This document shows positions 1 through 64,000 of a DNA stretch of 64,000 nucleotides, piece after piece (positions within the stretch are counted from its first letter, which is position 1; each line of letters begins with the position of its first letter). Made by a program: the position numbers and the translations under genes. The notes beneath the pieces were generated by a model that was not told the DNA's origin, ran no database searches, and worked only from the letters and a program-made list of their open reading frames with translations. Source of the DNA: Syntrophorhabdaceae bacterium (lineage in GTDB: Bacteria > Desulfobacterota > Syntrophorhabdia > Syntrophorhabdales > Syntrophorhabdaceae); assembly GCA_026415675.1 (NCBI GenBank), contig JAOAGQ010000060.1, positions 1 through 64,000 of the forward strand. Direction: 5' to 3'.

Positions 1-122
1 ACAATGTAACCCTCTATGTAGAGCTCGTCACCCCCATCGCCCTTGAGAAGGAACTCCGCTTCGCCATCAGAGAGGGTGGCAAGACAGTAGGGGCAGGGGT
101 TGTCACTGAGATTATAGAGTAG
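1..122 (+). CDS. tuf: Elongation factor Tu, C-terminal end (partial)
   Basis: Only the last 39 codons are in the window. They read in frame from base 3 to the TAG at 120-122 and match the final beta-barrel of EF-Tu ([20 protein letters not shown], then TVGAGVV). EF-Tu is the GTPase that brings aminoacyl-tRNA to the ribosome. The gene is cut by the window edge. Its place just before rpmG, tRNA-Trp and secE is the usual bacterial tuf-secE-nusG arrangement, which supports the call. Confidence 0.95.
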
Positions 123-133
123 AGGGGAAGAAG

Positions 134-283
134 ATGAGGCAATTAGTGATACTCGCATGTTCAGAGTGTAAGAACAGAAATTACACAACAACTAAGAACA
201 AACAGAAGACACCGGATAAACTCGAGATGAAAAAGTACTGTAAAACTTGCAGGAAACATACGAACCATAAGGAGACTAAATAG
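134..283 (+). CDS. rpmG: 50S ribosomal protein L33
   Basis: A 49-residue basic protein that is the expected size for L33. It has two CxxC pairs (ACSEC near the N-terminus and YCKTC near the C-terminus), so it is the zinc-binding form. The ATG at 134 follows a GGGGAAGAAG purine stretch and lies 11 nt after the tuf stop, so it is probably co-transcribed with tuf. The stop at 281-283 is only 3 nt before the mature tRNA-Trp, so the tRNA is likely processed out of the mRNA. Confidence 0.95.
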
Positions 284-286
284 AAA

Positions 287-360
287 AGGCCAGTAGCTCT
301 AACGGATAGAGCACCGGACTCCAAATCCGGGTGTTGGGGGTTCGAATCCCTCCTGGCCTG
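287..360 (+). tRNA. trpT: tRNA-Trp (anticodon CCA)
   Basis: The cloverleaf folds fully. The acceptor arm is AGGCCAG (287-293) with CTGGCCT (353-359) and discriminator G360. The anticodon stem CCGGA/TCCGG carries the loop CTCCAAA with anticodon CCA. The T-arm holds GGTTCGAATCC. The 3' CCA is not encoded. A tRNA-Trp between rpmG and secE is a common bacterial arrangement. Confidence 0.97.
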
Positions 361-379
361 TTATAAAAATGGAGACCTC

Positions 380-583
380 ATGGACTTTAAGGGAAAGATA
401 GAAAACCTAAAAGGATATTTTATAGATGTGTACATGGAGGCGAAGAGGGTTACCTGGCCATCGAAAAAGGATGCAATCAAAGGCACATACGTAGTCCTCA
501 TAACCGTTGTTATTGCGGCCATATTTCTTGGCATTGTGGATGTTGGGCTGGCAAGGTTTATTCAGGCATTATTACGCGGGTAA
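380..583 (+). CDS. secE: Preprotein translocase subunit SecE
   Basis: A 67-residue single-span SecE that clamps SecY in the SecYEG channel of the inner membrane. The conserved motif EAKRVTWPSKKDA covers about residues 20-32 and precedes one membrane helix at about 37-58. This is the short form found in most bacteria outside the gammaproteobacteria. The ATG at 380 has GGAG at 371-374. The gene lies 20 nt after the tRNA and is followed 16 nt later by nusG. Confidence 0.95.
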   Translation: MDFKGKIENLKGYFIDVYMEAKRVTWPSKKDAIKGTYVVLITVVIAAIFLGIVDVGLARFIQALLRG

Positions 584-599
584 TTCAGAGTAAATCATT

Positions 600-1148
600 A
601 TGGAAAATACAAAAATGGAAAAAAAGTGGTATGTAGTTCATACCTATTCCGGTTATGAACAGAAGGTGAGAGAGAGCCTTGAGGAGAGCATAAAAAACAA
701 TAAGATGGAGGAATTTTTTGGCGAAATTATAGTCCCTTCTGAAATTGTTATGGAAAAGATAAAGGGTCAGATAAAGAAGTCCCAGAGAACCGTCTTTCCT
801 GGATATATTATTGTGAACATGGTGATGAATAACGATACGTGGTATCTTGTTAGAAATACACCAAAGGTAACGGGGTTTGTAGGTTACGATAAGATGAACC
901 CCCCTCCATTACCGGAGAGCGAGGTCAACGAGATACTCTATGCGATACAGGAAGGAAAGGGCAAGATAAAGCCGAAGATACGCTTCGAAAAAGGGGACAG
1001 TGTAAAAGTTACAGAAGGCCCTTTTACAAACTTTACTGGCAGTGTTGAAGAGATAAAACCGGAAAAGGGAAAGGTGAAGGTACTTCTCAACATATTCGGA
1101 AGGACCACACCTGTTGAACTGGAGTTTACCCAGATAGAGAAAATCTAA
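600..1148 (+). CDS. nusG: Transcription termination/antitermination factor NusG
   Basis: A 182-residue NusG. The N-terminal NGN domain starts at KKWYVVHTYSGYEQKV and includes FPGYIIV. A C-terminal KOW domain contains FEKGDSVKVTEGPFTNFTG. NusG binds RNA polymerase, suppresses pausing and links it to Rho or to ribosomal S10. No insertion (domain II) is present. An in-frame ATG at 615 is an alternative start that would remove five residues. The gene ends 12 nt before rplK. Confidence 0.95.
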   Translation: MENTKMEKKWYVVHTYSGYEQKVRESLEESIKNNKMEEFFGEIIVPSEIVMEKIKGQIKKSQRTVFPGYIIVNMVMNNDTWYLVRNTPKVTGFVGYDKMNPPPLPESEVNEILYAIQEGKGKIKPKIRFEKGDSVKVTEGPFTNFTGSVEEIKPEKGKVKVLLNIFGRTTPVELEFTQIEKI

Positions 1149-1160
1149 AGGAGTCAAAAG

Positions 1161-1589
1161 ATGGCAAAAAAAGTCGTTGCGATGGTGAAATTGCAGTTAC
1201 AGGCAGGTCAGGCTACACCCTCTCCTCCTGTTGGACCGGCCCTGGGCCAGCACGGGGTGAACATCATGGAATTCTGTAAGGCTTTTAACGAGAGGACGAG
1301 ATCCCAGGAGGGGACCGTGATTCCCGCCCTGATAACCATATATTCCGACAGGACTTTTACATTTGTAACGAAGACACCCCCTGCTACATTTTTGATCAAA
1401 AAGGCGGCAAAACTCGCTAAAGGGGCAAATAACCCCAAAAAGGAGACAGTGGGAACCATTACAAAGTCCCAGGTCAGGGAGATAGCCCAGCTTAAGATGC
1501 CGGATTTAAACGCAAAGGATTTAGACAGTGCGATAAAGATCATAGAGGGTACAACAAAAAGTATGGGAATCCAGGTGGTGGAAGGGTAA
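1161..1589 (+). CDS. rplK: 50S ribosomal protein L11
   Basis: A 142-residue protein of normal L11 length that begins [20 protein letters not shown] and continues [22 protein letters not shown], both signatures of the family. L11 forms the GTPase-associated centre together with 23S rRNA and L10-L12. The ATG at 1161 has an AAGGAG ribosome-binding site. It is part of the secE-nusG-rplK-rplA unit. Confidence 0.96.
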
Positions 1590-1645
1590 AAGAACCGTTT
1601 TGTTGCTATGCATAAAAAATAGTTGATAAATAAGGAGTAAATAAC

Positions 1646-2350
1646 ATGTCAAAATCGGGAAAGAAATATTCGGCGGCAAGGGAAAAAGTAGACAGAGAAA
1701 AAAAATATAATATGGAAGAGGCCCTTGATCTACTCCCGCAGGTTTCATATGCAAAGTTTAACGAGACCGTAGAGATTGCATTACGCTTAGGGGTCGACCC
1801 GAGACATGCGGATCAGATGGTCAGGGGAAGCGTACCCCTCCCTAACGGTCTGGGAAAAGAGGTAAAAGTCCTTGTCTTTGCAAAGGGTCAGAAGGAAAAG
1901 GAGGCCCTTGAGGCAGGTGCCGACTATGTTGGGGCAGAGGATCTCATAGAAAAGATACAGAAAGGCTGGCTTGACTTTGACAAGACCATCGCCACCCCTG
2001 ATATGATGGGGGCGGTGAGTAAGCTCGGAAAGATCTTAGGCCCTCGAGGGCTTATGCCAAACCCAAAGGTTGGGACCGTCACATTTGACGTGGCAAAGAC
2101 GGTAAAAGAGATGAAGGCAGGAAGGGTTGAATTCAGGGTAGATAAAGCCGGCAATCTCCATGTTCCTGTGGGAAAGATAAATTTTGGAAAGGAAAAGATC
2201 CTGGAAAACATCAATACTCTCCTTGAAGCAGTCATCAGATTAAAGCCACCTTCAAGCAAAGGCACATATATAAAAGGGATGGCCATTTGCACAACAATGA
2301 GTCCTGGTATAAAAATCGATCCGACCTATGTGAGAAACTTGACAAAATAG
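1646..2350 (+). CDS. rplA: 50S ribosomal protein L1
   Basis: A 234-residue L1 with the expected [17 protein letters not shown] and [19 protein letters not shown] motifs. L1 builds the mobile stalk next to the E-site and in many bacteria represses the L11-L1 mRNA. The ATG at 1646 has AAGGAG at 1631-1636. The 56-nt gap after rplK holds no obvious element. Confidence 0.96.
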
Positions 2351-2460
2351 GGAAAATGTCAGAGAAAGTAGGTGTGGTGAAAGACACCATTAAACGTTTT
2401 ATTTGTAAAAGTACGGCCTACTGAGACGTCAAAGATTTGCTGTCTCCCTGACTTTCCATA
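2351..2460 (+). promoter_or_regulatory. L10 leader RNA (autoregulatory element of rplJ-rplL)
   Basis: The gap between rplA and rplJ folds like the bacterial L10 leader. A basal stem pairs GGAAA..GTCAG (2351-2362) with CTGACTTTCC (2448-2457). An inner stem pairs GTAGG (2368-2372) with CCTAC (2417-2421), and a small hairpin TGGTG/CACCA lies at 2375-2389. In characterised bacteria, the L10(L12)4 complex binds this RNA and represses rplJL translation. Assignment rests on position and hand folding; no covariance model was run. Confidence 0.75.
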
Positions 2461-2492
2461 AATATTATTTATGAAAGGAGGGATGGAAACCA

Positions 2493-3014
2493 TTGGAAAG
2501 GGCGAAAAAAGAAAAAGTTGTTGCGGAGTTGGGTTCTAAGCTCAAAAAGATGAGCTCCATGTTTATCGCCGAATATAGCGGTCTAAATGTGGCCCAGATG
2601 ACGAAGATCCGTAAAGAACTGAGAGGCGTTGATGCAGAATTCACCGTTGTAAAGAACACCCTTTTAAGCATCGCATCGGAAGGAACAAGGGCACAGGCAC
2701 TGAAAGAGAGATTTACCGGTCCCAACGCCATAGTTGGCGTATACAAAGACCCCGTAAGTGCCGCCCGTATCATCTCCGGTTTCATGAAGGAAATGCCTCA
2801 ACTGAAGATAAAGGGAGGTTTTCTTGGAGACCAGATCATAGGTCCTGAAGATGTGAACAAGCTTGCCACACTGCCTTCAAAAGAGGTGCTCATAGGCAAG
2901 TTTGTAGGGTTACTAAAGGGTGTGCCTCAGAGGTTGGTATTTGTACTCTCAGGCAATATGGGCAAACTGTTGATGACGTTAAACGCAATCAAAGCACAAA
3001 AAGAACAAGGATAA
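2493..3014 (+). CDS. rplJ: 50S ribosomal protein L10
   Basis: A 173-residue L10, the base of the L7/L12 stalk. It opens with ERAKKEKVVAELGSKLKK and has the usual YSGLNVAQMTKIRKELR segment. The start is a TTG at 2493, ten bases after the strong GGAGGG at 2477-2482. The nearby ATG at 2483 is out of frame. Its expression is probably controlled by the leader just upstream. Confidence 0.95.
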   Translation: MERAKKEKVVAELGSKLKKMSSMFIAEYSGLNVAQMTKIRKELRGVDAEFTVVKNTLLSIASEGTRAQALKERFTGPNAIVGVYKDPVSAARIISGFMKEMPQLKIKGGFLGDQIIGPEDVNKLATLPSKEVLIGKFVGLLKGVPQRLVFVLSGNMGKLLMTLNAIKAQKEQG

Positions 3015-3026
3015 AGGAGGAAATAA

Positions 3027-3419
3027 ATGAGTGTTACAAAAGAGGAAGTTATCCAGTTTATTGAAAATATGACGGTACTTGAACTTGCAGATTTCATAAA
3101 GGCACTGGAAGAGAAATTCGGTGTTACCGCCGCTATGCCTGTAATGGGTGCTGCCCCGGCAGCGGCAGGACCTGCCCCGGCAGCGGCAGAGCCCGTTGAG
3201 GAGAAGACAGAGTTTAATGTAATTCTGACAGGTTATGAAGCGGACAAAAAGATCCAGGTGATAAAAGTCGTAAGGGCCATTACAAGCCTTGGTCTTAAAG
3301 AGGCAAAAGACCTCGTTGAGGGAGTACCAAAGCCTGTTAAAGAGGGTGTATCCAAGGAAGAGGCGGCAAATATAAAGAAACAACTCGAAGAAGTAAGCGG
3401 ACAGGTTAAGATAGAGTAG
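3027..3419 (+). CDS. rplL: 50S ribosomal protein L7/L12
   Basis: A 130-residue L7/L12. An N-terminal dimerisation domain is followed by an Ala/Pro-rich hinge at about residues 38-58 and a C-terminal factor-binding domain ([20 protein letters not shown], then [20 protein letters not shown]). The ATG at 3027 has AAAGGAGG at 3015-3022. L12 dimers bind L10 and recruit translational GTPases. Confidence 0.96.
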
Positions 3420-3430
3420 TTAAATCATAA

Positions 3431-3460
3431 GGATAAGGGGTATAGGTTCACCCCTTATCC
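3431..3460 (+). other. rplL-rpoB intercistronic hairpin (attenuator or processing site)
   Basis: A perfect 10-bp inverted repeat, GGATAAGGGG / CCCCTTATCC with a 10-nt loop, lies between rplL and rpoB. No U-run follows it, so it is not a full intrinsic terminator. The position matches the E. coli rplL-rpoB attenuator and RNase III processing region, which sets the ratio of L12 to RNA polymerase. The function here is inferred. Confidence 0.6.
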
Positions 3461-3486
3461 TCTAAAATTTAAGGAGTGAAGAAAAT

Positions 3487-6400
3487 ATGAGGGAAACCTT
3501 CCATAACAGGATATTCAGAAAGAACTACGGAAAGATAAAGGAAGTTCTCGATATCCCAAACCTAATTGAAATACAGCTCGATTCATACGAAAAGTTTTTG
3601 CAGAAGAATATCCCCCCCGATAAAAGGGAAAACATCGGTCTACAGGCAGTATTCAACAGTGTCTTCCCCATAAAGGATGCCCATGAAACCACAACCTTAG
3701 AGTTTGTAAAGTACGAGATAGGGGATCCGAAAAACTCTGAAGAGGAATGTATATTCAGGGGATTGACCTATGCGGCCACCATGAGGGTCACGATCAGGCT
3801 TGTTGTATGGAACGTGGATGCAGAGACAAAGACGAGAGATATAAGGGCCGTTAAAGAGCAGGATGTCTATTTCGGAGAGATCCCCCTTATGACAGAGAGG
3901 GGTACTTTTATTATAAACGGAACGGAGAGGGTGGTGGTTAGCCAGCTCCACAGATCCCCGGGTGTTTATTTTGATTGTGAGGCAACAAGGTCTAATCTGG
4001 CAGGGAGCCTCCTCTATAGCGCAAGGATCATCCCCTATAGAGGTTCATGGCTTGATTTTGAGTTTGACCATAAGGAACTCGTCTATGTAAGGATAGATAA
4101 GAAGAAAAAAATCCATGTGACGATGTTTTTAAAGGCCCTGGGGTATTCGGAGAAAGAGATCCTCGATTACTTTTATGATAAAGAGACCGTAATCGTTAAG
4201 GACGACAGACTATACAAAAAGACCTCTTTCCAGCTCCTGATTGGACAGAAGGCGCCTTCCGATATCATAAACGAAGAGACCAAAGAGGTGATCGTCAAGA
4301 AACATAAGAAGATTACCAAGGCCATTCTGAAAAAGATGGAGGCGGCAAATATAAATATAATACCCATCGGGGAAGACGACCTTGTGGGAAGGATAACAGC
4401 GGATAATGTGTTTGACCCAAAGACAAAAGAGGTTTTGATCCCCATAAACAGGGAAATTACAAAGGAAGACATAGAAAAGATAAAGGAAAGAAAGGTGCAG
4501 TCCCTGGATATCCTCTTCATCGACAACCTGAACGTGAGTGCATCTTTGAGTAAAACACTGAGAGAGGATGGGGTAAATACAAAGGAAGAGGCGCTCCTTG
4601 GTATTTACAGAAAGATGAGACCGGGGGATCCTCCGACGATCGAATTTGCCGAAGCACTTTTATACAACATGTTCTTTGCCCCCGATAGATACGACCTCTC
4701 AAAGGTCGGGAGATTGAAGATAAACCACAGGCTCAATATGAACGTCCCCCTTGATGAGGTTGTCCTGAGAAAAGAGGATATATTAGAGACCGTCAAACAG
4801 CTACTCAAACTCAAGGATTCAAGGGGACAGGGGGATGATATAGACCATCTCGGCAACAGAAGGGTGAGAACCGTTGGGGAGTTACTCGAAAACCAGTTCA
4901 GAATGGGGCTCGTAAGGATGGAGAGGGCAATAAAAGAGCGCCTTACCTTTCCTGAAATGGAGACCCTCATGCCCCACGACCTGGTCAACCCAAAGCCTGT
5001 AGCCACCGCTGTTAAGGATTTCTTTTCGAGCAGCCAGCTCTCCCAGTTTATGGATCAGACGAACCCGTTGAGTGAGATTACCCACAAGAGGAGGTTAAGT
5101 GCCTTAGGTCCAGGGGGACTCACAAGGGAAAGGGCAGGCTTTGAGGTAAGGGACGTCCATCCCACCCATTACGGCAGGATCTGTCCTGTTGAGACCCCTG
5201 AAGGTCCAAACATAGGCCTCATCGCATCCCTGTCTACCTATGCAAAGGTAAACGAGTACGGTTTTATCGAGACCCCCTATCGGGAGGTGATAAATGGAAG
5301 GGTAACAAATAATGTAAGGCATTTGAGTGCCCTTGAGGAGGAGCAGTACTATATTGCCCAGGCGAACATCCCTATGGATGAGGAAGGCAGGATCACCTCC
5401 GAACTCGTTACCGCCCAAAAGGGAGGGACCTTTCACCTTATAAGTCCAAATGAGGTCAATTTTATCGATGTATCCCCAAAGCAGCTCGTAAGTGTCTCCG
5501 CATCCCTGATACCCTTTCTGGAGCATGACGATGCAAACAGGGCATTGATGGGTTCCAACATGCAGAGACAGGCCGTACCCCTTATCATTACAGAGGCCCC
5601 TCTCGTTGGTACCGGGATGGAGAGAATCGTGGGGAGAGATTCGAGGGTTACGATTACAGCTAAACATGACGGGATTGTAAAAAGCGTTGATGCCAATCGG
5701 ATCATTGTACAGTACGAAGAAAAAAACGGACATGAGGAGCCCGTTACACAACTTGAAGTCCATAACCTGTTAAAGTTCAGAAGGTCAAACCAGGATACAT
5801 GCATAAACCAGAGGGTGATCGTAAACGAGGGAGATTTTGTAAAAAAAGGGGATGTCCTCGCCGATGGTCCTTCAACGGATAGAGGGGAGCTCGCCCTCGG
5901 GAGAAACGTGCTGGTGGCCTTTATGCCCTGGCGGGGATATAACTATGAGGATTCCGTTTTGGTCAACGAAAGGCTCGTAAGAGAGGATACCTTTACATCG
6001 ATCCATATAGAGGAACTGGAATGCGTTGTAAGGGACACTAAACTCGGTAAAGAGGAAGTGACAAGGGATATACCCAGCGTAGGGGAGGATGCCCTGAAAG
6101 ACCTCGACGAAAGCGGTATTGTTAGGATAGGGGCCACGGTTAAGCCCAATGACATACTTGTGGGAAAGGTTACACCAAAAGGGGAAACCCAGCTTACCCC
6201 TGAGGAAAAACTTTTGAGGGCTATCTTCGGGGAGAAGGCAGGGGATGTAAAAGATACATCGTTGCGGGTTCCCCATGGTATAGAAGGGATTGTGATAGAT
6301 GTCAAGGTGTTATCGAGGAGAGGTATAGATAAGGATGACAGAAGCAGGCTTATAGAAGATATAGAGATATCGAACATCCTAAAAGACCAGGAAGACCAGA

Positions 6401-7602
6401 TTAAAATCATCCTCGAGAGTACAAAGGAAAAGCTCGAGAATGTCTTCCTCGGTCGAAAAACCCCTGTGGATATAAAGGACAACAAAGGAAAGGTCATAAT
6501 CAAAAAGGGTGAGGCGATTACAGGAGAGAAGATTAACAACATAAGCCTTGAGAAGTTACAGGGGATAGATTTCGGGGATGAGGAGCTTGAGACGAAGATC
6601 TCCCGGATCCTTGAGAGCAAGGATAACCAGATAGAAATCATAAAAATGTACTACGACGACAAGATAAACAAGATCAAAAGAGGGGATGAGCTTCCACCTG
6701 GCGTAATAAAGACGATAAAGGTATACATAGCGATGAAGAGGAAGATCGCGGTTGGAGATAAGATCTCCGGTCGTCATGGTAATAAGGGTATCGTCTCTGT
6801 AATACTCCCGGAAGAAGACATGCCTTTTACAGAGGACGGTACACCGGTTGACCTTGTACTTAACCCATTAGGGGTCCCCTCTCGAATGAATGCAGGCCAG
6901 ATCCTCGAGACCCATCTCGGATGGGCGGCGAAAGAACTGGGTAAAAGGATCGGAGAGCTTGTGGATGGTTACTATAAAAAGATGTGCGAGCCAAGCACCA
7001 TTAAGGCAAAACTGAAGGAGATATTCAGTCAGGGGGAACTCGACGGTTTTATAGACCATTTATCGGAGGAAGAACTCGTAAGCTTTGCCGACAAACTTAA
7101 AGGGGGAATCCACGTCTCAGTCCCTGTATTCGATGGGGCAAAGGAGGCTGAGATAAAGGAGCTCTTCAAAATGGCAGGGATGGAGGATTGTAGAAAGGCA
7201 ACACTCTTTGACGGCAGGACAGGGGAGCCTTTCCACCACAAAATCACGATTGGAAACATGTACTTCCTGAAACTACACCACCTCGTCGATGACAAGATAC
7301 ACGCCCGTTCCATCGGGCCCTATTCCCTTGTAACACAGCAACCCCTCGGTGGAAAGGCGCAGTTCGGAGGTCAAAGACTTGGGGAGATGGAGGTATGGGC
7401 ATTAGAGGCGTATGGAGCATCCTATTCGCTCCAGGAGTTCCTAACAATAAAGTCCGATGATGTGAACGGCAGGATAAGGGCGTATGAGGCGATCGTTAAA
7501 GGGGAGGATGTCCTTGAGCCAAATCTTCCGGAATCTTTCAACGTTCTCGTTAAAGAGCTGGAAAGCCTCTGCATAAATGTTGAATTGATGAAGGAAGAGT
7601 AA
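3487..7602 (+). CDS. rpoB: DNA-directed RNA polymerase subunit beta
   Basis: A 1371-residue beta subunit close to the proteobacterial length. The rifampicin pocket is intact ([21 protein letters not shown], with the key Asp, His and the Ser of LSALGPGG), so sensitivity is predicted. Also visible are [20 protein letters not shown], the KxGDKxxGRHGNKG-type motif ([16 protein letters not shown]) and the C-terminal [21 protein letters not shown]. The ATG at 3487 has AAGGAG. It is co-transcribed with rpoC, 42 nt downstream. Confidence 0.98.
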
Positions 7603-7644
7603 GAAATAAAAAGTCCCGCAAAAAAGGGGCAGGAGGTATTGAGA

Positions 7645-10600
7645 TTGGAAGACTATTTCAAGATTTTTGAAAAACAGAAGGATCCGCTGGAATATAGCGC
7701 GATCAAAATCTCCCTTGCCTCTCCTGAGTTGATAGAAAAATGGTCCCATGGAGAGGTAAAGAAACCCGAGACGATAAACTACAGGACGTTCAAGCCGGAG
7801 AGGGATGGGTTATTCTGTGCAAAGATATTCGGCCCTGTGAAGGACTACGAGTGTATATGCGGAAAATATAAAAGAATGAAGCACCGGGGGATCATATGCG
7901 AGAAGTGCGGTGTGGAGGTAATACAATCTAAGGTGAGAAGGGAAAGGATGGGCCATATTAAACTCGCCTGTCCTGTAGCCCATATCTGGTTTTTGAAGAG
8001 CATGCCGAGCAAAATAGGAACCCTCCTTGAACTCACGATAAAGGATGTGGAGAGGGTTTTATATTTTGAAATGTACATCGTTATAGAGCCTGGTAACTCT
8101 CCTTATGAATTCTGCGAGCTGATTAACGAAGAAAAATATATGGAGGCAAGGGAGAAGTACGGGCCCTCTTTTGTGGCAGGGATAGGGGCAGAGGCGATTA
8201 GAGAATGTCTGAGAAAGATAGATGTTGAGGAACTGACAAGGACATTGAGAAACGAGATGAAGGAGACCACAAGTGACGCAAAGAGGAAGAAGATCTCGAG
8301 AAGGTTAAAGATTGTAGATGCCTTCAGGGTCTCAAAGGTAAAACCGGAATGGATGATCCTCGATATCATACCTGTGTTGCCTCCTGAGTTGAGACCCCTT
8401 GTACCTCTCGATGGGGGTAGATTTGCCACTTCTGACTTAAACGACCTTTACAGAAGGGTGATAAACAGGAACAACAGGTTAAAGAGGCTCATGGAGCTTA
8501 ATGCCCCGGAAATCATCATAAGGAACGAGAAGAGGATGCTCCAGGAGGCGGTGGACGCCCTTTTTGATAACTCCAAAAGGGGCAGGGTAGTCACAGGGGC
8601 AAGCAAAAGACCCCTTAAATCCTTAAGCGATATGTTGAGGGGCAAACAGGGCAGGTTCCGCCAGAACCTTCTCGGGAAACGTGTTGACTATTCGGGAAGG
8701 TCTGTGATTGTTGTAGGTCCCCATTTGAGATTACACCAGTGCGGTCTTCCAAAATATATGGCCTTGGAACTCTTCAAACCCTTTGTCTATAATAGACTTA
8801 TAAGAAAGGGTTATGCGACAACGATAAAGAATGCGAAGAAGATTGTGGAAAAAGAGAGACCGGAGGTGTGGGATGTCCTCGAAGAAGTGATCAAGGAACA
8901 CCCTGTCCTTCTGAACAGGGCCCCTACCCTTCACAGACTCGGTATCCAGGCCTTTGAGCCCCAGTTGATAGACGGGAAGGCGATCCAGCTACACCCCCTC
9001 GTATGTCCTGCGTATAATGCGGATTTCGATGGAGACCAGATGGCGGTACATGTCCCCCTTTCCATTGAGGCCCAGGCCGAGGCAAGGATACTCATGATGT
9101 CCACGAACAACATCCTTTCCCCGGCAAACGGAAGGCCCATCATCGTCCCTACCCAGGACATCATACTCGGTCTCTACTATCTCACTATCGACAGAAAACG
9201 GGTGAAGGGGGAAGGGAAGATATTCTCCGATCCCGAGGAGGTACATATCGCCTACGACTCAAAACAGGTGGACCTCCATGCCCGTATAAAGGTGAGGTTC
9301 GATGGGAGACTCGTTGACACAACCGTTGGCAGGGTAATTCTCATGCAGGTTGTGGAGGACGCCCTTGAAGAACTAGAGGAGACGAAAAGAAAGTCGGTTA
9401 TGAATGAAATGTTCGGTTTAATAAACAGGGTGATGGACAAAAAATCTATAGGGGCTTTGATCGATAAATGTTACCGTGTTGCAGGAGAGAAAGGAACGGT
9501 AATACTCTCAGACAGGTTGAAAGACTTAGGTTTCTATTATGCAACGATCGGGGGTATCTCTATATCCATCGATGATATGATCATACCGAAGAACAAACAG
9601 GAGCTTATAGATAAAGCCCTTGCAGAGGTAAGGGTCGTCCAGAACCAGTATGCGGAAGGGTTGATCACCGACGGTGAGAGGTATAACAAGGTTATAGATA
9701 TCTGGGCTGATGTAACGGAGAAGATTGCCGATGAGCTGATGGCAGAACTCGGCAGAGAACAGGTTCTCGATGAAAACGGTAACCCCGTTATCGGACCGAA
9801 TGGAAAGCCCGAATACCAGAATAGTCTTAATCCCATCTTTATCATGGCCCACTCCGGGGCGAGAGGAAATGCACAGCAGATAAGACAGCTTGCAGGTATG
9901 AGGGGTCTTATGGCAACCCCTTCAGGGGAGATTATAGAGACCCCCATTACGAGTAACTTCAGGGAAGGTCTTACAGTCCAGCAGTACTTCATATCCACCC
10001 ATGGTGCAAGGAAGGGTCTCGCAGATACCGCCTTGAAGACGGCAAACTCAGGGTATCTCACAAGGAGACTCGTCGATGCAGCCCAGGATGTGGTGGTGAC
10101 AGAATACGACTGCGGTACCTTAGATGGCATAGAGGTAGGGGCCTTGATAGAAGGGGGAGAGGTTATAGAAAGGCTCGACGCAAGGGTATTGGGAAGGGTT
10201 TCCCTTGAGGATTTAAAAGACCCCGATGGGGAGATCATAGTCAGGAAAAACGAGGAGATCACGGAGCAGCATCTAAAAAAGATAGAGGAAGGCGGTTTTG
10301 AAAAGATAAAGATCCGTTCCGTTCTCACATGCAGGTCAAAAAGGGGCGTCTGTGTCCTGTGTTATGGCAGAGACCTTGCGAGGGGAAGGCTTGTAAGTAT
10401 AGGCGAGGCCGTTGGCATTATTGCAGCCCAGTCTATCGGTGAACCCGGTACCCAGCTTACAATGAGAACCTTCCATATAGGGGGGGCTGCATCGAGAAGG
10501 GTTGAACAGTCGACCCTTGAGGCGAGAAACGATGGGTACCTAAAGCTGATAAACGTAAAGGTCGTAAACAACAGGGAAGGGGTCCCCATAGTGATGAACA

Positions 10601-11874
10601 GAAACGGTGAAGTAGCCATCGTAGATGAATCGGGGAGGGAGAGAGAAAGGTACCAGATCACCTATGGGGCAAAACTCGTCGCCTATACCCCGCAAACAAA
10701 AAACGAGACAACGGAATGGGTAAACTCAAAAGAGGATGAACTGATCCCTGTGAAAGAAGGGCAGATCCTCGCGGAATGGGATCCTTATACGATACCCATG
10801 CTTTCCGAGGTTTCGGGAAAGGTAAAATTCGGGGATATCGTTGAAGGTATCACCATGCAGGAGAGTAAGGATGAGGTGACAGGTCTTTCATACAGGGTCA
10901 TCATAGAGCCGAGGGATCCCGATTTGAGACCCAGGATATCCATAAAAGACGACAAAGGCAGAACCATCACCATACCAGGTACAACGAGTCCTGCGCGGTA
11001 CTTACTTCCTGTAGGGGCCCACATTGTGGTCGCCGAGGGTGATGATATCCATGCAGGGGACGTTGTTGCAAAGATACCGAGGGAGACGACAAAGACAAAG
11101 GATATTACAGGGGGTCTCCCGAGGGTGGCTGAACTCTTTGAGGCGAGGAAACCCAAAGAGAACGCCACTGTGTCCGATGTCAATGGGTATGTCTCCTTTG
11201 GTAAGACCTCAAAGGGTAAGAGGGAGATATTTGTAAAACCGGAAAGGGGTGAACCCCTCAAGTATGTGATCCCGAGGGGCAAACACATCATAGTCCATGA
11301 GGGGGATTATGTAAAGGCAGGGGAACCTTTGATGGATGGCCCTGTAAGTCCCCACGATGTGTTGAGGATCCTGGGCATTAAGGCCCTTGCAAGGTACCTC
11401 GTCGATGAGATACAGGAAGTCTATCAGCTCCAGGGTGTCAAGATAAACGACAAGCACATAGAGGTCATCGTAAGGCAGATGCTAAAGAGGGTAAAGATAA
11501 AAGAGGTCGGTGATACGAACTTTATTGTAGATGAACCCGTTGAGTGGTGGGTCTTTGAAGAGGAGAACAAGAGGGTAATAGAGGCAGGGGGTAAACCTGC
11601 TAAGGCCGAACCTCTTTTCCTGGGCATCACAAAGGCATCCCTTATAACGGATAGCTTTATCTCCGCTGCGAGCTTCCAGGATACAACAAAGGTTTTAACC
11701 CAGGCTGCGATTGAAGGAAGGGTTGATTACCTAAGGGGGCTCAAGGAGAATGTGATTATGGGAAGGATCATCCCTGCTGGAACGGGGTTTCCAAAGTACA
11801 GAAATTACGATATGACCGTTTTAGAAAAAGAGCGAAAGACCAAAGAGCTATCAGCGGAGGCCGATCTTACGTAA
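7645..11874 (+). CDS. rpoC: DNA-directed RNA polymerase subunit beta'
   Basis: A beta' subunit of about 1409 residues. Near the N-terminus is the zinc ribbon [20 protein letters not shown]. The catalytic NADFDGD that binds Mg is at about residues 458-464. A second zinc site ([19 protein letters not shown]) lies in the C-terminal half. The start is placed at TTG 7645, 8 nt after AGGAGG (7631-7636). The upstream in-frame TTG at 7639 would leave only 2 nt of spacing. The 3' end overlaps the convergent cpoB gene by 24 bp. Confidence 0.97.
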
Positions 11875-12630
11875 CCGTCTTTCCGCTATAATAGACTCCT
11901 CGGTCTTGGGATAGAGCTCTATAACCTTCTTCAGGATGGTTATGGAGCTCTTTTCGTCTTTTAAGATATAAAATGCCTCTGCCTGGGATAAAAGGGCCCT
12001 GGACGCCTTGTCGTTTTTCGGGTACTTATCTATTATCTCCTGGAACACAAGTATCGCCTTTTCGTATTCCTTTATGTTCATATAGCTTTCCCCAAGCCAG
12101 TATAACGCACTGGGGGTAAAAGGTGTATTAGGATATGTCTTTATAAAAGACGAGAATCTTTCAATCGCTTTATCGAATGCCCCGCTTTGAAATGTATCGA
12201 AGGCCTCTCTGTACAGGGACTCATATTTTACATCATCTCTCTGTTCTGGTTTTTGGGGAGGGGGTGGCTGGAACCTGTTTTTCAATAAAACGAGTTCGTT
12301 TTTGATCTGGGCAAATTCGGCGTTCGTATCCTTCCTGTACGCCTGTACCTGATAGTCCAGTTCGGCCATCTTTCCTTCCAAGGAGCGCATCTTCTCTTCC
12401 CATCCTTCAAGGTTATTCGATATGGCAACGAGCTGTCGTCTTAATTGATCCCTATCTTTCACACCCTCTTTAGATAGTTCTGATATACGGCTATTCATAT
12501 CGTTTTTGAGGAGGGCTATCTCATTGTATATTGCCGATATATTATTTCTCAATGCCATCGTTTCATCGGAAGTGGCACACCCTGTTAAAAATATGAGCAA
12601 ACATATAAAGGGTATTATTCTTCTGTCCAT
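11851..12630 (-). CDS. cpoB: Tol-Pal system lipoprotein/TPR protein CpoB (YbgF)
   Basis: A 259-residue envelope protein. The signal peptide ends in the lipobox LTGC (Cys18), which suggests lipidation; E. coli CpoB is not a lipoprotein. Residues about 25-118 are a coiled coil of the YbgF trimerisation type. A Pro-rich linker (PPPPQKPEQ) leads to TPR repeats ([23 protein letters not shown] and following). CpoB coordinates peptidoglycan synthesis with outer-membrane constriction. It is last in tolB-pal-cpoB, 3 nt after pal. Its 3' end overlaps rpoC. Confidence 0.88.
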
Positions 12631-12633
12631 AGC

Positions 12634-13242
12634 CTATCCCTTCTTCTCTATTTTAAAACTTGCCCTTCTGTTTTTGGCCCAGGCCTCCTCGTTATGGCCA
12701 GGATCAAGGGGCATTTCCTTCCCGTAGGATATGGTCCTTATCCTCCCCTGCTCAACTCCAACCTTGGATAGATAGTTCTTTACCGAATCCGCCCTCTTCT
12801 GGCCCAAAACAAGGTTATATTCCACCGTACCCCTCTCATCGCAATGTCCCTCGATAACTATGTGTACACCCCTATTCCTGTCAAGCCATGCCCCTATCTC
12901 ATCGAGGCGTTTGAAATACTCCTCTTTTATAGAATAACTGTCGAATTCAAAACGTATATCCTGGAATAACGCTTTCAATTCCCCCTCGGGTAGGACCTCG
13001 AACAGTCTATCCTTTGTTAAGTCCCTCCCTTCCCTGTCTTTCCCCGAATCTCGAACCAACTCCTCCTCTATTATGATCCCTTCCCTCCCTCTTTTTTCTG
13101 TCTCCTTCCCAAGGAGCAGGGATTCATCCTTCTGGATTTCCTTTAACTGTTGTTGTTCGGTGGGGGTTAGTCTTACCTCCTTTGGAGAACACCCGAAAAT
13201 CATAAAGGCAAGCATCACAAAACATATCGTTATATATCCCAT
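12634..13242 (-). CDS. pal: Peptidoglycan-associated lipoprotein Pal
   Basis: A 202-residue outer-membrane lipoprotein with lipobox IFGC (Cys18). A charged linker precedes an OmpA-like peptidoglycan-binding domain from about residue 95 (FEFDSYSI, GHCDERGTVEYN, LGQKRADSVKNYL, ISYGKEMPL, NRRASF). Pal anchors the outer membrane to the cell wall and cycles between TolB and peptidoglycan. It lies 15 nt downstream of tolB. Confidence 0.93.
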   Translation of the reverse strand: MGYITICFVMLAFMIFGCSPKEVRLTPTEQQQLKEIQKDESLLLGKETEKRGREGIIIEEELVRDSGKDREGRDLTKDRLFEVLPEGELKALFQDIRFEFDSYSIKEEYFKRLDEIGAWLDRNRGVHIVIEGHCDERGTVEYNLVLGQKRADSVKNYLSKVGVEQGRIRTISYGKEMPLDPGHNEEAWAKNRRASFKIEKKG

Positions 13243-13257
13243 ATTTCCTCCGTATGG

Positions 13258-14553
13258 CTACTGCACGAATTTTGGCTGTGTCTCATCGGCATCTGTATAC
13301 TTGAGCATCTTTCTGTTTTCCCCGTTAAAGAGCATAAGATGAATGTTGTACCGATTCCCTCCCCTGTTCGATGAATAGAGGATGTACCTGCCACAGGGAG
13401 AGAACTGGGGAGAGTCGTTTATCCCACCGTTTGTTAAAACCCGCTGGTTTGAGCCATCGCTATTCATTATACAGATTTCAAGGGCCCCTTCAAACTTGGA
13501 AACAAAGGCGATCAGATCACCCTTTGGTGAAAAGGCAGGGGAAGTATTATATGTGCCGGAGAAGGTAAGCCTTTTTATAGTACCGGAGGGAAGGTCCTTT
13601 AAAAAAATCTGGGGGGAACCGTGCATATCGGAGACAAAGACCATCTTTGTACCATCAGGGGAAAAGGAAGGAGAAGTGGCTATGCCGTCGCTTCTGTGAA
13701 TAACGGACTTTGTCTTCTTCTCAACGTCGTAGGAGTAGATGGTGGAGCTTTTCCCGGACGTATGGGAATAGGCAAAGAGGTTACCACCATACCAGGATGT
13801 TCCGGTCTTCATCCCTTCTTCCCTGTCCACATATACCTCTTTTCCTCTCTCCATATCCACAATGTAAAGGTTGGGCTTTCCCTCCCTGTAAGATGTATAT
13901 GCCAGATATTTATTGTTTGGTGAGACTGAAGGGGAGAGGGTGATACTTCTAAAGTCCGTCAATTTTCTCTGGTTGAAACCATCTATGTCGACCATGTATA
14001 TATCTTTTCTGTTTGTTGCCCCCGAAACAAAGAGTATCCTTGAACTCATTATACCCTTTTCTCCTGTAATCGCGAGCATGATATCATCGGATAGCCTGTG
14101 GATGAGCCTCCTCCATTCCTCCCTCCTTGTTTTATACCTCTTTGCGAGTATAAGGGAGCCATCGATCGTATCGTACAGGTAGGCCTCAAGGGTCACATCC
14201 CCATTACCCTCTATCACCCTACCCTTGCACAGTATCTCTATACCGAGGGAACGCCAGTTACTGAACTTGATCTCCTGCTTTTCTATTCCTTCTTCTGTTA
14301 GCTCTCTGTCCATAAGGGATGGGGGGGTGACTATAAAAAAACCAGATAGGTCGAGGTCTTTTGCGAGAAGCTCTCCCATGCTTGAAGGGATGTTACTTAA
14401 CTTTTCCGATTTAAATGGAGGGGCAGCGATGGTTATCCTTTTGAAGCTTTTTCCGAACACATCGAGATAAACCTTACCCTCTGCCCCCGAGGCGGCAAAG
14501 GTAAAGACTGCACATAATAAGTATATCAAAACCTTTGAGGTGAACGCCATCAA
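13258..14553 (-). CDS. tolB: Tol-Pal system beta-propeller protein TolB
   Basis: A 431-residue periplasmic protein with a cleavable signal peptide (about residues 1-26, ending near ASGAEG). An N-terminal TolB domain precedes a six-bladed propeller of WD40-like PD40 repeats (SPDGTKMVFVSD, SPKGDLIAFVSK, SPCGRYILYSS). TolB binds Pal and, in other species, TolA. No tolQ, tolR or tolA lies upstream; the next gene on this strand is the ygbA-family gene. The ATG is preceded by an AGGAGATG-type ribosome-binding site. Confidence 0.93.
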   Translation of the reverse strand: MMAFTSKVLIYLLCAVFTFAASGAEGKVYLDVFGKSFKRITIAAPPFKSEKLSNIPSSMGELLAKDLDLSGFFIVTPPSLMDRELTEEGIEKQEIKFSNWRSLGIEILCKGRVIEGNGDVTLEAYLYDTIDGSLILAKRYKTRREEWRRLIHRLSDDIMLAITGEKGIMSSRILFVSGATNRKDIYMVDIDGFNQRKLTDFRSITLSPSVSPNNKYLAYTSYREGKPNLYIVDMERGKEVYVDREEGMKTGTSWYGGNLFAYSHTSGKSSTIYSYDVEKKTKSVIHRSDGIATSPSFSPDGTKMVFVSDMHGSPQIFLKDLPSGTIKRLTFSGTYNTSPAFSPKGDLIAFVSKFEGALEICIMNSDGSNQRVLTNGGINDSPQFSPCGRYILYSSNRGGNRYNIHLMLFNGENRKMLKYTDADETQPKFVQ

Positions 14554-14649
14554 ACATCTCCTGGTCGAGTATCCTTAAAAAAATATGTCATAATCCTTTT
14601 CAATGCAAGGAAAATAAATCTCCCTCCCCTGCCATAAAAAAGGTATACC

Positions 14650-14949
14650 CTATTTTTTGAAATGTTTCAGGGCAAGGATCGGATGGTGGAAAACCATCCT
14701 CTTCCCCGAATACACCATCACCTCCCGTATCTTTTTACGCATATCCGGTTTATAGCAGTGTATCTTACATTCGCTACATTTAGGTTTCACCTCATGGGGG
14801 CATCTCTCAAGGCGTTCTTTTGCGTATTCGAGAAGGTTTTCGCAGTCTTCACAGTTCCCTGTTTTTGTTTGATGATTTCCCCGGCAGTATATCTCCACCA
14901 TCTTTCTCACTGTTTTAAGTTCTGTCTCAATGCTTCTTCTATTGATCAT
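14650..14949 (-). CDS. ygbA: YgbA-family (nitrous oxide-stimulated promoter) protein
   Basis: A 99-residue cysteine-rich protein that matches the YgbA_NO family: CRGNH, CEDCENLLEYAKERLERCPH, KPKCSECKIHCYKP, IREVMVYSGKRM and HHPILALKH. The regular Cys pattern suggests an iron-sulfur or zinc protein. In E. coli ygbA belongs to the NsrR regulon with hcp and other nitrosative-stress genes (established knowledge); its biochemistry is poorly defined. Here it starts 10 nt after the CooS-like gene, so the two are probably co-transcribed. Its own ribosome-binding site is weak, consistent with coupling. Confidence 0.85.
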   Translation of the reverse strand: MINRRSIETELKTVRKMVEIYCRGNHQTKTGNCEDCENLLEYAKERLERCPHEVKPKCSECKIHCYKPDMRKKIREVMVYSGKRMVFHHPILALKHFKK

Positions 14950-14959
14950 CCCGTTTAGT

Positions 14960-16867
14960 CTATTTAAGTCCCAGTTTTTTTCTTCTCTCTTCGATGTGGC
15001 CGATTACATTATCCACAGCCTTCATATAATCCCTCTCCACATTCATAACACCCCCTGTTAAGCCCCTTACCCCTTCTGTGAGAAAACCTACGAGATTTGG
15101 AGCCCCTGTAATTGTCGGCACAGGGTTGACATACGTGTAGAGGCCTAAGGCGAGGCTAAATATGGCATCGATAGTTGCCTTCTGTTCCATATACTCCGGG
15201 GCAACAACAGCAACAGGGAGATCAGGGATGGGTACACCCCCCATAGAAAAGGAGATAGCGGCAAGAAGGTCTGCTATACGACCCGTATCCGTACAGGTAC
15301 CAAAACTCAAAACGGGGGGTATCTTTAATAGTTCGCATAAGGCTTTAAGGCCTTCCCCTGCCTGGTCTTTTGCTTCGGGGGCACAAAGCCCGGCAACCTG
15401 CATGGCCCCATTCCCGCAGCCCATGGAAAGGACAAGCACATCCCTTTTTATGAGTTCTTTTGCCACCCTTACGGTGTGGACATCCTGACCCGAATCCCTA
15501 AGGGTGGTACATGAGACGAGGCCCACAACCCCCCTTATCGTTCCATTTGAAATTGCCTTTAGAAGAGGTTCCGGGGTTCCCCCCAGTATTTGGAGGATAC
15601 TCTCGGGGGAGTAACCTACTATAGCCTCCTTCAAAGGTAAACCCGTAACAGGGGTCACACCCTTTCTTCTCTCCTTGAAGTTTTCGATGGCCAACTCAAG
15701 GAGTGCCTTTGCCTGAACTTCCGCCTTCTCCGGTTCGTAATCGAAGCGCTCCGTTACTCCATCGAAGGATACAAGGGGAGTTACAGGTACAAGTTTAAAC
15801 CTGTATTTTTCTGCATATATGGGGTCTATGGGCATGGAACAGTTCATATCGCAGGCAAAGAGGTCTATACAACCCGAGGCAAGTATTGCCTCCTGCATGA
15901 TCCAGTTCCCTGTGAAACCGTAGAATATATCGTCCATCTCCCATCTCTGGATCATCTCCTGACCTGTCTCGATGTTGGCAATGACCCTTAATCCCTTTGC
16001 CCCTGCTGCTTTAGCCTTCTCCTGCCACTCAGGTTTTCTCGCCACATCCACCATGGCAAAACCGATGAAAGGCTCATGACCGTTGGGCAGTACATTCACA
16101 TAATCAGGGTCTAATACCCCGAGATCAACCCTCATGGGGTGGGGTTTCGGGGTTCCGAAGAGGATATCCTGACAGTACTCGTTTATAATCTGGCTCTGAT
16201 AGGCCATTGCGATGGAGAGGCGAAGCGCTTTTTTTGCAAGACTTTTATAATCCCCGTCCACATTGGTTAGACAGGAACTGGCCGCAACGAGCATCTCGCT
16301 GTATATACCCCCCGGCATGATCCCCAGCTTTTTCCAAAGGTCCGTTCTTTCCCTGGGGGCTAAGGTTTCCACAATATGGCTTGGCTCATCGTATTTCCTT
16401 GAAAAATCGACCTCAGCATAGTTACAGAGCATATAGGCCATCTCCTCGTAAGAGACGATTGTAGGTATCCCGAACCTCTCTACAAACTTTTCAAGCTTTG
16501 TCTTATCCGTTATCTTGAATGGACCCTTGCCGTCGATGGCGGCCTTTAATGTTTTTATCGTCTGCTCTGTGTGGTAGTGGTATGTGGAGGCTCCCATTAT
16601 GTTTCTTAAAAGCATCATCCTCATCGCCATACCATCGCCGGTGATACCGCAGACACCCCTTTTGTCTTTCGATACATCTGCCCTGCAGGGACCATTGGAA
16701 CAGAGGTCACATCTTACCCCTCCCTGACAGAAAGGGCATCTCTGGTCAGGGTTTTCCCCAAGACCCTGTGCCCTGTAACGGTCCCATATATTGGTTATAT
16801 TGTCTTCTTTTATCCTCTCGTACACCTTCTTTACCGATTCATGGTAAGAGATCCTCTCCTCATCCAT
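14960..16867 (-). CDS. Ni-CODH-fold (CooS-like) protein with altered C-cluster
   Basis: A 635-residue anaerobic carbon monoxide dehydrogenase homologue of full length. B-cluster cysteines are present (C53, C56, C61, C73). The D-cluster region has CPFC (C44, C47), and Arg occupies the usual second D-cluster Cys. Comparing with C. hydrogenoformans CODH-II from memory, C-cluster ligands H264, C343, C453, C484 and C525 and the catalytic Lys (K563) are kept. The Cys of GICCTGNE is replaced by Glu300 (NIETGQE). The His relay is reduced to one or two residues. CO oxidation is therefore doubtful; a hybrid-cluster-like redox role is an inference. No cooC, cooF or acs genes are nearby. Confidence 0.85.
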   Translation of the reverse strand: MDEERISYHESVKKVYERIKEDNITNIWDRYRAQGLGENPDQRCPFCQGGVRCDLCSNGPCRADVSKDKRGVCGITGDGMAMRMMLLRNIMGASTYHYHTEQTIKTLKAAIDGKGPFKITDKTKLEKFVERFGIPTIVSYEEMAYMLCNYAEVDFSRKYDEPSHIVETLAPRERTDLWKKLGIMPGGIYSEMLVAASSCLTNVDGDYKSLAKKALRLSIAMAYQSQIINEYCQDILFGTPKPHPMRVDLGVLDPDYVNVLPNGHEPFIGFAMVDVARKPEWQEKAKAAGAKGLRVIANIETGQEMIQRWEMDDIFYGFTGNWIMQEAILASGCIDLFACDMNCSMPIDPIYAEKYRFKLVPVTPLVSFDGVTERFDYEPEKAEVQAKALLELAIENFKERRKGVTPVTGLPLKEAIVGYSPESILQILGGTPEPLLKAISNGTIRGVVGLVSCTTLRDSGQDVHTVRVAKELIKRDVLVLSMGCGNGAMQVAGLCAPEAKDQAGEGLKALCELLKIPPVLSFGTCTDTGRIADLLAAISFSMGGVPIPDLPVAVVAPEYMEQKATIDAIFSLALGLYTYVNPVPTITGAPNLVGFLTEGVRGLTGGVMNVERDYMKAVDNVIGHIEERRKKLGLK

Positions 16868-16895
16868 GCTGACCCTCCTCTAAAAATGGTAAGCG

Positions 16896-16912
16896 ATAAT
16901 ATGACATTCTAT
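16896..16912. promoter_or_regulatory. Candidate operator over the cooS-like promoter
   Basis: The sequence ATAATATGACATTCTAT is an imperfect palindrome of the form ATA-N2-ATG-N-CAT-N2-TAT that covers the predicted -10 box. That position suits a repressor. I do not recognise it as a standard NsrR, HcpR or FNR site. Confidence 0.35.
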
Positions 16913-16934
16913 TACAGGATCGGTAAATATGCAA
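16906..16934 (-). promoter_or_regulatory. Predicted promoter of the cooS-like/ygbA operon
   Basis: Read on the minus strand, TTGCAT (16929-16934) and TAGAAT (16906-16911) are separated by 17 bp. The -10 differs from consensus at one base. A 17-bp near-palindrome (16896-16912) overlaps this -10. The ribosome-binding site GAGGAGGG lies 6 nt before the ATG at 16867. This is a visual prediction only. Confidence 0.5.
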
Positions 16935-16982
16935 GAAAACCCCTCCTTTTCTGATAGTCTTACCCTTCATCCTCTGGAGGGG
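16933..16982 (-). terminator. Possible intrinsic terminator of the GAPDH gene
   Basis: On the minus strand CCCCTCC and GGAGGGG (the reverse complements of 16976-16982 and 16940-16946) form a 7-bp GC-rich stem with a long 29-nt loop. It is followed by TTTTCTT. The long loop makes it a poor terminator. It abuts the next promoter, and the strong bases also fit a simple read-through barrier. Confidence 0.35.
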
Positions 16983-17043
16983 AAGTCCTATCAAAATTTC
17001 TACAGGGGTGCATCCCCTTTACGTTAAAAAATCCTGTCCTCTC

Positions 17044-18318
17044 TCAACAGCATGTATTCTTATGGATATAGACGGTGAGATCCCCCATCCTGTTTGTATA
17101 ACTTCCGTATTCGTTGTCGTACCACCCGAATATCTTTGCGTGGACAACGGGAATCCTTATATTACCTATGGCCTTCACGGTATCTACGGTAAGACCCGGG
17201 ATCTGGGCGAGGTCTAATTCTATGAAGGCTGTCCTCGTGTGGTTAAACTGACCTTCTATCACAATGGCTGCATCCACGCCTATCATATCGGATGAGACGT
17301 TCTGGGAGTCTGTATATATAAGGAGATGTTCGGGATCCTCCTCGTAGGCCCTTTTGTAGAGGTTATTAATTACCTTTGTGTTCACCTCAAGGGTTTTGCC
17401 ATCTTTGTCCTGTAAAAGCTGGAATGTGATATTGAGCACAATGAGGGATTCGGTATTAATAGGCACCCTTATCGAGTCTGCCATAAAACCAATGGACTTT
17501 ACCTCTGGGATCACCTGGGTTAAAGCCTCTGCCGCATTTGTTGAGGTGAGGATGATGTTGTTCAGGATGCTTCTACTTTTTCTTAAGTCCTTCTCCCCAT
17601 CTTTTGGAACACTGTCCAGTACGCTCTGGGAATTCGTCACCGCATGCACCGTTGACATGGATGCCGTTAAGATTTTGCTTGTAGCCTCATAATTTATTAA
17701 TGGCTTAACCATATGGGCAAGCCCTGTTGTAGTGCACGATGCCGCTGAGACAAGTCGGTGGACATTTCTGTCAAAGGCATGGTGGTTTATCCCGTATATC
17801 AAAGTAGTTGCATCTTCGGGCATGGATAAGGCCTTGTTTTTTATTTTAAAGGCCGACGAATTTATCACCACCTTTGCCCCCCTTGAGAGGTGTCCCCTTA
17901 TCGAGCCTTTCTTGTCATCAGAGGGTACGGTAGGATCCCGGAACTTCCCCGTACAGTCTACAACCACATCGATGCCATAGTCCCGCCACGGTATCTCTGC
18001 TGGGTTTCTCGATTCCGTAAGGACCGTCACAGGGATCCCATCTATCAAAAGCTTACCTTTTTTATCGTCTACAATCTGTATGATCCTCGATGAGTTTACA
18101 CCGTACAAAAACCTGTGAATGGTCCCGTAGGTGGAGTCCTTCTCTATCATCTCTGCCACATCCGCCATCCCTCTCCCTATACCCCTTCCCTGGTTTATAA
18201 CGATCTCTTTAAAGTACTTCCTCCCTATATGATGCCAGAGGGTTAGCTTTCCTATACGTCCCATACCGTTTATCCCGAGGATGGGTGGTCTGTTCTCGAA
18301 GATCTCTATTTTGCTCAT
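17044..18318 (-). CDS. gap: Glyceraldehyde-3-phosphate dehydrogenase, long variant
   Basis: A GAPDH of 424 residues, longer than the usual 330-340. The N-terminal Rossmann motif is GINGMGRIGK (residues 15-24), the catalytic Cys is in SAASCTTTG (C195) and the partner His in STVHAV (H225). The substrate-binding Arg of the RSILNNII segment and the C-terminal WYDNEYGSYTNRM are present. The extra length comes from insertions, for example around residues 42-60. It interconverts G3P and 1,3-bisphosphoglycerate in glycolysis or gluconeogenesis. It is not beside pgk or tpi. An AGGAGG site precedes the ATG. Confidence 0.85.
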   Translation of the reverse strand: MSKIEIFENRPPILGINGMGRIGKLTLWHHIGRKYFKEIVINQGRGIGRGMADVAEMIEKDSTYGTIHRFLYGVNSSRIIQIVDDKKGKLLIDGIPVTVLTESRNPAEIPWRDYGIDVVVDCTGKFRDPTVPSDDKKGSIRGHLSRGAKVVINSSAFKIKNKALSMPEDATTLIYGINHHAFDRNVHRLVSAASCTTTGLAHMVKPLINYEATSKILTASMSTVHAVTNSQSVLDSVPKDGEKDLRKSRSILNNIILTSTNAAEALTQVIPEVKSIGFMADSIRVPINTESLIVLNITFQLLQDKDGKTLEVNTKVINNLYKRAYEEDPEHLLIYTDSQNVSSDMIGVDAAIVIEGQFNHTRTAFIELDLAQIPGLTVDTVKAIGNIRIPVVHAKIFGWYDNEYGSYTNRMGDLTVYIHKNTCC

Positions 18319-18456
18319 ATTATCCTCCTGTATCAGGTTTTATAGGGGGGTAAAAACTCCAAGACCCCTTGCTTGTCTTTAATGATCTTATTTTCGGTAA
18401 GACTTGAAGGAGAATCTTTTCTGTTGATAAAGGAATCGATAGGATGGGGGTTACAC

Positions 18457-18471
18457 AATGGCATTTCCATT
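18457..18471. promoter_or_regulatory. Inverted repeat upstream of the GAPDH gene
   Basis: AATGGcatttCCATT is a 5-bp perfect inverted repeat in the 237-bp gap between the Se/S carrier gene and the GAPDH start, about 140 bp before the GAPDH ATG. It could be an operator. I could not find a convincing -35/-10 pair in this gap. Confidence 0.25.
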
Positions 18472-18555
18472 ATGTGAAAATTAGAACTTGCCATAGATAT
18501 GGAAAATATATTTCAAAAAAAGAGGAAAGACAAGACAAAATTCAAAAAAAATCCC

Positions 18556-18783
18556 TCATAACTCCCTGAACTCGTTTATCGGGACAAGCTCAGAGAGGGC
18601 AGCCTTCACCCTGTCCTTATCTTCGGTTAAAAATCTCACGCATACACCACAGTCTGAACTTATACTCCTCGGGACGGGGATCACCTTATGGGGTATACCT
18701 GCCTTTTTAAGTATCTTTTCCGCCTTTATAACATGGCCTACAGAGACAAAAAGGGCTACCGAATACCTCTCTTCCTTGTTCAA
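18556..18783 (-). CDS. DUF3343 putative Se/S carrier-like protein
   Basis: A 75-residue protein that fits the DUF3343 (putative Se/S carrier) family: RYSVALFVSVGHVIKAEKILKKAGI, KVIPVPRSISSDCGVCVRF. The CGVC pair is the likely persulfide or perselenide carrier site. It overlaps the yedF stop by 4 bp, so the two are translationally coupled. Partnering with a cysteine desulfurase and YedF is a known arrangement and suggests it receives S or Se from them. The final acceptor is unknown. Confidence 0.85.
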   Translation of the reverse strand: MNKEERYSVALFVSVGHVIKAEKILKKAGIPHKVIPVPRSISSDCGVCVRFLTEDKDRVKAALSELVPINEFREL

Positions 18784-19379
18784 GGTTTCACAATCCTCCC
18801 TGCCGTTAAAAGGGTGGTGGCTATTGTGTACATATTCGAGATTGTCCCTATGGATATTTTGTTCTGGATATTAAAATAGTTGACACACGTACCGCAGATA
18901 AGGATCTTTATGCCCATACCTTCCAGTTCTTTTAAATCGTCGGCTACCCCGGAGTCTGAGGTCGTAAGCATTACCCCCTTATTGTAGAACACCATTATAT
19001 CGGGCTTATTATCCAGTTCTCTTAACGTATGGATATAGGCCTTCATCAGAATGGCCCCGAGTTCATCGTCTCCGTGTCCCATTATGTTAGACGTAAAGAG
19101 TATGACCATGGGCCCCGAACTGTTGCCGCATATTTCACTTTTTGGTGGCTCCGCCGAGGATAATCGGGTCGATCTTTTAATCTCTATTCTATAGGTACTA
19201 TCCGCCTCTTCATTTACATTGATGGTACACCCCATGCTTACCGCAAGGCGCTCCACATTCTCCAGGGCCGTTTCGTTATCCACTAAGACCACGATTTCAT
19301 CCTTTCTATGGAGGGCCTTTTTTGTAAGGACAACAGGTTCAGGACACGATAGACCCCTCGCATCGATTATATCCGCCAT
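18780..19379 (-). CDS. yedF: Sulfurtransferase-like selenium metabolism protein YedF
   Basis: A 199-residue two-domain protein. Residues 1-70 are TusA-like with the RGLSCPEPV motif (active Cys12). Residues about 88-199 are DsrE-like with a CGTC motif (C162, C165), giving two thiol sites on one chain. In selenium-using bacteria this family occurs with selenium-trait genes. It lies between the desulfurase (9 nt upstream) and the Se/S carrier. A relay of S or Se from desulfurase to YedF to carrier is inferred. Confidence 0.88.
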   Translation of the reverse strand: MADIIDARGLSCPEPVVLTKKALHRKDEIVVLVDNETALENVERLAVSMGCTINVNEEADSTYRIEIKRSTRLSSAEPPKSEICGNSSGPMVILFTSNIMGHGDDELGAILMKAYIHTLRELDNKPDIMVFYNKGVMLTTSDSGVADDLKELEGMGIKILICGTCVNYFNIQNKISIGTISNMYTIATTLLTAGRIVKP

Positions 19380-19388
19380 AATGTCCTC

Positions 19389-20567
19389 CTACCTTTCTCG
19401 ATTATAATATGTTTTTGCGATCTCTTCTATCGCCTTTATGCCATAGAGGATCTCTTCCTCTGTGTTGAAGAACCCGAAAGAGAAACGAACGGTGCCCTGG
19501 GGAAACGTACCTATGGTTCTATGGGCCGATGGGGCACAGTGGAGCCCCGGTCTCACCATTATCCGATATTTTTCATCGAGTTCAGAAGAAATATCGGAGG
19601 GGCTTACACCTCTTATATTGAAGGAGACGGTGCCAGTCCTTCTACTTGGATCATCTACCCCGTAAAGCATAACCCCCTCTATCCCCTTTAAACCATCAAG
19701 AAATATCTTTGTCAGGGTTTTTTCTCTTGCTCTTATCCGATCCACCCCCTGCCCGAGGACGAACCTAACACTTGCCGCAAGCCCCGCAAAACCTATGCCG
19801 TTTGGGGTTCCTGACTCATACTTATCCGGGAGAAAATCGGGCTGTCTCTCAAATTCTGAGGCACTCCCCGTACCTCCCATCATCAAAGGAGACAAAAATT
19901 CCTCCAACCCCTTTCTTAAATAAAAACCCCCTGTACCCTGCGGTCCATATAGGGATTTGTGGCCAGAGAAACATAGGATATCTATCCCTACCTTTATCAC
20001 GTCTATCTCTCTATTCCCTATCGTCTGGGCTGCATCAACGAAAAAGAATATACCATGTTCTTTGGCCACCCTTGCAATCTCTTCTATGGGCATAACTGTT
20101 CCTGTTACATTCGAGGCATGGGTGATAGCTATCATTTTTGTATGTTTATTGATTGCACCCCTTATATCATCAAGATCTATCTCCCCGGAAGGGGAACACA
20201 AAACTGTCGATACGGTTACACCCTTTGTTTCGAGAAATCGAAGGGGTCTCATAACAGAGTTATGCTCCATACTCGATGTGATCACATGGTCCCCTTGCTT
20301 CAAAAGTCCCATAAGACAACAGTTAATCCCTTCCGTTGCGTTTTTAGTCAGTATGATAGATAATGGGTCAGGGGCATTTATGAGTTCGCATATCAGTTCC
20401 CTTGTTGAGTAGATTACCCTTGCCGCCTCTATTGATAACCTGTGTCCTGAACGGCCAGGGTTTGCCCCTATAGAATCGTTGAAAGCCACCATCGCCTCGA
20501 TCATTTCCTTTGGTTTGGGCCATGTTGTGGCTGCGTTGTCGAAGTATATTAAACTTTCCCCATCCAT
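19389..20567 (-). CDS. Cysteine desulfurase-family PLP enzyme
   Basis: A 392-residue class V aminotransferase-fold protein. The PLP lysine is in CFSGHKSLYGPQG (K204), with ASNVTGTVMP, a FFVDAAQTIG motif and a catalytic Cys in RPGLHCAPSAH (C344). This matches the cysteine desulfurase subfamily commonly found beside YedF and DUF3343. It would remove S from cysteine, or Se from selenocysteine, and load a Cys persulfide. The ATG follows AGAGGA. The gene is preceded by a long leader with a terminator, which implies transcript-level control. Confidence 0.87.
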   Translation of the reverse strand: MDGESLIYFDNAATTWPKPKEMIEAMVAFNDSIGANPGRSGHRLSIEAARVIYSTRELICELINAPDPLSIILTKNATEGINCCLMGLLKQGDHVITSSMEHNSVMRPLRFLETKGVTVSTVLCSPSGEIDLDDIRGAINKHTKMIAITHASNVTGTVMPIEEIARVAKEHGIFFFVDAAQTIGNREIDVIKVGIDILCFSGHKSLYGPQGTGGFYLRKGLEEFLSPLMMGGTGSASEFERQPDFLPDKYESGTPNGIGFAGLAASVRFVLGQGVDRIRAREKTLTKIFLDGLKGIEGVMLYGVDDPSRRTGTVSFNIRGVSPSDISSELDEKYRIMVRPGLHCAPSAHRTIGTFPQGTVRFSFGFFNTEEEILYGIKAIEEIAKTYYNRER

Positions 20568-20617
20568 GGAAATCCTCTCTACCTTAAGAGATACTCCCTC
20601 TCTTCTCTTAATTTTAA

Positions 20618-20651
20618 AATAAAAAAATCCGGCCGCAGTTTTCTGCGCCGG
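20618..20651 (-). terminator. Intrinsic terminator in the csd-yedF leader
   Basis: On the minus strand the stem CCGGCGCAG / CTGCGGCCGG with an AAAA loop (20629-20651) is followed by A and seven T (20621-20628), then more T. This is a clear Rho-independent terminator. It lies 50 nt before the csd ATG and about 165 nt after the predicted promoter, the layout of a conditional attenuator. It could instead end an independent small RNA. Confidence 0.8.
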
Positions 20652-20809
20652 AGACCCTTTAAGTCGTCTGGTGGGCTAAAGCGTAGAGACTGCGGATATG
20701 CCATCAAAAGGAGAAGGAAGCCGTACCGGCCTCCAATTTCTCTTTCATTTCAATGGTATAAGGATATACAAACTATCTTCCCTCATCCCGGTTTTTTGTT
20801 GTAACATAA
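20652..20809 (-). ncRNA. Unassigned structured leader RNA of the csd-yedF operon
   Basis: This fills most of the 305-bp gap between the nuclease gene and csd. From a predicted start near 20809, the minus-strand RNA contains a hairpin GGAGGCC-GGTAC-GGCTTCC (about 20714-20732), a segment CCGCAG (20690-20695) that can pair with CTGCGG of the terminator 3' arm, and a 5' AAAAAACCGG that can pair with the terminator 3' end and U-tract. This gives competing folds, as in riboswitches. I compared it by eye with TPP, SAM, cobalamin, c-di-GMP and Moco types and found no match. Confidence 0.5.
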
Positions 20810-20815
20810 TAAAAC

Positions 20816-20844
20816 ATTTTAGATAAATTGATACGCAAAGTCAA
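20816..20844 (-). promoter_or_regulatory. Predicted promoter of the csd-yedF leader
   Basis: On the minus strand TTGACT (20839-20844) and TAAAAT (20816-20821) are separated by exactly 17 bp, each one base from consensus. Transcription would begin near 20809. It lies about 30 bp downstream of the nuclease gene stop, so the csd operon has its own start. Confidence 0.7.
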
Positions 20845-20872
20845 TAACCTTTGAAAGTTTCTGCGTTTTTCG

Positions 20873-22261
20873 TCATCCAAGCAGAACTGTCTCCCCTCTA
20901 TGGGGGACATGGGTTGAATAACCGAGTTTACTTTTTACTATCCTTTCAAACTCAAGGGCAATCTCCTCTTCACCGTGGACAATATATACCATAGGTTGAC
21001 TGGTGAAGGCGGAAAGCCAATCTAATAGGTCATTTTGATCTCCATGGGCAGAAAACCCGCCTATCGTATATACCTTTGCCCTTACTGCCATCTCTTCCCC
21101 GAGGATACGGACATTCTTCACACCATCCACGATAAGCCTGCCCAAAGTTCCCTTTACCTGAAATCCTGTAAAGATAATACTACATTCAGGTCTCCAGATG
21201 TTGTGTTTGAAGTGATGCTGGATCCTGCCCCCCTCACACATGCCGCTTCCCGCAATGATGATCGCCCCGGATTTTATCTTGTTTATCGCCTGTGATTCCT
21301 CTACAGTGGTTGTAAAATGTATCTTCAGTCCATCATGGGCCTTATACCAGAGGGAGTCCACTGCATCCTTGTCGAAGAGTTCTCTATGGGACATATATAC
21401 CTTTGTAGCCCTGTCCGCAAGGGGGCTATCGATAAAAATGTTAAGAGGGGGGAGTCTCTTTTCCCTGAGAAGCCTGTCGAGGATGAAGAGTATATCCTGT
21501 GTTCTCCCCACGGCAAAGGCAGGCATCAAGACATTACCACCTCTTTTGAAGGTATCGGTGATCGCCCTCGCCATCTCTTCTATGCTCTCTTCTACATTTT
21601 TATGGAGGCGGTTCCCGTAAGTGGACTCTACAACCACATAATCGGCCTCTTTGATCTCCATGGGATCCTGTATGATGAAATTGTTATCCTTCCCTATATC
21701 CCCTGAAAAGACGATCTTTTTTTCATTCTTTTCTTCGTTTCTAAACCATACTTCAAGGGTCGCAGAGCCGAGTATATGCCCTGCGTTTACAAAACGGAAT
21801 TTTATCTGATCATTTAGAGTTTCTATCTGGTTATATTCTCTCTTTTCGATAAAGGGGATTGCGTTCTTTACGTGCTCCTGCGTGTATAGGGGTTCATAGA
21901 TGATGTCCTTCCCTGCCCTGAACGATTTCTTTGTGTGCCATTCTGCATCCTTTTCCTGTATGTGGGCAGAGTCGTAGAGCATGATCTCCACAAGGTCTGC
22001 GGTAGCTGGGGTGGTGATGATTTTACCCGTAAACCCTTCCGCAACGAGTTTGGGGATAAGACCCGAATGGTCGAGGTGGGCATGGGTTAATAGGAGATAG
22101 TCTATGTTCCCCGGGTCAAACATGAAGGGGCTTCTATTCATTTCATCTCCATTTTTCCCCTGAAACATACCACAATCTACTAAGATCTCCATACCTCGAT
22201 TTTTGAGATGGTAACAGGAACCTGTAACCATGCGGGCTGCACCGAAAAATCTTAATTCCAT
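20873..22261 (-). CDS. Beta-CASP metallo-beta-lactamase RNA nuclease
   Basis: A 462-residue CPSF/YsnA-type protein. The lactamase core has THAHLDHSG (H60-x-H62-x-D64-H65). Further motifs are the DCGMFQG segment, [10 protein letters not shown], the beta-CASP part [13 protein letters not shown], a SGMCEGGRI motif, and the C-terminal [15 protein letters not shown]. These match the full-length mRNA 3'-end endonuclease-like family seen in many bacteria, probably with two zincs. The substrate in bacteria is not well defined; RNA is inferred from the family. It is monocistronic and divergent from rpsB. Confidence 0.85.
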
Positions 22262-22356
22262 AAGAACCTGCCTTTATCGTTTTGAAAAATCCATACCTTT
22301 TTGGAGTCGCCTTTGTCAACAGAAATCAGTTTTTACCGGAAAAGTATGCTTTTTTA

Positions 22357-22385
22357 TTGAAATAATTGAAATCATGTGGTATTTA
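22357..22385 (+). promoter_or_regulatory. Predicted promoter of rpsB
   Basis: TTGAAA (22357-22362) and TATTTA (22380-22385) are separated by 17 bp. The predicted start near 22392 gives a leader of about 100 nt. The leader has a 7-bp stem ACTGCAC (22399-22405) / GTGCAGT (22428-22434) close to its 5' end. Confidence 0.4.
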
Positions 22386-22490
22386 ATAACGCAAAAAAAC
22401 TGCACGTCCTTCAATTGGTCGTATAGGGTGCAGTATAACGCTGTCTATCACCAAAATGCGAAGGGCGGAAGAAAAAACCAGGAGGAAAAT

Positions 22491-23276
22491 ATGTCTAATC
22501 TTACAATCAAACAACTCTTAGAGGCAGGCGTCCATTTCGGTCACCAGACAAAAAGGTGGAACCCAAAGATGAAGCCTTACATTTTTGGGGCGAGAAACGG
22601 CATATACATTATTGACCTGCAGAAGACCTTAAAAATGTTCAAAGAGGCGTATAATTTTGTGAGAGAAGTTGCCTCAAGGAACGAATACATCCTCTTTGTA
22701 GGGACGAAGAAACAGGCCCACGAAGCTATAGAGGAGGAGGCCAAAAGATGTGGGGCATTCTATGTAAATGTGAGGTGGTTAGGGGGAACACTGACAAATT
22801 TCCAGACCATGGCGAAGAGTCTCGAAAGGTTGAGAAAATATGAGGAGATAAAAAATAGCGATATTATCAAGGCCCTATCCAAGAAAGAGGCATTGGGTAT
22901 AGACAGGGAGATTGCAAAGCTCGAAAAGAATATCGGTGGTCTAAAGGGTATGGACCGTCTACCAGGGGCCCTCTTTATCGTTGACCCGAAAAAGGAATAT
23001 ATTGCGGTGAAGGAGGCAAAGAAACTGGGCATACCAACGGTAGGGATTGTGGATACGAACTGCGACCCCGATGACATAGATTATGTGATACCAGGAAACG
23101 ATGATGCCATAAGGGCGATAAAGCTCATCACAATGAAAATAGCAGACGCCATCCTTGAGGGCAAGGCCCTTTACGTGGAGGAGTTCCAGGGAAAAGAGGA
23201 GAAGACGGAAGAACCAAAACCTTTTATCGATGAGAGTATTCTTGAAGAAAAATACGACGACTACGATGATATGTAG
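22491..23276 (+). CDS. rpsB: 30S ribosomal protein S2
   Basis: A 261-residue S2 that starts [20 protein letters not shown], with the usual [42 protein letters not shown] and [14 protein letters not shown] motifs. The ATG at 22491 has AGGAGGAAA at 22480-22488. The reading frame stays open upstream to 22230, but that extension has no family match. First gene of the rpsB-tsf-pyrH-frr cluster. Confidence 0.97.
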
Positions 23277-23323
23277 ATTAAAAGATAAGGCGATGTTGCC
23301 TTAACATAAGGAGGAAAGGATAA

Positions 23324-23929
23324 ATGGAGATAAGTGCGGAACAGGTAAAAAAATTGAGGGAGAAGACAGGGGTTGGCCTCATGGACTGCAAAGAGGCCCT
23401 AAAACATGCAAATGGGGACATGGAAAAGGCCATAGAGTATTTGAGGGAAAAGGGGCTCGCCAGACTCCAGAAACGCTCCGGCAGGACGGCATCAGAAGGG
23501 GTTATCGCCTCTTATATACATACCGGAGGAAAAGTCGGGGTTATGGTGGAGGTAAACTGTGAGACAGATTTTGTTGCAAACACGAAAGAGTTCCAGGAGT
23601 TTGCAAAGGATATAGCCATGCAGATCACCGCCTCAAACCCGCTCTATGTGAGGAGAGAGGATGTCCCCGAAGAGGTAAAGGCTAAGGAGAAAGAACTATA
23701 CAGAAGACAGGCCCTTGATGCGGGAAAACCGGAGAAGATAGTGGACAAGATCGCCGAAGGAAAGATGGAGAAGTTCTACCAGGAGGTATGTCTCCTTGAA
23801 CAGGCCTTTATCAAAAATCCTGATATAACGGTAAAGGGGCTCCTGGAAGAGCTCGTGATAAAGTTAGGGGAAAATATCGTTATAAGGAGATTCGTGAGGT
23901 TCCAGCTCGGGGAAACGGTGGAAGCGTAA
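23324..23929 (+). CDS. tsf: Elongation factor Ts (short form)
   Basis: A 201-residue EF-Ts. It has the UBA-like N-terminus (VKKLREKTGVGLMDCKEAL) and the core motif GVMVEVNCETDFVANTKEF for EF-Tu binding. It is shorter than the 283-residue E. coli protein and resembles the single-core forms of other phyla. It is the nucleotide exchange factor for EF-Tu. AAGGAGGAAAGG precedes the ATG, and pyrH starts 3 nt after the stop. Confidence 0.96.
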   Translation: MEISAEQVKKLREKTGVGLMDCKEALKHANGDMEKAIEYLREKGLARLQKRSGRTASEGVIASYIHTGGKVGVMVEVNCETDFVANTKEFQEFAKDIAMQITASNPLYVRREDVPEEVKAKEKELYRRQALDAGKPEKIVDKIAEGKMEKFYQEVCLLEQAFIKNPDITVKGLLEELVIKLGENIVIRRFVRFQLGETVEA

Positions 23930-23932
23930 AGC

Positions 23933-24655
23933 ATGGTCTATAAAAGGGTGCTTTTAAAACTAAGCGGAGAGGTCTTAACAGGGAGTCAGGGTTATGGTAT
24001 AGACCCCGAGATGATCACCTACATCTCCTCCCAGATTAAGGATATTTATGACCTCGGTATCGAGATCGGTATAGTGATCGGGGGAGGCAATATATACCGG
24101 GGTATAAAGGCAGAAAGACAGGGGATCGACAGGATAACAGGGGACTATATGGGTATGATAGCAACCGCTATCAACGGCCTTGCCCTGAAAGAGTATCTCA
24201 AAAGATCCGAGGTTGATGCGGTTGTCGTAAGTGCTATGGAGATAGGTAAGGTTGTAGAACCCTATGAGAGGGGAAAGGCATTGAAATACCTGGAGGAAGG
24301 TAAGGTCCTCATATTTATCTGCGGGACAGGCAACCCTGTCTTCACAACCGATACTGCCGCCGTTTTAAGGGCGATGGAGATGGATGCTAAAGTCGTCTTA
24401 AAGGCGACAAGGGTCGATGGGATCTACGATAAAGATCCCGAGATATACAACGATGCGATCTTTTTTCATGAACTCTCCTATGAGGATGTGTTGAAAAAAA
24501 AGTTGAAGGTGATGGATGCAACGGCCATAACCATCTGTATGGAACATAATATTCCCATTATAGTCTTCAACATAAAGGAAAAAGGAAATATGAGGAAAGT
24601 GCTAACAGGTGAGAGAATTGGAACAATCGTGAAGGGGGTAAAATATGAAGAGTGA
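23933..24655 (+). CDS. pyrH: UMP kinase
   Basis: A 240-residue amino acid kinase-fold UMP kinase: VLLKLSGEVL, VIGGGNIYRG, DYMGMIATAINGLAL, CGTGNPVFTTDTAA, GVYDKDP-type GIYDKDP, and VMDATAITIC. It makes UDP for pyrimidine nucleotide supply and is usually hexameric and GTP-activated. It overlaps frr by 11 bp. Confidence 0.96.
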   Translation: MVYKRVLLKLSGEVLTGSQGYGIDPEMITYISSQIKDIYDLGIEIGIVIGGGNIYRGIKAERQGIDRITGDYMGMIATAINGLALKEYLKRSEVDAVVVSAMEIGKVVEPYERGKALKYLEEGKVLIFICGTGNPVFTTDTAAVLRAMEMDAKVVLKATRVDGIYDKDPEIYNDAIFFHELSYEDVLKKKLKVMDATAITICMEHNIPIIVFNIKEKGNMRKVLTGERIGTIVKGVKYEE

Positions 24656-25202
24656 GATCATCAAGGAGCTTGAAGAAAAGCTGAATAAATCTCTGGCTTC
24701 TTTCAAAAAAGAGCTTGCCCGATTGAGAACAGGGGTAGCCTCTGTCTCCCTTATCGAGGACATAAGGGTGAATTACTATAACCAGCCAACACCTATCAAT
24801 CAGGTTGCCGCCATCGGCGTTCCTGACAGCAGAACCATCACCATACAACCCTGGGAGGCTTCCATTATCGGTGAGATAGAGAAGGCCATCCAGAAGTCTG
24901 ACCTCGGTGTAAATCCCATATCTGATGGTCGAATCATCCGCCTTGTTTTCCCCAAGCTTACAGAGGAGAGGAGAAAAGAGCTTACAAGGCTTGGGGGAAA
25001 GATGCTGGAGGGGGCACGGGTCGCCATGAGAAACATCAGAAGGGATATGAACGAGAAACTAAAGAAGATGGAGAAGGACAAGGTAATCTCTAAAGACGAC
25101 CTCCATAGAGACCAGGAGGAGATACAGAAAATCACAGACCGTTTTATACAGATGGCTGAAAAGGCTTACAGCGAGAAAGAGAAAGAAATACTGGAGATCT
25201 GA
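24645..25202 (+). CDS. frr: Ribosome recycling factor
   Basis: A 185-residue RRF. The tRNA-like protein opens with a helix containing LARLRTGVASVSL and has NQVAAIGVPDSRTITIQPW, FPKLTEERRKEL and RNIRRDMNEKLKK. With EF-G it splits post-termination ribosomes. The ATG lies inside the pyrH 3' end, so translation is coupled. Confidence 0.96.
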   Translation: MKSEIIKELEEKLNKSLASFKKELARLRTGVASVSLIEDIRVNYYNQPTPINQVAAIGVPDSRTITIQPWEASIIGEIEKAIQKSDLGVNPISDGRIIRLVFPKLTEERRKELTRLGGKMLEGARVAMRNIRRDMNEKLKKMEKDKVISKDDLHRDQEEIQKITDRFIQMAEKAYSEKEKEILEI

Positions 25203-25210
25203 AATAATCA

Positions 25211-25930
25211 ATGGAGGTACTGGAGACGGGTAAACTCCCGAACCACGTTGCCATCATTATGGATGGAAACGGTAGATGGGCGAGACAGAGGGGTCTTCCC
25301 CGGATTGAGGGGCATATAAAAGGTCTCGATTCCGTAAGGGAGATCATAACAGTAACGAGACGTATAGGGATACCCTACCTCACCCTTTACGCCTTTTCAA
25401 AGGAAAACTGGTCAAGACCGAAGGATGAGGTGCAGAGGCTCCTTGAACTTCTTGGTCTTTACCTGGAAAAGGAGTTGCCCCTCATGATGGAAAACGATAT
25501 ACGTTTCAATGTGATCGGAAGGACATCCGATTTCCCGAAAAGACTGGTAAGACAGCTAAACGATGTGATGACAAAGACAAAAAGGCACAGGTCCCTCCTC
25601 CTCAATATAGCGTTGAGTTATAGCGGGAGGCAGGAGATTCTGGATGCCGTAAAGGCGATCATCAAGGATGTAAAATTGGGCAAGGTTAAGAGGATAGATG
25701 AGAAGAGGTTCAGCACGTATCTCTATACCGGGGGTATACCGGATCCTGACCTACTCATAAGAACAAGTGGTGAGATGAGGGTGAGCAATTTTCTATTGTG
25801 GCAGATCGCTTACTCGGAGATATATATAACCCCTGTCCTTTGGCCGGATTTCAGGGAAGAGGCCTATTTTGAGGCCTTGAGAGAATATGCGATAAGGGAC
25901 AGAAGGTTTGGTGGTTTAAAGGAAGTATAA
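25211..25930 (+). CDS. uppS: Undecaprenyl diphosphate synthase
   Basis: A 239-residue cis-prenyltransferase with HVAIIMDGNGRWARQRGL (catalytic Asp at about residue 18), LYAFSKENWSRP, and the C-terminal DLLIRTSGEMRVSNFLLWQ and ELYITP-type EIYITPVLWPDF. It makes the lipid carrier for peptidoglycan and O-antigen. The stop is immediately followed by the GTG start of cdsA. Confidence 0.96.
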   Translation: MEVLETGKLPNHVAIIMDGNGRWARQRGLPRIEGHIKGLDSVREIITVTRRIGIPYLTLYAFSKENWSRPKDEVQRLLELLGLYLEKELPLMMENDIRFNVIGRTSDFPKRLVRQLNDVMTKTKRHRSLLLNIALSYSGRQEILDAVKAIIKDVKLGKVKRIDEKRFSTYLYTGGIPDPDLLIRTSGEMRVSNFLLWQIAYSEIYITPVLWPDFREEAYFEALREYAIRDRRFGGLKEV

Positions 25931-26725
25931 GTGGGGGAATTAAAAAAAAGGATAATCACGGCGGTCTTGCTTGCCCCTGTCATAGTCTCCGTATTCTATT
26001 TTCTATCGGAAAAGCTATTTCTTATCTTCCTTGTCCTTGTTTCAACAGGGGCAGCCCTCGAGGCATCCTTCATGGTTAGGTTGAAGAGGGGATACATAAT
26101 ACCTTTTTTTATGGTATTGGGTTTTCTATCGCTCTACTACAGAGAGGCACAACTCTTTTTACTTTCGATGATGCTTCCCCCTTTTATCTATCTTTCCCTT
26201 GAATTAATAAGACCGGGGGGTAAAAAAGGGGATGTGATACAAGAGGTGTTTGCCGTGATTGTGTGCACGATGTTCTCCCAGCTTTTCATAGCCTTACCTC
26301 TCTTCCATTTCTTTCTGTTAAAAGGGGTGAACCGATCTCTCCCTTTAACCCTTCTTTTTGCCATATGGTTAAGCGATATTTGCGCCTATTTTTCAGGCAA
26401 ATTTTTTGGCAGAAGGCTTCTTGTCCCCCATATATCGCCAAAGAAGACATACGAGGGTCTTTTAGGGGCGGTTTTTGGAAGCATGGTCGTCTTTTTTACC
26501 ACCAGGGGCATCTCCGGTTTTGGTCTCGGAGAATCCCTATTTATAGGTCTTATGGTAGGCATATTCGGTCAGATAGGGGATATATTCGAATCCTTGTGCA
26601 AGAGGATTGCCGGAGTCAAGGATTCATCCTCACTCATACCCGGTCACGGTGGTATCCTTGACAGGATGGACAGCTTCATCTTTACGGCACCGCTTTTATA
26701 CTACTCAACACTTTTGAAAGCATAA
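25931..26725 (+). CDS. cdsA: Phosphatidate cytidylyltransferase
   Basis: A 264-residue polytopic membrane protein with hydrophobic stretches throughout. The C-terminal CDP-diglyceride synthase signature SLCKRIAGVKDSSSLIPGHG continues GILDRMDS. It converts phosphatidate and CTP to CDP-diacylglycerol for phospholipid synthesis. The start is a GTG at 25931 directly after the uppS stop, with the ribosome-binding site AGGAAG inside uppS. Confidence 0.94.
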   Translation: MGELKKRIITAVLLAPVIVSVFYFLSEKLFLIFLVLVSTGAALEASFMVRLKRGYIIPFFMVLGFLSLYYREAQLFLLSMMLPPFIYLSLELIRPGGKKGDVIQEVFAVIVCTMFSQLFIALPLFHFFLLKGVNRSLPLTLLFAIWLSDICAYFSGKFFGRRLLVPHISPKKTYEGLLGAVFGSMVVFFTTRGISGFGLGESLFIGLMVGIFGQIGDIFESLCKRIAGVKDSSSLIPGHGGILDRMDSFIFTAPLLYYSTLLKA

Positions 26726-26729
26726 AGGT

Positions 26730-27899
26730 ATGAAGAAAAGGATAGTGATCCTCGGTTCAACAGGTTCGATAGGGAGGTCAACCCTTGAGGTGATCGAAAG
26801 ACAAAAGGAAGATTTTGAGGTCTTTGGCCTTGCCTGTAAAGGGAACATAGAACTTCTCAACGAACAGATCGAGAAATTCAAGCCTAAATATGTGTGTATC
26901 TTCGATCCGAAGGACAGGGATAGGGTGAATTTTGACAGAAAAAGGTTGCTTACAGAGACGAAGGGTCTGGAAGAGATGATCGGAATGGAGGGGGATATTG
27001 TTGTAAACGCCTTACCAGGAAGCGTTGGTCTCGAACCTACCCTATACTCTTTGAGGGCAGGAAAAATCCTTGCCCTTGCGAACAAAGAGAGCCTTGTCAT
27101 GGCCGGAAGGGTTGTATCGAAACTCTTGAAGAAACATAACGGAAGACTCATCCCCATTGACAGTGAACATTCTGCCCTCTTTCAGGTCATGAAAAAGATA
27201 AGAAGATCCGAGTTGAGTAAGATAACGATAACCGCTTCTGGAGGGCCATTCAGGGGAAAGAAGAAGAAGTTTCTCGAAGAGGTGAGACCGGAAGAGGCCC
27301 TTACCCACCCTACATGGAAGATGGGTAAAAAGGTCACCCTCGATTCCGCAACCCTGATGAACAAAGGCCTTGAGGTTATAGAGGCGAGATGGCTTTTTAA
27401 CCTCGACCCCGAAAGGATAAAGGTGCTCGTCCATCCGGAGAGCATCATCCACGGTATGGTTGAATGTACCGATGGCTCTATCTTCGCTTATATGGCCCAT
27501 CCTGACATGAAGATACCGATATCCTATGCGATAAACGAGGGAAGGATAAGGGAAATGCCTTCTACTGTTTTAAACCTGGACTCAATCGGCAGCCTTACCT
27601 TTTATCCTCCTGATCTGGATACATTCCCTTCTTTAAGGCTTGCCTTTGAAGCCCTAAAAGCTGGAGACGGTGCTCTGATTACGCTAAACGCTTCCAATGA
27701 AGTCGCTTCAGAGGCCTTTATAGAAAACAGGATACGCTTTACCGACATCCCCGTTATCATTGAAAAGACCCTCGAAAAGCATCCCTTTCAACCTGTTGTA
27801 GAGGATATTGAAACAACGTGGGAGATACACAGATGGGCAAAGGATTATACGGAAGGTCAGATAATGGGGAAGATAAAGGGGAAAAGCCTCTCGGTATGA
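26730..27899 (+). CDS. dxr: 1-deoxy-D-xylulose 5-phosphate reductoisomerase
   Basis: A 389-residue DXR. The NADPH motif is VILGSTGSIGRSTLEVI (residues 5-21). Also present are ALANKESLVMAG, PIDSEHSALFQ, TASGGPFRG, HPTWKMGKKVTLDSATLMNKGLE and EARWLF. It makes MEP in the non-mevalonate isoprenoid pathway, which feeds uppS two genes upstream. The ATG lies 5 nt after cdsA. Confidence 0.96.
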   Translation: MKKRIVILGSTGSIGRSTLEVIERQKEDFEVFGLACKGNIELLNEQIEKFKPKYVCIFDPKDRDRVNFDRKRLLTETKGLEEMIGMEGDIVVNALPGSVGLEPTLYSLRAGKILALANKESLVMAGRVVSKLLKKHNGRLIPIDSEHSALFQVMKKIRRSELSKITITASGGPFRGKKKKFLEEVRPEEALTHPTWKMGKKVTLDSATLMNKGLEVIEARWLFNLDPERIKVLVHPESIIHGMVECTDGSIFAYMAHPDMKIPISYAINEGRIREMPSTVLNLDSIGSLTFYPPDLDTFPSLRLAFEALKAGDGALITLNASNEVASEAFIENRIRFTDIPVIIEKTLEKHPFQPVVEDIETTWEIHRWAKDYTEGQIMGKIKGKSLSV

Positions 27900-27927
27900 A
27901 AAAAAGTAAAGAATGTGAGGTTTAAAT

Positions 27928-28995
27928 ATGATAGGTAGTGTGATTTATGGGATTATTGCCCTGAGCCTTTTGATTCTGGTCCATGAACTGGGCCATTTCA
28001 TAGTGGCAAGAAAGGCAGGGGTAAAGGTGCTCTCCTTCTCCCTCGGCTTCGGGAAGAAACTCTTGAAATACAAAAGGGGTGATACAGAATATGCCCTCTC
28101 CGCAATACCCCTTGGGGGTTATGTAAAACTCCTCGGAGAATCCCCCGGAGATGAGGTACCCCCAGAGGAACTCCACAGGTCATATTACCAGAAATCACCT
28201 TTCGTGAAAATCCTCATCGCCTTTACGGGTCCTTTCTTTAACCTCTTATTCGCCTTTATCCTTTTCTTCTTTGTCTTTTTGAGTGGTTATACCGTGCTCT
28301 CCACAAAGATAGGGAATGTGGATAAAACTTACCCCGCCTATGAGGCAGGCATAAGAGAAGGGGATGTTATAGTTGCCATCGATAACGAGGCGATAACGGA
28401 ATGGTCGGATCTGATGGAGATCATGGCAAAGATAGAATTGAAACCTATAAAGGTAACCGTAAAGAGAGGGGATCAACTCCTCGATTTCATGGTGACCCCC
28501 AAAGAGGTGGAGGGAAAGAACATATTCGGGGATACCATCAAGAGAAAGGTAATAGGGGTTGGGGCCTCCAACGATTTTATAACAAAAAAGGAGGGTCTGT
28601 TCTCTGCCGTTACAAAGGCGACATACCAGACATATAATCTCACAAAAATCACCATACTGGGGATCGTGAAGCTGATCGAGGGGAGCATCTCTCCGAAACA
28701 GATCGGGGGACCCCTACTTATCCTCGAGGTTGCGGGAAAGCAGGCGAAGGAGGGGAAGAAGAACCTGATCTACTTTATCGCCATCATAAGTATAAACCTC
28801 GGTGTTATAAATCTTCTCCCTATACCGATCCTTGACGGGGGCCATATCCTCTTCCACCTTATCGAGATCATAACGAGGAGAAGGGTCTCAGAACGTTTTA
28901 TAGATGTGGCCCAGAAGGTAGGTATGGGTATCCTTGTTGTGATCATGACCCTTGCCTTTTTCAATGATATCATGAGGATGTTTTTTGGAAAATAG
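27928..28995 (+). CDS. rseP: RIP metalloprotease RseP (site-2 protease)
   Basis: A 355-residue membrane zinc protease. The HELGH motif lies in the first membrane helix (H19-E20-x-x-H23). FGKKLLKYKRGDTEYALSAIP and GGYVKLLGE follow. One PDZ domain spans about residues 125-200. The second metal-binding motif is NLLPIPILDGGH. It cleaves membrane anti-sigma factors and signal peptide remnants. It overlaps tsaB by 11 bp. Confidence 0.94.
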   Translation: MIGSVIYGIIALSLLILVHELGHFIVARKAGVKVLSFSLGFGKKLLKYKRGDTEYALSAIPLGGYVKLLGESPGDEVPPEELHRSYYQKSPFVKILIAFTGPFFNLLFAFILFFFVFLSGYTVLSTKIGNVDKTYPAYEAGIREGDVIVAIDNEAITEWSDLMEIMAKIELKPIKVTVKRGDQLLDFMVTPKEVEGKNIFGDTIKRKVIGVGASNDFITKKEGLFSAVTKATYQTYNLTKITILGIVKLIEGSISPKQIGGPLLILEVAGKQAKEGKKNLIYFIAIISINLGVINLLPIPILDGGHILFHLIEIITRRRVSERFIDVAQKVGMGILVVIMTLAFFNDIMRMFFGK

Positions 28996-29674
28996 GCTGA
29001 TCCTGGGTGTAGACAACTCACTCGATTACCTGACCGTTGTTGTTGCCTCGGGGGACTCAATTGTCGAGGAGAGGCATATCTCGAATAGAAGACCCCCTTC
29101 TCAGATACTACCCGCCTTACTCTCTGAGATGCTTAAATCAAACGGTTACAGTATCCATGATATAGGACATATAGTCGTTACACTTGGGCCTGGCTCATTC
29201 ACAGGGATCAGGGTTGCCCTTGCTTTTGTGAAGGGACTAAACGCAGGGGCAAAAATCCCTCTCATTGGTATCCCTACCCTTGATGTCCTCGCCTCCTTTT
29301 ATTCATCTTTCGATGGGTATTACATATGTCCTGTGATAGATGCAAAAAAGGGTGAGGTCTTTACCGCCCTTTACCGTTCATATAAAGGCACGATGGAAAA
29401 TATAAAGCCTTATTCTGCCATAAAGATCCATGACATAAAAGATTTTATCGAGACCCCCTGCATTCTATTTGGAAGGGGGACTGAACGATTAAAAAGAACA
29501 TTTTCTGCATCTGAGGGGGTTATCCTCGTTGAAAAAGGATTTTCAATGATCAATGGGGAGGTGCTCATCAGAGAAGGGTTGAGACGGATAGAGGAAGGAA
29601 GGGGGACGGAGATTAAACCCATATATTGCAGGAAGTCTGAAGCGGAGATCAAGTTTGATATATCTGTGACATAA
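28985..29674 (+). CDS. tsaB: tRNA threonylcarbamoyladenosine biosynthesis protein TsaB
   Basis: A 229-residue ASKHA-fold protein (LILGVDNSLDYLTVV, VTLGPGSFTGIRVALAFVKG, PVIDAKKGEVF). TsaB scaffolds TsaD and TsaE in making the t6A37 tRNA modification. The start is a TTG at 28985 within the rseP 3' end. The C-terminal half is divergent, as usual for TsaB. It ends the rpsB-to-tsaB series. Confidence 0.88.
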   Translation: MENRLILGVDNSLDYLTVVVASGDSIVEERHISNRRPPSQILPALLSEMLKSNGYSIHDIGHIVVTLGPGSFTGIRVALAFVKGLNAGAKIPLIGIPTLDVLASFYSSFDGYYICPVIDAKKGEVFTALYRSYKGTMENIKPYSAIKIHDIKDFIETPCILFGRGTERLKRTFSASEGVILVEKGFSMINGEVLIREGLRRIEEGRGTEIKPIYCRKSEAEIKFDISVT

Positions 29675-29705
29675 GGGGTATATCCATTTACACATCAGAA
29701 TCCGT

Positions 29706-29734
29706 TTAAATTCAAATGCCATTTATTGTATAAT
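29706..29734 (+). promoter_or_regulatory. Predicted promoter of the homocysteine biosynthesis gene, flanked by direct repeats
   Basis: A perfect -10 TATAAT (29729-29734) has a weak -35 TTAAAT (29706-29711) 17 bp upstream. The ten-base sequence AATGCCATTT occurs at 29715-29724 and again at 29737-29746, exactly 22 bp apart and on either side of the -10. This fits two same-face binding sites for a regulator. Confidence 0.55.
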
Positions 29735-29781
29735 CTAATGCCATTTCAGGATATCTAACAAAGAGATGAGAGGAGATGCCG

Positions 29782-31008
29782 TTGAAGACGATAGATGAGA
29801 TAAACGAAAAGATAAAAAGCGGTAAGGTTGTTGTTGTAACAGCGGAGGAGATGGTGGAGATAGCGAAGGAGAAGGGGATGAAAAAGGCGGCCGAATATGT
29901 GGATGTCGTTACCACAGGAACCTTCGGACCCATGTGCAGTAGCGGTATGTTTATGAACCTCGGCCACTCAAAACCCCGCATCAAGATAGGGGGTGGGAAG
30001 TGTCTTTTAAACGATGTACCTGCCTACTGCGGGATTGCCGCGGTAGATATCTATCTCGGGGCGACGAGCATACCCGATGATGATCCTCGAAATATGGTCT
30101 ATCCCGGAGAGTTCAAATACGGTGGAGGACATGTAATAGAAGAGTTTATAAGGGGTAAGGATATAAGGCTCGTCGCATACGGCTACGGGACAGACTGTTA
30201 CCCGAACAAGAGAATCGAGACTTATATAAACAAGGAAAATGTAAACGAGGCATACCTTTACAATCCGAGAAACAGCTACCAGAACTATAATGTGGCGGTG
30301 AACCTTTCAAACAGGATTTTATACACCTATATGGGCATTCTAAAACCGAGACTTCAGAGCGCCAATTATTGTAGCGCAGGACAACTCTCCCCTCTTTTAA
30401 AAGACCCAAAGTATAGAACAATCGGCATCGGGACTAGGATCTTCTTAGGCGGTGGGATAGGATACGTTGCATGGAACGGTACACAGCATAACCCGGATGT
30501 GCTGAGAAGCGAAGATGGTCTCCCCAGGGCAGGGGCAGGCACAATAGCTACCATAGGGGATGCCAAACAGATGGACAGCAAATTCGTGAGGGGGGCCAGC
30601 TTCATCGGGTATGGGGTCTCCCTCTTTATAGGATTGGGCATACCGATCCCTGTTCTCGATGAAGAAATGGCATATTATACATCAAGGAGTGACGAAGATT
30701 TCTATGCCCAGGTGGTGGACTACAGTAACGATTACCCTAACAGGATACCGAAGAGCTTGGGAGAGGTAAACTACGCCCAACTTAGATCAGGAAAAATAAA
30801 CCTGGCAGGTACAGAAATACCGGCATTCCCCATATCGAGCTATTCAAAGGCAAGAGAAATAGCCTCCATATTAAAGGCCTGGATAAAAGAGGGGAGTTTT
30901 CTCCTTACAAACCCTGTGGCCCCCATACCAGGGGTAGGTTCGGGGATCAAAATGAATACCCTTGAAGAGAGGGTGCCTGATATTCTATTTACAGGAGAAA
31001 CTGAATAG
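29782..31008 (+). CDS. Homocysteine biosynthesis protein (HcyBio, DUF39)
   Basis: A protein of about 408 residues from the DUF39/HcyBio family (DEINEKIKSGKVVVVTAEEM, TGTFGPMCSSGMFMNLGH, VPAYCGIAAVDIYLGAT, the IFLGGGIGYVAWNGTQH motif). In methanogens and some anaerobic bacteria, this family assimilates sulfide into homocysteine from aspartate semialdehyde. I see Cys residues at MCSSG and at AYCG. I place the start at TTG 29782, 6 nt after AGGAG; the ATG at 29776 directly abuts that site. The usual NIL-ferredoxin partner is not adjacent. Confidence 0.87.
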   Translation: MKTIDEINEKIKSGKVVVVTAEEMVEIAKEKGMKKAAEYVDVVTTGTFGPMCSSGMFMNLGHSKPRIKIGGGKCLLNDVPAYCGIAAVDIYLGATSIPDDDPRNMVYPGEFKYGGGHVIEEFIRGKDIRLVAYGYGTDCYPNKRIETYINKENVNEAYLYNPRNSYQNYNVAVNLSNRILYTYMGILKPRLQSANYCSAGQLSPLLKDPKYRTIGIGTRIFLGGGIGYVAWNGTQHNPDVLRSEDGLPRAGAGTIATIGDAKQMDSKFVRGASFIGYGVSLFIGLGIPIPVLDEEMAYYTSRSDEDFYAQVVDYSNDYPNRIPKSLGEVNYAQLRSGKINLAGTEIPAFPISSYSKAREIASILKAWIKEGSFLLTNPVAPIPGVGSGIKMNTLEERVPDILFTGETE

Positions 31009-31069
31009 TACAGGGAACGGCGATCGTCTCAACTTATGACACAACATTTTCTTTTATAAAAAGGGAAAT

Positions 31070-32074
31070 ATGAAAAAAAAGGCGGTAGCACTGTTATCCG
31101 GAGGACTGGATAGCGTCCTTTCGATAAAGCTTATGCTCGAACAGGGGGTTGAGGTAGTTGCCTTCCACTTTACATCATATTTTGCAGGGAGTAAGGAGAA
31201 GATCAGGCGGCCCATGGCGATTAAAGCAGCGGAAGAACTGGGGGTAGATATCATCGTAAAGCATTACGGTATGGAATATATCGATGTTGTAAGGTCACCG
31301 CGGTACGGCTACGGAAAGCATATCAACCCCTGCATAGACTGTAAGATATTTATGCTGAAAAAGGCAGGGGAGATCATGGAAGAGGTAGGGGCAGGGTTCA
31401 TCGTAACAGGGGAGGTCCTTGGTCAGAGACCTATGTCCCAGAAGAGGAACACGATGAACCTGATAGAAAAGGCAAGCGGTTTAAAAGGGCTTATACTTAG
31501 ACCTTTATCGGCAAAGTATTTTCCCCCCACATTGCCTGAGATAGAAGGTGTGGTTGAAAGGGAGAGGCTTCTCGATATTTCGGGAAGGTCGAGGGCTATC
31601 CAGTATAGACTTGCCAGTGAATTTAAACTGAGTGCCTTTGGGAGTCCTGCCGGGGGGTGCCTTCTTACAGACCCTATTTATGCGATAAAACTTAAGAACC
31701 TCTTTGAGAGGGATCAAGGGTTTACGGAAAGGGATATTGAGCTTCTAAGTATCGGTCGCCACTTCTGGCTTAACACTTCCACAAAACTTATCCTCGGCAG
31801 AAACCAGAGGGAAAACGAGATGCTCGAGTCATTATGGATAGCGCCTTATGCCCTACTATACCCTTTCGGTTTCAGGGGTCCTGTCGGGATTGTCAAAGGT
31901 ATACTCGATGGGGTAAACTTAAGATTAGCGGCAAACCTGATAGGCTATTACGGGAAACAAGAAGGCCCTTATATATCGGTTATTGAGGTAAAAAAGGGGG
32001 AGAGTATCCTCCATACCGTGGAGAGGATTATGGATGTGGAACCGGAGAAAATGATAACAGGGGAGGATAAGTGA
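31070..32074 (+). CDS. PP-loop ATPase, tRNA-thiolation (MnmA/ThiI-like) family
   Basis: A 334-residue protein. The N-terminal PP-loop SGGLDS (residues about 10-15) adenylates substrates. Two Cys motifs sit where MnmA has its catalytic pair: HINPCIDCK and SPAGGCLLTDP. GEVLGQRPMSQKR and ILRPLSAKYFPPT are typical of a group often annotated as tRNA 4-thiouridine synthase-like. There is no THUMP or rhodanese domain. A role in sulfur transfer to tRNA is likely; the exact nucleoside is unknown. The ATG at 31070 follows AAAGGGAAAT. Confidence 0.72.
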   Translation: MKKKAVALLSGGLDSVLSIKLMLEQGVEVVAFHFTSYFAGSKEKIRRPMAIKAAEELGVDIIVKHYGMEYIDVVRSPRYGYGKHINPCIDCKIFMLKKAGEIMEEVGAGFIVTGEVLGQRPMSQKRNTMNLIEKASGLKGLILRPLSAKYFPPTLPEIEGVVERERLLDISGRSRAIQYRLASEFKLSAFGSPAGGCLLTDPIYAIKLKNLFERDQGFTERDIELLSIGRHFWLNTSTKLILGRNQRENEMLESLWIAPYALLYPFGFRGPVGIVKGILDGVNLRLAANLIGYYGKQEGPYISVIEVKKGESILHTVERIMDVEPEKMITGEDK

Positions 32075-32730
32075 GAATATCGAAAGACCTATATGTGTAT
32101 CCCTGGACATCTTACAGGGAGAATAACTGTAACACCGTATTCATAGACGGGGAACTACCGTTGATAATAGACCCCGGTCATATGCACCTCTTTGGCCATA
32201 TAATCGAGGGGATGGCGATCGACGGGAAGGATGTAAATTCGGTGAAATGCATCCTTTGCACCCACTGTCATCCCGACCACATTGAGGCGATATCGGGTTT
32301 TGACAGAGATCTCCTTGTAGGCATGGGAGAAAAGGAGTATGAATATCTATTAAATGATGGCAAAGAGCTTTTTATCGCCACAGGAACAAGGATACCTGAG
32401 ACGCCGATAAAACTCCTCTTGGGAGAGGGGGAATTAAAGATCTCCGGGAAGAGATTCAGGGTGATCCATACCCCCGGTCACTCCCCGGGTTCGATATGTC
32501 TATACTGGGAGGACGAAGGGGTATTGATAACAGGGGATACGGTCTTTTATCTCGGGGTGGGCAGGACAGATTTTAAGGGTGGAGATATAGACGCCCTTGA
32601 AGAGAGTATCGAACGTCTATCCCGTTTTGATGCGGATCTCATGATCCCCGGTCATGGAGAGATACTGAAGGGAAAAAAGACGATCGAGAGAAATTTTAGT
32701 GCGATCCTCGAAGAATTTTTTAACCGATGA
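32071..32730 (+). CDS. MBL-fold metallo-hydrolase (glyoxalase II-like)
   Basis: A 219-residue metallo-beta-lactamase-fold protein with THCHPDHIEAI as the metal motif (HxHxDH variant), then HTPGHSPGSICLY, ITGDTVFY and IPGHGE for the remaining ligands. The start is a GTG that overlaps the previous stop (GTGA, 4 bp), so the two are coupled. Substrate unknown: glyoxalase II, persulfide dioxygenase-like or general thioester hydrolase are possible. Coupling to a sulfur gene slightly favours a thiol substrate (inference). Confidence 0.75.
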   Translation: MRISKDLYVYPWTSYRENNCNTVFIDGELPLIIDPGHMHLFGHIIEGMAIDGKDVNSVKCILCTHCHPDHIEAISGFDRDLLVGMGEKEYEYLLNDGKELFIATGTRIPETPIKLLLGEGELKISGKRFRVIHTPGHSPGSICLYWEDEGVLITGDTVFYLGVGRTDFKGGDIDALEESIERLSRFDADLMIPGHGEILKGKKTIERNFSAILEEFFNR

Positions 32731-34931
32731 AAGAGGCGATGAAAGATAAGGGGAAGATCCGCCCCGGGCCCTTCTTTAGAGAATTGTACGAATCGGCAGC
32801 CCGTTATATCTTCAAGCTATATTTCCGTATTTTCCATAACATAAAGATCATAGGACTAAACAATGTCCCTAAAAAGGCGGGCAGACTCATAATCATCTCC
32901 AACCACACCTGTCTCCTCGATGGATTACTCATTTGGACGTATCTTCAGTTCAAATTCAAGATCATAGTGGATAGGAAAAGGGCCCAGGAGATTCTTTTGA
33001 GACCATTTATGAAAAATAGGTATACCGTGCCCATAGACTCTATGAACCCCTATTCTCTGAAGGGTGTCATAGAAAAGGTCATGGAAGGTATACCCCTTCT
33101 TATATTTCCGGAAGGGAGGATGACCCGAACGGGTAGTATAATGAAGATATACGAAGGCACCGGCTTTGTGGCGTATAAGACAGAGGCAGAGATACTGCCC
33201 ATCCATATAAAAGGGGGTTATGACACCATATTTTCGAGGAAAAAAGGGGGCAGGAGGATTTTTGCCCCCATAACCATGACGATAGGCAAGGTCCAAAGAC
33301 CTGTAAACGTTAAGGAATATCTCCCCAAGGAAAGAAAAAGACGATCCGCAGAGGAAATCTACAGGATTCTCTCCGAGATAGGATATGAGGCGAATAACGC
33401 CCCCTCGACCCTTTCCGCGGAGTTTATAAAGATATGTAAAAAAAACGGTAAAAAGACCCTGTACAGGGACGCAACGGGAACGACCGTAAGTTACAGGAGG
33501 GGTTTGATAGGTGCCTTTGTCCTTGGACGCTATATTTCACGGTTTAAAGACAGGCACATAGGTATTCTCCTTCCCAACCTTGTCATCACGGCCCTTATCT
33601 TTATGGGTCTACAGCTGTTCAGAAAGGTCCCTGTGTTTTTAAACTATTCCGGGGGACGAAGGGCCCTGGAACACGCAATTGAGATATCTGACCTCGAACT
33701 GATCCTGACATCCCGAAAGTTTTTAAACACGATAAAGCTCGATCAGGCTGCCTTAAAAGGGAAAAAATTACTTTTTTTGGAGGATCTAAAAGATCAACTG
33801 GGGGTACCCCAAAAGATAAGAGCGATATTCGATTATATCGGGGCAGCGAAATACAGGGCCTTTAAGGAGGGGGATGAGAAGGAGACGGCGGTAATACTCT
33901 TTACCTCCGGTTCAGAGGGGCAACCAAAGGGTGTATGTCTCTCCCACGAGAATATCATCTCCAATATCCATCAGGCATTGACGAAGGTGGATGTGAATGA
34001 TTCCGATTATTTTATGAACGCCCTGCCGATGTTTCATAGCTTTGGGCTTATCACAGGGACTATCCTTCCCATGTTTGTCGGGGCGAAGACATTCCTGTAT
34101 GTAAGCCCTCTCCACTACAGGATCATTCCTGAGATCATCTACGACCAGGGATGCACAATCCTTATGGGGACCAACACCTTTTTGAATGGATACTGGAGGA
34201 AGGCCCATCCCTATGACTTTCAGACCATACGCTATATCTTCGCAGGGGCTGAGCCCTTAAGCGACATTGTCTTTGAGAGATATGCGAAGACATACGGAAT
34301 AAGGGTCTTTTCAGGATACGGTATAACCGAATGTTCCCCCATCATCAGTATAAACCACCCCCTCGAGTACCGTTATGGCACCGTAGGGAGATTCCTTCCG
34401 GGGATTGAATACAGGATAAAACCCGTTGAGGGTATTGAGGGTAAAGAGGGGGATGCCGGTCTCCTCTTTGTTAAGGGAAAAAACGTGATGAAGGGATATC
34501 TAAAGAACGAGGAGGCGAACAAAAAGTATATTGAAGAGGATGGGGGATGGTATGACACCGGTGACATCGTCGAGATAACAGGGGATGGCTTTATAAGGAT
34601 CATAGGGAGGATGAAGAGGTTCTCAAAAATAAGCGGTGAGATGGTCTCCCTGAGTGCCATTGAGGAGGCGTTAATCAAGGAATTAGGGGATAAAAAGAGT
34701 ATCGCTACTGTTGCAGTAAAGGACGAAAAAAAGGGTGAAAAGATTGTTCTGGTTACGGATGATCCTTCCTTGGATATAAAAGAGGTAAGGGAAAGGCTTA
34801 AAATGCACGGTTTTTCTGAACTTGCCTACCCGAAAGAGATTTTTTATTTAAAAGAGATACCAAAGCTGGGCACCGGAAAGGTCGACTATGTAGGATTGAA
34901 GGGTATACTGGAAGATACGATAAAACGGTAA
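32727..34931 (+). CDS. Acyltransferase-acyl-ACP/CoA ligase fusion (Aas-like)
   Basis: A 734-residue fusion. Residues about 30-215 are a PlsC-type acyltransferase with SNHTCLLDG (H60-x4-D65) and FPEGRMT (127-133). Residues about 225-734 are an AMP-forming ligase with VILFTSGSEGQPKG near 389-402, GYGITECSP and YDTGDIVEI. The domain order matches the enzymatic part of E. coli Aas, which re-acylates lysophospholipids, but no transporter domain is present. It overlaps the hydrolase by 4 bp. The exact acyl acceptor is unknown. Confidence 0.82.
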   Translation: MKEAMKDKGKIRPGPFFRELYESAARYIFKLYFRIFHNIKIIGLNNVPKKAGRLIIISNHTCLLDGLLIWTYLQFKFKIIVDRKRAQEILLRPFMKNRYTVPIDSMNPYSLKGVIEKVMEGIPLLIFPEGRMTRTGSIMKIYEGTGFVAYKTEAEILPIHIKGGYDTIFSRKKGGRRIFAPITMTIGKVQRPVNVKEYLPKERKRRSAEEIYRILSEIGYEANNAPSTLSAEFIKICKKNGKKTLYRDATGTTVSYRRGLIGAFVLGRYISRFKDRHIGILLPNLVITALIFMGLQLFRKVPVFLNYSGGRRALEHAIEISDLELILTSRKFLNTIKLDQAALKGKKLLFLEDLKDQLGVPQKIRAIFDYIGAAKYRAFKEGDEKETAVILFTSGSEGQPKGVCLSHENIISNIHQALTKVDVNDSDYFMNALPMFHSFGLITGTILPMFVGAKTFLYVSPLHYRIIPEIIYDQGCTILMGTNTFLNGYWRKAHPYDFQTIRYIFAGAEPLSDIVFERYAKTYGIRVFSGYGITECSPIISINHPLEYRYGTVGRFLPGIEYRIKPVEGIEGKEGDAGLLFVKGKNVMKGYLKNEEANKKYIEEDGGWYDTGDIVEITGDGFIRIIGRMKRFSKISGEMVSLSAIEEALIKELGDKKSIATVAVKDEKKGEKIVLVTDDPSLDIKEVRERLKMHGFSELAYPKEIFYLKEIPKLGTGKVDYVGLKGILEDTIKR

Positions 34932-34955
34932 CATGAATACTTCGACCTTCTGTCA

Positions 34956-34976
34956 AAAATAGATTCAACCTATTTT
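34956..34976. terminator. Weak inverted repeat between convergent genes
   Basis: AAAATAG (34956-34962) and CTATTTT (34970-34976) form a 7-bp AT-rich inverted repeat in the 62-bp gap between the acyl-ligase fusion and tctA, which converge. It may act as a bidirectional terminator, but the stem has little GC. Confidence 0.3.
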
Positions 34977-34993
34977 CCCCATAAACATAACCC

Positions 34994-36493
34994 TTAATCG
35001 TCCGGGAGGCTCGATAATTTTTTTCTCTGGGTCAGGATGGGGATGATAATAAGGATTGCCGCTACGATCAAGAACATAAGGGATATGGGCCTTGTGAAGA
35101 ATATGGAGAATCCTCCGTGTGACATGATAAGGGCCCTTCTCAGAGAGGTCTCAAGTTTTTGTCCAAGGACAAGGGCAAGGATCAGAGGGGCCCCATCGTA
35201 TCCGAACTTTTTCATTAAAAAACCGAGCACCCCAAAAACGAGCATTATTACAACATCAGAGATCGAATTTTCAAGACTATAGGAACCTATTAGGCAGAAT
35301 AAAAGGATAAGGGGATAGAGGAGATAATACGGGACTTTAAGTACCTTAACCCAGAGGGGTATCAGAGGGAGGTTGAGGACGAGGAGCATACCGTTGCCTA
35401 TGTACATGCTTACTATTGTGCCCCAGAAAAGATCCGGGGCATTAACCATCAAAAGGGGGCCGGGCTGGAGGCCGTGTATCATGAGGGCCCCGAGAAGGAT
35501 GGCCATCACCGGATTTGCAGGGATACCGAGGGTGAGAAGCGGTATAAAAGCCCCGCCCGCAGCGGAATTATTAGCCGCCTCTGGGCCTGCTACACCTTGA
35601 ATAGCACCATTACCGAATTCTTCAGGCCTTTTCGAAACCTTTTTCTCGATAGCATAGGAGGCAAAGGAGGCGATAACAGCCCCACCCCCGGGGATTATGC
35701 CGAGAAAAAAACCGAGGATCGAGCCCCTAATTATAGACCATATAGACTCAGCCCAATCTCTAATCGATGGAAACAGGTTTTTTACCTTTGTGGTTAAAAC
35801 ATCCCTTTTTATATCCTTTTCAAGGTTTATTAAGACTTCTGAAATACCGAAGAGGCCCATGGCAACAGGAACCACCCCGATACCATCTAAAAGGCTCTGT
35901 ATATTGAAGGTAAAACGGTACTTTCCCGCTATGGTATCCATACCGACTCCGCTCAATATAAGCCCAACCCCTGCCATCATGAGGGATTTTATCATAGAGC
36001 CACTGCTGAGATACGTCAAAACCGTAATACCCACGACCATTAACGAAAAATATTCAGGGGGGCCAAAGGCCAGGGCGAGATTTGATAGAAAAGGACCTAC
36101 TATAGTTAAGGCCATAACGGCTATCGTTCCTGCGATAAAAGAGCCAAAGGCGGCGATACCAAGGGCAGCCCCTGCCCTCCCCTTTTTTGCCATCTGATAA
36201 CCATCGAGACAGGTAACCACAGAGGCGGCCTCCCCCGGGATATTTACAAGGATCGATGTCGTTGAGCCGCCGTACATGGCTCCATAGTATATGCCGGCAA
36301 GCATGATTGTGGCCGATACAGGGGCTACTTTAAAAGTTGTGGGGAGAAGAAGGGCGATCGCGGCGGCAGGACCCAAGCCTGGCAGGACACCCACCAGGGT
36401 ACCTATCAGCACACCTGCAAAACAGTACATCAGATTTATCGGCTGAAGGGCAACCTGAAAACCATAACCTACATTCTGAATGATCTCGACCAT
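34994..36493 (-). CDS. tctA: Tripartite tricarboxylate transporter, large membrane subunit TctA
   Basis: A 499-residue protein with about 12 membrane segments. TctA family motifs are GTLVGVLPGLGPAAAIALLLP near the N-terminus, YYGAMYGGSTTSILVNIPGEA, and the GGIIPGGGAVIASFASYA-like repeat (FFLGIIPGGGAVIAS). It forms the Na+- or H+-driven channel of TTT carriers for carboxylates. The operon order here is tctC, tctC, tctB, tctA. No substrate can be deduced from the sequence. Confidence 0.93.
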   Translation of the reverse strand: MVEIIQNVGYGFQVALQPINLMYCFAGVLIGTLVGVLPGLGPAAAIALLLPTTFKVAPVSATIMLAGIYYGAMYGGSTTSILVNIPGEAASVVTCLDGYQMAKKGRAGAALGIAAFGSFIAGTIAVMALTIVGPFLSNLALAFGPPEYFSLMVVGITVLTYLSSGSMIKSLMMAGVGLILSGVGMDTIAGKYRFTFNIQSLLDGIGVVPVAMGLFGISEVLINLEKDIKRDVLTTKVKNLFPSIRDWAESIWSIIRGSILGFFLGIIPGGGAVIASFASYAIEKKVSKRPEEFGNGAIQGVAGPEAANNSAAGGAFIPLLTLGIPANPVMAILLGALMIHGLQPGPLLMVNAPDLFWGTIVSMYIGNGMLLVLNLPLIPLWVKVLKVPYYLLYPLILLFCLIGSYSLENSISDVVIMLVFGVLGFLMKKFGYDGAPLILALVLGQKLETSLRRALIMSHGGFSIFFTRPISLMFLIVAAILIIIPILTQRKKLSSLPDD

Positions 36494-36502
36494 ATTGACA
36501 TC

Positions 36503-36982
36503 CTAAAATTTATACATCAGAGATTCGAGTATCCCCTTGGGGAGTTGAGATTTAAGCCCTGTCTCAAAAAGAAGGTATGAGAGGACCGCGACCAGGACAC
36601 TCAACAAAAGGGCGTACCACCACCTCTTCCTCTCTATAAAACCGAGGAGAAACAAAAAAAGTAGAAAGGTAACGATTATGAAACCGAGACGTTCCATGAA
36701 GAATGCGTATAAAAAAAGGGCTATAAGGACAGAAATCAATTTTGTCCAGTTAGATGTCCCCTCTGCCTTGCCCTTTTCCTTCGTATCCTTAGAAGATTTC
36801 CTCCCAAAGGTCTTTGCCATAACGATCAATGAAAGAATCGCAATGAATATACTCGTCCAGAAGAACAAAAATCCGGGGCCAGGCTGATTCACCTGACCCA
36901 GGCCCATCTTAAAGGATTCGTATGCGATAAATATAGAGAAGAGAAGCCAGAAAAGGGCACTCCATCTGTCCGATTTTTCCAT
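36503..36982 (-). CDS. tctB: Tripartite tricarboxylate transporter, small membrane subunit TctB
   Basis: A 159-residue protein with four predicted membrane spans (residues about 9-24, 40-58, 85-118 as two, 125-145) and the usual TctB FKMGLGQVNQPGPGFLFFW segment. It pairs with TctA. The gene lies 9 nt upstream of tctA and 14 nt downstream of the first binding-protein gene. Confidence 0.88.
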   Translation of the reverse strand: MEKSDRWSALFWLLFSIFIAYESFKMGLGQVNQPGPGFLFFWTSIFIAILSLIVMAKTFGRKSSKDTKEKGKAEGTSNWTKLISVLIALFLYAFFMERLGFIIVTFLLFLFLLGFIERKRWWYALLLSVLVAVLSYLLFETGLKSQLPKGILESLMYKF

Positions 36983-36996
36983 TTTATCGGGTTATC

Positions 36997-37968
36997 CTAT
37001 TTTTTTCTTATCCCCATCTTCAGGGCTATTTCGTATATCTGTTTGTATTCGGTGTCTCTCAACTTTCTCGTCTCCTCCGGTGTTTTATACTCACAGATGC
37101 TACCAAAGGCATCGATCCTCGCCTTTGTAGCCTTTACCGCCTTCTCTACCGCGGGGATCAGAACCTTTCTTGCCTCATCGGGTATGCCTGCAGGGGCCCA
37201 CAGGGCAAACCATGTGGCTGGGAGTCCCTGTTTGTATCCCAGTTCCTTCAAGGTAGGGATTTCGGGATGAGTCGGTTTTTTCGGGTCTATGAGGAGGATT
37301 CTCATCCTGCCCGCCTCAACATGGGGTTTTAGTTTGCCGAAACCGTCGAGGGTGGCTTCTACATGACCACCCATCACCGCGGTAACGGTCGCTTCACCCC
37401 CTTCAAAAGGAACATGGGTGAGCTTTATATCCGTGATCGACTGGAGCATCTCTATGGCAAAATGTGTGGATGAACCGACACCTATAGAACTGATTCTGAT
37501 TTTGCCGGGGTTTTTCTTTGCGTATTCAACGAACTGCTTGAAGTCCTTCCATGGGGCATCTGCCTTTACACCTACCACAGTTGGGAAAAAATAGTGAAAC
37601 CCAAGGGGCTCAACATCCTTTACAGGGTCGTATTTAACGACATCGGGGTTCGCTATAGGGGCGTACACAAAAGGGGAGGCACCGCCATAGAATAATGTAT
37701 ATCCATCCTTTTTGGACCTAATAGCGGCCTCGGCCCCAAGGACAGTCCCCGCCCCTGGCTTATTGTTGGGGATGATCTTAACGCCGAGTATCTTTTCCAT
37801 CTCCTCTGCGAGCATCCTGCTCGTTATATCCCCCGTTGCGCCTGGAACGTAAGGTATTATAAGTTGAATCGGTCGGTCGGGATAGCCTGCCGAGCAGACG
37901 GTGGTCAAAAATAAGAGGGAAAAGAGAATAAAAAATATCGTAGATAGACATACACTCTTCGTTTTCAT
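36997..37968 (-). CDS. tctC: TctC-family periplasmic binding protein (copy 1)
   Basis: A 323-residue Bug/TctC binding protein. The start chosen is the ATG that begins MKTKSVCLSTIFF, 8 nt after GGAGG; an open frame extends upstream to 38067 but lacks a signal peptide at its start. After the signal peptide, YPDRPIQLIIPYVPGATGD and NKPGAGTVLGAEAA are the ligand-binding loops. It is highly similar to copy 2 just upstream, so the pair is a tandem duplication. It captures a carboxylate for TctAB. Confidence 0.9.
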   Translation of the reverse strand: MKTKSVCLSTIFFILFSLLFLTTVCSAGYPDRPIQLIIPYVPGATGDITSRMLAEEMEKILGVKIIPNNKPGAGTVLGAEAAIRSKKDGYTLFYGGASPFVYAPIANPDVVKYDPVKDVEPLGFHYFFPTVVGVKADAPWKDFKQFVEYAKKNPGKIRISSIGVGSSTHFAIEMLQSITDIKLTHVPFEGGEATVTAVMGGHVEATLDGFGKLKPHVEAGRMRILLIDPKKPTHPEIPTLKELGYKQGLPATWFALWAPAGIPDEARKVLIPAVEKAVKATKARIDAFGSICEYKTPEETRKLRDTEYKQIYEIALKMGIRKK

Positions 37969-38063
37969 CTGAGAAACCTCCATACTATTTTTAAAATCAT
38001 ACAATATGATCCGTTTTCTTTCAAGGCCGTGCCTTTTTGCATCCTTACTTTCTGCGTCCAGCA

Positions 38064-39044
38064 TCACTTCTTTCTCAACCCCATTTTTACCGCCACTTCC
38101 ATGGCGAGCTTCAACTCCTCCTGTATCATCTTTTTCATTTCTTCTGGGGTCTTATATACTACTATGTTGCCCATCTGATCCACCCTCTTTTTGGTATTCT
38201 TTACCGCCTTTTCAATGGCCGGTACGAGGACCTTCTTTGCCTCATCGGGTATGCCGGCTGGGGCAAACATCGCAAACCAGCTTGCAGGAAGGGCCTGCTT
38301 GTATCCGAGTTCCGTGGTTGTCGGTATATCGGGATAGCTCGGCATCTTGCTCGTTATGAGGATGGATCTCAGCTTGCCTGCATCCATGTGGGGCTTTACC
38401 TTTGAAAGGGCCTCACAGGTGGCTTCAACATGGTTCCCGAGAAGGGCTGTGATCGTCGACTCCCCCCCTTCAAAGGGAACGTGGGTAAATTTCCCTCCTG
38501 TTAGAGACTGGATCATCTCGATGATAAAATGGGGTGTTGAGCCTACCCCTATTGTACTTATCCTTATTTTATTCGGGTTCTTTTTTGAATAGTCTATAAA
38601 TTCGTTGAAGTTTTTCCATGGCCCATCGGATCTAACGGTAATCGTATGGGGAAAGAAGAAATAGAGGCCCAAAGGTTCGGCGTCCTTGATGGGGTCATAG
38701 CGAACCACATCGGGGTTTGTTGCAGGGGCATAGACAAAGGATGCGGCACTCGTGAAAAGAATAGTGTATCCATCCTTTTTGGACCTAAGGGCTGCATCGG
38801 TGCCAAGAACCGTCCCTGCCCCGGGTTTATTATAAGGTATTATCTTCACCCCTATATACTTCTCCATCTCCTCAGCGAGAATCCTCCCCGTTATATCCAT
38901 CTGTGCCCCGGCCACATTTGGAATTATAAGCTGAATAGGCCTTTCAGGATACGCCGCAACCCCTTTTGAGGGAAGAAAGAGAAGAAGTATACACCCTACT
39001 ATAGAAAAAAGAGTCAACCAAAACGGATTAAAGATCTTTTTCAT
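38064..39044 (-). CDS. tctC: TctC-family periplasmic binding protein (copy 2)
   Basis: A 326-residue Bug/TctC protein with a signal peptide (about residues 1-31) and the motifs YPERPIQLIIPNVAGAQMD and NKPGAGTVLGTDAA. It shares long runs with copy 1 (KNP..IRIS.IGVGS, THVPFEGGE) but differs in the ligand loop (VAGAQMDIT against VPGATGDIT), so the two may bind different carboxylates. Its start overlaps the upstream ABC permease gene by 4 bp. Confidence 0.9.
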   Translation of the reverse strand: MKKIFNPFWLTLFSIVGCILLLFLPSKGVAAYPERPIQLIIPNVAGAQMDITGRILAEEMEKYIGVKIIPYNKPGAGTVLGTDAALRSKKDGYTILFTSAASFVYAPATNPDVVRYDPIKDAEPLGLYFFFPHTITVRSDGPWKNFNEFIDYSKKNPNKIRISTIGVGSTPHFIIEMIQSLTGGKFTHVPFEGGESTITALLGNHVEATCEALSKVKPHMDAGKLRSILITSKMPSYPDIPTTTELGYKQALPASWFAMFAPAGIPDEAKKVLVPAIEKAVKNTKKRVDQMGNIVVYKTPEEMKKMIQEELKLAMEVAVKMGLRKK

Positions 39045-39889
39045 ACGATCCCCTTTCTTTGAATGATGTCATTTATATTACGGTGAAGCCTTTTCCCTGA
39101 TAATATACAGATAATCACGATCGCCGATGAGATAAGGATGATGGTAGAACTGGAAGGGAGATCCACCACCAAAGAGATTAGAAGACCGCTTAAACCGGAC
39201 AAAACCCCAAAAAAGGAGGCGAAAAAAAACATCTGTTTTAAACTCCTCGCCACAAGATGGGCAGCGATGGCCGGCAAGAGGACAAAGGCATCAACAAGAA
39301 GGGCCCCTATCAGTCTCATGGAGACGGCGATAGATATACCGAGGACAAAGACGATCAGATAGTATATCTTCTTTTCCGGTATGCCAACGGCAAGGGCTGT
39401 CTCCCTATCATAGAGTATTGCCTGGATCTCTTTGAAGAGGAGAAAGACCATAGCCATGATAAAAAGACTCGCCGAAATCACCATGAAAAGATCCAAGGTG
39501 TTCAAGGCGAGGATATTACCCCAGAGTATGCTGAACGCCTGGAGGACGTTAATCTGCCCCTTGTAGAAGAGTATAAAAGCGATCGCAAGGGTTAAGGTCA
39601 TGAAAAAACCTGAGAGGATACCGAGACCCATCTGGGTCTTATCCGAGAGAGGGCCCAACCCTATCGATGCGATCCCGCAGAAGAGAAGGGCAAAGAAAAT
39701 CGGGTCGGTCCCGAAAAAAAGACCCATTGCCCCCCCTAAAAGGGCGATATGCATCATGGCAAACCTTAAAGGAACAAGGTTCAAGGATATGATGAAGACC
39801 CCTATCAGGGGAAAGGCGATGCCGGCAAATAAAACGGCTATAAAGGCATACTGGATAAAGGGAAGCTGAAAGGCGGAGGTGATGTTCAT
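39041..39889 (-). CDS. Metal-type ABC transporter permease (ZnuB/TroC family)
   Basis: A 282-residue protein with about eight membrane helices of the ABC-3 family, which imports Zn, Mn or Fe. ISLNLVPLRFAMMHIALLGGA and the later MRLIGALLVDAFVLLPAIAAHLVA match ZnuB. No ATPase (ZnuC) or metal-binding protein (ZnuA) is adjacent, and the stop overlaps the start of a TctC gene by 4 bp. It is either an orphan permease that uses ATPases encoded elsewhere, or a relic of a broken operon. The ATG has a poor ribosome-binding site. Confidence 0.78.
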   Translation of the reverse strand: MNITSAFQLPFIQYAFIAVLFAGIAFPLIGVFIISLNLVPLRFAMMHIALLGGAMGLFFGTDPIFFALLFCGIASIGLGPLSDKTQMGLGILSGFFMTLTLAIAFILFYKGQINVLQAFSILWGNILALNTLDLFMVISASLFIMAMVFLLFKEIQAILYDRETALAVGIPEKKIYYLIVFVLGISIAVSMRLIGALLVDAFVLLPAIAAHLVARSLKQMFFFASFFGVLSGLSGLLISLVVDLPSSSTIILISSAIVIICILSGKRLHRNINDIIQRKGIV

Positions 39890-39962
39890 GCGTTGACACC
39901 GATATTCAAAACTGTCTCTGGACGGTTTTCCCTCTTTTTTTTCGGAAGTACAGCCATTATTA

Positions 39963-40559
39963 TTACCTTTTAATACCCTGGGCTATATATTTTCCCGGCT
40001 CATCTATTATCGATATATGGATAAAACCCGATTTTTGCAAAAGCTCCTCCATGGCCTTCGGGTCAGGGAGTCTGTCTTCTTTTACAGCACCCCCTATCCC
40101 TCTGTGGAGATTTTCTATCTCATAACTGCTATGGATATGGGCGATATATAACCTACTACCCTGTTTTAATACCCTTGCCATCTCATCGCAGGCCCTTTTT
40201 TTATCGGGGAAGTGGGGAAATGCAGAAAAACATACGACTTTATCAAATACCCTATCCTGGAAAGGGATGGCAGAGACACTTCCGTTGACAAAGGAAATAC
40301 CCATGTATGCTAACCTCATGCGGGCAACCTTAATCATATTAAAGGAAAAATCGATGGCAGCGAGCCTTCCTTTGCCTTTTACCTCAAATAGATAGGGCAG
40401 AAGAATACCTGTCCCGCATCCGACATCGAGTATATAATCACCATCGTTGATGGAGAAAAGACTTACGATTTCACGTAGTCTTTCGGGAGAAATGTGTCTT
40501 GTATGGTCATCATCCCATCCCGTTGCACTCTCCTCGAAAAACCGCCTTCTCTCATCCAT
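39963..40559 (-). CDS. Class I SAM-dependent methyltransferase
   Basis: A 198-residue Rossmann-fold methyltransferase with motif I YILDVGCGTGILLPYL (about residues 42-57) and AAIDFSFNMIKVARMRL as motif II. VVCFSAFPHFPDKKRACDEMARVLK resembles UbiE/Methyltransf_11 proteins. The substrate is unknown. It begins the minus-strand group upstream of the ABC permease (73-nt gap), but whether it is in the same transcript is unclear. Confidence 0.8.
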   Translation of the reverse strand: MDERRRFFEESATGWDDDHTRHISPERLREIVSLFSINDGDYILDVGCGTGILLPYLFEVKGKGRLAAIDFSFNMIKVARMRLAYMGISFVNGSVSAIPFQDRVFDKVVCFSAFPHFPDKKRACDEMARVLKQGSRLYIAHIHSSYEIENLHRGIGGAVKEDRLPDPKAMEELLQKSGFIHISIIDEPGKYIAQGIKR

Positions 40560-40677
40560 ATATTACCCAAGATCCATAAAAAGCAGAGCTATCGGAAGAC
40601 AGTATAACGGTTATCACCACTCGCCGTCAAGCCATAAGAGTCGATTTTTGTTCGAGACTAAAAGATAATGATTTGTG

Positions 40678-40706
40678 TTGACAACGGAGTTTCCATTGTT
40701 TATGAT
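40678..40706 (+). promoter_or_regulatory. Strong promoter of the iorA-iclR-acyl ligase operon
   Basis: A perfect -35 TTGACA (40678-40683) and TATGAT (40701-40706) with a 17-bp spacer. The start is expected near 40713, giving a leader of about 60 nt before the GTG of iorA. Confidence 0.75.
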
Positions 40707-40725
40707 TTTCCAGTTATAAAACATT

Positions 40726-40741
40726 ATTCTGTATATAGAAT
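40726..40741. promoter_or_regulatory. Candidate operator downstream of the iorA promoter
   Basis: ATTCT-GTATAT-AGAAT is a 16-bp inverted repeat about 13 bp after the predicted transcription start. IclR-family proteins bind short AT-rich palindromes of this size, and an IclR gene is second in the operon. The link is an inference. Confidence 0.4.
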
Positions 40742-40773
40742 AAAATGATACCAAATTTCGAAAAGGGGAAAAC

Positions 40774-42597
40774 GTGAAAAAGATCATGCAGGGTAATGAG
40801 GCTATTGCAAGGGGGGCATGGGAGGCAGGGGTATCTTTTGGCAGCGCCTATCCTGGGACACCGAGTAGCGAGATTATGGCAGAGCTTACAAAATTGGGGG
40901 ATATTTATACCGAATGGTCCCCCAACGAAAAGGTTGCCGTTGAGGTGGCCCACGGTGCGTCCCTTGCCGGTGCGAGGGCCATCGCATGTATGAAGCATGT
41001 GGGTTTGAACGTGGCGTCAGACCCTTTTATGACCATCTCTTATACCGGGGTGAAAGGGGGGTTTGTGATAGTTGTGGCAGACGACCCGGGTCAACACAGT
41101 TCGCAGAACGAGCAGGATAGCAGGAACTGGACAAGATTTGCGAAAGTTCCGATGCTTGAGCCCTCAGACCCTTGGGAATGTAAGGAATTCACAAAACTCG
41201 CCTTTGAGATAAGTGAAAGATTCGACACCCCTGTACTTATGAGGAGTGAGACAAGGGTCTCCCATTGTGATTCCCCTGTGGATATTGGAGAAAGGGTGGT
41301 CCCAAATATCGAGATGGGTCTCGATAAGAACGATACCCCGAAACTCGTTATGGTGCCCATGTATGCCCGGGAAAGGAGAAAACTGGTTGAGAAAAGGACG
41401 GACATGCTTTCTGAATACGGGGATGGCGAGTTTCCCTTCAATCTGATGGAGATAAACGACAGTTCAATAGGCTTTATTACCTCAGGGGTCTCCTATCTGT
41501 ACACAAAAGAAGTATTCCCTGAATATTCTTTTCTAAAACTGGGTATGGTATGGCCCCTTCCAAAAATGCTCCTCTCCCGTTTCTTCAGTAGCGTAAAAAA
41601 AGTGGTTGTCGTGGAGGAACTCGACCCGTTTCTTGAAACGGAGATCAAAGCCATGGGTTATAAAATATGGCACGGAAAGGATCTTATCCCTAACATTGGA
41701 GAATTAACCCCTGAGATCATCGAGAGGGTACTGACCAAGGCCATTAAGAAGAAGGCTTATAGAGGCCCTGAGGTGAGGTTTGATACAAGTCAGCTCCCGA
41801 GAAGGCCACCAAACCTCTGCGCAGGATGTTCCCACAGACCCCTCTTCTATATACTCAAAAAACTGGGTGTATTTGTCTTCGGAGACATAGGTTGTTACGC
41901 CCTGGCTGTGGCACCGCCTTTATCAGCGATGCATGCCTCGACTTGCATGGGGGCAGGTGTAGGGGGTGCCTATGGGGCAGGGAAGGTTTTAGGTAAGGCA
42001 GCCCTTGGAAGGGTCTGCTCAGTGATAGGGGATTCTACGTTTCTCCACTCAGGGATCACGCCCCTTATGAATGCGGTATACAACGGGGGTTACTCCACAA
42101 CCATTATCCTTGACAATGGTATAACAGCTATGACAGGCCAGCAGGAACATCCTGGGACAGGTTATACAATACGGGGGGAGAGGGCAGAGACCGTTGATTA
42201 CGAAAAACTTGTGAGTTCCCTTGGGGTTAAACATATAAGAAAGGTGAACCCTTACAACTTAGAAGAAACGGAAAAGGTTGTTAAAGAGGAACTTATGAGG
42301 GATGCCCCTTCGGTTATCATAACCGTTAACAGTCCCTGTATGCTTCTCAGGAGGGCCTCCCCTAAAGATAAATTCATCCATCCGTTCTATACCGTTGACC
42401 TCGAGGTGTGCAGGGGCTGCAGGGCATGTCTCGATATAAATTGTCCGGCTATCGCCTGGAGGCCGATAGACGATACAGAAAAGGGGAGGGAGAAGAGAAA
42501 GGGGACGGTATTTATAAATCCTGATCAGTGTGTGGGCTGCGGGATCTGTACCCAGGTGTGCAGGTTCAATGCGATAATACCAGGGGATGAAAAGTAG
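40774..42597 (+). CDS. iorA: Indolepyruvate:ferredoxin oxidoreductase, alpha subunit (IorA)
   Basis: A 607-residue protein. The N-terminal pyrimidine domain has GNEAIARGAWEAGV and SAYPGTPSSEI. A TPP domain has GDIGCYAL, GAGVGGAYG and VIGDSTFLHSG. At the C-terminus are two [4Fe-4S] motifs (CRGCRACLDINCP and CVGCGICTQVC). IorA with IorB oxidises aryl pyruvates to acyl-CoA and reduces ferredoxin. The start is GTG 40774, which fits the family start KKxxxGNEA. No iorB follows; an IclR regulator and an acyl-CoA ligase do. Confidence 0.9.
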   Translation: MKKIMQGNEAIARGAWEAGVSFGSAYPGTPSSEIMAELTKLGDIYTEWSPNEKVAVEVAHGASLAGARAIACMKHVGLNVASDPFMTISYTGVKGGFVIVVADDPGQHSSQNEQDSRNWTRFAKVPMLEPSDPWECKEFTKLAFEISERFDTPVLMRSETRVSHCDSPVDIGERVVPNIEMGLDKNDTPKLVMVPMYARERRKLVEKRTDMLSEYGDGEFPFNLMEINDSSIGFITSGVSYLYTKEVFPEYSFLKLGMVWPLPKMLLSRFFSSVKKVVVVEELDPFLETEIKAMGYKIWHGKDLIPNIGELTPEIIERVLTKAIKKKAYRGPEVRFDTSQLPRRPPNLCAGCSHRPLFYILKKLGVFVFGDIGCYALAVAPPLSAMHASTCMGAGVGGAYGAGKVLGKAALGRVCSVIGDSTFLHSGITPLMNAVYNGGYSTTIILDNGITAMTGQQEHPGTGYTIRGERAETVDYEKLVSSLGVKHIRKVNPYNLEETEKVVKEELMRDAPSVIITVNSPCMLLRRASPKDKFIHPFYTVDLEVCRGCRACLDINCPAIAWRPIDDTEKGREKRKGTVFINPDQCVGCGICTQVCRFNAIIPGDEK

Positions 42598-42630
42598 GAA
42601 AGAGGTATAAAAAGTTTAGAGGAAGAGAAG

Positions 42631-43413
42631 ATGTCAGAATATACAGGCACCGTTCCTGCCGTTGATCAGGCCTCAAGGATACTCCTATATCTTGCGAAAC
42701 ACAGTTCAAACAGGGTAAACCTAACCGATATATGTAAGTCCCTCGGCATACATAAGAGCAAGGGCTATTCCATACTCAACACGTTGCAGAGATACGGTTT
42801 TGTCCAGAAGGATCCAAAGGGGAAGACGTATTCCCTTGGCCTTGGACTACTCTCCCTCTCGAGGAGGGTCCTCGATAATTTAAACTATGGGGAGGTTGTC
42901 GGACCCTATCTTGAAAATCTTGCCCGAGGCTGCAGAAGCACGGCCCTTTTCGGGCTAATAAATAACGACAATGTCTATGTGGTAGCAAGAAAGGAGTGGG
43001 AAGAGAATATAAGTGTTACGATAAAACTGGGTTACCGTTTTCATCTGACCCACGGTGCCCATGGAAAGGCCATCGTATCTTACCTCCCAAAAGAGGAGGT
43101 AGAAAGGATTTTGAGTCAAAAAAGGCTCTTTTTTTATGGTGATACCTCAAAATTCGACAGAAAAAGGCTCGAAAAGGACATTATAGAGACTCGAAAGGCA
43201 GGTTATGCCTTTGACATGGGGGAGCTCAATCCTGGTATAAATGTAATAGCATCCCCTGTCTTCGATTCCCAGGATAGGTTATTTGGGACGATCTTCATCA
43301 TGGGAACATTTCCGGAGAATAAGATCAAAGAGTTTGGTAGTTTGGTTGGGCAAAGTGCAAGGGATTTTTCCCATCTGCTGGGGGCAAATGTGGATAAGTG
43401 TTTCAAACCATGA
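42631..43413 (+). CDS. IclR-family transcriptional regulator
   Basis: A 260-residue protein. The N-terminal winged helix-turn-helix (VDQASRILLYLAKHSSNRVN, IHKSKGYSILNTLQRYGFV) is at about residues 10-70. The C-terminal effector-binding domain has GAHGKAIVSYL and the DMGELNPGINVIASPVFD segment, normal for IclR. It likely senses an aromatic or fatty acid related to the neighbouring genes and controls the operon at 40678. The ATG follows GAGGAAGAG. Confidence 0.9.
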   Translation: MSEYTGTVPAVDQASRILLYLAKHSSNRVNLTDICKSLGIHKSKGYSILNTLQRYGFVQKDPKGKTYSLGLGLLSLSRRVLDNLNYGEVVGPYLENLARGCRSTALFGLINNDNVYVVARKEWEENISVTIKLGYRFHLTHGAHGKAIVSYLPKEEVERILSQKRLFFYGDTSKFDRKRLEKDIIETRKAGYAFDMGELNPGINVIASPVFDSQDRLFGTIFIMGTFPENKIKEFGSLVGQSARDFSHLLGANVDKCFKP

Positions 43414-43436
43414 ATTTTTAAAAAAAGGAGGGGGTT

Positions 43437-45020
43437 ATGGGGGATATAAATATCCATATAGGGGAAATGCTTGCAAGAAACGGTAGGTTATATCCTGACG
43501 ATACTGCCTTGGTAGAGAGGGTCCCTGGAGAGGGGAAAAGGAGTGTTATAACCTGGAAGGATTTTGATGAAAGGGCAAACAGATTTGCCAACGGCCTGAT
43601 CTCTATGGGGATAAAAAAGGGCGATAAGGTAATGCATCTTATGAACAACTCTATAGATTGGCTTATTGCCTATTTTGGGATCATTAGGACAGGGGCCTGG
43701 GTTGTACCCCTTAACTTCCGTTTTACAAGTGAAGATATAAAATACTGTTCAGATGTGGCCGAAGAGGACATATTTATCTTTGGTGAAGAGTTTACGCCGA
43801 GGATAGAGCCCATAAAAAAAGACCTTACCACCGTAAAAAGGTTCATCTGTGTAGGGGAAAATATTCCCCCCTATGCAGAGTCTTTCAAAACCGTTCTATC
43901 AGCATCAAAACCAACACCCCCTGACGTTGAGATTACATTTAAAGACCCATGCGGTTTATATTTCACCTCGGGCACGACAGGTAAGCCAAAACCTATACTC
44001 CTAACCCATCTCAATATGGCAAACGCCTCAATTACGGAGTGCATGCACCACTTCCAGAGAAAAGATGATGTTTTTATCCTTATACCGCCCCTTTACCATA
44101 CAGGGGCAAAGATGCACTGGTTTGGTAGCCTGATTGTAGGCGGTGCTGCGGTTATACTCAAGGGGGTATCACCAAAGTGGATTTTCGAGGCGGTAAGTGA
44201 AGAGAAGGGAACAATTGTGTGGCTCCTCGTCCCCTGGGCACAGGATATTCTTGTGAATCTCGATAGGGGTGAACTGAGACTCGAGGATTACAACCTATCC
44301 CAGTGGCGCCTCATGCATATAGGGGCCCAGCCTGTCCCTCCTTCCTTGATTACCCACTGGAGGAAATATTTTCCCCAAATGGCGTACGATACGACCTACG
44401 GCTTGAGTGAGGCAACAGGCCCGAACTGCGTCCATCTTGGCATTGAAAACACACACAAGGTTGGTGCCATAGGAAGACCGGGGTTTAACTGGGAGACCCG
44501 AATAGTGGATGAAGATGGCAGGGATGTACCCAAAGGGGCAACGGGGGAACTGATAGTCAGAGGAAACGGTGTAATGAGGGAATATTATAAAAACCCCGAA
44601 GCAACGGCAAAGACATTAAAAGAGGGCTGGCTTTATACAGGGGATATGGCGAGAGAGGATGAGGATGGTTTTATATATATCGTTGACCGTAAAAAAGACG
44701 TGATAATCACAGGAGGGGAGAATGTCTTTCCCGTTGAAGTGGAGAACTTTCTCCATACACACCCTGCGGTAAAGGATGTGGCCGCCATAGGTGTCCCCGA
44801 TGAGCGGCTCGGGGAGATCGTTGCGGTGGTGATTGATATGGTACCAGGGATGGTTCTTACCGAGGAGGAGATATTTCAATACAGTGAAAGGTTACCAAAA
44901 TACAAGAGACCCCGTAAAGTCTTTTTCGGGGAGGTACCGAGAAACCCAACAGGAAAGATAGAGAAGACAAAGCTGAGAAAAAAATATATAGGCATGGAAC
45001 AGGCATTTAAGGTTGAGTAA
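43437..45020 (+). CDS. AMP-forming acyl-CoA synthetase
   Basis: A 527-residue class I adenylate-forming enzyme: YFTSGTTGKPKPILLTH (P-loop), YDTTYGLSEATGPN, GELIVRGNGVMREYY, WLYTGDMAREDEDGF and the C-terminal Lys in NPTGKIEKTKLRKKY. It activates a carboxylic acid to an acyl-CoA through an acyl-AMP. Next to iorA and iclR it may activate aryl acids; the acid cannot be told from the sequence. GGAGGGGG precedes the ATG. Confidence 0.88.
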   Translation: MGDINIHIGEMLARNGRLYPDDTALVERVPGEGKRSVITWKDFDERANRFANGLISMGIKKGDKVMHLMNNSIDWLIAYFGIIRTGAWVVPLNFRFTSEDIKYCSDVAEEDIFIFGEEFTPRIEPIKKDLTTVKRFICVGENIPPYAESFKTVLSASKPTPPDVEITFKDPCGLYFTSGTTGKPKPILLTHLNMANASITECMHHFQRKDDVFILIPPLYHTGAKMHWFGSLIVGGAAVILKGVSPKWIFEAVSEEKGTIVWLLVPWAQDILVNLDRGELRLEDYNLSQWRLMHIGAQPVPPSLITHWRKYFPQMAYDTTYGLSEATGPNCVHLGIENTHKVGAIGRPGFNWETRIVDEDGRDVPKGATGELIVRGNGVMREYYKNPEATAKTLKEGWLYTGDMAREDEDGFIYIVDRKKDVIITGGENVFPVEVENFLHTHPAVKDVAAIGVPDERLGEIVAVVIDMVPGMVLTEEEIFQYSERLPKYKRPRKVFFGEVPRNPTGKIEKTKLRKKYIGMEQAFKVE

Positions 45021-45047
45021 TTTATAAGATAAGTTTATACTTGTGCA

Positions 45048-45932
45048 ATGCCCCCTGTACCGAGAAACGCTGCCACCGTTGTCCTGTTAAAGGATAAAGC
45101 CCAGGGAGGTCTCGAGGTTTTTCTTGTTAAGAGACATGAGAAGAGTGTCTTTATGGGTAACAACTATGTCTTCCCTGGAGGGGTTGTGGACAGGGAAGAT
45201 TATAACGAGGAGATATTAGAGTTCTGTTCGGGCCTACCGGATGATGAATCAAAAAAAGCCCTCATACCCTTTTATGTAGCAGGGATAAGGGAGCTATTCG
45301 AAGAGGCAGGGGTGTTAATTGCCTATAACAAAGAAGGAAAACCCTTTGTCATAAAAGATGAAGAGACGGCGGAGAGGTTAAATCGTTACAGGGTGCAACT
45401 TCACAGAAAAGAGATCACCATGGGGCAGATTGCAGAGAAAGAAGGTCTGCTCTACGGGATAGACAGGCTCTACCATTTTGCCCACTGGATTACCCCGGAG
45501 GCAAGACCAATCCGTTTCAATACCCATTTTTTTCTCTCCTTCTGCCCCGAGGGACAGATCCCCAGTGCCGATAGAAAAGAGATCACAGAGGGTTTATGGA
45601 TAACCCCGTATGATGCACTCGTTGAGAACTTAAGAAAAAAGATTGTGTTAAGCCCCCCTACCCTAAAGATTTTGGAGGATATATGCCATCTCAAAAATAA
45701 AGAAGAGGCGGTAAGATACGCCTATGATTGCGATAAGACCCCTGTGTTGTCATTGCTTATAAAAATCGGAGGGGTGGAATGTCTTATCTTTCCATGGGAT
45801 CCCGACTACGAGGAGTATAAGTCTGGAAACATCCCACCTTCTGTCCACCACGGAAGGGTATCAACCCCTAAGGACATATCAACAAGGGTGATTACGGAAG
45901 GGGGTTGTAACATACCCTATTGTAAAGATTAG
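45048..45932 (+). CDS. NUDIX hydrolase (NUDT19/CoA pyrophosphatase-like)
   Basis: A 294-residue protein with an N-terminal NAATVVLLKD strand, NYVFPGGVVDRED, and the NUDIX box core VAGIRELFEEAGVLIAY (RExxEExG). It then has a long insertion and WITPEARPIRFNTHFFL. This length and layout match NUDT7/NUDT19-like proteins that cut CoA or acyl-CoA, which would suit the acyl-CoA ligase 27 nt upstream. The substrate is inferred. Confidence 0.75.
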   Translation: MPPVPRNAATVVLLKDKAQGGLEVFLVKRHEKSVFMGNNYVFPGGVVDREDYNEEILEFCSGLPDDESKKALIPFYVAGIRELFEEAGVLIAYNKEGKPFVIKDEETAERLNRYRVQLHRKEITMGQIAEKEGLLYGIDRLYHFAHWITPEARPIRFNTHFFLSFCPEGQIPSADRKEITEGLWITPYDALVENLRKKIVLSPPTLKILEDICHLKNKEEAVRYAYDCDKTPVLSLLIKIGGVECLIFPWDPDYEEYKSGNIPPSVHHGRVSTPKDISTRVITEGGCNIPYCKD

Positions 45933-45935
45933 CAA

Positions 45936-46046
45936 ATAGGCGGGATGGCAACCTATAAATTATGCCTATAAAAAAGGAGAAGCCACGGTTTAACACCGTG
46001 GCGAGCTGGTTGGCGATTACGGGGGGGGGAGTGCCTGAACCAGCCT
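45936..46046 (+). ncRNA. Unassigned structured element upstream of thrS
   Basis: The 286-bp gap between the NUDIX gene and thrS holds several pairings. ATAGGC (about 45936-45941) can pair with GCCTAT (about 45964-45969). A 7-bp hairpin GCCACGG-TTTAACA-CCGTGGC follows. Then comes a stem GCTGGTT/AACCAGC with an inner GGC/GCC and a loop that contains a run of nine G (46021-46029). No T-box motif (AGGGTGGNACCGCG) is present, and no U-run follows. I could not match it to a known riboswitch. The short frame 45962-46147 inside it is not protein-like. The strand is assumed from the neighbours. Confidence 0.4.
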
Positions 46047-46143
46047 ACAAATATTATATAGTAAAATTTAAAAATGTCAATATTTCTTTATCCCTTTTTT
46101 TGTCCCTCTTTAATGATGACAAAAAAATTTCTATATCTTTGAA

Positions 46144-46173
46144 TTGACAAGGAAAAGACAAAATGGTAAGAAT
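46144..46173 (+). promoter_or_regulatory. Predicted promoter of thrS operon
   Basis: A perfect TTGACA (46144-46149) lies 18 bp before AAGAAT (46168-46173); TAAGAA at 17 bp is an alternative. The start would fall about 40 nt before the thrS ATG. It would leave the structured element just upstream outside the transcript. Confidence 0.5.
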
Positions 46174-46218
46174 ATCACTCAATCGATTTTATAGTTTTGG
46201 AAGTGGAACCTGTAAAAA

Positions 46219-47958
46219 ATGGCAGGAGATAACGTTTTGGAGAAACAGGAAGAACTCGATATATTGAGACATAGCGCATCCCATCTGATGGCGCAGGCTG
46301 TCAAAGAACTCTATCCAGGGGTAAAGATAGCGATTGGACCTTCCATAGAGAATGGTTTTTACTATGACTTTGATTATGACCCAGGATTCACCGAGGAGGA
46401 CCTTAAAAAGATAGAAGAACGGATGATGGAGATCGCAAAAAGAGATTTGCCCATTGTCAAAAAGGTTGTAAGAAAGGATGATGCCCTGGAGTTCTTCAAT
46501 AAGATGGGGGAGGTTTATAAGGTAGAACTCTTGCAGGATATAGAGGATGATGAGGTTACTCTCTATACACAGGGTGATTTTACGGACCTCTGTAGGGGAC
46601 CCCATGTTCCTTCCACGGCCTATATAAAGGCATTCAAACTCCTATCCCTTGCCGGTGCCTACTGGAAGGGAAACGAGAAGAATAAGATGCTCACAAGGAT
46701 TTACGGCACTGCCTTTTCTGACAGGGAATCCCTCGAGAGGTACCTCAATTTCCTTGAAGAGGTTAAGAAAAGAGACCATAGAAGACTCGGGAAAGAACTC
46801 GACCTCTTCAGTATTTCAGAAGAGGTTGGGGCAGGACTTGTCATCTACCATCCGAAAGGGGCGATTCTCAGATATCTCCTTGAGGATTTTGAAAGGAAGG
46901 AACACTTAAAGAGGGGATACCAGTTTGTATATGGTCCCCATATCCTAAAACTCGATATGTGGAAACGGTCGGGCCATTTTGAAAATTACAGAGAAAATAT
47001 GTATTTTACAAAGATAGATGATGTGGATTACGGTATCAAACCGATGAACTGCCTATCCCATATTATGGTTTATAGATCAGAAATAAGAAGCTATCGGGAC
47101 CTCCCCTTACGATATTTTGAACTCGGGACAGTGAACAGACACGAAAAGTCCGGGGTCCTCCATGGCCTATTGAGGGTCAGGGAATTTACCCAGGATGATG
47201 CCCATATCTTTTTAAGGCAGGATCAACTATACGAAGAGATAAAGAACATCATCGATTTCATAAGGGATACGATGAAAATCTTCGGTTTTGAGTATGAGAT
47301 GGAGATCAGCACAAGACCGGAAAAGTTTATAGGTAGCCTCGAAGATTGGGACAAAGCGGAAAACATACTGAAGGATGTCTTGAAGGGAGAGGGTATACCC
47401 TTTGATTTGAATATAGGGGATGGGGCATTCTACGGGCCAAAAATAGATGTGAAGCTGAAAGACGCCATAGGGAGAAAATGGCAATGCGCTACCATTCAGT
47501 GTGATTTTGCCCTTCCCGAGAGGTTTGACCTCTATTATGTGGATCATGACGGAAAGAGAAAAAAACCCGTTATGCTCCACAGGGTGATCCTCGGTGCCTT
47601 AGAGAGGTTTATAGGTATCTTGATTGAGCACTACGGGGGGAAATTTCCTGTATGGCTCTCCCCTGTCCAGGTTGTTTTGATGAATATCACCGAAGAGCAG
47701 ATAGAATATGTTAAGAGAGTCTACGGGAGAATGGTTGATGAGGGTTTGAGGGTAGAACTCGACGTCAGGAACGAAAAGCTTGGTCTCAAGATAAGAGAGG
47801 GTATAGTAAAAAAGGTTCCCTACATGGCAATATCAGGAAAAAGGGAGATGGAAAAAGAGACTCTTACGGTCAGGATGAGGGACGGGGAAGAATTAAAGGA
47901 TATAAAGGTTGAGGATTTTATATGGAGAGTAAAGGAAGATAACAGGTTGAGGAGGTGA
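46219..47958 (+). CDS. thrS: Threonyl-tRNA synthetase lacking the TGS domain
   Basis: A 579-residue ThrRS, about 60 residues shorter than usual. The N-terminal TGS domain is missing. The editing domain is complete: [17 protein letters not shown] (His pair) and [11 protein letters not shown] (Cys and His). The catalytic core has [41 protein letters not shown] and [11 protein letters not shown], and the anticodon domain follows. It charges tRNA-Thr. The stop overlaps the infC ribosome-binding site. No T-box is seen. Confidence 0.95.
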
Positions 47959-47963
47959 GTTTT

Positions 47964-48482
47964 ATTGTCAAGGATAGTATAAAGGATATAAACATAAACG
48001 AAAAGATAAGGGTGCATGAGGTAAGGTTAATCGATGAGAACGGGAAGCAGCTCGGGATAGTCCCAACCCATGAGGCAATAAAAATCGCCAGGGAGCATGG
48101 GCTTGATCTCGTTGAGGTTGCTTCAAAGACAAACCCTCCTGTCTGTAAGATTATGGATTACGGTAAATATAAATACCAGATCGCAAAAAAGGCGCAGGAG
48201 GCAAAAAAGAAACAGACCGTCATCCAGGTAAAGGAGATGAAGCTCGGTTTGAAAATAGAGGACCACGACCTCACCTTCAAGATTAAACATATAAGGGAAT
48301 TTCTTGAGGATGAAAACAAGGTGAAGGTCATCATCATGTTCAAGGGCAGGGAGATATTCCATGTGGATATGGGAGAAAAGCTCGCCCAGAAGATCATAGA
48401 TGGAGTAAAGGATGTGGGTGAACTGGAGCAGAAGCCGAAATTTGACGGAAGAAATATTGTGATGGTGTTCGCCCCAATATAA
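47964..48482 (+). CDS. infC: Translation initiation factor IF-3 (ATT start)
   Basis: A 172-residue IF-3: VHEVRLIDENGKQLGIV, HEAIKIAREHGLDLVEVASKTNPPVCKIMDYGKYKYQ, then the C-terminal domain with KIEDHDLTFKIKHIREFL. I place the start at ATT 47964, 8 nt after GGAGG (47951-47955). The GTG at 47955 falls within that site. An AUU start is the known basis of IF-3 self-control in E. coli. The gene begins 5 nt after thrS, the standard thrS-infC-rpmI-rplT order. Confidence 0.92.
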   Translation: MVKDSIKDININEKIRVHEVRLIDENGKQLGIVPTHEAIKIAREHGLDLVEVASKTNPPVCKIMDYGKYKYQIAKKAQEAKKKQTVIQVKEMKLGLKIEDHDLTFKIKHIREFLEDENKVKVIIMFKGREIFHVDMGEKLAQKIIDGVKDVGELEQKPKFDGRNIVMVFAPI

Positions 48483-48499
48483 ATTAAAAGGAGAGAGTT

Positions 48500-48697
48500 A
48501 TGCCTAAGTTAAAATCACATAGAGGACTGGCAAAGAGGGTAAAGGTGACGGCCACAGGGAAGATTATGAGGTCTAAGGCCTATCATAGCCATCTCCTCTC
48601 ATCTAAAACCCCTAAAATGAAGAGAAGATTATCAAAACCTGATAAGGTTCACCCTGCAGATGCAAAGAGAATAAAGAATCTCATTCCTTATTTATAA
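48500..48697 (+). CDS. rpmI: 50S ribosomal protein L35
   Basis: A 65-residue basic protein that begins MPKLKSHRGLAKRVKVTATGK and has the HLLSSKTPKMKRRL motif, all typical of L35. AAAAGGAGAGAG precedes the ATG. It sits between infC and rplT as usual. Confidence 0.95.
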   Translation: MPKLKSHRGLAKRVKVTATGKIMRSKAYHSHLLSSKTPKMKRRLSKPDKVHPADAKRIKNLIPYL

Positions 48698-48725
48698 AAT
48701 GTAAAAATGTAAAAGAGGTGTAAAA

Positions 48726-49082
48726 ATGCCAAGGGCAAAAAGAGGATTCAAAGCGAGAAGAAGAAGAAAAAAGATTTTAAAGCTTGCGAAAGGGATGTAC
48801 GCAAGTAGAAGGACGACCTACAGTGTGGCAAAAAGGGCTGTTTTTAAGTCTTTGAGCTATGCTTATAAAGACAGAAGGTTGGAAAAGAGGGACTTCAGGT
48901 CTCTATGGATCGTAAGGATCAATGCCGCTTGCAGGGCCCATGGCCTATCATACAGCAGGTTTATTAACGGCTTAAAGATCGCAAACATAGGTTTGAACAG
49001 GAAATCCTTAGCCGAGATGGCGGCAAAGGATCCGATAGGTTTTGAGGCGGTAATTGCAAAGGTAAAGCAGGTGCTTCCATAA
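48726..49082 (+). CDS. rplT: 50S ribosomal protein L20
   Basis: A 118-residue L20 with the basic start [23 protein letters not shown], and the [31 protein letters not shown] core. L20 nucleates 23S assembly and in other bacteria represses its own operon through a leader upstream of infC or rpmI. I see no clear L20 leader here. Confidence 0.96.
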
Positions 49083-49125
49083 ATCTGATGAATCTAAGGC
49101 GGGCTTAAAAGAGGGTTTGGATTAA

Positions 49126-50136
49126 ATGGAGTTAGGGTCAATAAGGACAAAGATAGAGCAGGAATTATCATCGGTTAAGGATCTATCATCTTTAAATCAG
49201 TTTAGAATCGCCATACTGGGTAGGAAAGGACTTTTCTCAGAGTTGATAGAGAGACTCAAATCCCTCGACAAGGAGGAGAGGAGAAATTACGGTAGAGAGA
49301 TAAATGAATTAAAGTTATGGGCAGAAGAGAAGGTTGAGGAGTTAAAGACCCATTTTGAGATGGAAGAGAAGAGGAGGAAAGAACTTGCCTCCTGGATAGA
49401 TGTGACAATGCCCGGGGCGATACCCATTGTGGGAAGAAGCCATCCTTTGACCCAGACCCTTGAAGAGATCGTGAAGATATTCACATCTCTCGGGTTTTCG
49501 GTGGCAGAGGGGCCTGATATTGAGTATGATTATTATAACTTTGAGGCCTTGAATATCCCGAAGGACCACCCTGCCAGGGACATGCAAGATACTTTCTATG
49601 TGAGACCCGGGGTTGTCCTTAGAACCCATACGTCCCCCGTTCAGATAAGAACAATGGAATCCCATCTCCCCCCGGTGAAGATCATAGCTCCTGGTGCAGT
49701 CTACAGGTGTGATAACGACATATCCCATACCCCCATGTTTCATCAGGTGGAAGGGCTTATGGTGGATAAACATATTAGGTTTTCTGACCTGAAGGGGATC
49801 CTCACTGTTTTTATCCACGAGATGTTCGGAGAGAAAACACCCCTTCGTTTCAGGCCGAGCTATTTCCCCTTTACAGAACCATCGGCAGAAGTGGATATAG
49901 GATGTGTGATCTGTCAGGGGAGTGGTTGCAGGGTCTGCAAAAACACAGGTTGGCTCGAGATACTCGGTTCCGGTATGGTCCATCCCCAGGTTTTCAGGAT
50001 AGTAGGATATGATCCGGAAGAAATAACGGGCTTTGCCTTCGGGATGGGCGTTGAGAGAATCGCCATGCTAAAGTTCGGCATAGATGATATCAGACAATTC
50101 TACTATAACGATATGAGATTTCTATCACAGTTTTGA
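49126..50136 (+). CDS. pheS: Phenylalanyl-tRNA synthetase alpha subunit
   Basis: A 336-residue PheS. The N-terminal coiled coil (residues about 1-85) is followed by the class II core: [52 protein letters not shown] in part, [11 protein letters not shown], and the C-terminal [41 protein letters not shown] segment adds four cysteines, a common zinc-like feature of bacterial PheS. It is co-transcribed with pheT. Confidence 0.96.
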
Positions 50137-50145
50137 GGTTGGACA

Positions 50146-52527
50146 TTGAGAGTACCTTTGGAATGGTTACAGGAATTTATACCCCTCGATATGGAACCCC
50201 AGGAGCTTGCAAAGAGACTTACAATGCGGGGTCTTGAGGTAGAAAACATCGAGGAGGCAGAATTCAGTTTTAAAAATGTAGTTGTGGGGAATGTCCTTAC
50301 AGTAGAACCCCATCCACAGGCAGAACGCCTTAAAGTATGCAAGGTCGATATAGGGGAGAGGGCGATACCTGTGGTCTGTGGTGCGGAAAACGTTCAGGCA
50401 GGAAAAAAGGTGCCTGTAGCATTGATTGGGGCCTGCCTCGCCGGTGGCGCAATAATTGAGAAAAAAGAGATAAAAGGCATAACCTCATACGGTATGCTCT
50501 GCTCAGAAAAAGAGCTCGGTTTGTCCGATGACCAAAGCGGTATCTTTATCTTAAACGGTGATGCAAGGCCAGGAGATAAACTTGAGACCGTTGAAAGCCT
50601 AAGGGATACCGTCTTTGAAATAAACGTACCTCCTAACAGGGGAGACTGCCTTTCCATATACGGTATCGCCCGGGAAGTGGCTGCCATTATGGATAAAAAA
50701 ATCGAGCTCCCCTCCTTCGAATACGTAACAGATGGGGATGAGGGGGTCGAACATTTTATATCCCTCGATGTGAAAGACCTGGATGCGTGTCCCCGATACG
50801 TTCTTTTGATGATAAAGGGGATTAAAGTAAATAAATCGCCTTACTGGATGAGAAGAAGGATAATAAAATGCGGTATGAGACCCATAAATTCGATCGTTGA
50901 TGTCACGAACTATGTGATGCTCGAGTTAGGCCAACCTCTCCACGCCTTTGATTATGAAAAATTAAAGGAAAGAAGGATCGAGGTCAAGGTTGCCGACTCT
51001 AATCTGACCTTCCGCACCCTGGATGGTCAGGAGAGGGGTCTTATCCCGGGAGACCTCCTTATATGCGACGGCCATGGCCCTGTAGCCATTGCAGGCATCA
51101 TGGGAGGTGAGAACTCTGAGATAGGGGAGGACACAGAGACAGTTGCCCTTGAGAGCGCTTTTTTCAACCCTTTCTTTATAAGAAGTACCGCAAGGAGACT
51201 CGGGATAAAATCGGAAGCCTCTTTGCGATTTGAGAAGGGTATAGATGTGGATACCGTTGAGTACGCTGGAAAGAGGGCGATATACCTCATGCATATGCTT
51301 TCGGGGGGCCATGTTCTCGATGGGAAAAAAGAGGCATTTAAAAAAGAGGAAAAAAAGAGAATTTTTGTGAAATACGGAAGGATAAACGATGTGCTGGGCA
51401 TCATACTGAGCCCTGAGGAGATCGGAAGATTGCTCGCATCGATAGATATAAATGTGGTGGGGGAAGAAGATGAGGGGTTTATTGTATCCATCCCCAGTTT
51501 CAGGCACGATATAAACGAGTATATGGATGTGATCGAGGAGGTTGCAAGGCTACACGGATATGAACATATCCCGGCAACCACACCTGTGACAAGCATACAA
51601 CCTTTGATATCGAGTAAAAAAGACAGGTTCCTTTCAGAGACAAGGCAATACCTTTATTCGGCAGGATTCTACCAGGTGATAAATTTTTCCTTTTTCAGTA
51701 GAAAAGACCTGGACAACTTTGTCATACCCGATGATGATGAGAGGCGCAAATGTGTCATGATCTTAAACCCTATATCGAAAGAGCTTGAGGCAACGAGGAC
51801 CTTCATTGCCCAGGGTTTAATGAAGAACATAGCCTATAACCTGAACAGGGGCTCTAAGAACCTGAAACTCTTTGAAATAGGGAAGATATTTATAGAAAGA
51901 GAGGAAGGACTCCCCTTGGAATACCACTCCCTCGCCCTTGCTATAACCGGAAGGGAGAGGGATTATTTCTGGAAGGGTTCCCCCCCTGAGTATGATTTTT
52001 TTGACCTAAAGGGGGTTATAGAAGGGTTACTTAGAATATTTAACCTCGATGTCGAATTTAGAAAAGGAACAGAGCCTTTTCTAAACAGCTCAGTAAGTGG
52101 GGATATACACCTCGGTGAAGAAAAGATAGGCTGGCTTGGGGAGGTAAAAGAGGGGGTCCTTAAGGCTTATGGAATAGAACAAAGGGTGTACTGTGGGGAG
52201 TTGATGTTTGACAAGGTGATGAAAATGGGAAATTTAGAGAGAAAATATAATCCCATACCGAGATACCCCCATGTGATAAGGGACTTCTCTTTTTATATCG
52301 ATGAGAGTATACCCGTTTCAAAAGTGATGGGAATGATAAAGGAGGTGTCCCCCTTCATTGTGTCCGTCGGTGTCTTCGATATGTTCAGGAAGGAGAGAAG
52401 GAGCATCTCTTTTCGAGTCCTCTTCCAGTCCTACGAGGATACATTGAAAGATGAGGAGGTAAATAAGATACAAGATGAAATAGTGAAGAGGCTTACCGCT
52501 ATCGATGGTATAGTTTTGAGGAGTTAA
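50146..52527 (+). CDS. pheT: Phenylalanyl-tRNA synthetase beta subunit
   Basis: A 793-residue PheT. It begins RVPLEWLQEFIPLD with a TTG start at 50146, and GAGG overlaps the pheS stop. The domains in order are an EMAP/OB-type tRNA-binding domain (about 40-150), B1/B5 with MRPINSIVDVTNYVMLELGQPLHAFD, the B3/B4 editing region (ALESAFFNPFFIRSTARRLG), and the C-terminal FDX-ACB domain (RYPHVIRDFSFYIDE). It partners PheS as an alpha2-beta2 enzyme. Confidence 0.96.
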   Translation: MRVPLEWLQEFIPLDMEPQELAKRLTMRGLEVENIEEAEFSFKNVVVGNVLTVEPHPQAERLKVCKVDIGERAIPVVCGAENVQAGKKVPVALIGACLAGGAIIEKKEIKGITSYGMLCSEKELGLSDDQSGIFILNGDARPGDKLETVESLRDTVFEINVPPNRGDCLSIYGIAREVAAIMDKKIELPSFEYVTDGDEGVEHFISLDVKDLDACPRYVLLMIKGIKVNKSPYWMRRRIIKCGMRPINSIVDVTNYVMLELGQPLHAFDYEKLKERRIEVKVADSNLTFRTLDGQERGLIPGDLLICDGHGPVAIAGIMGGENSEIGEDTETVALESAFFNPFFIRSTARRLGIKSEASLRFEKGIDVDTVEYAGKRAIYLMHMLSGGHVLDGKKEAFKKEEKKRIFVKYGRINDVLGIILSPEEIGRLLASIDINVVGEEDEGFIVSIPSFRHDINEYMDVIEEVARLHGYEHIPATTPVTSIQPLISSKKDRFLSETRQYLYSAGFYQVINFSFFSRKDLDNFVIPDDDERRKCVMILNPISKELEATRTFIAQGLMKNIAYNLNRGSKNLKLFEIGKIFIEREEGLPLEYHSLALAITGRERDYFWKGSPPEYDFFDLKGVIEGLLRIFNLDVEFRKGTEPFLNSSVSGDIHLGEEKIGWLGEVKEGVLKAYGIEQRVYCGELMFDKVMKMGNLERKYNPIPRYPHVIRDFSFYIDESIPVSKVMGMIKEVSPFIVSVGVFDMFRKERRSISFRVLFQSYEDTLKDEEVNKIQDEIVKRLTAIDGIVLRS

Positions 52528-52600
52528 AACTTAGGAGTTAAGAACTTTGGGAGATAAAAATAATAGGATTTTGCGATAGAAATAAAGGAGGTTCACGTAT

Positions 52601-52885
52601 ATGACAAAATCAGAGATAGTTTCAAGTGTATATGAAAGGCTTGGCCTTTCCAAGAGAGAATGTGCCGACTTGGTGGACGCATTTTTTGATATTATAAAGA
52701 AGACCCTTGCCAGTGGGGAGAATGTAAAGCTGTCCGGTTTTGGAAATTTTATAGTTAAAGAGAAGAGATCCAGAAGGGGGAGAAACCCGCAGACAGGGGA
52801 AGAGATAGAGATAAGCAAAAGAAAGGTTTTAAACTATAGATTGAGCCAGGTACTAAAGGACGAGATAAATAGAGACATAAGATAA
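52601..52885 (+). CDS. ihfA: Integration host factor alpha-type DNA-binding protein
   Basis: A 94-residue HU/IHF protein: TKSEIVSSVYERLGLSKREC, VKLSGFGNFIVKEKRSRRGRNP (the DNA-bending arm with its conserved Pro) and TGEEIEISKRKV. The position after pheT is where ihfA (himA) is found in proteobacteria, so alpha is chosen over HU. AAAGGAGG precedes the ATG. Confidence 0.9.
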   Translation: MTKSEIVSSVYERLGLSKRECADLVDAFFDIIKKTLASGENVKLSGFGNFIVKEKRSRRGRNPQTGEEIEISKRKVLNYRLSQVLKDEINRDIR

Positions 52886-52887
52886 TC

Positions 52888-53199
52888 ATGATTCCTGATA
52901 TCCCAGATAGGGTGTTTTACAGGATAAAGGAGGTCTGTAATATCACCGGCCTGAAACCCCATGTATTGCGCTACTGGGAACAGGAATTCAAAGATATAAA
53001 ACCATTAAAGAGCACAAAGGGTCAGAGGCTGTATAAAAAGAAAGACCTCTACACTATCTTCACAATAAAAAGACTTCTATATGAGAAAAAGTTTACCATC
53101 GATGGGGCAAAGAGATATATGGCGGAGAGGAAAAGCATAATAGAAGAGATAAAAGAGGAGCTTCGAGAGGTCGTAGATATGCTTAAAAAAGAGGTCTGA
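52888..53199 (+). CDS. MerR-family transcriptional regulator
   Basis: A 103-residue MerR protein. The DNA-binding domain (FYRIKEVCNITGLKPHVLRYWEQEF, then RLYKKKDLYTIFTIKRLLY) spans residues about 7-70, and a short C-terminal helix follows. There are no metal-binding cysteines typical of MerR/CueR sensors. A small MerR gene directly after ihfA is conserved in many proteobacteria; its role is not well known. It starts 2 nt after ihfA. Confidence 0.9.
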   Translation: MIPDIPDRVFYRIKEVCNITGLKPHVLRYWEQEFKDIKPLKSTKGQRLYKKKDLYTIFTIKRLLYEKKFTIDGAKRYMAERKSIIEEIKEELREVVDMLKKEV

Positions 53200-53200
53200 G

Positions 53201-53821
53201 ATGAAAAAGATAGTCTTATTATTGGTTTTAATCCTTATGTTATGTTCCTGTGGAACAGGTGCAGTCTACGTGGCAAAGACCGAGCAGGAGAGCTTTAAGA
53301 CATACTATGAACATCCGGAACTGAAAAGACTCTACACGGAAAACGATGATACCTTAAGGGCCATATATAGGCGTTTAAGAGAAGGAGGTATAGACGTTTA
53401 TAAAGAAGGTATAGGGTTCACCTATCTAACAAACACAAGGGGTGAGAGAATCCCCTATCTTATGGTAAATATAAGGCCAATGGAGATTGTATTTGATGTG
53501 AACAAAACAAACGGGGAAGGGAGGTTCGCGGTGGTTTTTCAGAGATACCTCCCAAGATATTTAAAACTCATGAAAAAAGAGGACCTTAGAATAGAAAAAA
53601 TAGAAGGCCTTGAGTTTGGTGTATACTGGCCTGTAAGGGACTTTTCCCAATGCGATCAGTACGGGGGCTTTATCGAATATTTACACGTCTATTCAAAAAA
53701 GGAGGATGTTCGAGATTATCTCGATGATAGAATCGGTTTTAAAGAGTTGACAAAAAATTCAGAGGTCTATATCAGCCTCGATCTTCAACCTGCAAAATCT
53801 GTAATGCCTCTCTTCGATTAG
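53201..53821 (+). CDS. Putative lipoprotein of unknown function
   Basis: A 206-residue protein with a short signal peptide and lipobox LCSC (Cys17). The rest (TYYEHPELKRLYTENDDTLRAIYRRL, VNIRPMEIVFDVNKTNGEGRF, FVYWPVRDFSQCDQYGGF-like region) has no family I recognise. It begins 1 nt after merR and precedes the UPF0182 gene, so it may work in the envelope with it. The ATG has a GAGGTCTGAG site. Confidence 0.7.
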   Translation: MKKIVLLLVLILMLCSCGTGAVYVAKTEQESFKTYYEHPELKRLYTENDDTLRAIYRRLREGGIDVYKEGIGFTYLTNTRGERIPYLMVNIRPMEIVFDVNKTNGEGRFAVVFQRYLPRYLKLMKKEDLRIEKIEGLEFGVYWPVRDFSQCDQYGGFIEYLHVYSKKEDVRDYLDDRIGFKELTKNSEVYISLDLQPAKSVMPLFD

Positions 53822-53864
53822 GGATTAAAAATGAACAAGAGAAAGGGTAGAACAGGGTAAAAGA

Positions 53865-56555
53865 TTGCTCGGCAGGTTTGGCAGACTCCTTATAATATCC
53901 CTTATTCTGATCTTTATACTCTTCGGGACAAAGGTTACATCCCTCTATGTCGATGGGCTCTTCTTTCAAGAGACAGGTTATTTTCATGTATTTACAAAGA
54001 CACTGCTCACCAAAATCTTCGCAGCCCTTACCTTCGGTATCTCCTTCTTTCTCTTTATTTTTATAAACGGGGTGATTGCCTGCAGGGCATCCCTTCCCCC
54101 TGTCGATATAATACTGTTGAATAGAATAAGAATCCCCGTTGATCCGAAACGATTTCTCAATATTTTAAATCCCTTAAATATTGTTATAGCCATATTAGGG
54201 GGGTTCTTGGGGCTATTTTTGGGGGGTCTCCTCTGGGAAGATGTCCTTACCTTTTTGAACTATAGGGAGACGGGGATATTGGATCCTGTCTTTAACAGAG
54301 ACTTAGGCTTTTATCTTTTCAGGCTCTTTATTTACCAATCCTTAAACCGTTATGGGGGGTTTATCCTTATCGTCACGCTTCTCCTTACCATATTTATCTA
54401 CCTTGTTAGAGGGGGGATCATCCCCTTCGGGGATAGAATAACAAGTTCTAAAAAGGGGAAATACCATATATGTCTACTGATCTTCCTCTTTTTTATTAAA
54501 GTTGCCTTTGGATTCTATCTCGATAGGTTTGACACCCTATACAGTACCCATTCTGTAATTACAGGGGCGGGGTATTCCGATGTTTACGGACGACTCATCG
54601 TGTTAAATATCATGCCCATACTTACGATAATCGGGGGTTTTTTCTTCTGTTACGGTTTGTGGAAAGAAAACTGGAAAAAGGCCATCTATCTCGTGTTACT
54701 TCTCTTTTTAATATACTTTGCAGGGGTTATCGTATATCCGGCCCTTCTCCAAAACTTTAAGGTCTCCCCGAACGAACAGGCCCTTGAAGAGCCTTTCATC
54801 AAAAAACATATTGAGATGACGAGATACGGGTATAACCTTGATAAAGTCCATGTGGTTCCCTTTGAGGTGTCTTTCAACCTTACAGGGGAAGAGATAAAGA
54901 AAAATGATGCAACGATAAAGAACATAAGACTTTGGGACGAAGCCCCCCTCTTGAAGACCTACGGACAGCTTCAGCAGATCAGGACCTATTACAGGTTCCA
55001 TAGTGTTGACAACGACCGATACACGATCAATGGGGAGTATAGACAGGTGATGTTATCGGCAAGGGAGCTATCCTATGATGACCTCCCCAGTAAATCGTGG
55101 ATCAACGAAAGGCTCGTCTTCACCCATGGAAACGGTATCGTTATGGGTCATGTGAGTAAGATCTCAAGGGAAGGTCTCCCTGAATTTATCGTAAAAGACA
55201 TCCCCCCATCCCAAAAAGAGGGGATACACATAAAGACCCCTGAACTCTACTACGGGGAGAGGACAAACGATTATGTGATTGTAAATACTAAAGTTCCCGA
55301 ATTCAGCTATCCCACAACGGAAGGGAATATATATACCTCATATAAGGGTACGGGGGGTATAAAACTGGACTCATTCATGAAGAAGGCGTTATTTGCTTTC
55401 CACTTCAGAACCGCAAAGATTTTACTTTCCGGAGAAATAAGGGATGAAAGCAGGATCATCTATTACAGGAATATCGTTCAGAGGGCACAGAAGATCGCCC
55501 CATTCCTATACTACGATTCAGACCCCTACATAGTTGCCTTAAGTGACGGTAAACTCTACTGGATTATAGATGCTTACACCACCTCCACCCACATGCCGTA
55601 CTCAAAACCGTTAAAAAACAGGGTCAACTATATGAGAAATTCTGTAAAGGTTGTGGTAGATGCATACAGTGGTAAGATGACCTTCTATCTTTACGATGCC
55701 GACGACACAGTGGCAAAGGTATACGGATCCATCTTTCCAGGACTTTTAAAACCTGCTTATGAGATGCCCGATGAGTTAAGAAGACACATTCGCTACCCCC
55801 TTGACTTCTTTAAGGTTCAGACATCCCTTTATGCGATTTACCATATGGACGACCCGAAGGTCTTTTATAACAAGGAAGACCTGTGGGAGATCCCGAGAAG
55901 GGGCGACAGACCCATGGAACCCTACTACCTTATCATGAAACTTCCTGATGAGAAAAAGGAAGAGTATGTCGTCCTTATGCCCTATACGCCATCGAAAAGA
56001 GACAATCTCGCCGCATGGTTTGCTGCGAGATGTGATGAACCCAATTATGGTAAACTCATCGTCTATACCTTCCCGAGGGACAGGCTCGTCTTCGGGCCGA
56101 GACAGATCGATGCAAGGATAGACCAGGATTCGTACATATCCCAGCAGCTCACACTATGGGGTCAGAGGGGTTCCCAGGTGATAAGAGGAAGCCTCCTGAT
56201 CATACCGATCGAGAAATCCCTTCTGTATATACAACCTTTATACCTTGCCGCTGAGGATAAAGGGGGACTTCCAGAGTTGAGGAGGGTTATTATGGCCTAT
56301 GAGAACCATCTCGTCATGGAGGAAAACCTTGAGCAATGTCTTTCAAGTCTTTTTGGAAGGGGTAAGTCAGGTCCTCCTGAGAGATTATCGTTCGACAGGG
56401 ATAAGACAAAGAAGACCTCCCAGAAAGAGCTCGCAAAAGAGGCCCTCAATCTGTACGAGAAGGCAAAGGATCTTTTAAGACAAGGGGATTTCGGGGGATA
56501 TGGGGATTACATAAAAAGACTTGAACAGATTTTAAAAGAGATGGCGTCAAATTAA
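53865..56555 (+). CDS. UPF0182 family membrane protein
   Basis: An 896-residue protein of the UPF0182 (COG1615) family. The N-terminal part has about seven membrane helices (residues about 7-27, 41-66, 93-118, 146-178, 200-225, 245-268, 275-297). A large extracytoplasmic domain follows with PAFLQNFKVSPNEQALEEPFI-like PALLQNFKVSPNE, RTYYRFHSVDNDRY and SVKVVVDAYSGKMTFY. The C-terminus is a charged helical tail. The start is a TTG. The function is unknown in all species to my knowledge. Confidence 0.88.
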   Translation: MLGRFGRLLIISLILIFILFGTKVTSLYVDGLFFQETGYFHVFTKTLLTKIFAALTFGISFFLFIFINGVIACRASLPPVDIILLNRIRIPVDPKRFLNILNPLNIVIAILGGFLGLFLGGLLWEDVLTFLNYRETGILDPVFNRDLGFYLFRLFIYQSLNRYGGFILIVTLLLTIFIYLVRGGIIPFGDRITSSKKGKYHICLLIFLFFIKVAFGFYLDRFDTLYSTHSVITGAGYSDVYGRLIVLNIMPILTIIGGFFFCYGLWKENWKKAIYLVLLLFLIYFAGVIVYPALLQNFKVSPNEQALEEPFIKKHIEMTRYGYNLDKVHVVPFEVSFNLTGEEIKKNDATIKNIRLWDEAPLLKTYGQLQQIRTYYRFHSVDNDRYTINGEYRQVMLSARELSYDDLPSKSWINERLVFTHGNGIVMGHVSKISREGLPEFIVKDIPPSQKEGIHIKTPELYYGERTNDYVIVNTKVPEFSYPTTEGNIYTSYKGTGGIKLDSFMKKALFAFHFRTAKILLSGEIRDESRIIYYRNIVQRAQKIAPFLYYDSDPYIVALSDGKLYWIIDAYTTSTHMPYSKPLKNRVNYMRNSVKVVVDAYSGKMTFYLYDADDTVAKVYGSIFPGLLKPAYEMPDELRRHIRYPLDFFKVQTSLYAIYHMDDPKVFYNKEDLWEIPRRGDRPMEPYYLIMKLPDEKKEEYVVLMPYTPSKRDNLAAWFAARCDEPNYGKLIVYTFPRDRLVFGPRQIDARIDQDSYISQQLTLWGQRGSQVIRGSLLIIPIEKSLLYIQPLYLAAEDKGGLPELRRVIMAYENHLVMEENLEQCLSSLFGRGKSGPPERLSFDRDKTKKTSQKELAKEALNLYEKAKDLLRQGDFGGYGDYIKRLEQILKEMASN

Positions 56556-56573
56556 AACATAGGGAGAAGTTCG

Positions 56574-57188
56574 ATGAGGAAAACCATTTTTTATGCTATC
56601 GGGCTTTTGATATCTTTCCTATCGATAACTCAAGTCTTTGCCCAGTTATCGGGTCAATTCCAATCAGAGGAGATTTCCTGTGGTAAAGAAGATGTCTGTG
56701 AAAAAAAAGGGAGCTTTTACGAACTGAAGACATATGAGAACAGCCTTTCCGCGGGCTATGGCTTTGGCATATTTAACTACGGGTTGACGAATAAGATAAA
56801 GGGTGGTCACTATGAGTTCTACCAGGTCACCTTAAGACATGAAAGGCCATTATACAGAGGTTTTTACCTTCTTATAGACCCTTATGTCTCGTATATAAGG
56901 AATCCTGTAGAAGGTTTGGATATCGCCTTCGGCCTTTCCGGGAGATACTATTTTAATCAGGAAAAGAAGAACTCTTTTTTCCTTGACCTCGGTGTAGGGG
57001 CCTTATATTCGACTTTACAGTATAAAGAGCAGTCAAACCATGAATTCTTCCTAATCCAGGGCGGAATAGGATATAGGTGGGATAGATTTTTTATCGAAAA
57101 CAGGTTGAGACACTACTCAAACGGATATACCGCCACAAAAAACTGGGCGATCCACTCGAATATCATAAGTGTCGGTTTCTATTTCTAA
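56574..57188 (+). CDS. PagL-like acyloxyacyl hydrolase (lipid A 3-O-deacylase family)
   Basis: A 204-residue beta-barrel outer-membrane protein with a signal peptide ending near FAQ (residue 23). It has alternating strands (FYLLIDPYVSYI, FFLDLGVGALYS, FLIQGGIGYRW) and ends in Phe (SVGFYF), as porin-type proteins do. The catalytic motif RLRHYSNG provides the His and Ser of PagL. Where PagL has a Glu in NPGxE, I read NWAIH here, so the acid may be absent or shifted. It would trim lipid A. It overlaps the convergent glcD by 4 bp. Confidence 0.75.
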   Translation: MRKTIFYAIGLLISFLSITQVFAQLSGQFQSEEISCGKEDVCEKKGSFYELKTYENSLSAGYGFGIFNYGLTNKIKGGHYEFYQVTLRHERPLYRGFYLLIDPYVSYIRNPVEGLDIAFGLSGRYYFNQEKKNSFFLDLGVGALYSTLQYKEQSNHEFFLIQGGIGYRWDRFFIENRLRHYSNGYTATKNWAIHSNIISVGFYF

Positions 57189-58588
57189 TCGAATATTTTG
57201 CCGGGATTTAGTATCCCCTTCGGGTCAAAACTCTTCTTTATCCCTTTTAGTATTTCAATCTGCCTGTCCGAATAATCCATAGAGAGATAGGGTTTTCTCG
57301 TAACGCCGATGCCGTGTTCGGCGGTAATCTTCCCTCCCATCTCAAGGGTCTTTCTATATAGTCTTTTGCTCGCTTCAGGTAGTTTTATTCTCCACTGTTC
57401 CATGTCCATATCATCTCTCTTGAAATAAAGGACATGGACATTTCCATCCCCGGCATGGCCTACACAGACAGGGTCTATATCAAAACTAAGGGCTATCTCT
57501 TCCGCCGCCTTTACAAGGCTTGCAACAGAACTTCTTGGTGCAACCACATCCATCGTCTCATAGGGTATACCTATCCTGTTTGCCGCCTCAAAAATACAGC
57601 GTCTTGCCTCCCATAACCTGTTCTGGGCCTCAGGCTCCCTTGCAACGAGGAGGTCCCATGCACCGTACCTCTCAAAAATATCCCCAACCACCTCCATTGA
57701 ACGTTCAAACTCCTCCTCTTTGTTTCCGTCGAGTTGAACAAGGATGTGTGCCTTTGCATTGTTGAAGCTGACCTTTTTATTTAAATATCTTTCGGCAAGA
57801 CGTATGGCAGGGTTATCCATGAACTCGATCGCAGTAGGAACGATCTTTTCCTTTATTATCGCGGAGACCGCCTCAGCGGCCGGTTCAAGGGCATCAAATG
57901 GTGCGAGGAGGTCTACCTTCATCTTCGGTTTAGGGATCAAACGGAGGATGATCTTTGTGACAATAGCCAGGGTCCCTTCAGACCCTACGAGAAGCTGGGT
58001 AAGATTATAACCCGTCACATCCTTGACCACCTTGCCCCCGGTCTTTATTATCTCCCCTGTGGGCAAAACGGCTTCAAGACCGGAGATATAATCCTTTGTT
58101 GTGCCGTAACGAACCGCCCTTGGCCCCCCTGCCCCCTCCGCAACATTACCCCCTATGCTACAGCTATCCTTACTCGCAGGGTCGGGGGGATAGAAACACC
58201 CCTCTAACTCTACCAGTCTATGTATTTCACTCGTTACCATGCCAGGTTCTACAACAGCCATAAGGTTTCTGTCGTCTATTTCAAGCATGGTGTCCATTCT
58301 TTCCATGGAGAGGACTATCCCACCCTTAACCGGAACAGAACCTCCGCTCAAAGATGTACCGAGGCCCCTGGGGGTTACGGGAATTGAATGGTCATTTGCG
58401 AGGATGAGGATTTGGGAGATCTCCTCCGGGGAACGCACCCTGACGACCAGATCAGGGTATGACTGAAGCCCTATCGTTTCGTCTTTACTGTACTTTTCGA
58501 GGGAGAGGTTATCTTGAAGGACGTGATTTTCCCCAACGATACCCTTTATCCTTTCGATTATATCCTGAGATATTTTTCCCATCGACAA
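57185..58588 (-). CDS. glcD: FAD-linked 2-hydroxyacid oxidase/dehydrogenase (GlcD family)
   Basis: A 467-residue flavoprotein. The PCMH-type FAD domain has PVTPRGLGTSLSGGSVP, YPPDPASKDSCSIGGNVAEG and RYGTTKDYISGLEAVLPTG. The C-terminal domain has CVGHAGDGNVHVLYF and GKITAEHGIGVTRKPY. It likely oxidises glycolate or D-lactate. No glcE/glcF or FeS partner is adjacent. An inverted repeat TGAACT/AGTTCA (58601-58619) is in the divergent gap with rplC. Confidence 0.87.
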   Translation of the reverse strand: MSMGKISQDIIERIKGIVGENHVLQDNLSLEKYSKDETIGLQSYPDLVVRVRSPEEISQILILANDHSIPVTPRGLGTSLSGGSVPVKGGIVLSMERMDTMLEIDDRNLMAVVEPGMVTSEIHRLVELEGCFYPPDPASKDSCSIGGNVAEGAGGPRAVRYGTTKDYISGLEAVLPTGEIIKTGGKVVKDVTGYNLTQLLVGSEGTLAIVTKIILRLIPKPKMKVDLLAPFDALEPAAEAVSAIIKEKIVPTAIEFMDNPAIRLAERYLNKKVSFNNAKAHILVQLDGNKEEEFERSMEVVGDIFERYGAWDLLVAREPEAQNRLWEARRCIFEAANRIGIPYETMDVVAPRSSVASLVKAAEEIALSFDIDPVCVGHAGDGNVHVLYFKRDDMDMEQWRIKLPEASKRLYRKTLEMGGKITAEHGIGVTRKPYLSMDYSDRQIEILKGIKKSFDPKGILNPGKIFD

Positions 58589-58703
58589 ATATTATTAAAC
58601 TGAACTGCTAAAAAGTTCAAGACAAAATATGAAAACCTGTACAATATATCAACCTACTTACATCATGGAAAGGCATACATATGCTAAATTGCAACCTTTT
58701 ACC

Positions 58704-58732
58704 TTGACTTTGGGAGAGTTTTCTACTATATT
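58704..58732 (+). promoter_or_regulatory. Predicted promoter of solitary rplC
   Basis: TTGACT (58704-58709) and TATATT (58727-58732) with a 17-bp spacer. The start near 58739 leaves about 20 nt before the rplC ATG, just enough for the GGAGG site. It shows that rplC here has its own transcript. Confidence 0.65.
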
Positions 58733-58757
58733 TTTACGCATTTTTGGAGGTGCGAAG

Positions 58758-59408
58758 ATGGGAATTGGTTTACTTGGAAAGAAATTGGGTATGACCCAGA
58801 TTTTTAATGAAGATGGGACTATTGTGCCGGTTACGGTCATAAAGGTCGGGCCCTGTAAGGTTACCCAGAAGAAGAATGTTGAAAAAGATGGTTATAATGC
58901 CATTCAGGTGGGTTTTGACGAGATCACAAAGGTTAAAAATGTAAATAAACCCCTGAAAGGACATTTCGATAAGGCCGGAACAAGCCCTATGGCCTTTGTT
59001 AAAGAATTCAGGGTTACCGATGAAGAGATGGAACAGTACGAAACGGGCAACGAAATACCGATGGAACTATTCAATATAGGAGACTTTGTGGATGTAACAG
59101 GAACATCCAAAGGTAAAGGTTTTGCAGGCGTGGTAAAGAGGCATGGTTTTAAAGGTGCCCCTGCATCCCATGGAACGCACGAATATTTTAGACACGGCGG
59201 TTCTATAGGTCAAAATATGACCCCTGGAAGAACCTTTAAGGGTATGAAGATGCCAGGACACATGGGGAATAAAAGGGTAACGGTACAGAACCTTAAAGTT
59301 GTGGATATAAGAGGAGATATGAATATCCTTATGGTGGAAGGGGCTGTTCCAGGGCCGACCAATGGTTATCTGATCATTAAAAAGGCGGTAAAGAAGCTGG
59401 GTAAATAG
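58758..59408 (+). CDS. rplC: 50S ribosomal protein L3 (outside the S10 operon)
   Basis: A 216-residue L3: MGIGLLGKKLGMTQIFNEDG, GTSKGKGFAGVVKRHGFKG, ASHGTHEYFRHGGSIGQNMTPGRTFKG and MPGHMGNKRVTVQNLKV. The start is ATG 58758 with GGAGG at 58746-58750; an open frame upstream to 58629 is not L3-like. L3 lies near the peptidyl transferase centre. It is normally second in the S10 operon, but here glcD is upstream (divergent) and queD downstream; rpsJ and rplD are not near. Confidence 0.94.
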   Translation: MGIGLLGKKLGMTQIFNEDGTIVPVTVIKVGPCKVTQKKNVEKDGYNAIQVGFDEITKVKNVNKPLKGHFDKAGTSPMAFVKEFRVTDEEMEQYETGNEIPMELFNIGDFVDVTGTSKGKGFAGVVKRHGFKGAPASHGTHEYFRHGGSIGQNMTPGRTFKGMKMPGHMGNKRVTVQNLKVVDIRGDMNILMVEGAVPGPTNGYLIIKKAVKKLGK

Positions 59409-59433
59409 CTACACCATTTACTTCAAGCTAAAG
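59400..59433 (+). promoter_or_regulatory. preQ1-I riboswitch-like motif at the rplC stop (weak)
   Basis: GTAAAT (59401-59406) pairs with ATTTAC (59416-59421), and the loop AGCTACACC matches the core of preQ1 class I aptamers (UAGCUACACC). A 3' tail AAGCTAA can pair back with the loop, as in the H-type pseudoknot. The queuosine genes queD-folE2 begin 90 nt downstream. Against it, the tail is short and not A-rich, and the queD promoter lies downstream of it. Confidence 0.25.
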
Positions 59434-59488
59434 ATAAATTTTCAATAACTCGAATCAAATCTCTGGTTTTTTTCTGGATGGGTTTTTA

Positions 59489-59517
59489 TTGACAGGGGAT
59501 TTTGTAACATATAGATT
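59489..59517 (+). promoter_or_regulatory. Predicted promoter giving a leaderless queD mRNA
   Basis: TTGACA (59489-59494) and TAGATT (59512-59517) with 17 bp between them. The start would be near 59524, which is the A of the queD ATG. No ribosome-binding site is seen before that ATG. Confidence 0.5.
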
Positions 59518-59523
59518 ATTCTT

Positions 59524-59892
59524 ATGTTTACGCTTTATATAAAAGATAATTTTGCCGCTGCCCACCATATAGAGGATTATCATGGAAAGTGCGAGGAGCT
59601 CCATGGTCATAACTTCACCGTTGAGGTCTTGTTTTCAGGAGAGAAACTCGGTAGAGGGGGTATGCTGGTTGACTTCAAGCTCCTGAAGGGTTTACTAAAA
59701 AATGTACTGGAAGGCCTTGACCATAAATATATAAACGAAATCCCATTTTTCAGGGAAAGGGCGAGTTCCTCTGAATACATCGCCATGTACATATTTTATG
59801 AGCTAAAAAAACTAATTGAAAATCTTAATGTAGCCCTTTATGAAGTAAGGGTGTGGGAATCGGAGAAGGCCTATGCGGCATTTCGCGAATAA
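59524..59892 (+). CDS. queD: 6-carboxytetrahydropterin synthase QueD
   Basis: A 122-residue PTPS-family protein. Zinc ligands H14 or H15, H27 and H29 lie in AAAHHIEDYHGKCEELHGHN, with the catalytic Cys23 and the LDHKYIN and VWESEKAYAAF motifs. It converts dihydroneopterin triphosphate to carboxytetrahydropterin for queuosine. The ATG is fixed by family alignment (MFTLYIKDNFAAAH) and has no Shine-Dalgarno site. It overlaps folE2 by 20 bp. Confidence 0.92.
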   Translation: MFTLYIKDNFAAAHHIEDYHGKCEELHGHNFTVEVLFSGEKLGRGGMLVDFKLLKGLLKNVLEGLDHKYINEIPFFRERASSSEYIAMYIFYELKKLIENLNVALYEVRVWESEKAYAAFRE

Positions 59893-60688
59893 AAAGGTGA
59901 TGGTCGATGTACAGAATTTCCATGACCCGAGAAACATAGAGATAGATAAGGTAGGGGTAAAGGGGGTTAAGTACCCTATAGTTGTCCTCGACAAAGAGAA
60001 CGGCCTTCAACATACGGTTGCCACGATAGATATGTATGTGAATCTTCCTCACAATTACAAAGGGACCCACATGAGCAGATTTGTGGAAATACTCCACAAA
60101 AATCAAAATATGATAAACATGAGGAATCTTCCAAACATTCTAAAGGAGATGAAGGGAAGATTGAATGCGGAGGCGGCACACATCTCCGTAGTTTTCCCCT
60201 ATTTCATCAAAAAGAAGGCCCCCGTTACAAAAACCCAGAGTTATCTTGAATACCAGTGCGGTTTTATCGGGCACATGGGAGACTCTGGGGATATGAAGGA
60301 CTTTATAGTCTCCGTCTCCATCCCCGTCAATACCCTATGTCCATGCTCAAAAGAGATAAGTGAATATGGGGCCCATAACCAGAGGGGGGTTGTAAAACTC
60401 AACGTGAAGTTTAAAAAATTTTTCTGGATTGAAGACCTTATAAATATCGTTGAGAGCTGTGCAAGTAGCGATATCTATTCGCTCTTAAAGAGAGAGGATG
60501 AAAAGTTCGTAACAGAGAAGGCCTTTAACAAACCGATGTTTGTAGAAGACCTTGTAAGAGAAATAGCCATTGAACTGAGAAAAGATAAAAATTTCACATG
60601 GTTTTCCATTGAAGCAGAAAACTACGAAAGCATACATAATCACAATGCCTATGCCTATCTTGAATATAAAGAAGGAGGGGAGAAATGA
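59873..60688 (+). CDS. folE2: GTP cyclohydrolase IB (FolE2)
   Basis: A 271-residue FolE2: VDVQNFHDPRNIEIDKVGVKG, YVNLPHNYKGTHMSRFVE, the catalytic TLCPCSKEISEYGAHNQRG, and the C-terminal ENYESIHNHNAYAY. It makes dihydroneopterin triphosphate from GTP, the substrate of QueD, so the pair forms the first two steps to queuosine and may also serve folate. It overlaps the queD end by 20 bp and has GGAGAAGG before its ATG. Confidence 0.94.
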   Translation: MRHFANKKVMVDVQNFHDPRNIEIDKVGVKGVKYPIVVLDKENGLQHTVATIDMYVNLPHNYKGTHMSRFVEILHKNQNMINMRNLPNILKEMKGRLNAEAAHISVVFPYFIKKKAPVTKTQSYLEYQCGFIGHMGDSGDMKDFIVSVSIPVNTLCPCSKEISEYGAHNQRGVVKLNVKFKKFFWIEDLINIVESCASSDIYSLLKREDEKFVTEKAFNKPMFVEDLVREIAIELRKDKNFTWFSIEAENYESIHNHNAYAYLEYKEGGEK

Positions 60689-61167
60689 TTAAAACAATCT
60701 CACTTTTTTTTGTTATCCTAATAACTTTCTCGGGGTGTGCCTACTTTCAGAAACAGGTAAAGGATGAGACGCCCCCTTCAAAACAGGAGACCATAAACCA
60801 GGTCTTCTACGGTTTTCCCGATATCCCCATACCAAAGGAACTGGAATTTGTACGGGATAAAAGTTTTATTTATGAAACAGTGAGCTTAAGGGCAGGGGTT
60901 ATGTATCTCACCGGAAACGTGGATCTCCAATCCCTGGAAAATTATTTCAAGGTAAATATGATTAAAAATGGATGGAGATTTGTGAATAGTTTTAAATTCA
61001 GGGAAATCTCCATGAACTTCTCAAAAGAGGATAAGACTTGCAACATAAAGATGTCGAGGAGCGGTTTTTCCTCTGAGGTTGAGATATGGGTGGGTCCTGC
61101 CGTAGCCGACAGGTCAATGATAGAAAGACAACCCCAGGGAATACAAAAAGGTACGGATAAAAACTGA
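60685..61167 (+). CDS. Putative lipoprotein of unknown function
   Basis: A 160-residue protein with a signal peptide and lipobox FSGC (Cys18). It has VFYGFPDIPIPKELEFVRDKSF and GWRFVNSFKFREISMNFSKEDKTC, a pattern seen in small outer-membrane lipoproteins of anaerobic Desulfobacterota, but I cannot name a family. It overlaps folE2 by 4 bp. Confidence 0.65.
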   Translation: MIKTISLFFVILITFSGCAYFQKQVKDETPPSKQETINQVFYGFPDIPIPKELEFVRDKSFIYETVSLRAGVMYLTGNVDLQSLENYFKVNMIKNGWRFVNSFKFREISMNFSKEDKTCNIKMSRSGFSSEVEIWVGPAVADRSMIERQPQGIQKGTDKN

Positions 61168-61191
61168 GAAAGGCATTCCCCTTCCCTTCCC

Positions 61192-61914
61192 ATGTGGATA
61201 TTTAAAAGGGTTGATATACTTCCCTATCTTTTTGGACATAAATATATCACCTTCGTCGGTGCTGGAGGTAAGACGAGTTTTATCGAATATATTGCGGCGA
61301 GGTCGTTTCAAAGGGGAAAAAGGGTGGCTATCACCACAACGACGAAGATATTTGCGAAAGAGCCCTATATACTGTTTAATGATAAAATAGATTCGAACCT
61401 GCTCAAACCTTTTATAAGAATCGGCAGAACCATAGAAGAGGGTAAGTTGACCTCGGTAGACTTAAAAGATATAGAATCCCTTGCCCCCTTCTATGATATA
61501 ATCCTCATAGAGGCGGATGGTGCTAAAGGGAAGCCCCTTAAATTCCCTTCCCACTATGAGCCGATTATACCCCCCTTTTCCGACTTGATCTTTGTCCTTG
61601 GGGGGCTCGATGCCCTAAATGGGAGGGTTGAAGATAGGGTGTTTAGATGGGAGTTATTTAAAGGGAGCAAAGGTGTAGACCCCAAGCAGACGATAACAGA
61701 GGAGATATTTATGAGGTTTTTCGAGCCTGATTGCCTGCTAAAGGGTGTAGATAAGTATAAAGCAACAATTGTTCTTAACAAATATGATTCTTTGATGTTG
61801 GCAAGTGAGGGTATAAAGATGGCGAAACATGTTGGAGAAAAAACAGGTATAGGAGAGGTTATGGTGGCATCTGTTAAGTTTGGTCTTTTTTACTCTGTCG
61901 TTCCGGCACCATAA
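61192..61914 (+). CDS. yqeC: Selenium cofactor biosynthesis protein YqeC
   Basis: A 240-residue P-loop protein: ITFVGAGGKTSFIEYIAARS (Walker A near residues 21-28), VAITTTTKIFAKEP, IILIEADGAKGKPLKFPS HYEPIIP in part, and VLGGLDALN. These match YqeC, a putative maturation factor of selenium-dependent molybdenum hydroxylases. No hydroxylase or selD is in the window. The start has no clear ribosome-binding site. Confidence 0.83.
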   Translation: MWIFKRVDILPYLFGHKYITFVGAGGKTSFIEYIAARSFQRGKRVAITTTTKIFAKEPYILFNDKIDSNLLKPFIRIGRTIEEGKLTSVDLKDIESLAPFYDIILIEADGAKGKPLKFPSHYEPIIPPFSDLIFVLGGLDALNGRVEDRVFRWELFKGSKGVDPKQTITEEIFMRFFEPDCLLKGVDKYKATIVLNKYDSLMLASEGIKMAKHVGEKTGIGEVMVASVKFGLFYSVVPAP

Positions 61915-61938
61915 GTATATTGGCTTGTTGATACCCCT

Positions 61939-62160
61939 ATGGAAGGACTAAAGGACAGTAAAATACTCTCCCCTACTCTGGCAGATATATATCTCCAGCA
62001 GGGCCATATCGATAAGGCGATAGAGATTTACGATAGGCTACTGAAAAGGGATCCTGAAAACGAATTTTTAAAAAAAAGGGTGACCGCCCTCAAAAAGGAG
62101 ATCAAAGAGATAAACAAGAAGTCGGGATTCAAGAAATTACTCACAAAAAAACTCTGGTGA
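61939..62160 (+). CDS. Small TPR-like protein
   Basis: A 73-residue protein with one TPR motif (SPTLADIYLQQGHIDKAIEIYDRLLKRDPENEFL) followed by a Lys-rich helix. It resembles small tetratricopeptide proteins often found before pepP/efp in Desulfobacterota. It overlaps the next start (GTG at 62157) by 4 bp. The partner is unknown. Confidence 0.75.
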   Translation: MEGLKDSKILSPTLADIYLQQGHIDKAIEIYDRLLKRDPENEFLKKRVTALKKEIKEINKKSGFKKLLTKKLW

Positions 62161-63242
62161 AGGGAGATATGAGGGATATAAGGCTAAAGAAGGTGGTTGA
62201 CATCATAGAAAAATACGACCTGGATGGGTGTATCATCCGGGGGATGGATAATATTTTTTATATAACTGGATTCAGAGGGTCAGAGGGTACCCTTGTTGTC
62301 ACGAAAGGGGATGTTTTTCTCCTGACGGATTTCAGATACATAACCCATGCAAGGGAAGTTACCCGTAATATCAAGATAGTAGAGGTTTCCGCAAAAAATG
62401 ACGGTTTATCGGAGATCTTTACCCAATACGGGCTCACAAAGATAGGCTTTGATAGTGCCCATACACCATACCAGTTATATAAAAAATGGAAGGAGAACTT
62501 AAAGGATACCCAATTTATCCCCATGGAGGGCGAGATTGAAGAGATAAGGAAGATAAAAGAACCCTCCGAGATAGATGCGATAAGGAGATCCATAAATATT
62601 GCCACAGAGGCCTTCAATAGGGTTTTTGAGACGATTAAGCCGGGGAAGACGGAAAAAGAGATTGCCTGTGAGCTCGATTACACCATGAGGAGAATAGGTG
62701 CAGATGGACCTTCCTTCGATGTGATAGTGGCATCGGGACCGAGGTCGGCGTTACCCCATGCCGTTCCCTCTCCAAAAAGGATAGAAGAGGGAGAAACCCT
62801 TATCATAGATTTCGGGGCGAGGGTCGATGGTTACTGCAGCGACGAAACATGCACATTGGCCATAGGAGAGGTGGGGGAAAAGCTGAAAGAGATATTTTAC
62901 ATTGCCAACGGGGCAAGAGAACTGGCGATAGAGAGGGCAAGGGCAGGGATGCCAATTAAGGAACTGGACACGATTGTTAGGGATTTCATAGACCGGGCCG
63001 GATACGGAGACTTTTTCAGGCACGGTGTTGGTCACGGGGTCGGCATTTCCGTCCATGAGTCACCATCTATAAACAGTTTGAGCGACGGCCTCCTCGAGGA
63101 GAATATGGTGATTACCATCGAGCCGGGCATATATTTACCTAATCTTGGAGGGGTCAGGGTTGAGGATATGGTGCTCATTACAGAGACAGGGGCAAAGGTT
63201 CTCACCTATCTTAGAAAAGAACTTGTCAATGTCTGTGTTTAA
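62157..63242 (+). CDS. pepP: Xaa-Pro aminopeptidase (M24 family)
   Basis: A 361-residue M24 metallopeptidase. The N-terminal creatinase-like domain has GFRGSEGTLVVTKGDVFLLTDFRY. The catalytic pita-bread domain has ASGPRSALPHAVPS, LIIDFGARVDGYCSDETCT (metal Asp pair), FFRHGVGHGVGISVHESPS and MVITIEPGIYLP. It removes residues N-terminal to proline. The start is GTG 62157 overlapping the TPR gene; ATG 62169 is possible. The gene is beside efp, which helps translation of proline runs. Confidence 0.9.
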   Translation: MKGDMRDIRLKKVVDIIEKYDLDGCIIRGMDNIFYITGFRGSEGTLVVTKGDVFLLTDFRYITHAREVTRNIKIVEVSAKNDGLSEIFTQYGLTKIGFDSAHTPYQLYKKWKENLKDTQFIPMEGEIEEIRKIKEPSEIDAIRRSINIATEAFNRVFETIKPGKTEKEIACELDYTMRRIGADGPSFDVIVASGPRSALPHAVPSPKRIEEGETLIIDFGARVDGYCSDETCTLAIGEVGEKLKEIFYIANGARELAIERARAGMPIKELDTIVRDFIDRAGYGDFFRHGVGHGVGISVHESPSINSLSDGLLEENMVITIEPGIYLPNLGGVRVEDMVLITETGAKVLTYLRKELVNVCV

Positions 63243-63277
63243 AAGGATATTACTGCATAAATGATACGGAGGATAAC

Positions 63278-63841
63278 ATGTTAGTTTCAACGGCAGAATT
63301 TAGAAAAGGATTGAGAATTCTCCTTGAAGATGAACCATTTGTTATTGTGGAGTTTCAGCATGTAAAGCCTGGCAAAGGAGGGGCATTCGTAAGGACAAGA
63401 CTAAAAAGCCTTGTAAGTGGCAACGTCCTCGATAGAACTTTTAGGTCAGGCGATAAGGTTGAACTACCCGAACTCGAGGAGAAGGAGATGCAGTTCCTAT
63501 ACAAGGAAGGGGAGAGATACTATTTTATGGATGTGAGTACCTATGATCAGATGTTTATCGATGAAGAACATCTCGGTGATGCCAAGAACTATCTAAAGGA
63601 AGGGCTTGTTATAAAGGCCCTAATATATAAAGGTAAGACTATAGGGGTAGACATCCAGAATTTTGTAGAACTCCAGATCATAAGCACAGAACCTGGGGTA
63701 AAAGGAGATACGGCCCAGAACGCCACAAAACCTGCCATTCTTGAGACAGGTTACACGATACAGGTCCCTCTTTTTGTGGAAGAGGGGGATTATGTAAAGA
63801 TAGATACAAGAACAGGTGAGTACATAGAAAGGGTTAAATAG
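63278..63841 (+). CDS. efp: Elongation factor P
   Basis: A 187-residue EF-P with three beta-barrel domains. The tip loop is KPGKGGAFVRTRLKSLVSG, in which the Lys is the usual modification site. ETGYTIQVPLFVEEGDYVKIDTRTGEYIERV is the C-terminal signature. It relieves ribosome stalling at polyproline. It lies 36 nt after pepP and 9 nt before tmk. Confidence 0.96.
   Translation: MLVSTAEFRKGLRILLEDEPFVIVEFQHVKPGKGGAFVRTRLKSLVSGNVLDRTFRSGDKVELPELEEKEMQFLYKEGERYYFMDVSTYDQMFIDEEHLGDAKNYLKEGLVIKALIYKGKTIGVDIQNFVELQIISTEPGVKGDTAQNATKPAILETGYTIQVPLFVEEGDYVKIDTRTGEYIERVK

Positions 63842-64000
<159 letters not shown>

Follow-up and report, generated by a model that had tools for sequence, protein, structure and literature searches.

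The question raised by this locus is whether a protein with the fold of carbon monoxide dehydrogenase (CODH), encoded directly ahead of a gene of the nitrosative-stress family ygbA, could do the job of Hcp with YgbA as its partner, as an original prediction from the DNA had proposed. Both genes lie on the minus strand of the window, i.e., the whole stretch of 64,000 nucleotides that was analyzed. The cooS gene occupies positions 14960..16867 (635 amino acids) and the ygbA-family gene (YgbA_NO) positions 14650..14949 (99 amino acids), with 10 nt between the cooS stop and the ygbA start (14950..14959, minus strand). Gene calling by simple ORF rules reproduced both reading frames, their coordinates, their common strand and the gap, which is short enough for translational coupling to be possible.

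With regard to its family, the CooS protein scored 716 bits against TIGR01702 (CODH catalytic subunit) and 457 bits against PF03063. Its closest solved structure was 7b7q, the CooS-V protein of Carboxydothermus hydrogenoformans, which scored 672 bits compared to 390 bits for the next CODH and has 50% identity over the full length. The altered ligand noticed in the original prediction was confirmed: Glu300 replaces the first cysteine of the C-cluster (Cys295 in CODH-II), and this glutamate is shared by the Carboxydothermus protein. The other C-cluster ligands are H264, C343, C453, C484 and C525, the B-cluster comprises C53, C56, C61 and C73, and the D-cluster is of type III (C44xxC47x5C53, as defined in PMC6344411). 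In addition, Tyr96 aligns with and replaces the acid-base His of canonical CODHs, and Lys563 is kept, with Glu561 two residues ahead of it. The residues E300, H264, C343, C453, C484, C525, Y96 and K563 were invariant in an alignment of 112 CooS-V sequences, in which some genomes are present twice. All sequence marks of structural group D-1 (PMC6344411) were found and, judged by its sequence, the product is a CooS-V protein of this group and not a new kind of enzyme.

In CooS-V, the exchange of Cys for Glu gives rise to an Fe/S/O hybrid cluster (PMC9311411), and, from homology to this solved relative, the protein encoded in the window very probably holds a hybrid cluster like that of Hcp. Since this chemistry has already been described, a CODH scaffold with Hcp-like activity (Jeoung 2022; Inoue 2019) is not the new system that had been envisaged. 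The Carboxydothermus enzyme neither oxidizes CO nor reduces CO2 and turns hydroxylamine over slowly (PMC9311411); its midpoint potentials are ~300 mV more negative than those of E. coli Hcp, and differing physiological functions were suggested for both proteins (Jeoung 2022, PMC9311411). The Hcp models TIGR01703 and NF003658 did not match the window CooS, which was recognized by TIGR01702 and, weakly, by cdhA only. A score above the CODH equivalog cut-off of TIGR01702 would fit a regular Ni-CODH in which the ligand exchange is tolerated. This explanation is nevertheless very improbable, considering that both the Glu for Cys and the Tyr for His are invariant in the 112 relatives, that CO activity is missing in the solved relative (PMC9311411), and that no CO genes were found close to the pair, as had been noted at the outset, while a separate CODH of the host genome adjoins a CODH/ACS-type gene on another contig (C34).

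The YgbA assignment was likewise upheld, with 128 bits against PF11756 (cut-off 25) and all seven family-invariant cysteines present (C22, C33, C36, C50, C58, C61 and C65). The nearest relatives among the sequences compared, at 50–53% identity, came from other families of the phylum, and the protein belongs to another subtype than the divergent YgbAs of its own order (49–67 bits). Its AlphaFold model (pLDDT 83) comprises four predicted helices; no PDB match was obtained at E ≤ 0.001, and no solved relative was found. The ygbA gene is known as a member of the nitrous oxide-stimulated promoter family and of the enterobacterial NsrR regulon, with no known function reported for it in PMC2884951.

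As context, the pair is flanked by a GAPDH-like gene (17044..18318, minus strand), located 176 nt 5' of cooS-V, and by a TolB-like gene (13258..14553, minus strand; named by inspecting its translation) starting 96 nt beyond ygbA. Because both neighbors share the strand of the pair, it is not clearly an isolated operon or transcription unit. The region 5' of the pair (16868..17043, minus strand) carries a ribosome-binding site before cooS-V; neither an Rfam family, a significant fold nor an HcpR-type palindrome was found in it, and no terminator-like site was reported between the GAPDH-like gene and cooS-V. The one promoter predicted upstream of the pair was not recovered: a sigma-70 scan of positions 14500-17100 gave no match on the minus strand, and the four matches on the plus strand were at chance level (3.6 expected). 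The nearest promoter-like candidate by eye, TTGCAT-17-TAGAAT, matched at 8 of 12 bases. Elsewhere in the window (18556-20567), a same-strand set of genes encoding a class-V aminotransferase that resembles cysteine desulfurases, a TusA/DsrE protein and a putative Se/S carrier (PF11823) looks like a selenium/sulfur trafficking set.

The original prediction had called for a search across genomes for ygbA paired with Glu-variant CooS, and among the genomes and loci covered, this pairing was found in the window's genome only. YgbA was present in 30 and CooS-V in 11 of 198 genomes of the phylum, and in 71 and 22, respectively, of 395 genomes; in both sets, the window's genome was the only one with both. 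This single co-occurrence compares with ~4 expected in the 395 genomes (P(≤1) = 0.07), and YgbA and CooS-V show no mutual attraction at the genome level. Within the order (46 genomes; YgbA in 6, CooS-V in 25), both were present in three genomes, namely that of the window, G225, in which the two genes are located on different contigs, and G236, in which they are ~16 kb apart. No YgbA gene was detected at other CooS-V loci, neither within flanks of up to 6 kb at 80 contig loci nor within 1.5 kb at ~30 whole-genome loci, the genomes of both sets partly overlapping and some flanks ending at contig ends. These 80 loci are those that scored best among at least 389 candidate stretches, mostly with ≥70% identity, with Bacillota and more distant CooS-V outside this sample. 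YgbA occurred anywhere in the genome in 2 of 50 distant CooS-V genomes. In the Syntrophorhabdaceae, a gene for an MFS transporter usually lies directly 3' of CooS-V (among others, at L075, L077-L081, L083, L086 and L104). A conserved ygbA-CooS-V two-gene system was hence rejected for the genomes and loci sampled.

Adjacency of both genes by chance would be met in about 1 of 2,500 genomes according to a rough estimate, and a single case encountered by browsing is no evidence of selection. An insertion or shuffling of ygbA into its place behind cooS-V, with no joint function of the two proteins, is a serious possibility, to which we give just under even odds. It is favored by the confinement of the pairing to one genome, by the deviating subtype of the YgbA protein and by neighboring genes that are unrelated and on the same strand. 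The 10-nt spacing, however, suggests co-translation, and the two families have a neighborhood partner in common, as described below.

The second check that had been put forward, i.e., the absence of hcp from genomes with this pairing, had a negative outcome. The host genome encodes a full-length Hcp (NF003658, 829 bits) with a ferredoxin gene next to it, on a contig separate from cooS-ygbA, and among the 25 genomes with CooS-V in the order, 24 have Hcp or an Hcp fragment; absence of hcp from the host or its order was thus rejected. In the host and in seven other genomes, a palindrome TTGA(T/C)(C/T/A)TAAGTCAA (one variant starting with TTAA) was found 5' of hcp. It agrees with the HcpR consensus of delta-proteobacteria, wyTTGACnnnnGTCAArw (PMC1274295), and the site at hcp-frdX of the host is a perfect one. 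Furthermore, the host encodes an HcpR-like regulator with 49% identity to that located beside hcp-frdX-ygbA in a relative (L156), where a divergent HcpR-like Crp/Fnr gene lies 5' of hcp. An idea that CooS-V stands in for a missing Hcp in the host, with YgbA as partner, would be in line with the Hcp-like active site, the adjoining ygbA gene and the distant genomes with CooS-V and FrdX, most of which are without Hcp. It is contradicted for the host by the complete hcp-frdX operon with its perfect site and putative regulator, and for the order by the near-constant presence of Hcp or a fragment of it, and we regard it as improbable.

As to regulation, for which all statements are motif-based, no HcpR-type site was found 5' of cooS-ygbA, where the best score was -1.7 bits compared to 18–25 bits at the hcp sites of the host and relatives. 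The pair is therefore outside the predicted HcpR regulon. At other CooS-V genes, HcpR-type sites were detected in 3 of 110 cases: at -79 (L044) and -82 (L043) in two genomes from one other family of the same phylum, and at -136 in a member of the Desulfobacterales (L122), the latter between divergent genes. Given that ~0.7% of the other promoters reach the same score, these sites are suggestive only. Genome-wide, the motif with at most one mismatch occurred in the host at hcp, at L191, where a small Cys-rich protein is encoded, and at a third site. At L191 (G000:C32:10372; ORF 1183-1440, minus strand), the palindrome has one mismatch and lies shortly 5' of the gene for this 85-aa protein, which in a 65-residue alignment shows 62% identity to the N-terminal part of HD-domain proteins encoded close to CooS-V/FrdX in other phyla.

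The ferredoxin gene that follows hcp in the host served as reference for FrdX, the ferredoxin encoded in the hcp operon under HcpR control (Rodionov 2005, PMC1274295); this identity is based on homology and on genomic context, the gene following hcp in an operon with an HcpR-type site. With adjacency counted at CooS-V loci only, a FrdX homologue was encoded near CooS-V at 24 of the 80 top-scoring loci out of at least 389, on the same strand in all 24 (L089, L091, L092, L096, L100, L106, L107, L108, L113, L116-L118, L121, L129-L132, L134-L136, L141, L144, L147 and L151). FrdX was labeled by its C-terminal, non-ferredoxin part only, into which the matches extend with 73-153 bits, as a whole ferredoxin query could catch any Fer4 protein. 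It lies 5' of CooS-V in 15 loci and 3' in 9, at distances between aligned parts of 22 nt to 2.8 kb, mostly <600 nt. Since both gene orders were seen, the two genes probably came together on several occasions. In a tree of FrdX sequences, those linked to hcp formed one group (91/80) and those linked to CooS-V were placed in several. The hosts include WOR-3, Chloroflexota, Asgard archaea, Thermoplasmatota, Methanofastidiosum, Methanophagales and others. No FrdX gene was found beside CooS-V in the window's genome and family. An Hcp match (E ≤ 1e-40) was missing in 23 of the 24 FrdX-CooS-V genomes and in 47 of the 50 distant CooS-V genomes tested, figures that cover CooS-V carriers only. Cupin genes also recur beside CooS-V, and Rrf2-type regulators do so in a few loci; identification of such a gene as NsrR was rejected, the representative at L118 matching at the superfamily level only (38 bits; NsrR cut-off, 182).

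YgbA, for its part, is encoded third in an hcp-frdX-ygbA operon in two relatives (L156 and L213), next to frdX as ygbA-frdX in L216-L219, and beside frdX in L152. With CooS-V linked to frdX and YgbA linked to frdX and hcp, both share a neighborhood partner more than random genes would. The partnership with YgbA proposed at the outset thus finds some backing in these gene sets, but for CooS-V it is confined to one genome. Similarly, the Hcp-like role assigned to the CODH-fold protein is in keeping with the described chemistry of CooS-V (PMC9311411) and with the FrdX linkage, but the presence of Hcp and the missing HcpR-type site speak against it in its original form. Among the papers searched, those that name both frdX and carbon monoxide dehydrogenase appear to concern other topics.

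Taking together the protein family, the ligand set, the genomic distribution and the FrdX linkage in other phyla, as observed here, the repeated location of CooS-V next to FrdX points to an Hcp-like redox job. Our preferred reading, to which we assign a probability of about 0.5, is that CooS-V is an Hcp-like, FrdX-fed nitrogen-oxide reductase, or otherwise an enzyme of nitrosative or redox stress, that in the window's genome works beside Hcp, with a local link to ygbA. In mechanistic terms, the homodimeric CODH scaffold would have exchanged its Ni,Fe C-cluster for the Fe/S/O hybrid cluster through the Cys-to-Glu substitution. Electrons from a FrdX-type 2x[4Fe-4S] ferredoxin, the presumed donor, would pass via the D- and B-clusters to the hybrid cluster, at which the putative substrate, a small oxidized nitrogen compound such as hydroxylamine, NO or a related species, may be reduced or bound; alternatively, CooS-V might buffer nitrosative or redox stress in another way. 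In the host, it would act alongside Hcp and not in its place. For the position of ygbA 3' of cooS-V, the best reading is a local event in this lineage and not a conserved system: the gene would have been gained or relocated there, and co-expression is possible. Slow hydroxylamine turnover, the ~300 mV lower potentials, the CooS-V of the family being without FrdX, the missing HcpR-type site 5' of cooS-ygbA, the rarity of such sites at CooS-V and the lack of attraction between YgbA and CooS-V at the genome level count against the preferred reading.

CooS-V is also common in anaerobes and methanogens that are not known to meet much NO. This would be in line with a low-potential enzyme acting on another substrate, or a redox sensor, with FrdX as a general partner and an indirect link to nitrosative stress, as would the low midpoint potentials (PMC9311411) and the designation of clade D CODHs as regulatory/redox-sensing (PMC13056359). 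However, the FrdX found here belongs specifically to the hcp-encoded family, as judged by its C-terminal part, and frdX knockdown in C. difficile causes NO sensitivity (PMC12915319); we consider such a role rather unlikely. A broader proposal, in which CooS-V with FrdX would be a widespread stand-in for Hcp-FrdX in anaerobes without Hcp (Asgard archaea, WOR-3, Chloroflexota, methanogens), with a CODH scaffold turned into an NO/hydroxylamine reductase that depends on FrdX, and with YgbA joining either version now and then as an accessory, is put forward tentatively and must be regarded as doubtful.

The ygbA-cooS-V pair of the window is by itself of little weight; the weight lies with the CooS-V-FrdX link and its bearing on the function of Ni-CODH clade D, to which CooS-V belongs and for which a recent survey of CODH contexts saw no clear neighborhood pattern and left the clade undiscussed (PMC13056359). 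A deletion of the clade D gene in Clostridium autoethanogenum is cited in the same survey, and a Methanolobus is one example of a cultured host of CooS-V. With its measured NO phenotype, FrdX provides a concrete, testable electron donor and pathway for CooS-V, and this link, if true, would explain nitrogen-oxide handling in anaerobes without Hcp.

Compared with known systems, the window CooS resembles Carboxydothermus CooS-V (7b7q) in its type III D-cluster, the Glu for Cys, the Tyr for the acid-base His and the lack of C1 genes nearby; it differs in the ygbA gene on its 3' side, in its host, a Syntrophorhabdaceae-like draft genome of 75 contigs, and in being known here from sequence. With Hcp (TIGR01703/NF003658) it has in common the fold family PF03063, Hcp-like active-site residues and, elsewhere, the FrdX partner, whereas it is built on a CODH scaffold, matches no Hcp model, lacks an HcpR-type site and belongs to a kind with ~300 mV lower potentials (PMC9311411). 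The delta-proteobacterial hcp-frdX operon (Rodionov 2005, PMC1274295) is present in the host with its conserved palindrome, on a separate contig and without the third gene, ygbA, that it carries in the two relatives. Finally, the YgbA of the window shares the PF11756 family and the seven invariant cysteines with ygbA of the enterobacterial NsrR regulon, and unlike the latter, its gene sits behind cooS-V.

Follow-up and report, generated by a model that had tools for sequence, protein, structure and literature searches.

What does a full-length carbon monoxide dehydrogenase (CODH) do when it carries a glutamate in place of a cysteine of its C-cluster? The question arises from the genome of a Syntrophorhabdaceae bacterium (GCA_026415675.1), in a 64,000-nucleotide stretch of contig JAOAGQ010000060.1 that was analysed as a whole and is here called the window. 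A minus-strand open reading frame at 14960-16867 of the window encodes a 635-residue CooS protein, matched at 715.6 bits by TIGR01702, the NCBIfam model for anaerobic CO dehydrogenase.

The glutamate and the cluster ligands

A sequence-only reading of this DNA had singled out codon 300 as a glutamate codon that replaces a C-cluster cysteine. The codon, at 15968..15970 on the minus strand, does read GAG; it lies within VIANIETGQE (15970-15968 in the direction of translation) and faces Cys295 of CODH-II. In a phmmer alignment Glu300 is paired with the glutamate of SIESGQE (Glu295) in CooS-V, or CODH-V (PDB 7b7q), and the other CODHs printed in the same alignment show the second cysteine of CCTGNE in this column; at the window site itself there is no cysteine. 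A cysteine was found at the site in eight sampled ordinary CODHs and in the second CODH of the same genome (L001), which keeps MCCSANE there. Among the relatives of the window protein, glutamate occupies the site in all 102 loci of the type examined, 22 of them from a search of the phylum and 80 (the best 80 of 450) from named genomes, with a few genomes counted twice. Because the residue is this constant, Glu300 is neither a chance change nor a sequencing error.

The remaining ligands that the same reading had listed are all in place, as residue checks against the alignment confirmed. His264 (16076..16078, minus strand, as are all residues given here) corresponds to the cluster ligand His259 of CooS-V, Cys343 (15839..15841) to Cys338, Cys453 (15509..15511) to Cys449, and Cys484 (15416..15418) to Cys480. 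Cys525 (15293..15295) aligns with Cys521, which forms a persulfide in CooS-V (PMC9311411). Glu561 (15185..15187) is the equivalent of Glu556 of CooS-V, the second glutamate of the hybrid cluster and a feature described in PMC6344411, and is followed two residues later by Lys563 (15179-15181); Asn342 is also present. Tyr96 (16580..16582) stands where true CODHs have the acid-base histidine, again a feature in PMC6344411. Towards the N-terminus, Cys44 and Cys47 (16727..16738) align with Cys38 and Cys41 of CooS-V, which hold the bridging D-cluster of type III in the terms of PMC6344411, and Cys53, Cys56, Cys61 and Cys73 (16649..16711) are those of the B-cluster. The window protein is thus predicted to keep the CODH fold, the B-cluster and the bridging D-cluster.

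Membership of structural group D-1

Structural group D-1 was defined by Inoue et al. in 2019 by glutamate for Cys295, a type III D-cluster, tyrosine for the acid-base histidine and a glutamate two residues before the lysine (PMC6344411). Window CooS has Glu300 for the first C-cluster cysteine (Cys295), retains the C-cluster histidine with the four further cysteines (H264, C343, C453, C484, C525), has the CX2C of a type III D-cluster (C44 and C47, against C38 and C41 of CooS-V) and carries the set Y96, K563 and E561. It shares all the defining sequence features given in that paper, with no difference found. On these residues the protein is a further member of D-1, and the substitution singled out in the sequence-only reading is real but already known: CODH-V carries the same glutamate, and it is a hallmark of the group (PMC6344411).

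Comparison with solved structures leads to the same place. Searched against all PDB sequences, window CooS matches CooS-V 7b7q best, at E 4.3e-201 with the next match at 1.1e-115, a ranking of matches rather than a tree of all CODH clades. An AlphaFold model (pLDDT 87.7), built from an alignment of the loci only, free of metals and used for the fold only, comes closest in the PDB to the two entries for CooS-V, at TM 0.95-0.96; the other CODHs listed, of the CODH-II and Desulfovibrio vulgaris CODH kind, reach TM 0.91-0.93 at about 29-36% identity. Window CooS and CooS-V are 50% identical over their full length and share every cluster ligand, including Glu295 and Glu556 of CooS-V, as well as the D- and B-cluster cysteines; they differ in organism and in gene neighbourhood.

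The structure of CooS-V from Carboxydothermus hydrogenoformans (PDB 7B7Q; Jeoung et al. 2022, PMC9311411) gives these likenesses their meaning. Its cluster is a Ni-free, redox-morphing Fe/S/O hybrid with Glu295 as a ligand, and the enzyme neither oxidises CO nor reduces CO2. Hydroxylamine is reduced slowly, with a kcat of 0.13 per s, and NO reduction does not rise above background; the potentials lie about 300 mV below those of the hybrid cluster protein (HCP), from which the authors infer a different function (PMC9311411). The picture of CODH-V given in the sequence-only reading, a hybrid-like cluster without nickel or CO oxidation, agrees with this paper, and the suggestion that the glutamate might bind iron is borne out in the solved structure.

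The window protein is of the CooS-V type and, as had been proposed, no ordinary CO dehydrogenase. Because every ligand is identical to that of CooS-V, it would not be expected to oxidise CO, as published for that enzyme. The opposite view, that it is a working CODH whose nickel C-cluster tolerates glutamate for cysteine, can call on the fold, the family model, the presence of K563 and five of the six ligands, and on Methanosarcina genetics cited as a hint of D-1 involvement in CO oxidation (PMC6344411). It is scarcely credible in view of CooS-V, which has neither nickel nor CO activity (PMC9311411), and of the published C295E mutant of CODH-II, in which nickel and CO activity are lost and hydroxylamine reduction is gained. 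Functional Ni,Fe-CODHs combine complete C-cluster ligands with the acid-base histidine; CODH-II and D. vulgaris CODH share the fold and five of six C-cluster ligands with window CooS, whereas their Cys295 and acid-base histidine are here Glu300 and Tyr96.

HCP, of classes I-III, offers the other comparison. The probable cluster type and the set of glutamate, histidine and cysteine ligands are shared with it, as is, in other genomes, the neighbouring gene for the ferredoxin FrdX. Window CooS differs in having the CODH-type dimer and D-cluster and in going unmatched by TIGR01703, the family model for HCP, at E 0.001, and its genome has a separate true HCP. FrdX, a frequent though not defining neighbour of HCP, is absent beside the window gene.

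Distribution of D-1 proteins

Matches to window CooS at E 1e-100 or better were found in 67 of 395 genomes of the same phylum. A D-1-type protein (above 600 bits) is present in 22 of these 67, and all 22 have the glutamate. Scanning named genomes added 80 D-1 loci (the best 80 of 450), which span, among others, Syntrophorhabdaceae, Chloroflexota, WOR-3, Actinomycetota, methanogens, Thermoplasmatota, Bathyarchaeota and Asgard archaea. By the named proteins next to window CooS in the D-1 tree described below, its organism would most likely be a relative of Syntrophorhabdaceae. A search of viral contigs returned nothing.

Several further genes recur around D-1 genes. At 16 loci the gene after cooS, on the same strand, encodes an MFS transporter (L009-L012, L065, L066, L068, L070-L074, L076, L079, L083 and L097), in the place taken by ygbA in the window. 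Small cupin genes lie near cooS at L085, L087, L104, L114, L123, L127, L128, L131, L139 and L144. The passages of PMC6344411 on D-1 neighbours name COG1063 and HypA/HypB, FrdX and YgbA being unnamed in them.

The second CODH of the window genome (L001, contig C34) is an ordinary one, with its cysteine pair intact, and is preceded by a gene named by eye as CdhD-like. Since an ordinary CODH follows such a gene, the carbonyl branch of the Wood-Ljungdahl pathway is probably present in this organism.

The YgbA neighbour

Immediately downstream of window cooS, after 10 bp and on the same strand, lies a gene of the YgbA_NO family encoding 99 residues (14650..14949, minus strand; PF11756, E 2e-37), and the two probably form one operon. 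It is the single PF11756 match in the whole genome. In Salmonella NsrR represses both ygbA and hcp, and ygbA was without known function at the time of that report (PMC2884951).

The idea that D-1 CooS has YgbA as a conserved partner was rejected, as YgbA occurs in none of the other D-1 loci checked for it; co-occurrence of YgbA and D-1 was rejected as well, since only one of the 395 genomes of the phylum has both. That the pair is private to the window genome counts against an HCP-like reductase. Elsewhere in the phylum, at least 11 of 71 YgbA genes have frdX within 300 bp on the same strand, which counts for a nitrosative role. These pairs, 40-294 bp apart, are in G025, G063, G098, G153, G225, G246, G287, G311, G325, G343 and G362. 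At a further locus (L151; G395, contig C221) frdX has a YgbA_NO gene next to it; this genome is HCP-negative and carries its D-1 gene on another contig.

The privacy of the pair also raises the possibility that the window copy is drifting and that its neighbour is a chance insertion. In a tree of 82 D-1 proteins the end branch leading to the window protein is long, at 0.36 where the median is 0.12, and all ligands are intact. Drift of this kind is nevertheless very improbable: the reading frame is open over its full length, every ligand and pocket residue is in place, and the 10-bp same-strand spacing looks operonic.

FrdX neighbourhoods and HCP

When the neighbours of D-1 genes were clustered, the most frequent family was a 2[4Fe-4S] ferredoxin whose C-terminal region is long. 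This ferredoxin is homologous, over its full length and at about 35-47% identity, to the product of the gene directly downstream of the window genome's own hcp. Ferredoxin genes adjoining hcp were named frdX by Rodionov and others (PMC545781, PMC1274295); the name is used here by position and by homology to the hcp-adjacent gene rather than by comparison with the Clostridium difficile or Desulfovibrio sequences. In C. difficile NO induces frdX, and knocking the gene down makes the cells sensitive to NO (PMC12915319). No report of a link between D-1 CooS and FrdX was found in print, the search lying outside supplements and most subscription journals.

FrdX was searched in 71 genomes, and HCP and the D-1 protein in 70 after removal of one duplicate. 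An HCP match is present in 21 of the 70 genomes and absent from 49. Of the 49 HCP-negative genomes, 22 have FrdX no more than 3 kb from the D-1 gene, as against 1 of the 21 HCP-positive ones (23/70 overall; Fisher p 0.0008, a value that ignores relatedness). The HCP-positive genomes have FrdX beside HCP in 10 of 21 cases and elsewhere in another 10, and none lacks it (0/21); in the HCP-negative genomes it is elsewhere in 16 and absent from 11 of the 49. Within the phylum of the window alone, FrdX is near the D-1 gene in 3 of 5 HCP-negative and in none of 16 HCP-positive genomes. No FrdX was found within 3 kb of any of the 33 other CODH genes of the same genomes, and a given gene would be expected that close to a lone FrdX in 2.5 Mb with a probability of about 0.35%.

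FrdX is at most 400 bp from the D-1 gene in 18 of the 49 HCP-negative genomes. The count of 22 includes three cases at 1.6-2.6 kb (G011, G085 and G441) and one, G431, whose FrdX is on the opposite strand and adjoins another D-1 copy of 53% identity. Excluded from the count were further fragments of a FrdX gene already listed, the duplicate G424 (the same place as G011) and four rows of CODH fragments. FrdX counts came from the genome-wide searches and the comparison of the 102 loci, the neighbour clustering having misplaced CooS in L014, L019, L020 and L021.

On the D-1 tree, made by a quick method after identical proteins and 15 loci with too little flank had been dropped, FrdX is upstream for 17 of the 82 proteins, downstream for 11 and missing for 54, with weak ferredoxin matches (about 40 bits) at L087, L091 and L105 coded as none and L014 and L015, on the basis of the genome-wide searches, as upstream. 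At least 13 changes are needed to explain this pattern, and the starred branches by themselves require at least 5. Since the tree shows repeated change, the FrdX neighbourhood was not simply inherited once; it arose or was lost many times, in both gene orders.

FrdX and HCP are strongly associated across the 395 genomes of the phylum: 232 have both, 43 HCP only, 41 FrdX only and 79 neither. HCP, FrdX, YgbA and D-1 CooS share neighbourhoods pairwise. Whether D-1 replaces HCP is a further matter. Seventeen of the 22 D-1 genomes of the phylum also carry HCP, which counts against replacement, and a published survey finds the highest CODH-HCP co-occurrence in clade D, which likewise argues against simple replacement (PMC13056359). 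When relatedness is controlled, the independent pairs relating HCP absence to the FrdX neighbourhood are few, 2 on starred branches and 5 in all; for want of enough such pairs, replacement is suggestive only.

HcpR-like sites

In the window genome the true hcp (L002:1501-3108, contig C70), followed by frdX (L002:3198-3953), is separate from the D-1 gene. It is preceded by a near-consensus HcpR palindrome, TTGATTTAAGTCAA (L002:1411-1424), with 1 mismatch and 77 bp before the ATG. The gap upstream of window cooS, where a promoter site would be expected (16868..17043, minus strand), contains no HcpR-like palindrome, the best candidate having 3 mismatches.

Such sites precede none of the 28 D-1 genes with a nearby match to the FrdX profile, a set that included the weak match L105, and 3 of 59 other D-1 genes (L025, L026 and L115), with a maximum of 1 in shuffled sequences. 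The three palindromes have 0, 1 and 0 mismatches to TTGACNNNNGTCAA, at -91, -88 and -136 respectively, and have no FrdX nearby. Little weight is placed on them because two of the three genes are close relatives. In Desulfovibrio desulfuricans, Ddes_0382, a cooS gene, is among the NO-responsive genes, with a value of 2.01 (PMC5701242).

A proposed role

Because of the FrdX and YgbA neighbourhoods we infer an HCP-like role in nitrogen-oxide reduction, and with it a donor and a substrate: window CooS is somewhat more likely than not a hybrid-cluster reductase of the CooS-V type that protects the cell from reactive nitrogen, or from redox stress in general. A Ni-free [4Fe-3S-nO] cluster would be held by Glu300, Glu561, His264 and Cys343, Cys453, Cys484 and Cys525. 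An HCP-type ferredoxin, FrdX, would deliver electrons to the D- and B-clusters; reduction of the hybrid cluster would open a gas channel, and a small nitrogen oxide (NO, NH2OH or a relative) would bind and be reduced, the cluster taking up oxo ligands before being reduced again. In genomes without HCP, the D-1 gene often stands where HCP would be, beside frdX. In the window genome hcp and frdX are located elsewhere and the D-1 gene is paired with ygbA. The presence of all cluster ligands of solved CooS-V, and the rank of CooS-V as best PDB match by both sequence and model, speak for a reductase; the weak chemistry of CooS-V, and the absence of FrdX and of an HcpR-like site at the window copy, speak against it.

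The low potentials of CooS-V, far below those of HCP (PMC9311411), also suit a hybrid-cluster reductase for some other substrate, such as peroxide, an S-nitrosothiol, a sulfur compound or an unknown low-potential acceptor, serving in general redox stress. Where FrdX stands alone in D-1 genomes, its neighbours include genes for desulfoferrodoxin, hemerythrin, rubrerythrin and Crp-type regulators, and such neighbours fit general redox stress as well as NO; the first three lend this alternative some support. We nonetheless consider it unlikely, as published work links both FrdX and YgbA with responses to NO (PMC12915319, PMC2884951) and their genomic settings link them with HCP.

The same protein might instead act as a sensor or regulator of redox state or NO, with turnover incidental. 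This would accord with the very slow turnover of CooS-V and the change in shape of its cluster with redox state (PMC9311411), with the proposal of redox sensing or regulation for clade D in the 2026 survey (PMC13056359), and with the genes for Rrf2-type regulators upstream of nine D-1 loci, which are other than, or overlap, the cupin loci. Family model searches found no DNA-binding or signalling part in window CooS, however, and a dedicated ferredoxin neighbour together with the full chain of B- and D-cluster cysteines fits a reductase better, so that sensing is rather unlikely.

For the group as a whole, the D-1 'CODHs' could be a second, convergently evolved hybrid-cluster enzyme that uses the electron-transfer module of HCP, is reduced by FrdX and replaces HCP in nitrosative defence in many HCP-less archaea and bacteria. 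We advance this tentatively, as a possibility that falls somewhat short of probable.

Implications

The window protein is itself ordinary for D-1, and its substitution was already explained. Clade D CODHs nevertheless carry the annotation of CO dehydrogenase, and caution is due before such genes are read as CO metabolism. In the 2026 survey no clear pattern emerged among the genes around clade D CODHs, and experimental proof that they act in stress was described as missing (PMC13056359). For D-1, both an electron donor and a stress in which it may act are suggested in concrete terms by the neighbouring FrdX and YgbA genes and, if the proposal is true, the FrdX neighbourhood would give this orphan group a testable partner and role.

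What the first reader, a model, noticed from the sequence alone, without database searches (positions are those of the whole stretch)
20618..20844. Riboswitch-like leader before a cysteine desulfurase-YedF-Se/S carrier operon
Seen: a near-consensus promoter, about 160 nt of structured RNA, a clear intrinsic terminator, then the csd ATG 50 nt later. CCGCAG (20690-20695) can pair with the terminator 3' arm CTGCGG, and a 5' AAAAAACCGG can also pair with the terminator end, so alternative folds exist. No known riboswitch class fits by eye. Inference: it may sense a selenium or sulfur metabolite, such as a selenium form, cysteine or a persulfide. This is a candidate undescribed regulatory RNA.
Basis: partly seen in the sequence, partly recalled or inferred. 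Interest (0 to 1): 0.75.

Follow-up and report, generated by a model that had tools for sequence, protein, structure and literature searches.

The report
Selenocysteine-sensing leader peptide attenuator
The 190-base RNA in front of this selenium-handling operon is probably not a riboswitch: it encodes a tiny peptide with a UGA codon read as selenocysteine, so the ribosome itself appears to measure whether the cell has enough selenium and, when it does, switches off the operon (and, in relatives, the selenium-free backup enzymes).

Summary
The leader is real and conserved; its interpretation changes. It lies on the minus strand: promoter 20844-20816, RNA about 20808-20620, terminator 20652-20621, csd ATG 20567. 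Rfam has no match. Homologues: 39 elements in 22 of 46 genomes of the order (Syntrophorhabdus group) and 17 in another class; 54 of the 56 share a short ORF with an in-frame UGA (window ATG 20786, UGA 20747-20745, stop 20678-20676), about 12 codons, UGA, then about 20 codons to a second stop. Right after UGA is a hairpin like the SECIS of the same genome's Sec-formate dehydrogenase. The 3' end of the ORF pairs with the whole terminator; both alternative folds covary. Regulated genes are selenium assimilation genes (csd, yedF, Se/S carrier, selD), a second selB with a selC*-type tRNA, and Cys isoforms of HdrA and formate dehydrogenase whose Sec isoforms lie elsewhere without the leader. Best reading: transcription attenuation by a selenocysteine leader peptide, ON when Sec-tRNA is scarce. 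Sec insertion, termination in vivo and the sign of control are inferred, not shown by experiment. No description of such a system was found in the open-access library searched.

The parts
20816..20844 (-). sigma-70-like promoter TTGACT-17-TAAAAT
   Evidence: TTGAC-type promoters upstream of most of the 38 elements
20620..20808 (-). leader RNA (transcription start inferred from the promoter)
   Evidence: homologues
20676..20786 (-). leader ORF MREDSLYILIPLK[U]KRNWRPVRLPSPFDGISAVSTL*; start codon ATG 20786 or TTG 20771 (TTG has the better Shine-Dalgarno, GAGGGAA)
   Evidence: codon statistics
20745..20747 (-). in-frame UGA, proposed selenocysteine codon and sensor
   Evidence: UGA in all 38 intact elements, second stop varies
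20711..20742 (-). SECIS-like hairpin; upper stem GCC-GGUAC-GGC, apical loop 17 nt after the UGA
   Evidence: covariation (weaker than for the other two helices)
20681..20695 (-). antiterminator 5' strand CCGCAGTCTCTACGC (codons before the second stop)
20676..20678 (-). second stop (TAG) of the leader ORF
20621..20652 (-). intrinsic terminator: hairpin TCCGGCGCAGAAAACTGCGGCCGGA and T run
19389..20567 (-). csd, cysteine desulfurase/selenocysteine lyase-like (TIGR01977)
18780..19379 (-). yedF, selenium metabolism protein YedF (TIGR03527)
18556..18783 (-). putative Se/S carrier (PF11823, DUF3343)

Best explanation
A selenocysteine leader-peptide attenuator. Transcription starts near 20808; a ribosome begins the short ORF and meets an in-frame UGA followed by a SECIS-like hairpin. 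When SelB and Sec-tRNA(Sec) are plentiful the UGA is read as selenocysteine, the ribosome goes on about 20 codons to the second stop and there covers the antiterminator strand, so the terminator forms and csd-yedF-carrier is switched off. When selenium is short the ribosome waits or terminates at UGA, about 50 nt upstream; the antiterminator strand stays free, pairs with the terminator as that emerges, and the operon is transcribed. In many relatives a CCUCC before the terminator also pairs with the Shine-Dalgarno after it, which would add a translational layer; the window lacks this. Shown by computation: conservation, reading frame, UGA, SECIS likeness, covarying alternative folds, regulon. 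Inferred: Sec insertion, termination in vivo, sign of control.
For: (1) The 14 homologues first caught by DNA similarity, most through the terminator only, all carry an ORF with an in-frame UGA. Of 40 elements above 40 bits 38 have it; the first stop is UGA in 38 of 38, the second is TAA, TAG or TGA (28/5/5); the coding part after UGA is 57, 60 or 66 nt, so indels keep the frame. (2) A hairpin follows the UGA, loop at +17, upper stem CC-N5-GG; the own genome's Sec-formate dehydrogenase has GCC-GGUCU-GGC at +18 against GCC-GGUAC-GGC here. (3) tRNA-Sec and SelB in the own genome; all 22 element-bearing genomes of the order have SelB or tRNA-Sec over the cut-off. (4) Terminator and antiterminator both covary (cells changed on both sides 19 vs 2.9 and 26 vs 5.6 in shuffles, 0/500 reach); matched antiterminator duplexes are stronger than permuted ones (-25.0 vs -22.2, sd 0.42). 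(5) With a ribosome at the second stop the terminator forms in 38/38 (window 0.98); nascent antiterminator pairing is expected in 27/38 with the ribosome at UGA against 3/38 with it at the second stop. (6) Regulon: csd/yedF/carrier, SelD, SelB2, double-cubane reductase, MetNQ-like transporter, and Cys isoforms: HdrA NDCSMC against NDCSMU, FDH DHCARVCH against DHCARTUH, the Sec copies in the same genomes lying away from any element.
Against: No experiment. At equilibrium the terminator wins in most relatives even without a ribosome (28/38), so the switch must rest on co-transcriptional order; the window itself switches cleanly. With a ribosome at UGA in the window the two folds are nearly even (0.56 against 0.42). 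Covariation of the SECIS-like hairpin is modest. Codon-position bias after UGA is mixed, since the same bases also make RNA structure. A few elements in the order and most in the other class lack a U run and cannot use the same termination step. The models used for wider searches contain the UGA column, so only the first 14 homologues are unbiased for it.
Confidence: 0.83

Rival explanations
1. SelB-mediated repression without translation: the hairpin is a SECIS-like site that SelB with Sec-tRNA binds, as described for the E. coli selAB leader, and the short ORF is incidental.
For: The hairpin resembles a SECIS and the regulon is about selenium.
Against: Does not explain the conserved reading frame, the strictly UGA first stop, the interchangeable second stop next to the antiterminator strand, or frame-keeping indels.
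Confidence: 0.08
2. UGA is an ordinary stop of a short leader peptide and the signal is something else about translation (initiation, release factor 2, or a sense codon), with the downstream part conserved only as RNA.
For: The 3' part of the ORF is under RNA-structure constraint and codon bias there is mixed.
Against: UGA is never UAA/UAG in intact copies while the second stop is freely exchanged; a SECIS-like hairpin sits next to it; host genomes decode Sec.
Confidence: 0.05
3. Metabolite riboswitch for a selenium or sulfur compound.
For: Structured leader with alternative folds before a selenium operon.
Against: Every conserved block is accounted for by ORF, SECIS-like hairpin, antiterminator and terminator; the part before the terminator is not unusually structured (z -0.36); no Rfam class.
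Confidence: 0.03
4. A free-standing small RNA that ends at the terminator.
For: Own promoter and terminator.
Against: In relatives the element lies directly before selenium-related or Cys-isoform genes, often with the Shine-Dalgarno pairing back across the terminator.
Confidence: 0.01

Closest known systems
Amino-acid leader-peptide attenuators (trp, his, leu, ilv operons)
   Same: Short ORF, sensing codon, mutually exclusive antiterminator and terminator, ribosome position decides.
   Different: A single sensing codon, a UGA recoded with SelB and a SECIS-like hairpin; the sensed residue is selenocysteine; poor supply leads to termination or pausing at a stop codon rather than stalling on sense codons.
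E. coli selAB 5' SECIS-like element (from my own knowledge; not read here)
   Same: SECIS-like hairpin in the leader of selenium genes, sensing SelB/Sec-tRNA status.
   Different: No Sec codon, no leader ORF and no terminator switch as far as I know.
HrsM (LysR-type) control of Cys isoforms in Methanococcus maripaludis (PMC11097638)
   Same: Cys-containing isoforms, HdrA among them, are kept off while selenium is sufficient.
   Different: A DNA-binding protein in archaea whose signal is unknown; here a cis-acting RNA in bacteria.
selC* tRNA-Cys / selB* genes of Syntrophobacterales and Desulfobacterales (Mukai et al. 2017, as reviewed in PMC7609411)
   Same: Such a gene pair occurs downstream of the leader in two relatives (L123, L112).
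   Different: The review section read describes the genes and their charging and mentions no regulatory leader.
Selenium gene cluster Sec lyase/YedF/DUF3343 (Lin et al. 2015, PMC5322559)
   Same: The operon regulated in the window.
   Different: That work proposes a LysR-type regulator; no such leader appears in the passages read.

Membership tests
Leader-peptide transcription attenuator | short translated ORF upstream of the operon | tested here: met
   conserved frame, frame-keeping indels, conserved stop; translation itself not shown
Leader-peptide transcription attenuator | sensing codon(s) for the regulated nutrient | tested here: met
   invariant UGA with SECIS-like hairpin in Sec-decoding genomes, selenium regulon
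Leader-peptide transcription attenuator | mutually exclusive antiterminator and intrinsic terminator | tested here: met
   covariation of both, ribosome-masked folding
Leader-peptide transcription attenuator | read-through changes with supply of the amino acid in vivo | not testable with these tools
   needs term-seq or a reporter assay
Bacterial SECIS element | hairpin just downstream of UGA, apical loop about 16-37 nt away with G in the loop (range from my own knowledge) | tested here: met
   loop at +17, GGUAC; own Sec-FDH +18, GGUCU
Bacterial SECIS element | SelB binding and Sec insertion | not testable with these tools
   experiment required
Known Rfam riboswitch or 6S RNA | covariance-model score at or above the gathering threshold | tested here: not met

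The most novel reading that the evidence does not exclude
A bacterial selenium regulon in which selenocysteine decoding itself is the sensor: one leader-peptide UGA, copied in front of many operons, switches cells between Sec and Cys isoenzymes and turns on selenium scavenging, with a transcriptional (terminator) and a translational (Shine-Dalgarno masking) form in two classes of the phylum.
Probability: 0.78. Interest if true: 0.93.

Novelty: new variant of a known kind. Interest (0 to 1): 0.88.

Why it matters
How bacteria sense selenium and choose between selenoenzymes and their cysteine backups is largely unknown. This would be, to my knowledge, the first attenuator whose sensing codon is a recoded stop codon and whose sensed residue is the 21st amino acid, a purely regulatory use of a Sec codon in bacteria. 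It makes the question testable with a 250-bp reporter, marks a selenium regulon by sequence alone (double-cubane reductase, MauE/rhodanese and a MetNQ-like transporter become candidate selenium genes), and shows that gene callers overlook Sec micro-ORFs.

Tried and rejected
Rfam at gathering score and at permissive E-values on the window and on relatives: only chance hits. Metabolite riboswitch: no aptamer-like conserved core. A blind scan of all flanks for further selenoproteins by TGA read-through gave antisense noise and was replaced by targeted FDH and HdrA searches. A pattern scan of genome contigs found 18 stretches; only the Deltaproteobacteria/Syntrophorhabdus-group ones score with the model, the others are chance. 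Weak matches G134, G405, G329, G450, G484 and window 24496-24585 lack the ORF and were dropped. Whether Sec-less relatives lack the element could not be tested well: only two of 46 genomes lack the Sec genes, and both lack the element.

Full report
WHAT IS THERE. The leader lies on the minus strand between the end of an MBL-fold nuclease-like gene (20873) and csd (ATG 20567). The 191-nt leader folds better than all 200 shuffles (z -3.29), but the stretch before the terminator alone is unremarkable (z -0.36). Rfam gives nothing. The downstream genes are a cysteine desulfurase/selenocysteine lyase-like protein (TIGR01977), YedF (TIGR03527) and the putative Se/S carrier PF11823, a cluster proposed for selenium metabolism by Lin et al. 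(PMC5322559).

HOMOLOGUES. A DNA search of the 46 genomes of the order found a conserved terminator in about 14 places, several with conserved sequence some 100 nt further upstream. A covariance model (R1) then found 39 good elements in 22 of the 46 genomes, mostly one to three per genome, and one in a sample of 395 genomes of the phylum that lies outside the order (G414). With a second model (R2), 17 elements including G414 were found in that genome's class that carry the ORF described next. Record titles place the window's group around Syntrophorhabdus.

A SHORT ORF WITH AN IN-FRAME UGA. In the relatives the most conserved stretch reads as a peptide: M.RIANIFIPLG[U]..YREPGWLP..TVFAVSPP*. The first 14 homologues had been found by DNA similarity, most through the terminator only, so they were not selected for this ORF; all carry it (L040 with a GTG start and a TGA second stop, as L110). 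Of the 40 elements with more than 40 bits (39 in the order plus G414), 38 have the ORF. The first stop is UGA in all 38; the second stop is TAA 28, TAG 5, TGA 5 times. The coding part after UGA measures 57, 60 or 66 nt, so all indels keep the frame; the changed codons before UGA are more conservative than in column shuffles (1 of 200 reaches the observed value). The two exceptions look like decayed copies: L124 has UAA in place of UGA, L127 CGA near a contig end. In the window the ORF is MREDSLYILIPLK[U]KRNWRPVRLPSPFDGISAVSTL*, with ATG 20786 (or TTG 20771, which has the better Shine-Dalgarno), UGA 20747-20745 and TAG 20678-20676. The other class has its own version, YLLLFFTPLI[U]GADREPGWFS.KRR.AVSPP.

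THE HAIRPIN AFTER UGA LOOKS LIKE A SECIS. A hairpin follows the UGA with its apical loop 17 nt away and an upper stem CC-N5-GG. The own genome decodes Sec: tRNA-Sec 72 bits, SelB 387 bits, and a formate dehydrogenase with one in-frame TGA. That gene's SECIS has its loop 18 nt after UGA and reads GCC-GGUCU-GGC; the window leader reads GCC-GGUAC-GGC. Covariation of this hairpin is present but modest. All 22 element-bearing genomes of the order have SelB or tRNA-Sec above the cut-off; the only two genomes without either have no element, too few for statistics.

TWO EXCLUSIVE FOLDS. The last codons of the ORF (window 20695-20681; consensus CGCAGUUUCUCCGCC) pair with nearly the whole terminator hairpin. 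Both helices covary: terminator 19 cells changed on both sides against 2.9 in shuffles, antiterminator 26 against 5.6, no shuffle reaching either, and slid controls lower. Matched antiterminator duplexes average -25.0 kcal/mol against -22.2 (sd 0.42) for permuted partners. In the window, folding without a ribosome gives the antiterminator (0.99), a ribosome on the second stop gives the terminator (0.98), a ribosome on UGA about half each. Across 38 elements a ribosome at the second stop gives the terminator in all; at equilibrium without a ribosome the terminator wins in 28, so the switch must work co-transcriptionally. In the nascent RNA, before the 3' arm is made, antiterminator pairing is expected in 27 of 38 with the ribosome at UGA and in 3 of 38 with it at the second stop. 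In many relatives CCUCC between the second stop and the terminator pairs with the GGAGG Shine-Dalgarno after it (matched -11.7 against permuted -10.55, sd 0.27); elements with poor or no U run, including most of the other class, may act on translation only. The window has no such pairing.

REGULON AND DIRECTION. First operons behind the elements: csd/YedF/carrier; double-cubane-cluster reductase NF040772 with its activase; MetNQ-like transporter; SelD; MauE/rhodanese; arsenosugar ArsS cluster; SelB2; HdrA; formate dehydrogenase alpha. The last two point to the direction. The HdrA genes behind elements read NDCSMC, while paralogues about 71-75 % identical in the same genomes read NDCSMU with a TGA and lie elsewhere without an element: of nine genomes with a full-length element-linked HdrA, eight show a TGA-bearing copy (one only as a fragment), and none was found for G015 (the residues were read directly in those sequences that aligned). 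The formate dehydrogenase behind the element in G021 and G032 reads DHCARVCH; the Sec copy elsewhere in the same genomes reads DHCARTUH. Cys isoforms and selenium acquisition are what a cell needs when selenium is short, as known for the Cys isoforms of Methanococcus maripaludis (PMC11097638). That fits ON when the ribosome does not pass UGA and OFF when it reaches the second stop.

MECHANISM AND CERTAINTY. Shown by computation: conserved frame and UGA, SECIS likeness, covarying alternative folds, selenium regulon with Cys isoforms. Inferred: that Sec is inserted, that termination occurs in vivo, and the sign of control. The closest principle is leader-peptide attenuation; the new part is that the sensing codon is a recoded stop. 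Ten searches of the open-access library found no such system; a 2026 review of prokaryotic selenoproteomes has no occurrence of 'leader', 'attenuat' or 'riboswitch'. Subscription papers could not be searched, so novelty is stated with that limit.

Noticed in passing
L123:4569-6598 (-) and L112:1402-3423 (+): A tRNA-Sec-like tRNA with GCA anticodon and U73 (selC*-type tRNA-Cys) and a second SelB lie directly behind the Sec leader in two relatives, so the enigmatic selC*/selB* pair may belong to the selenium-shortage response.
   Followed up: partly
L097-L100, L102, just behind the leader: In one genus a short remnant of the double-cubane reductase reading frame (N-terminal part only) seems to remain between the leader and the HdrA or FDH operon, as if the leader had been captured from the reductase gene.
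   Followed up: no
L124:2839-2978 (-), L127:1006-1141 (+): Decayed copies of the element in which UGA is UAA or CGA.
   Followed up: no
L222-L233, L235, L237-L240: Elements in another class of the phylum with a different conserved peptide; of those printed in full only L222 has a U run after the hairpin, so this may be a translational version of the switch.
   Followed up: partly
L120:1056-1199 and 1393-1536 (+): Two nearly identical Sec leaders in tandem before one HdrA operon.
   Followed up: no
L117:1124-4367 (+) and many other loci: The double-cubane-cluster reductase (NF040772) with its activase is the commonest gene behind the leader, which suggests a role in selenium reduction or uptake for this enzyme.
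   Followed up: partly
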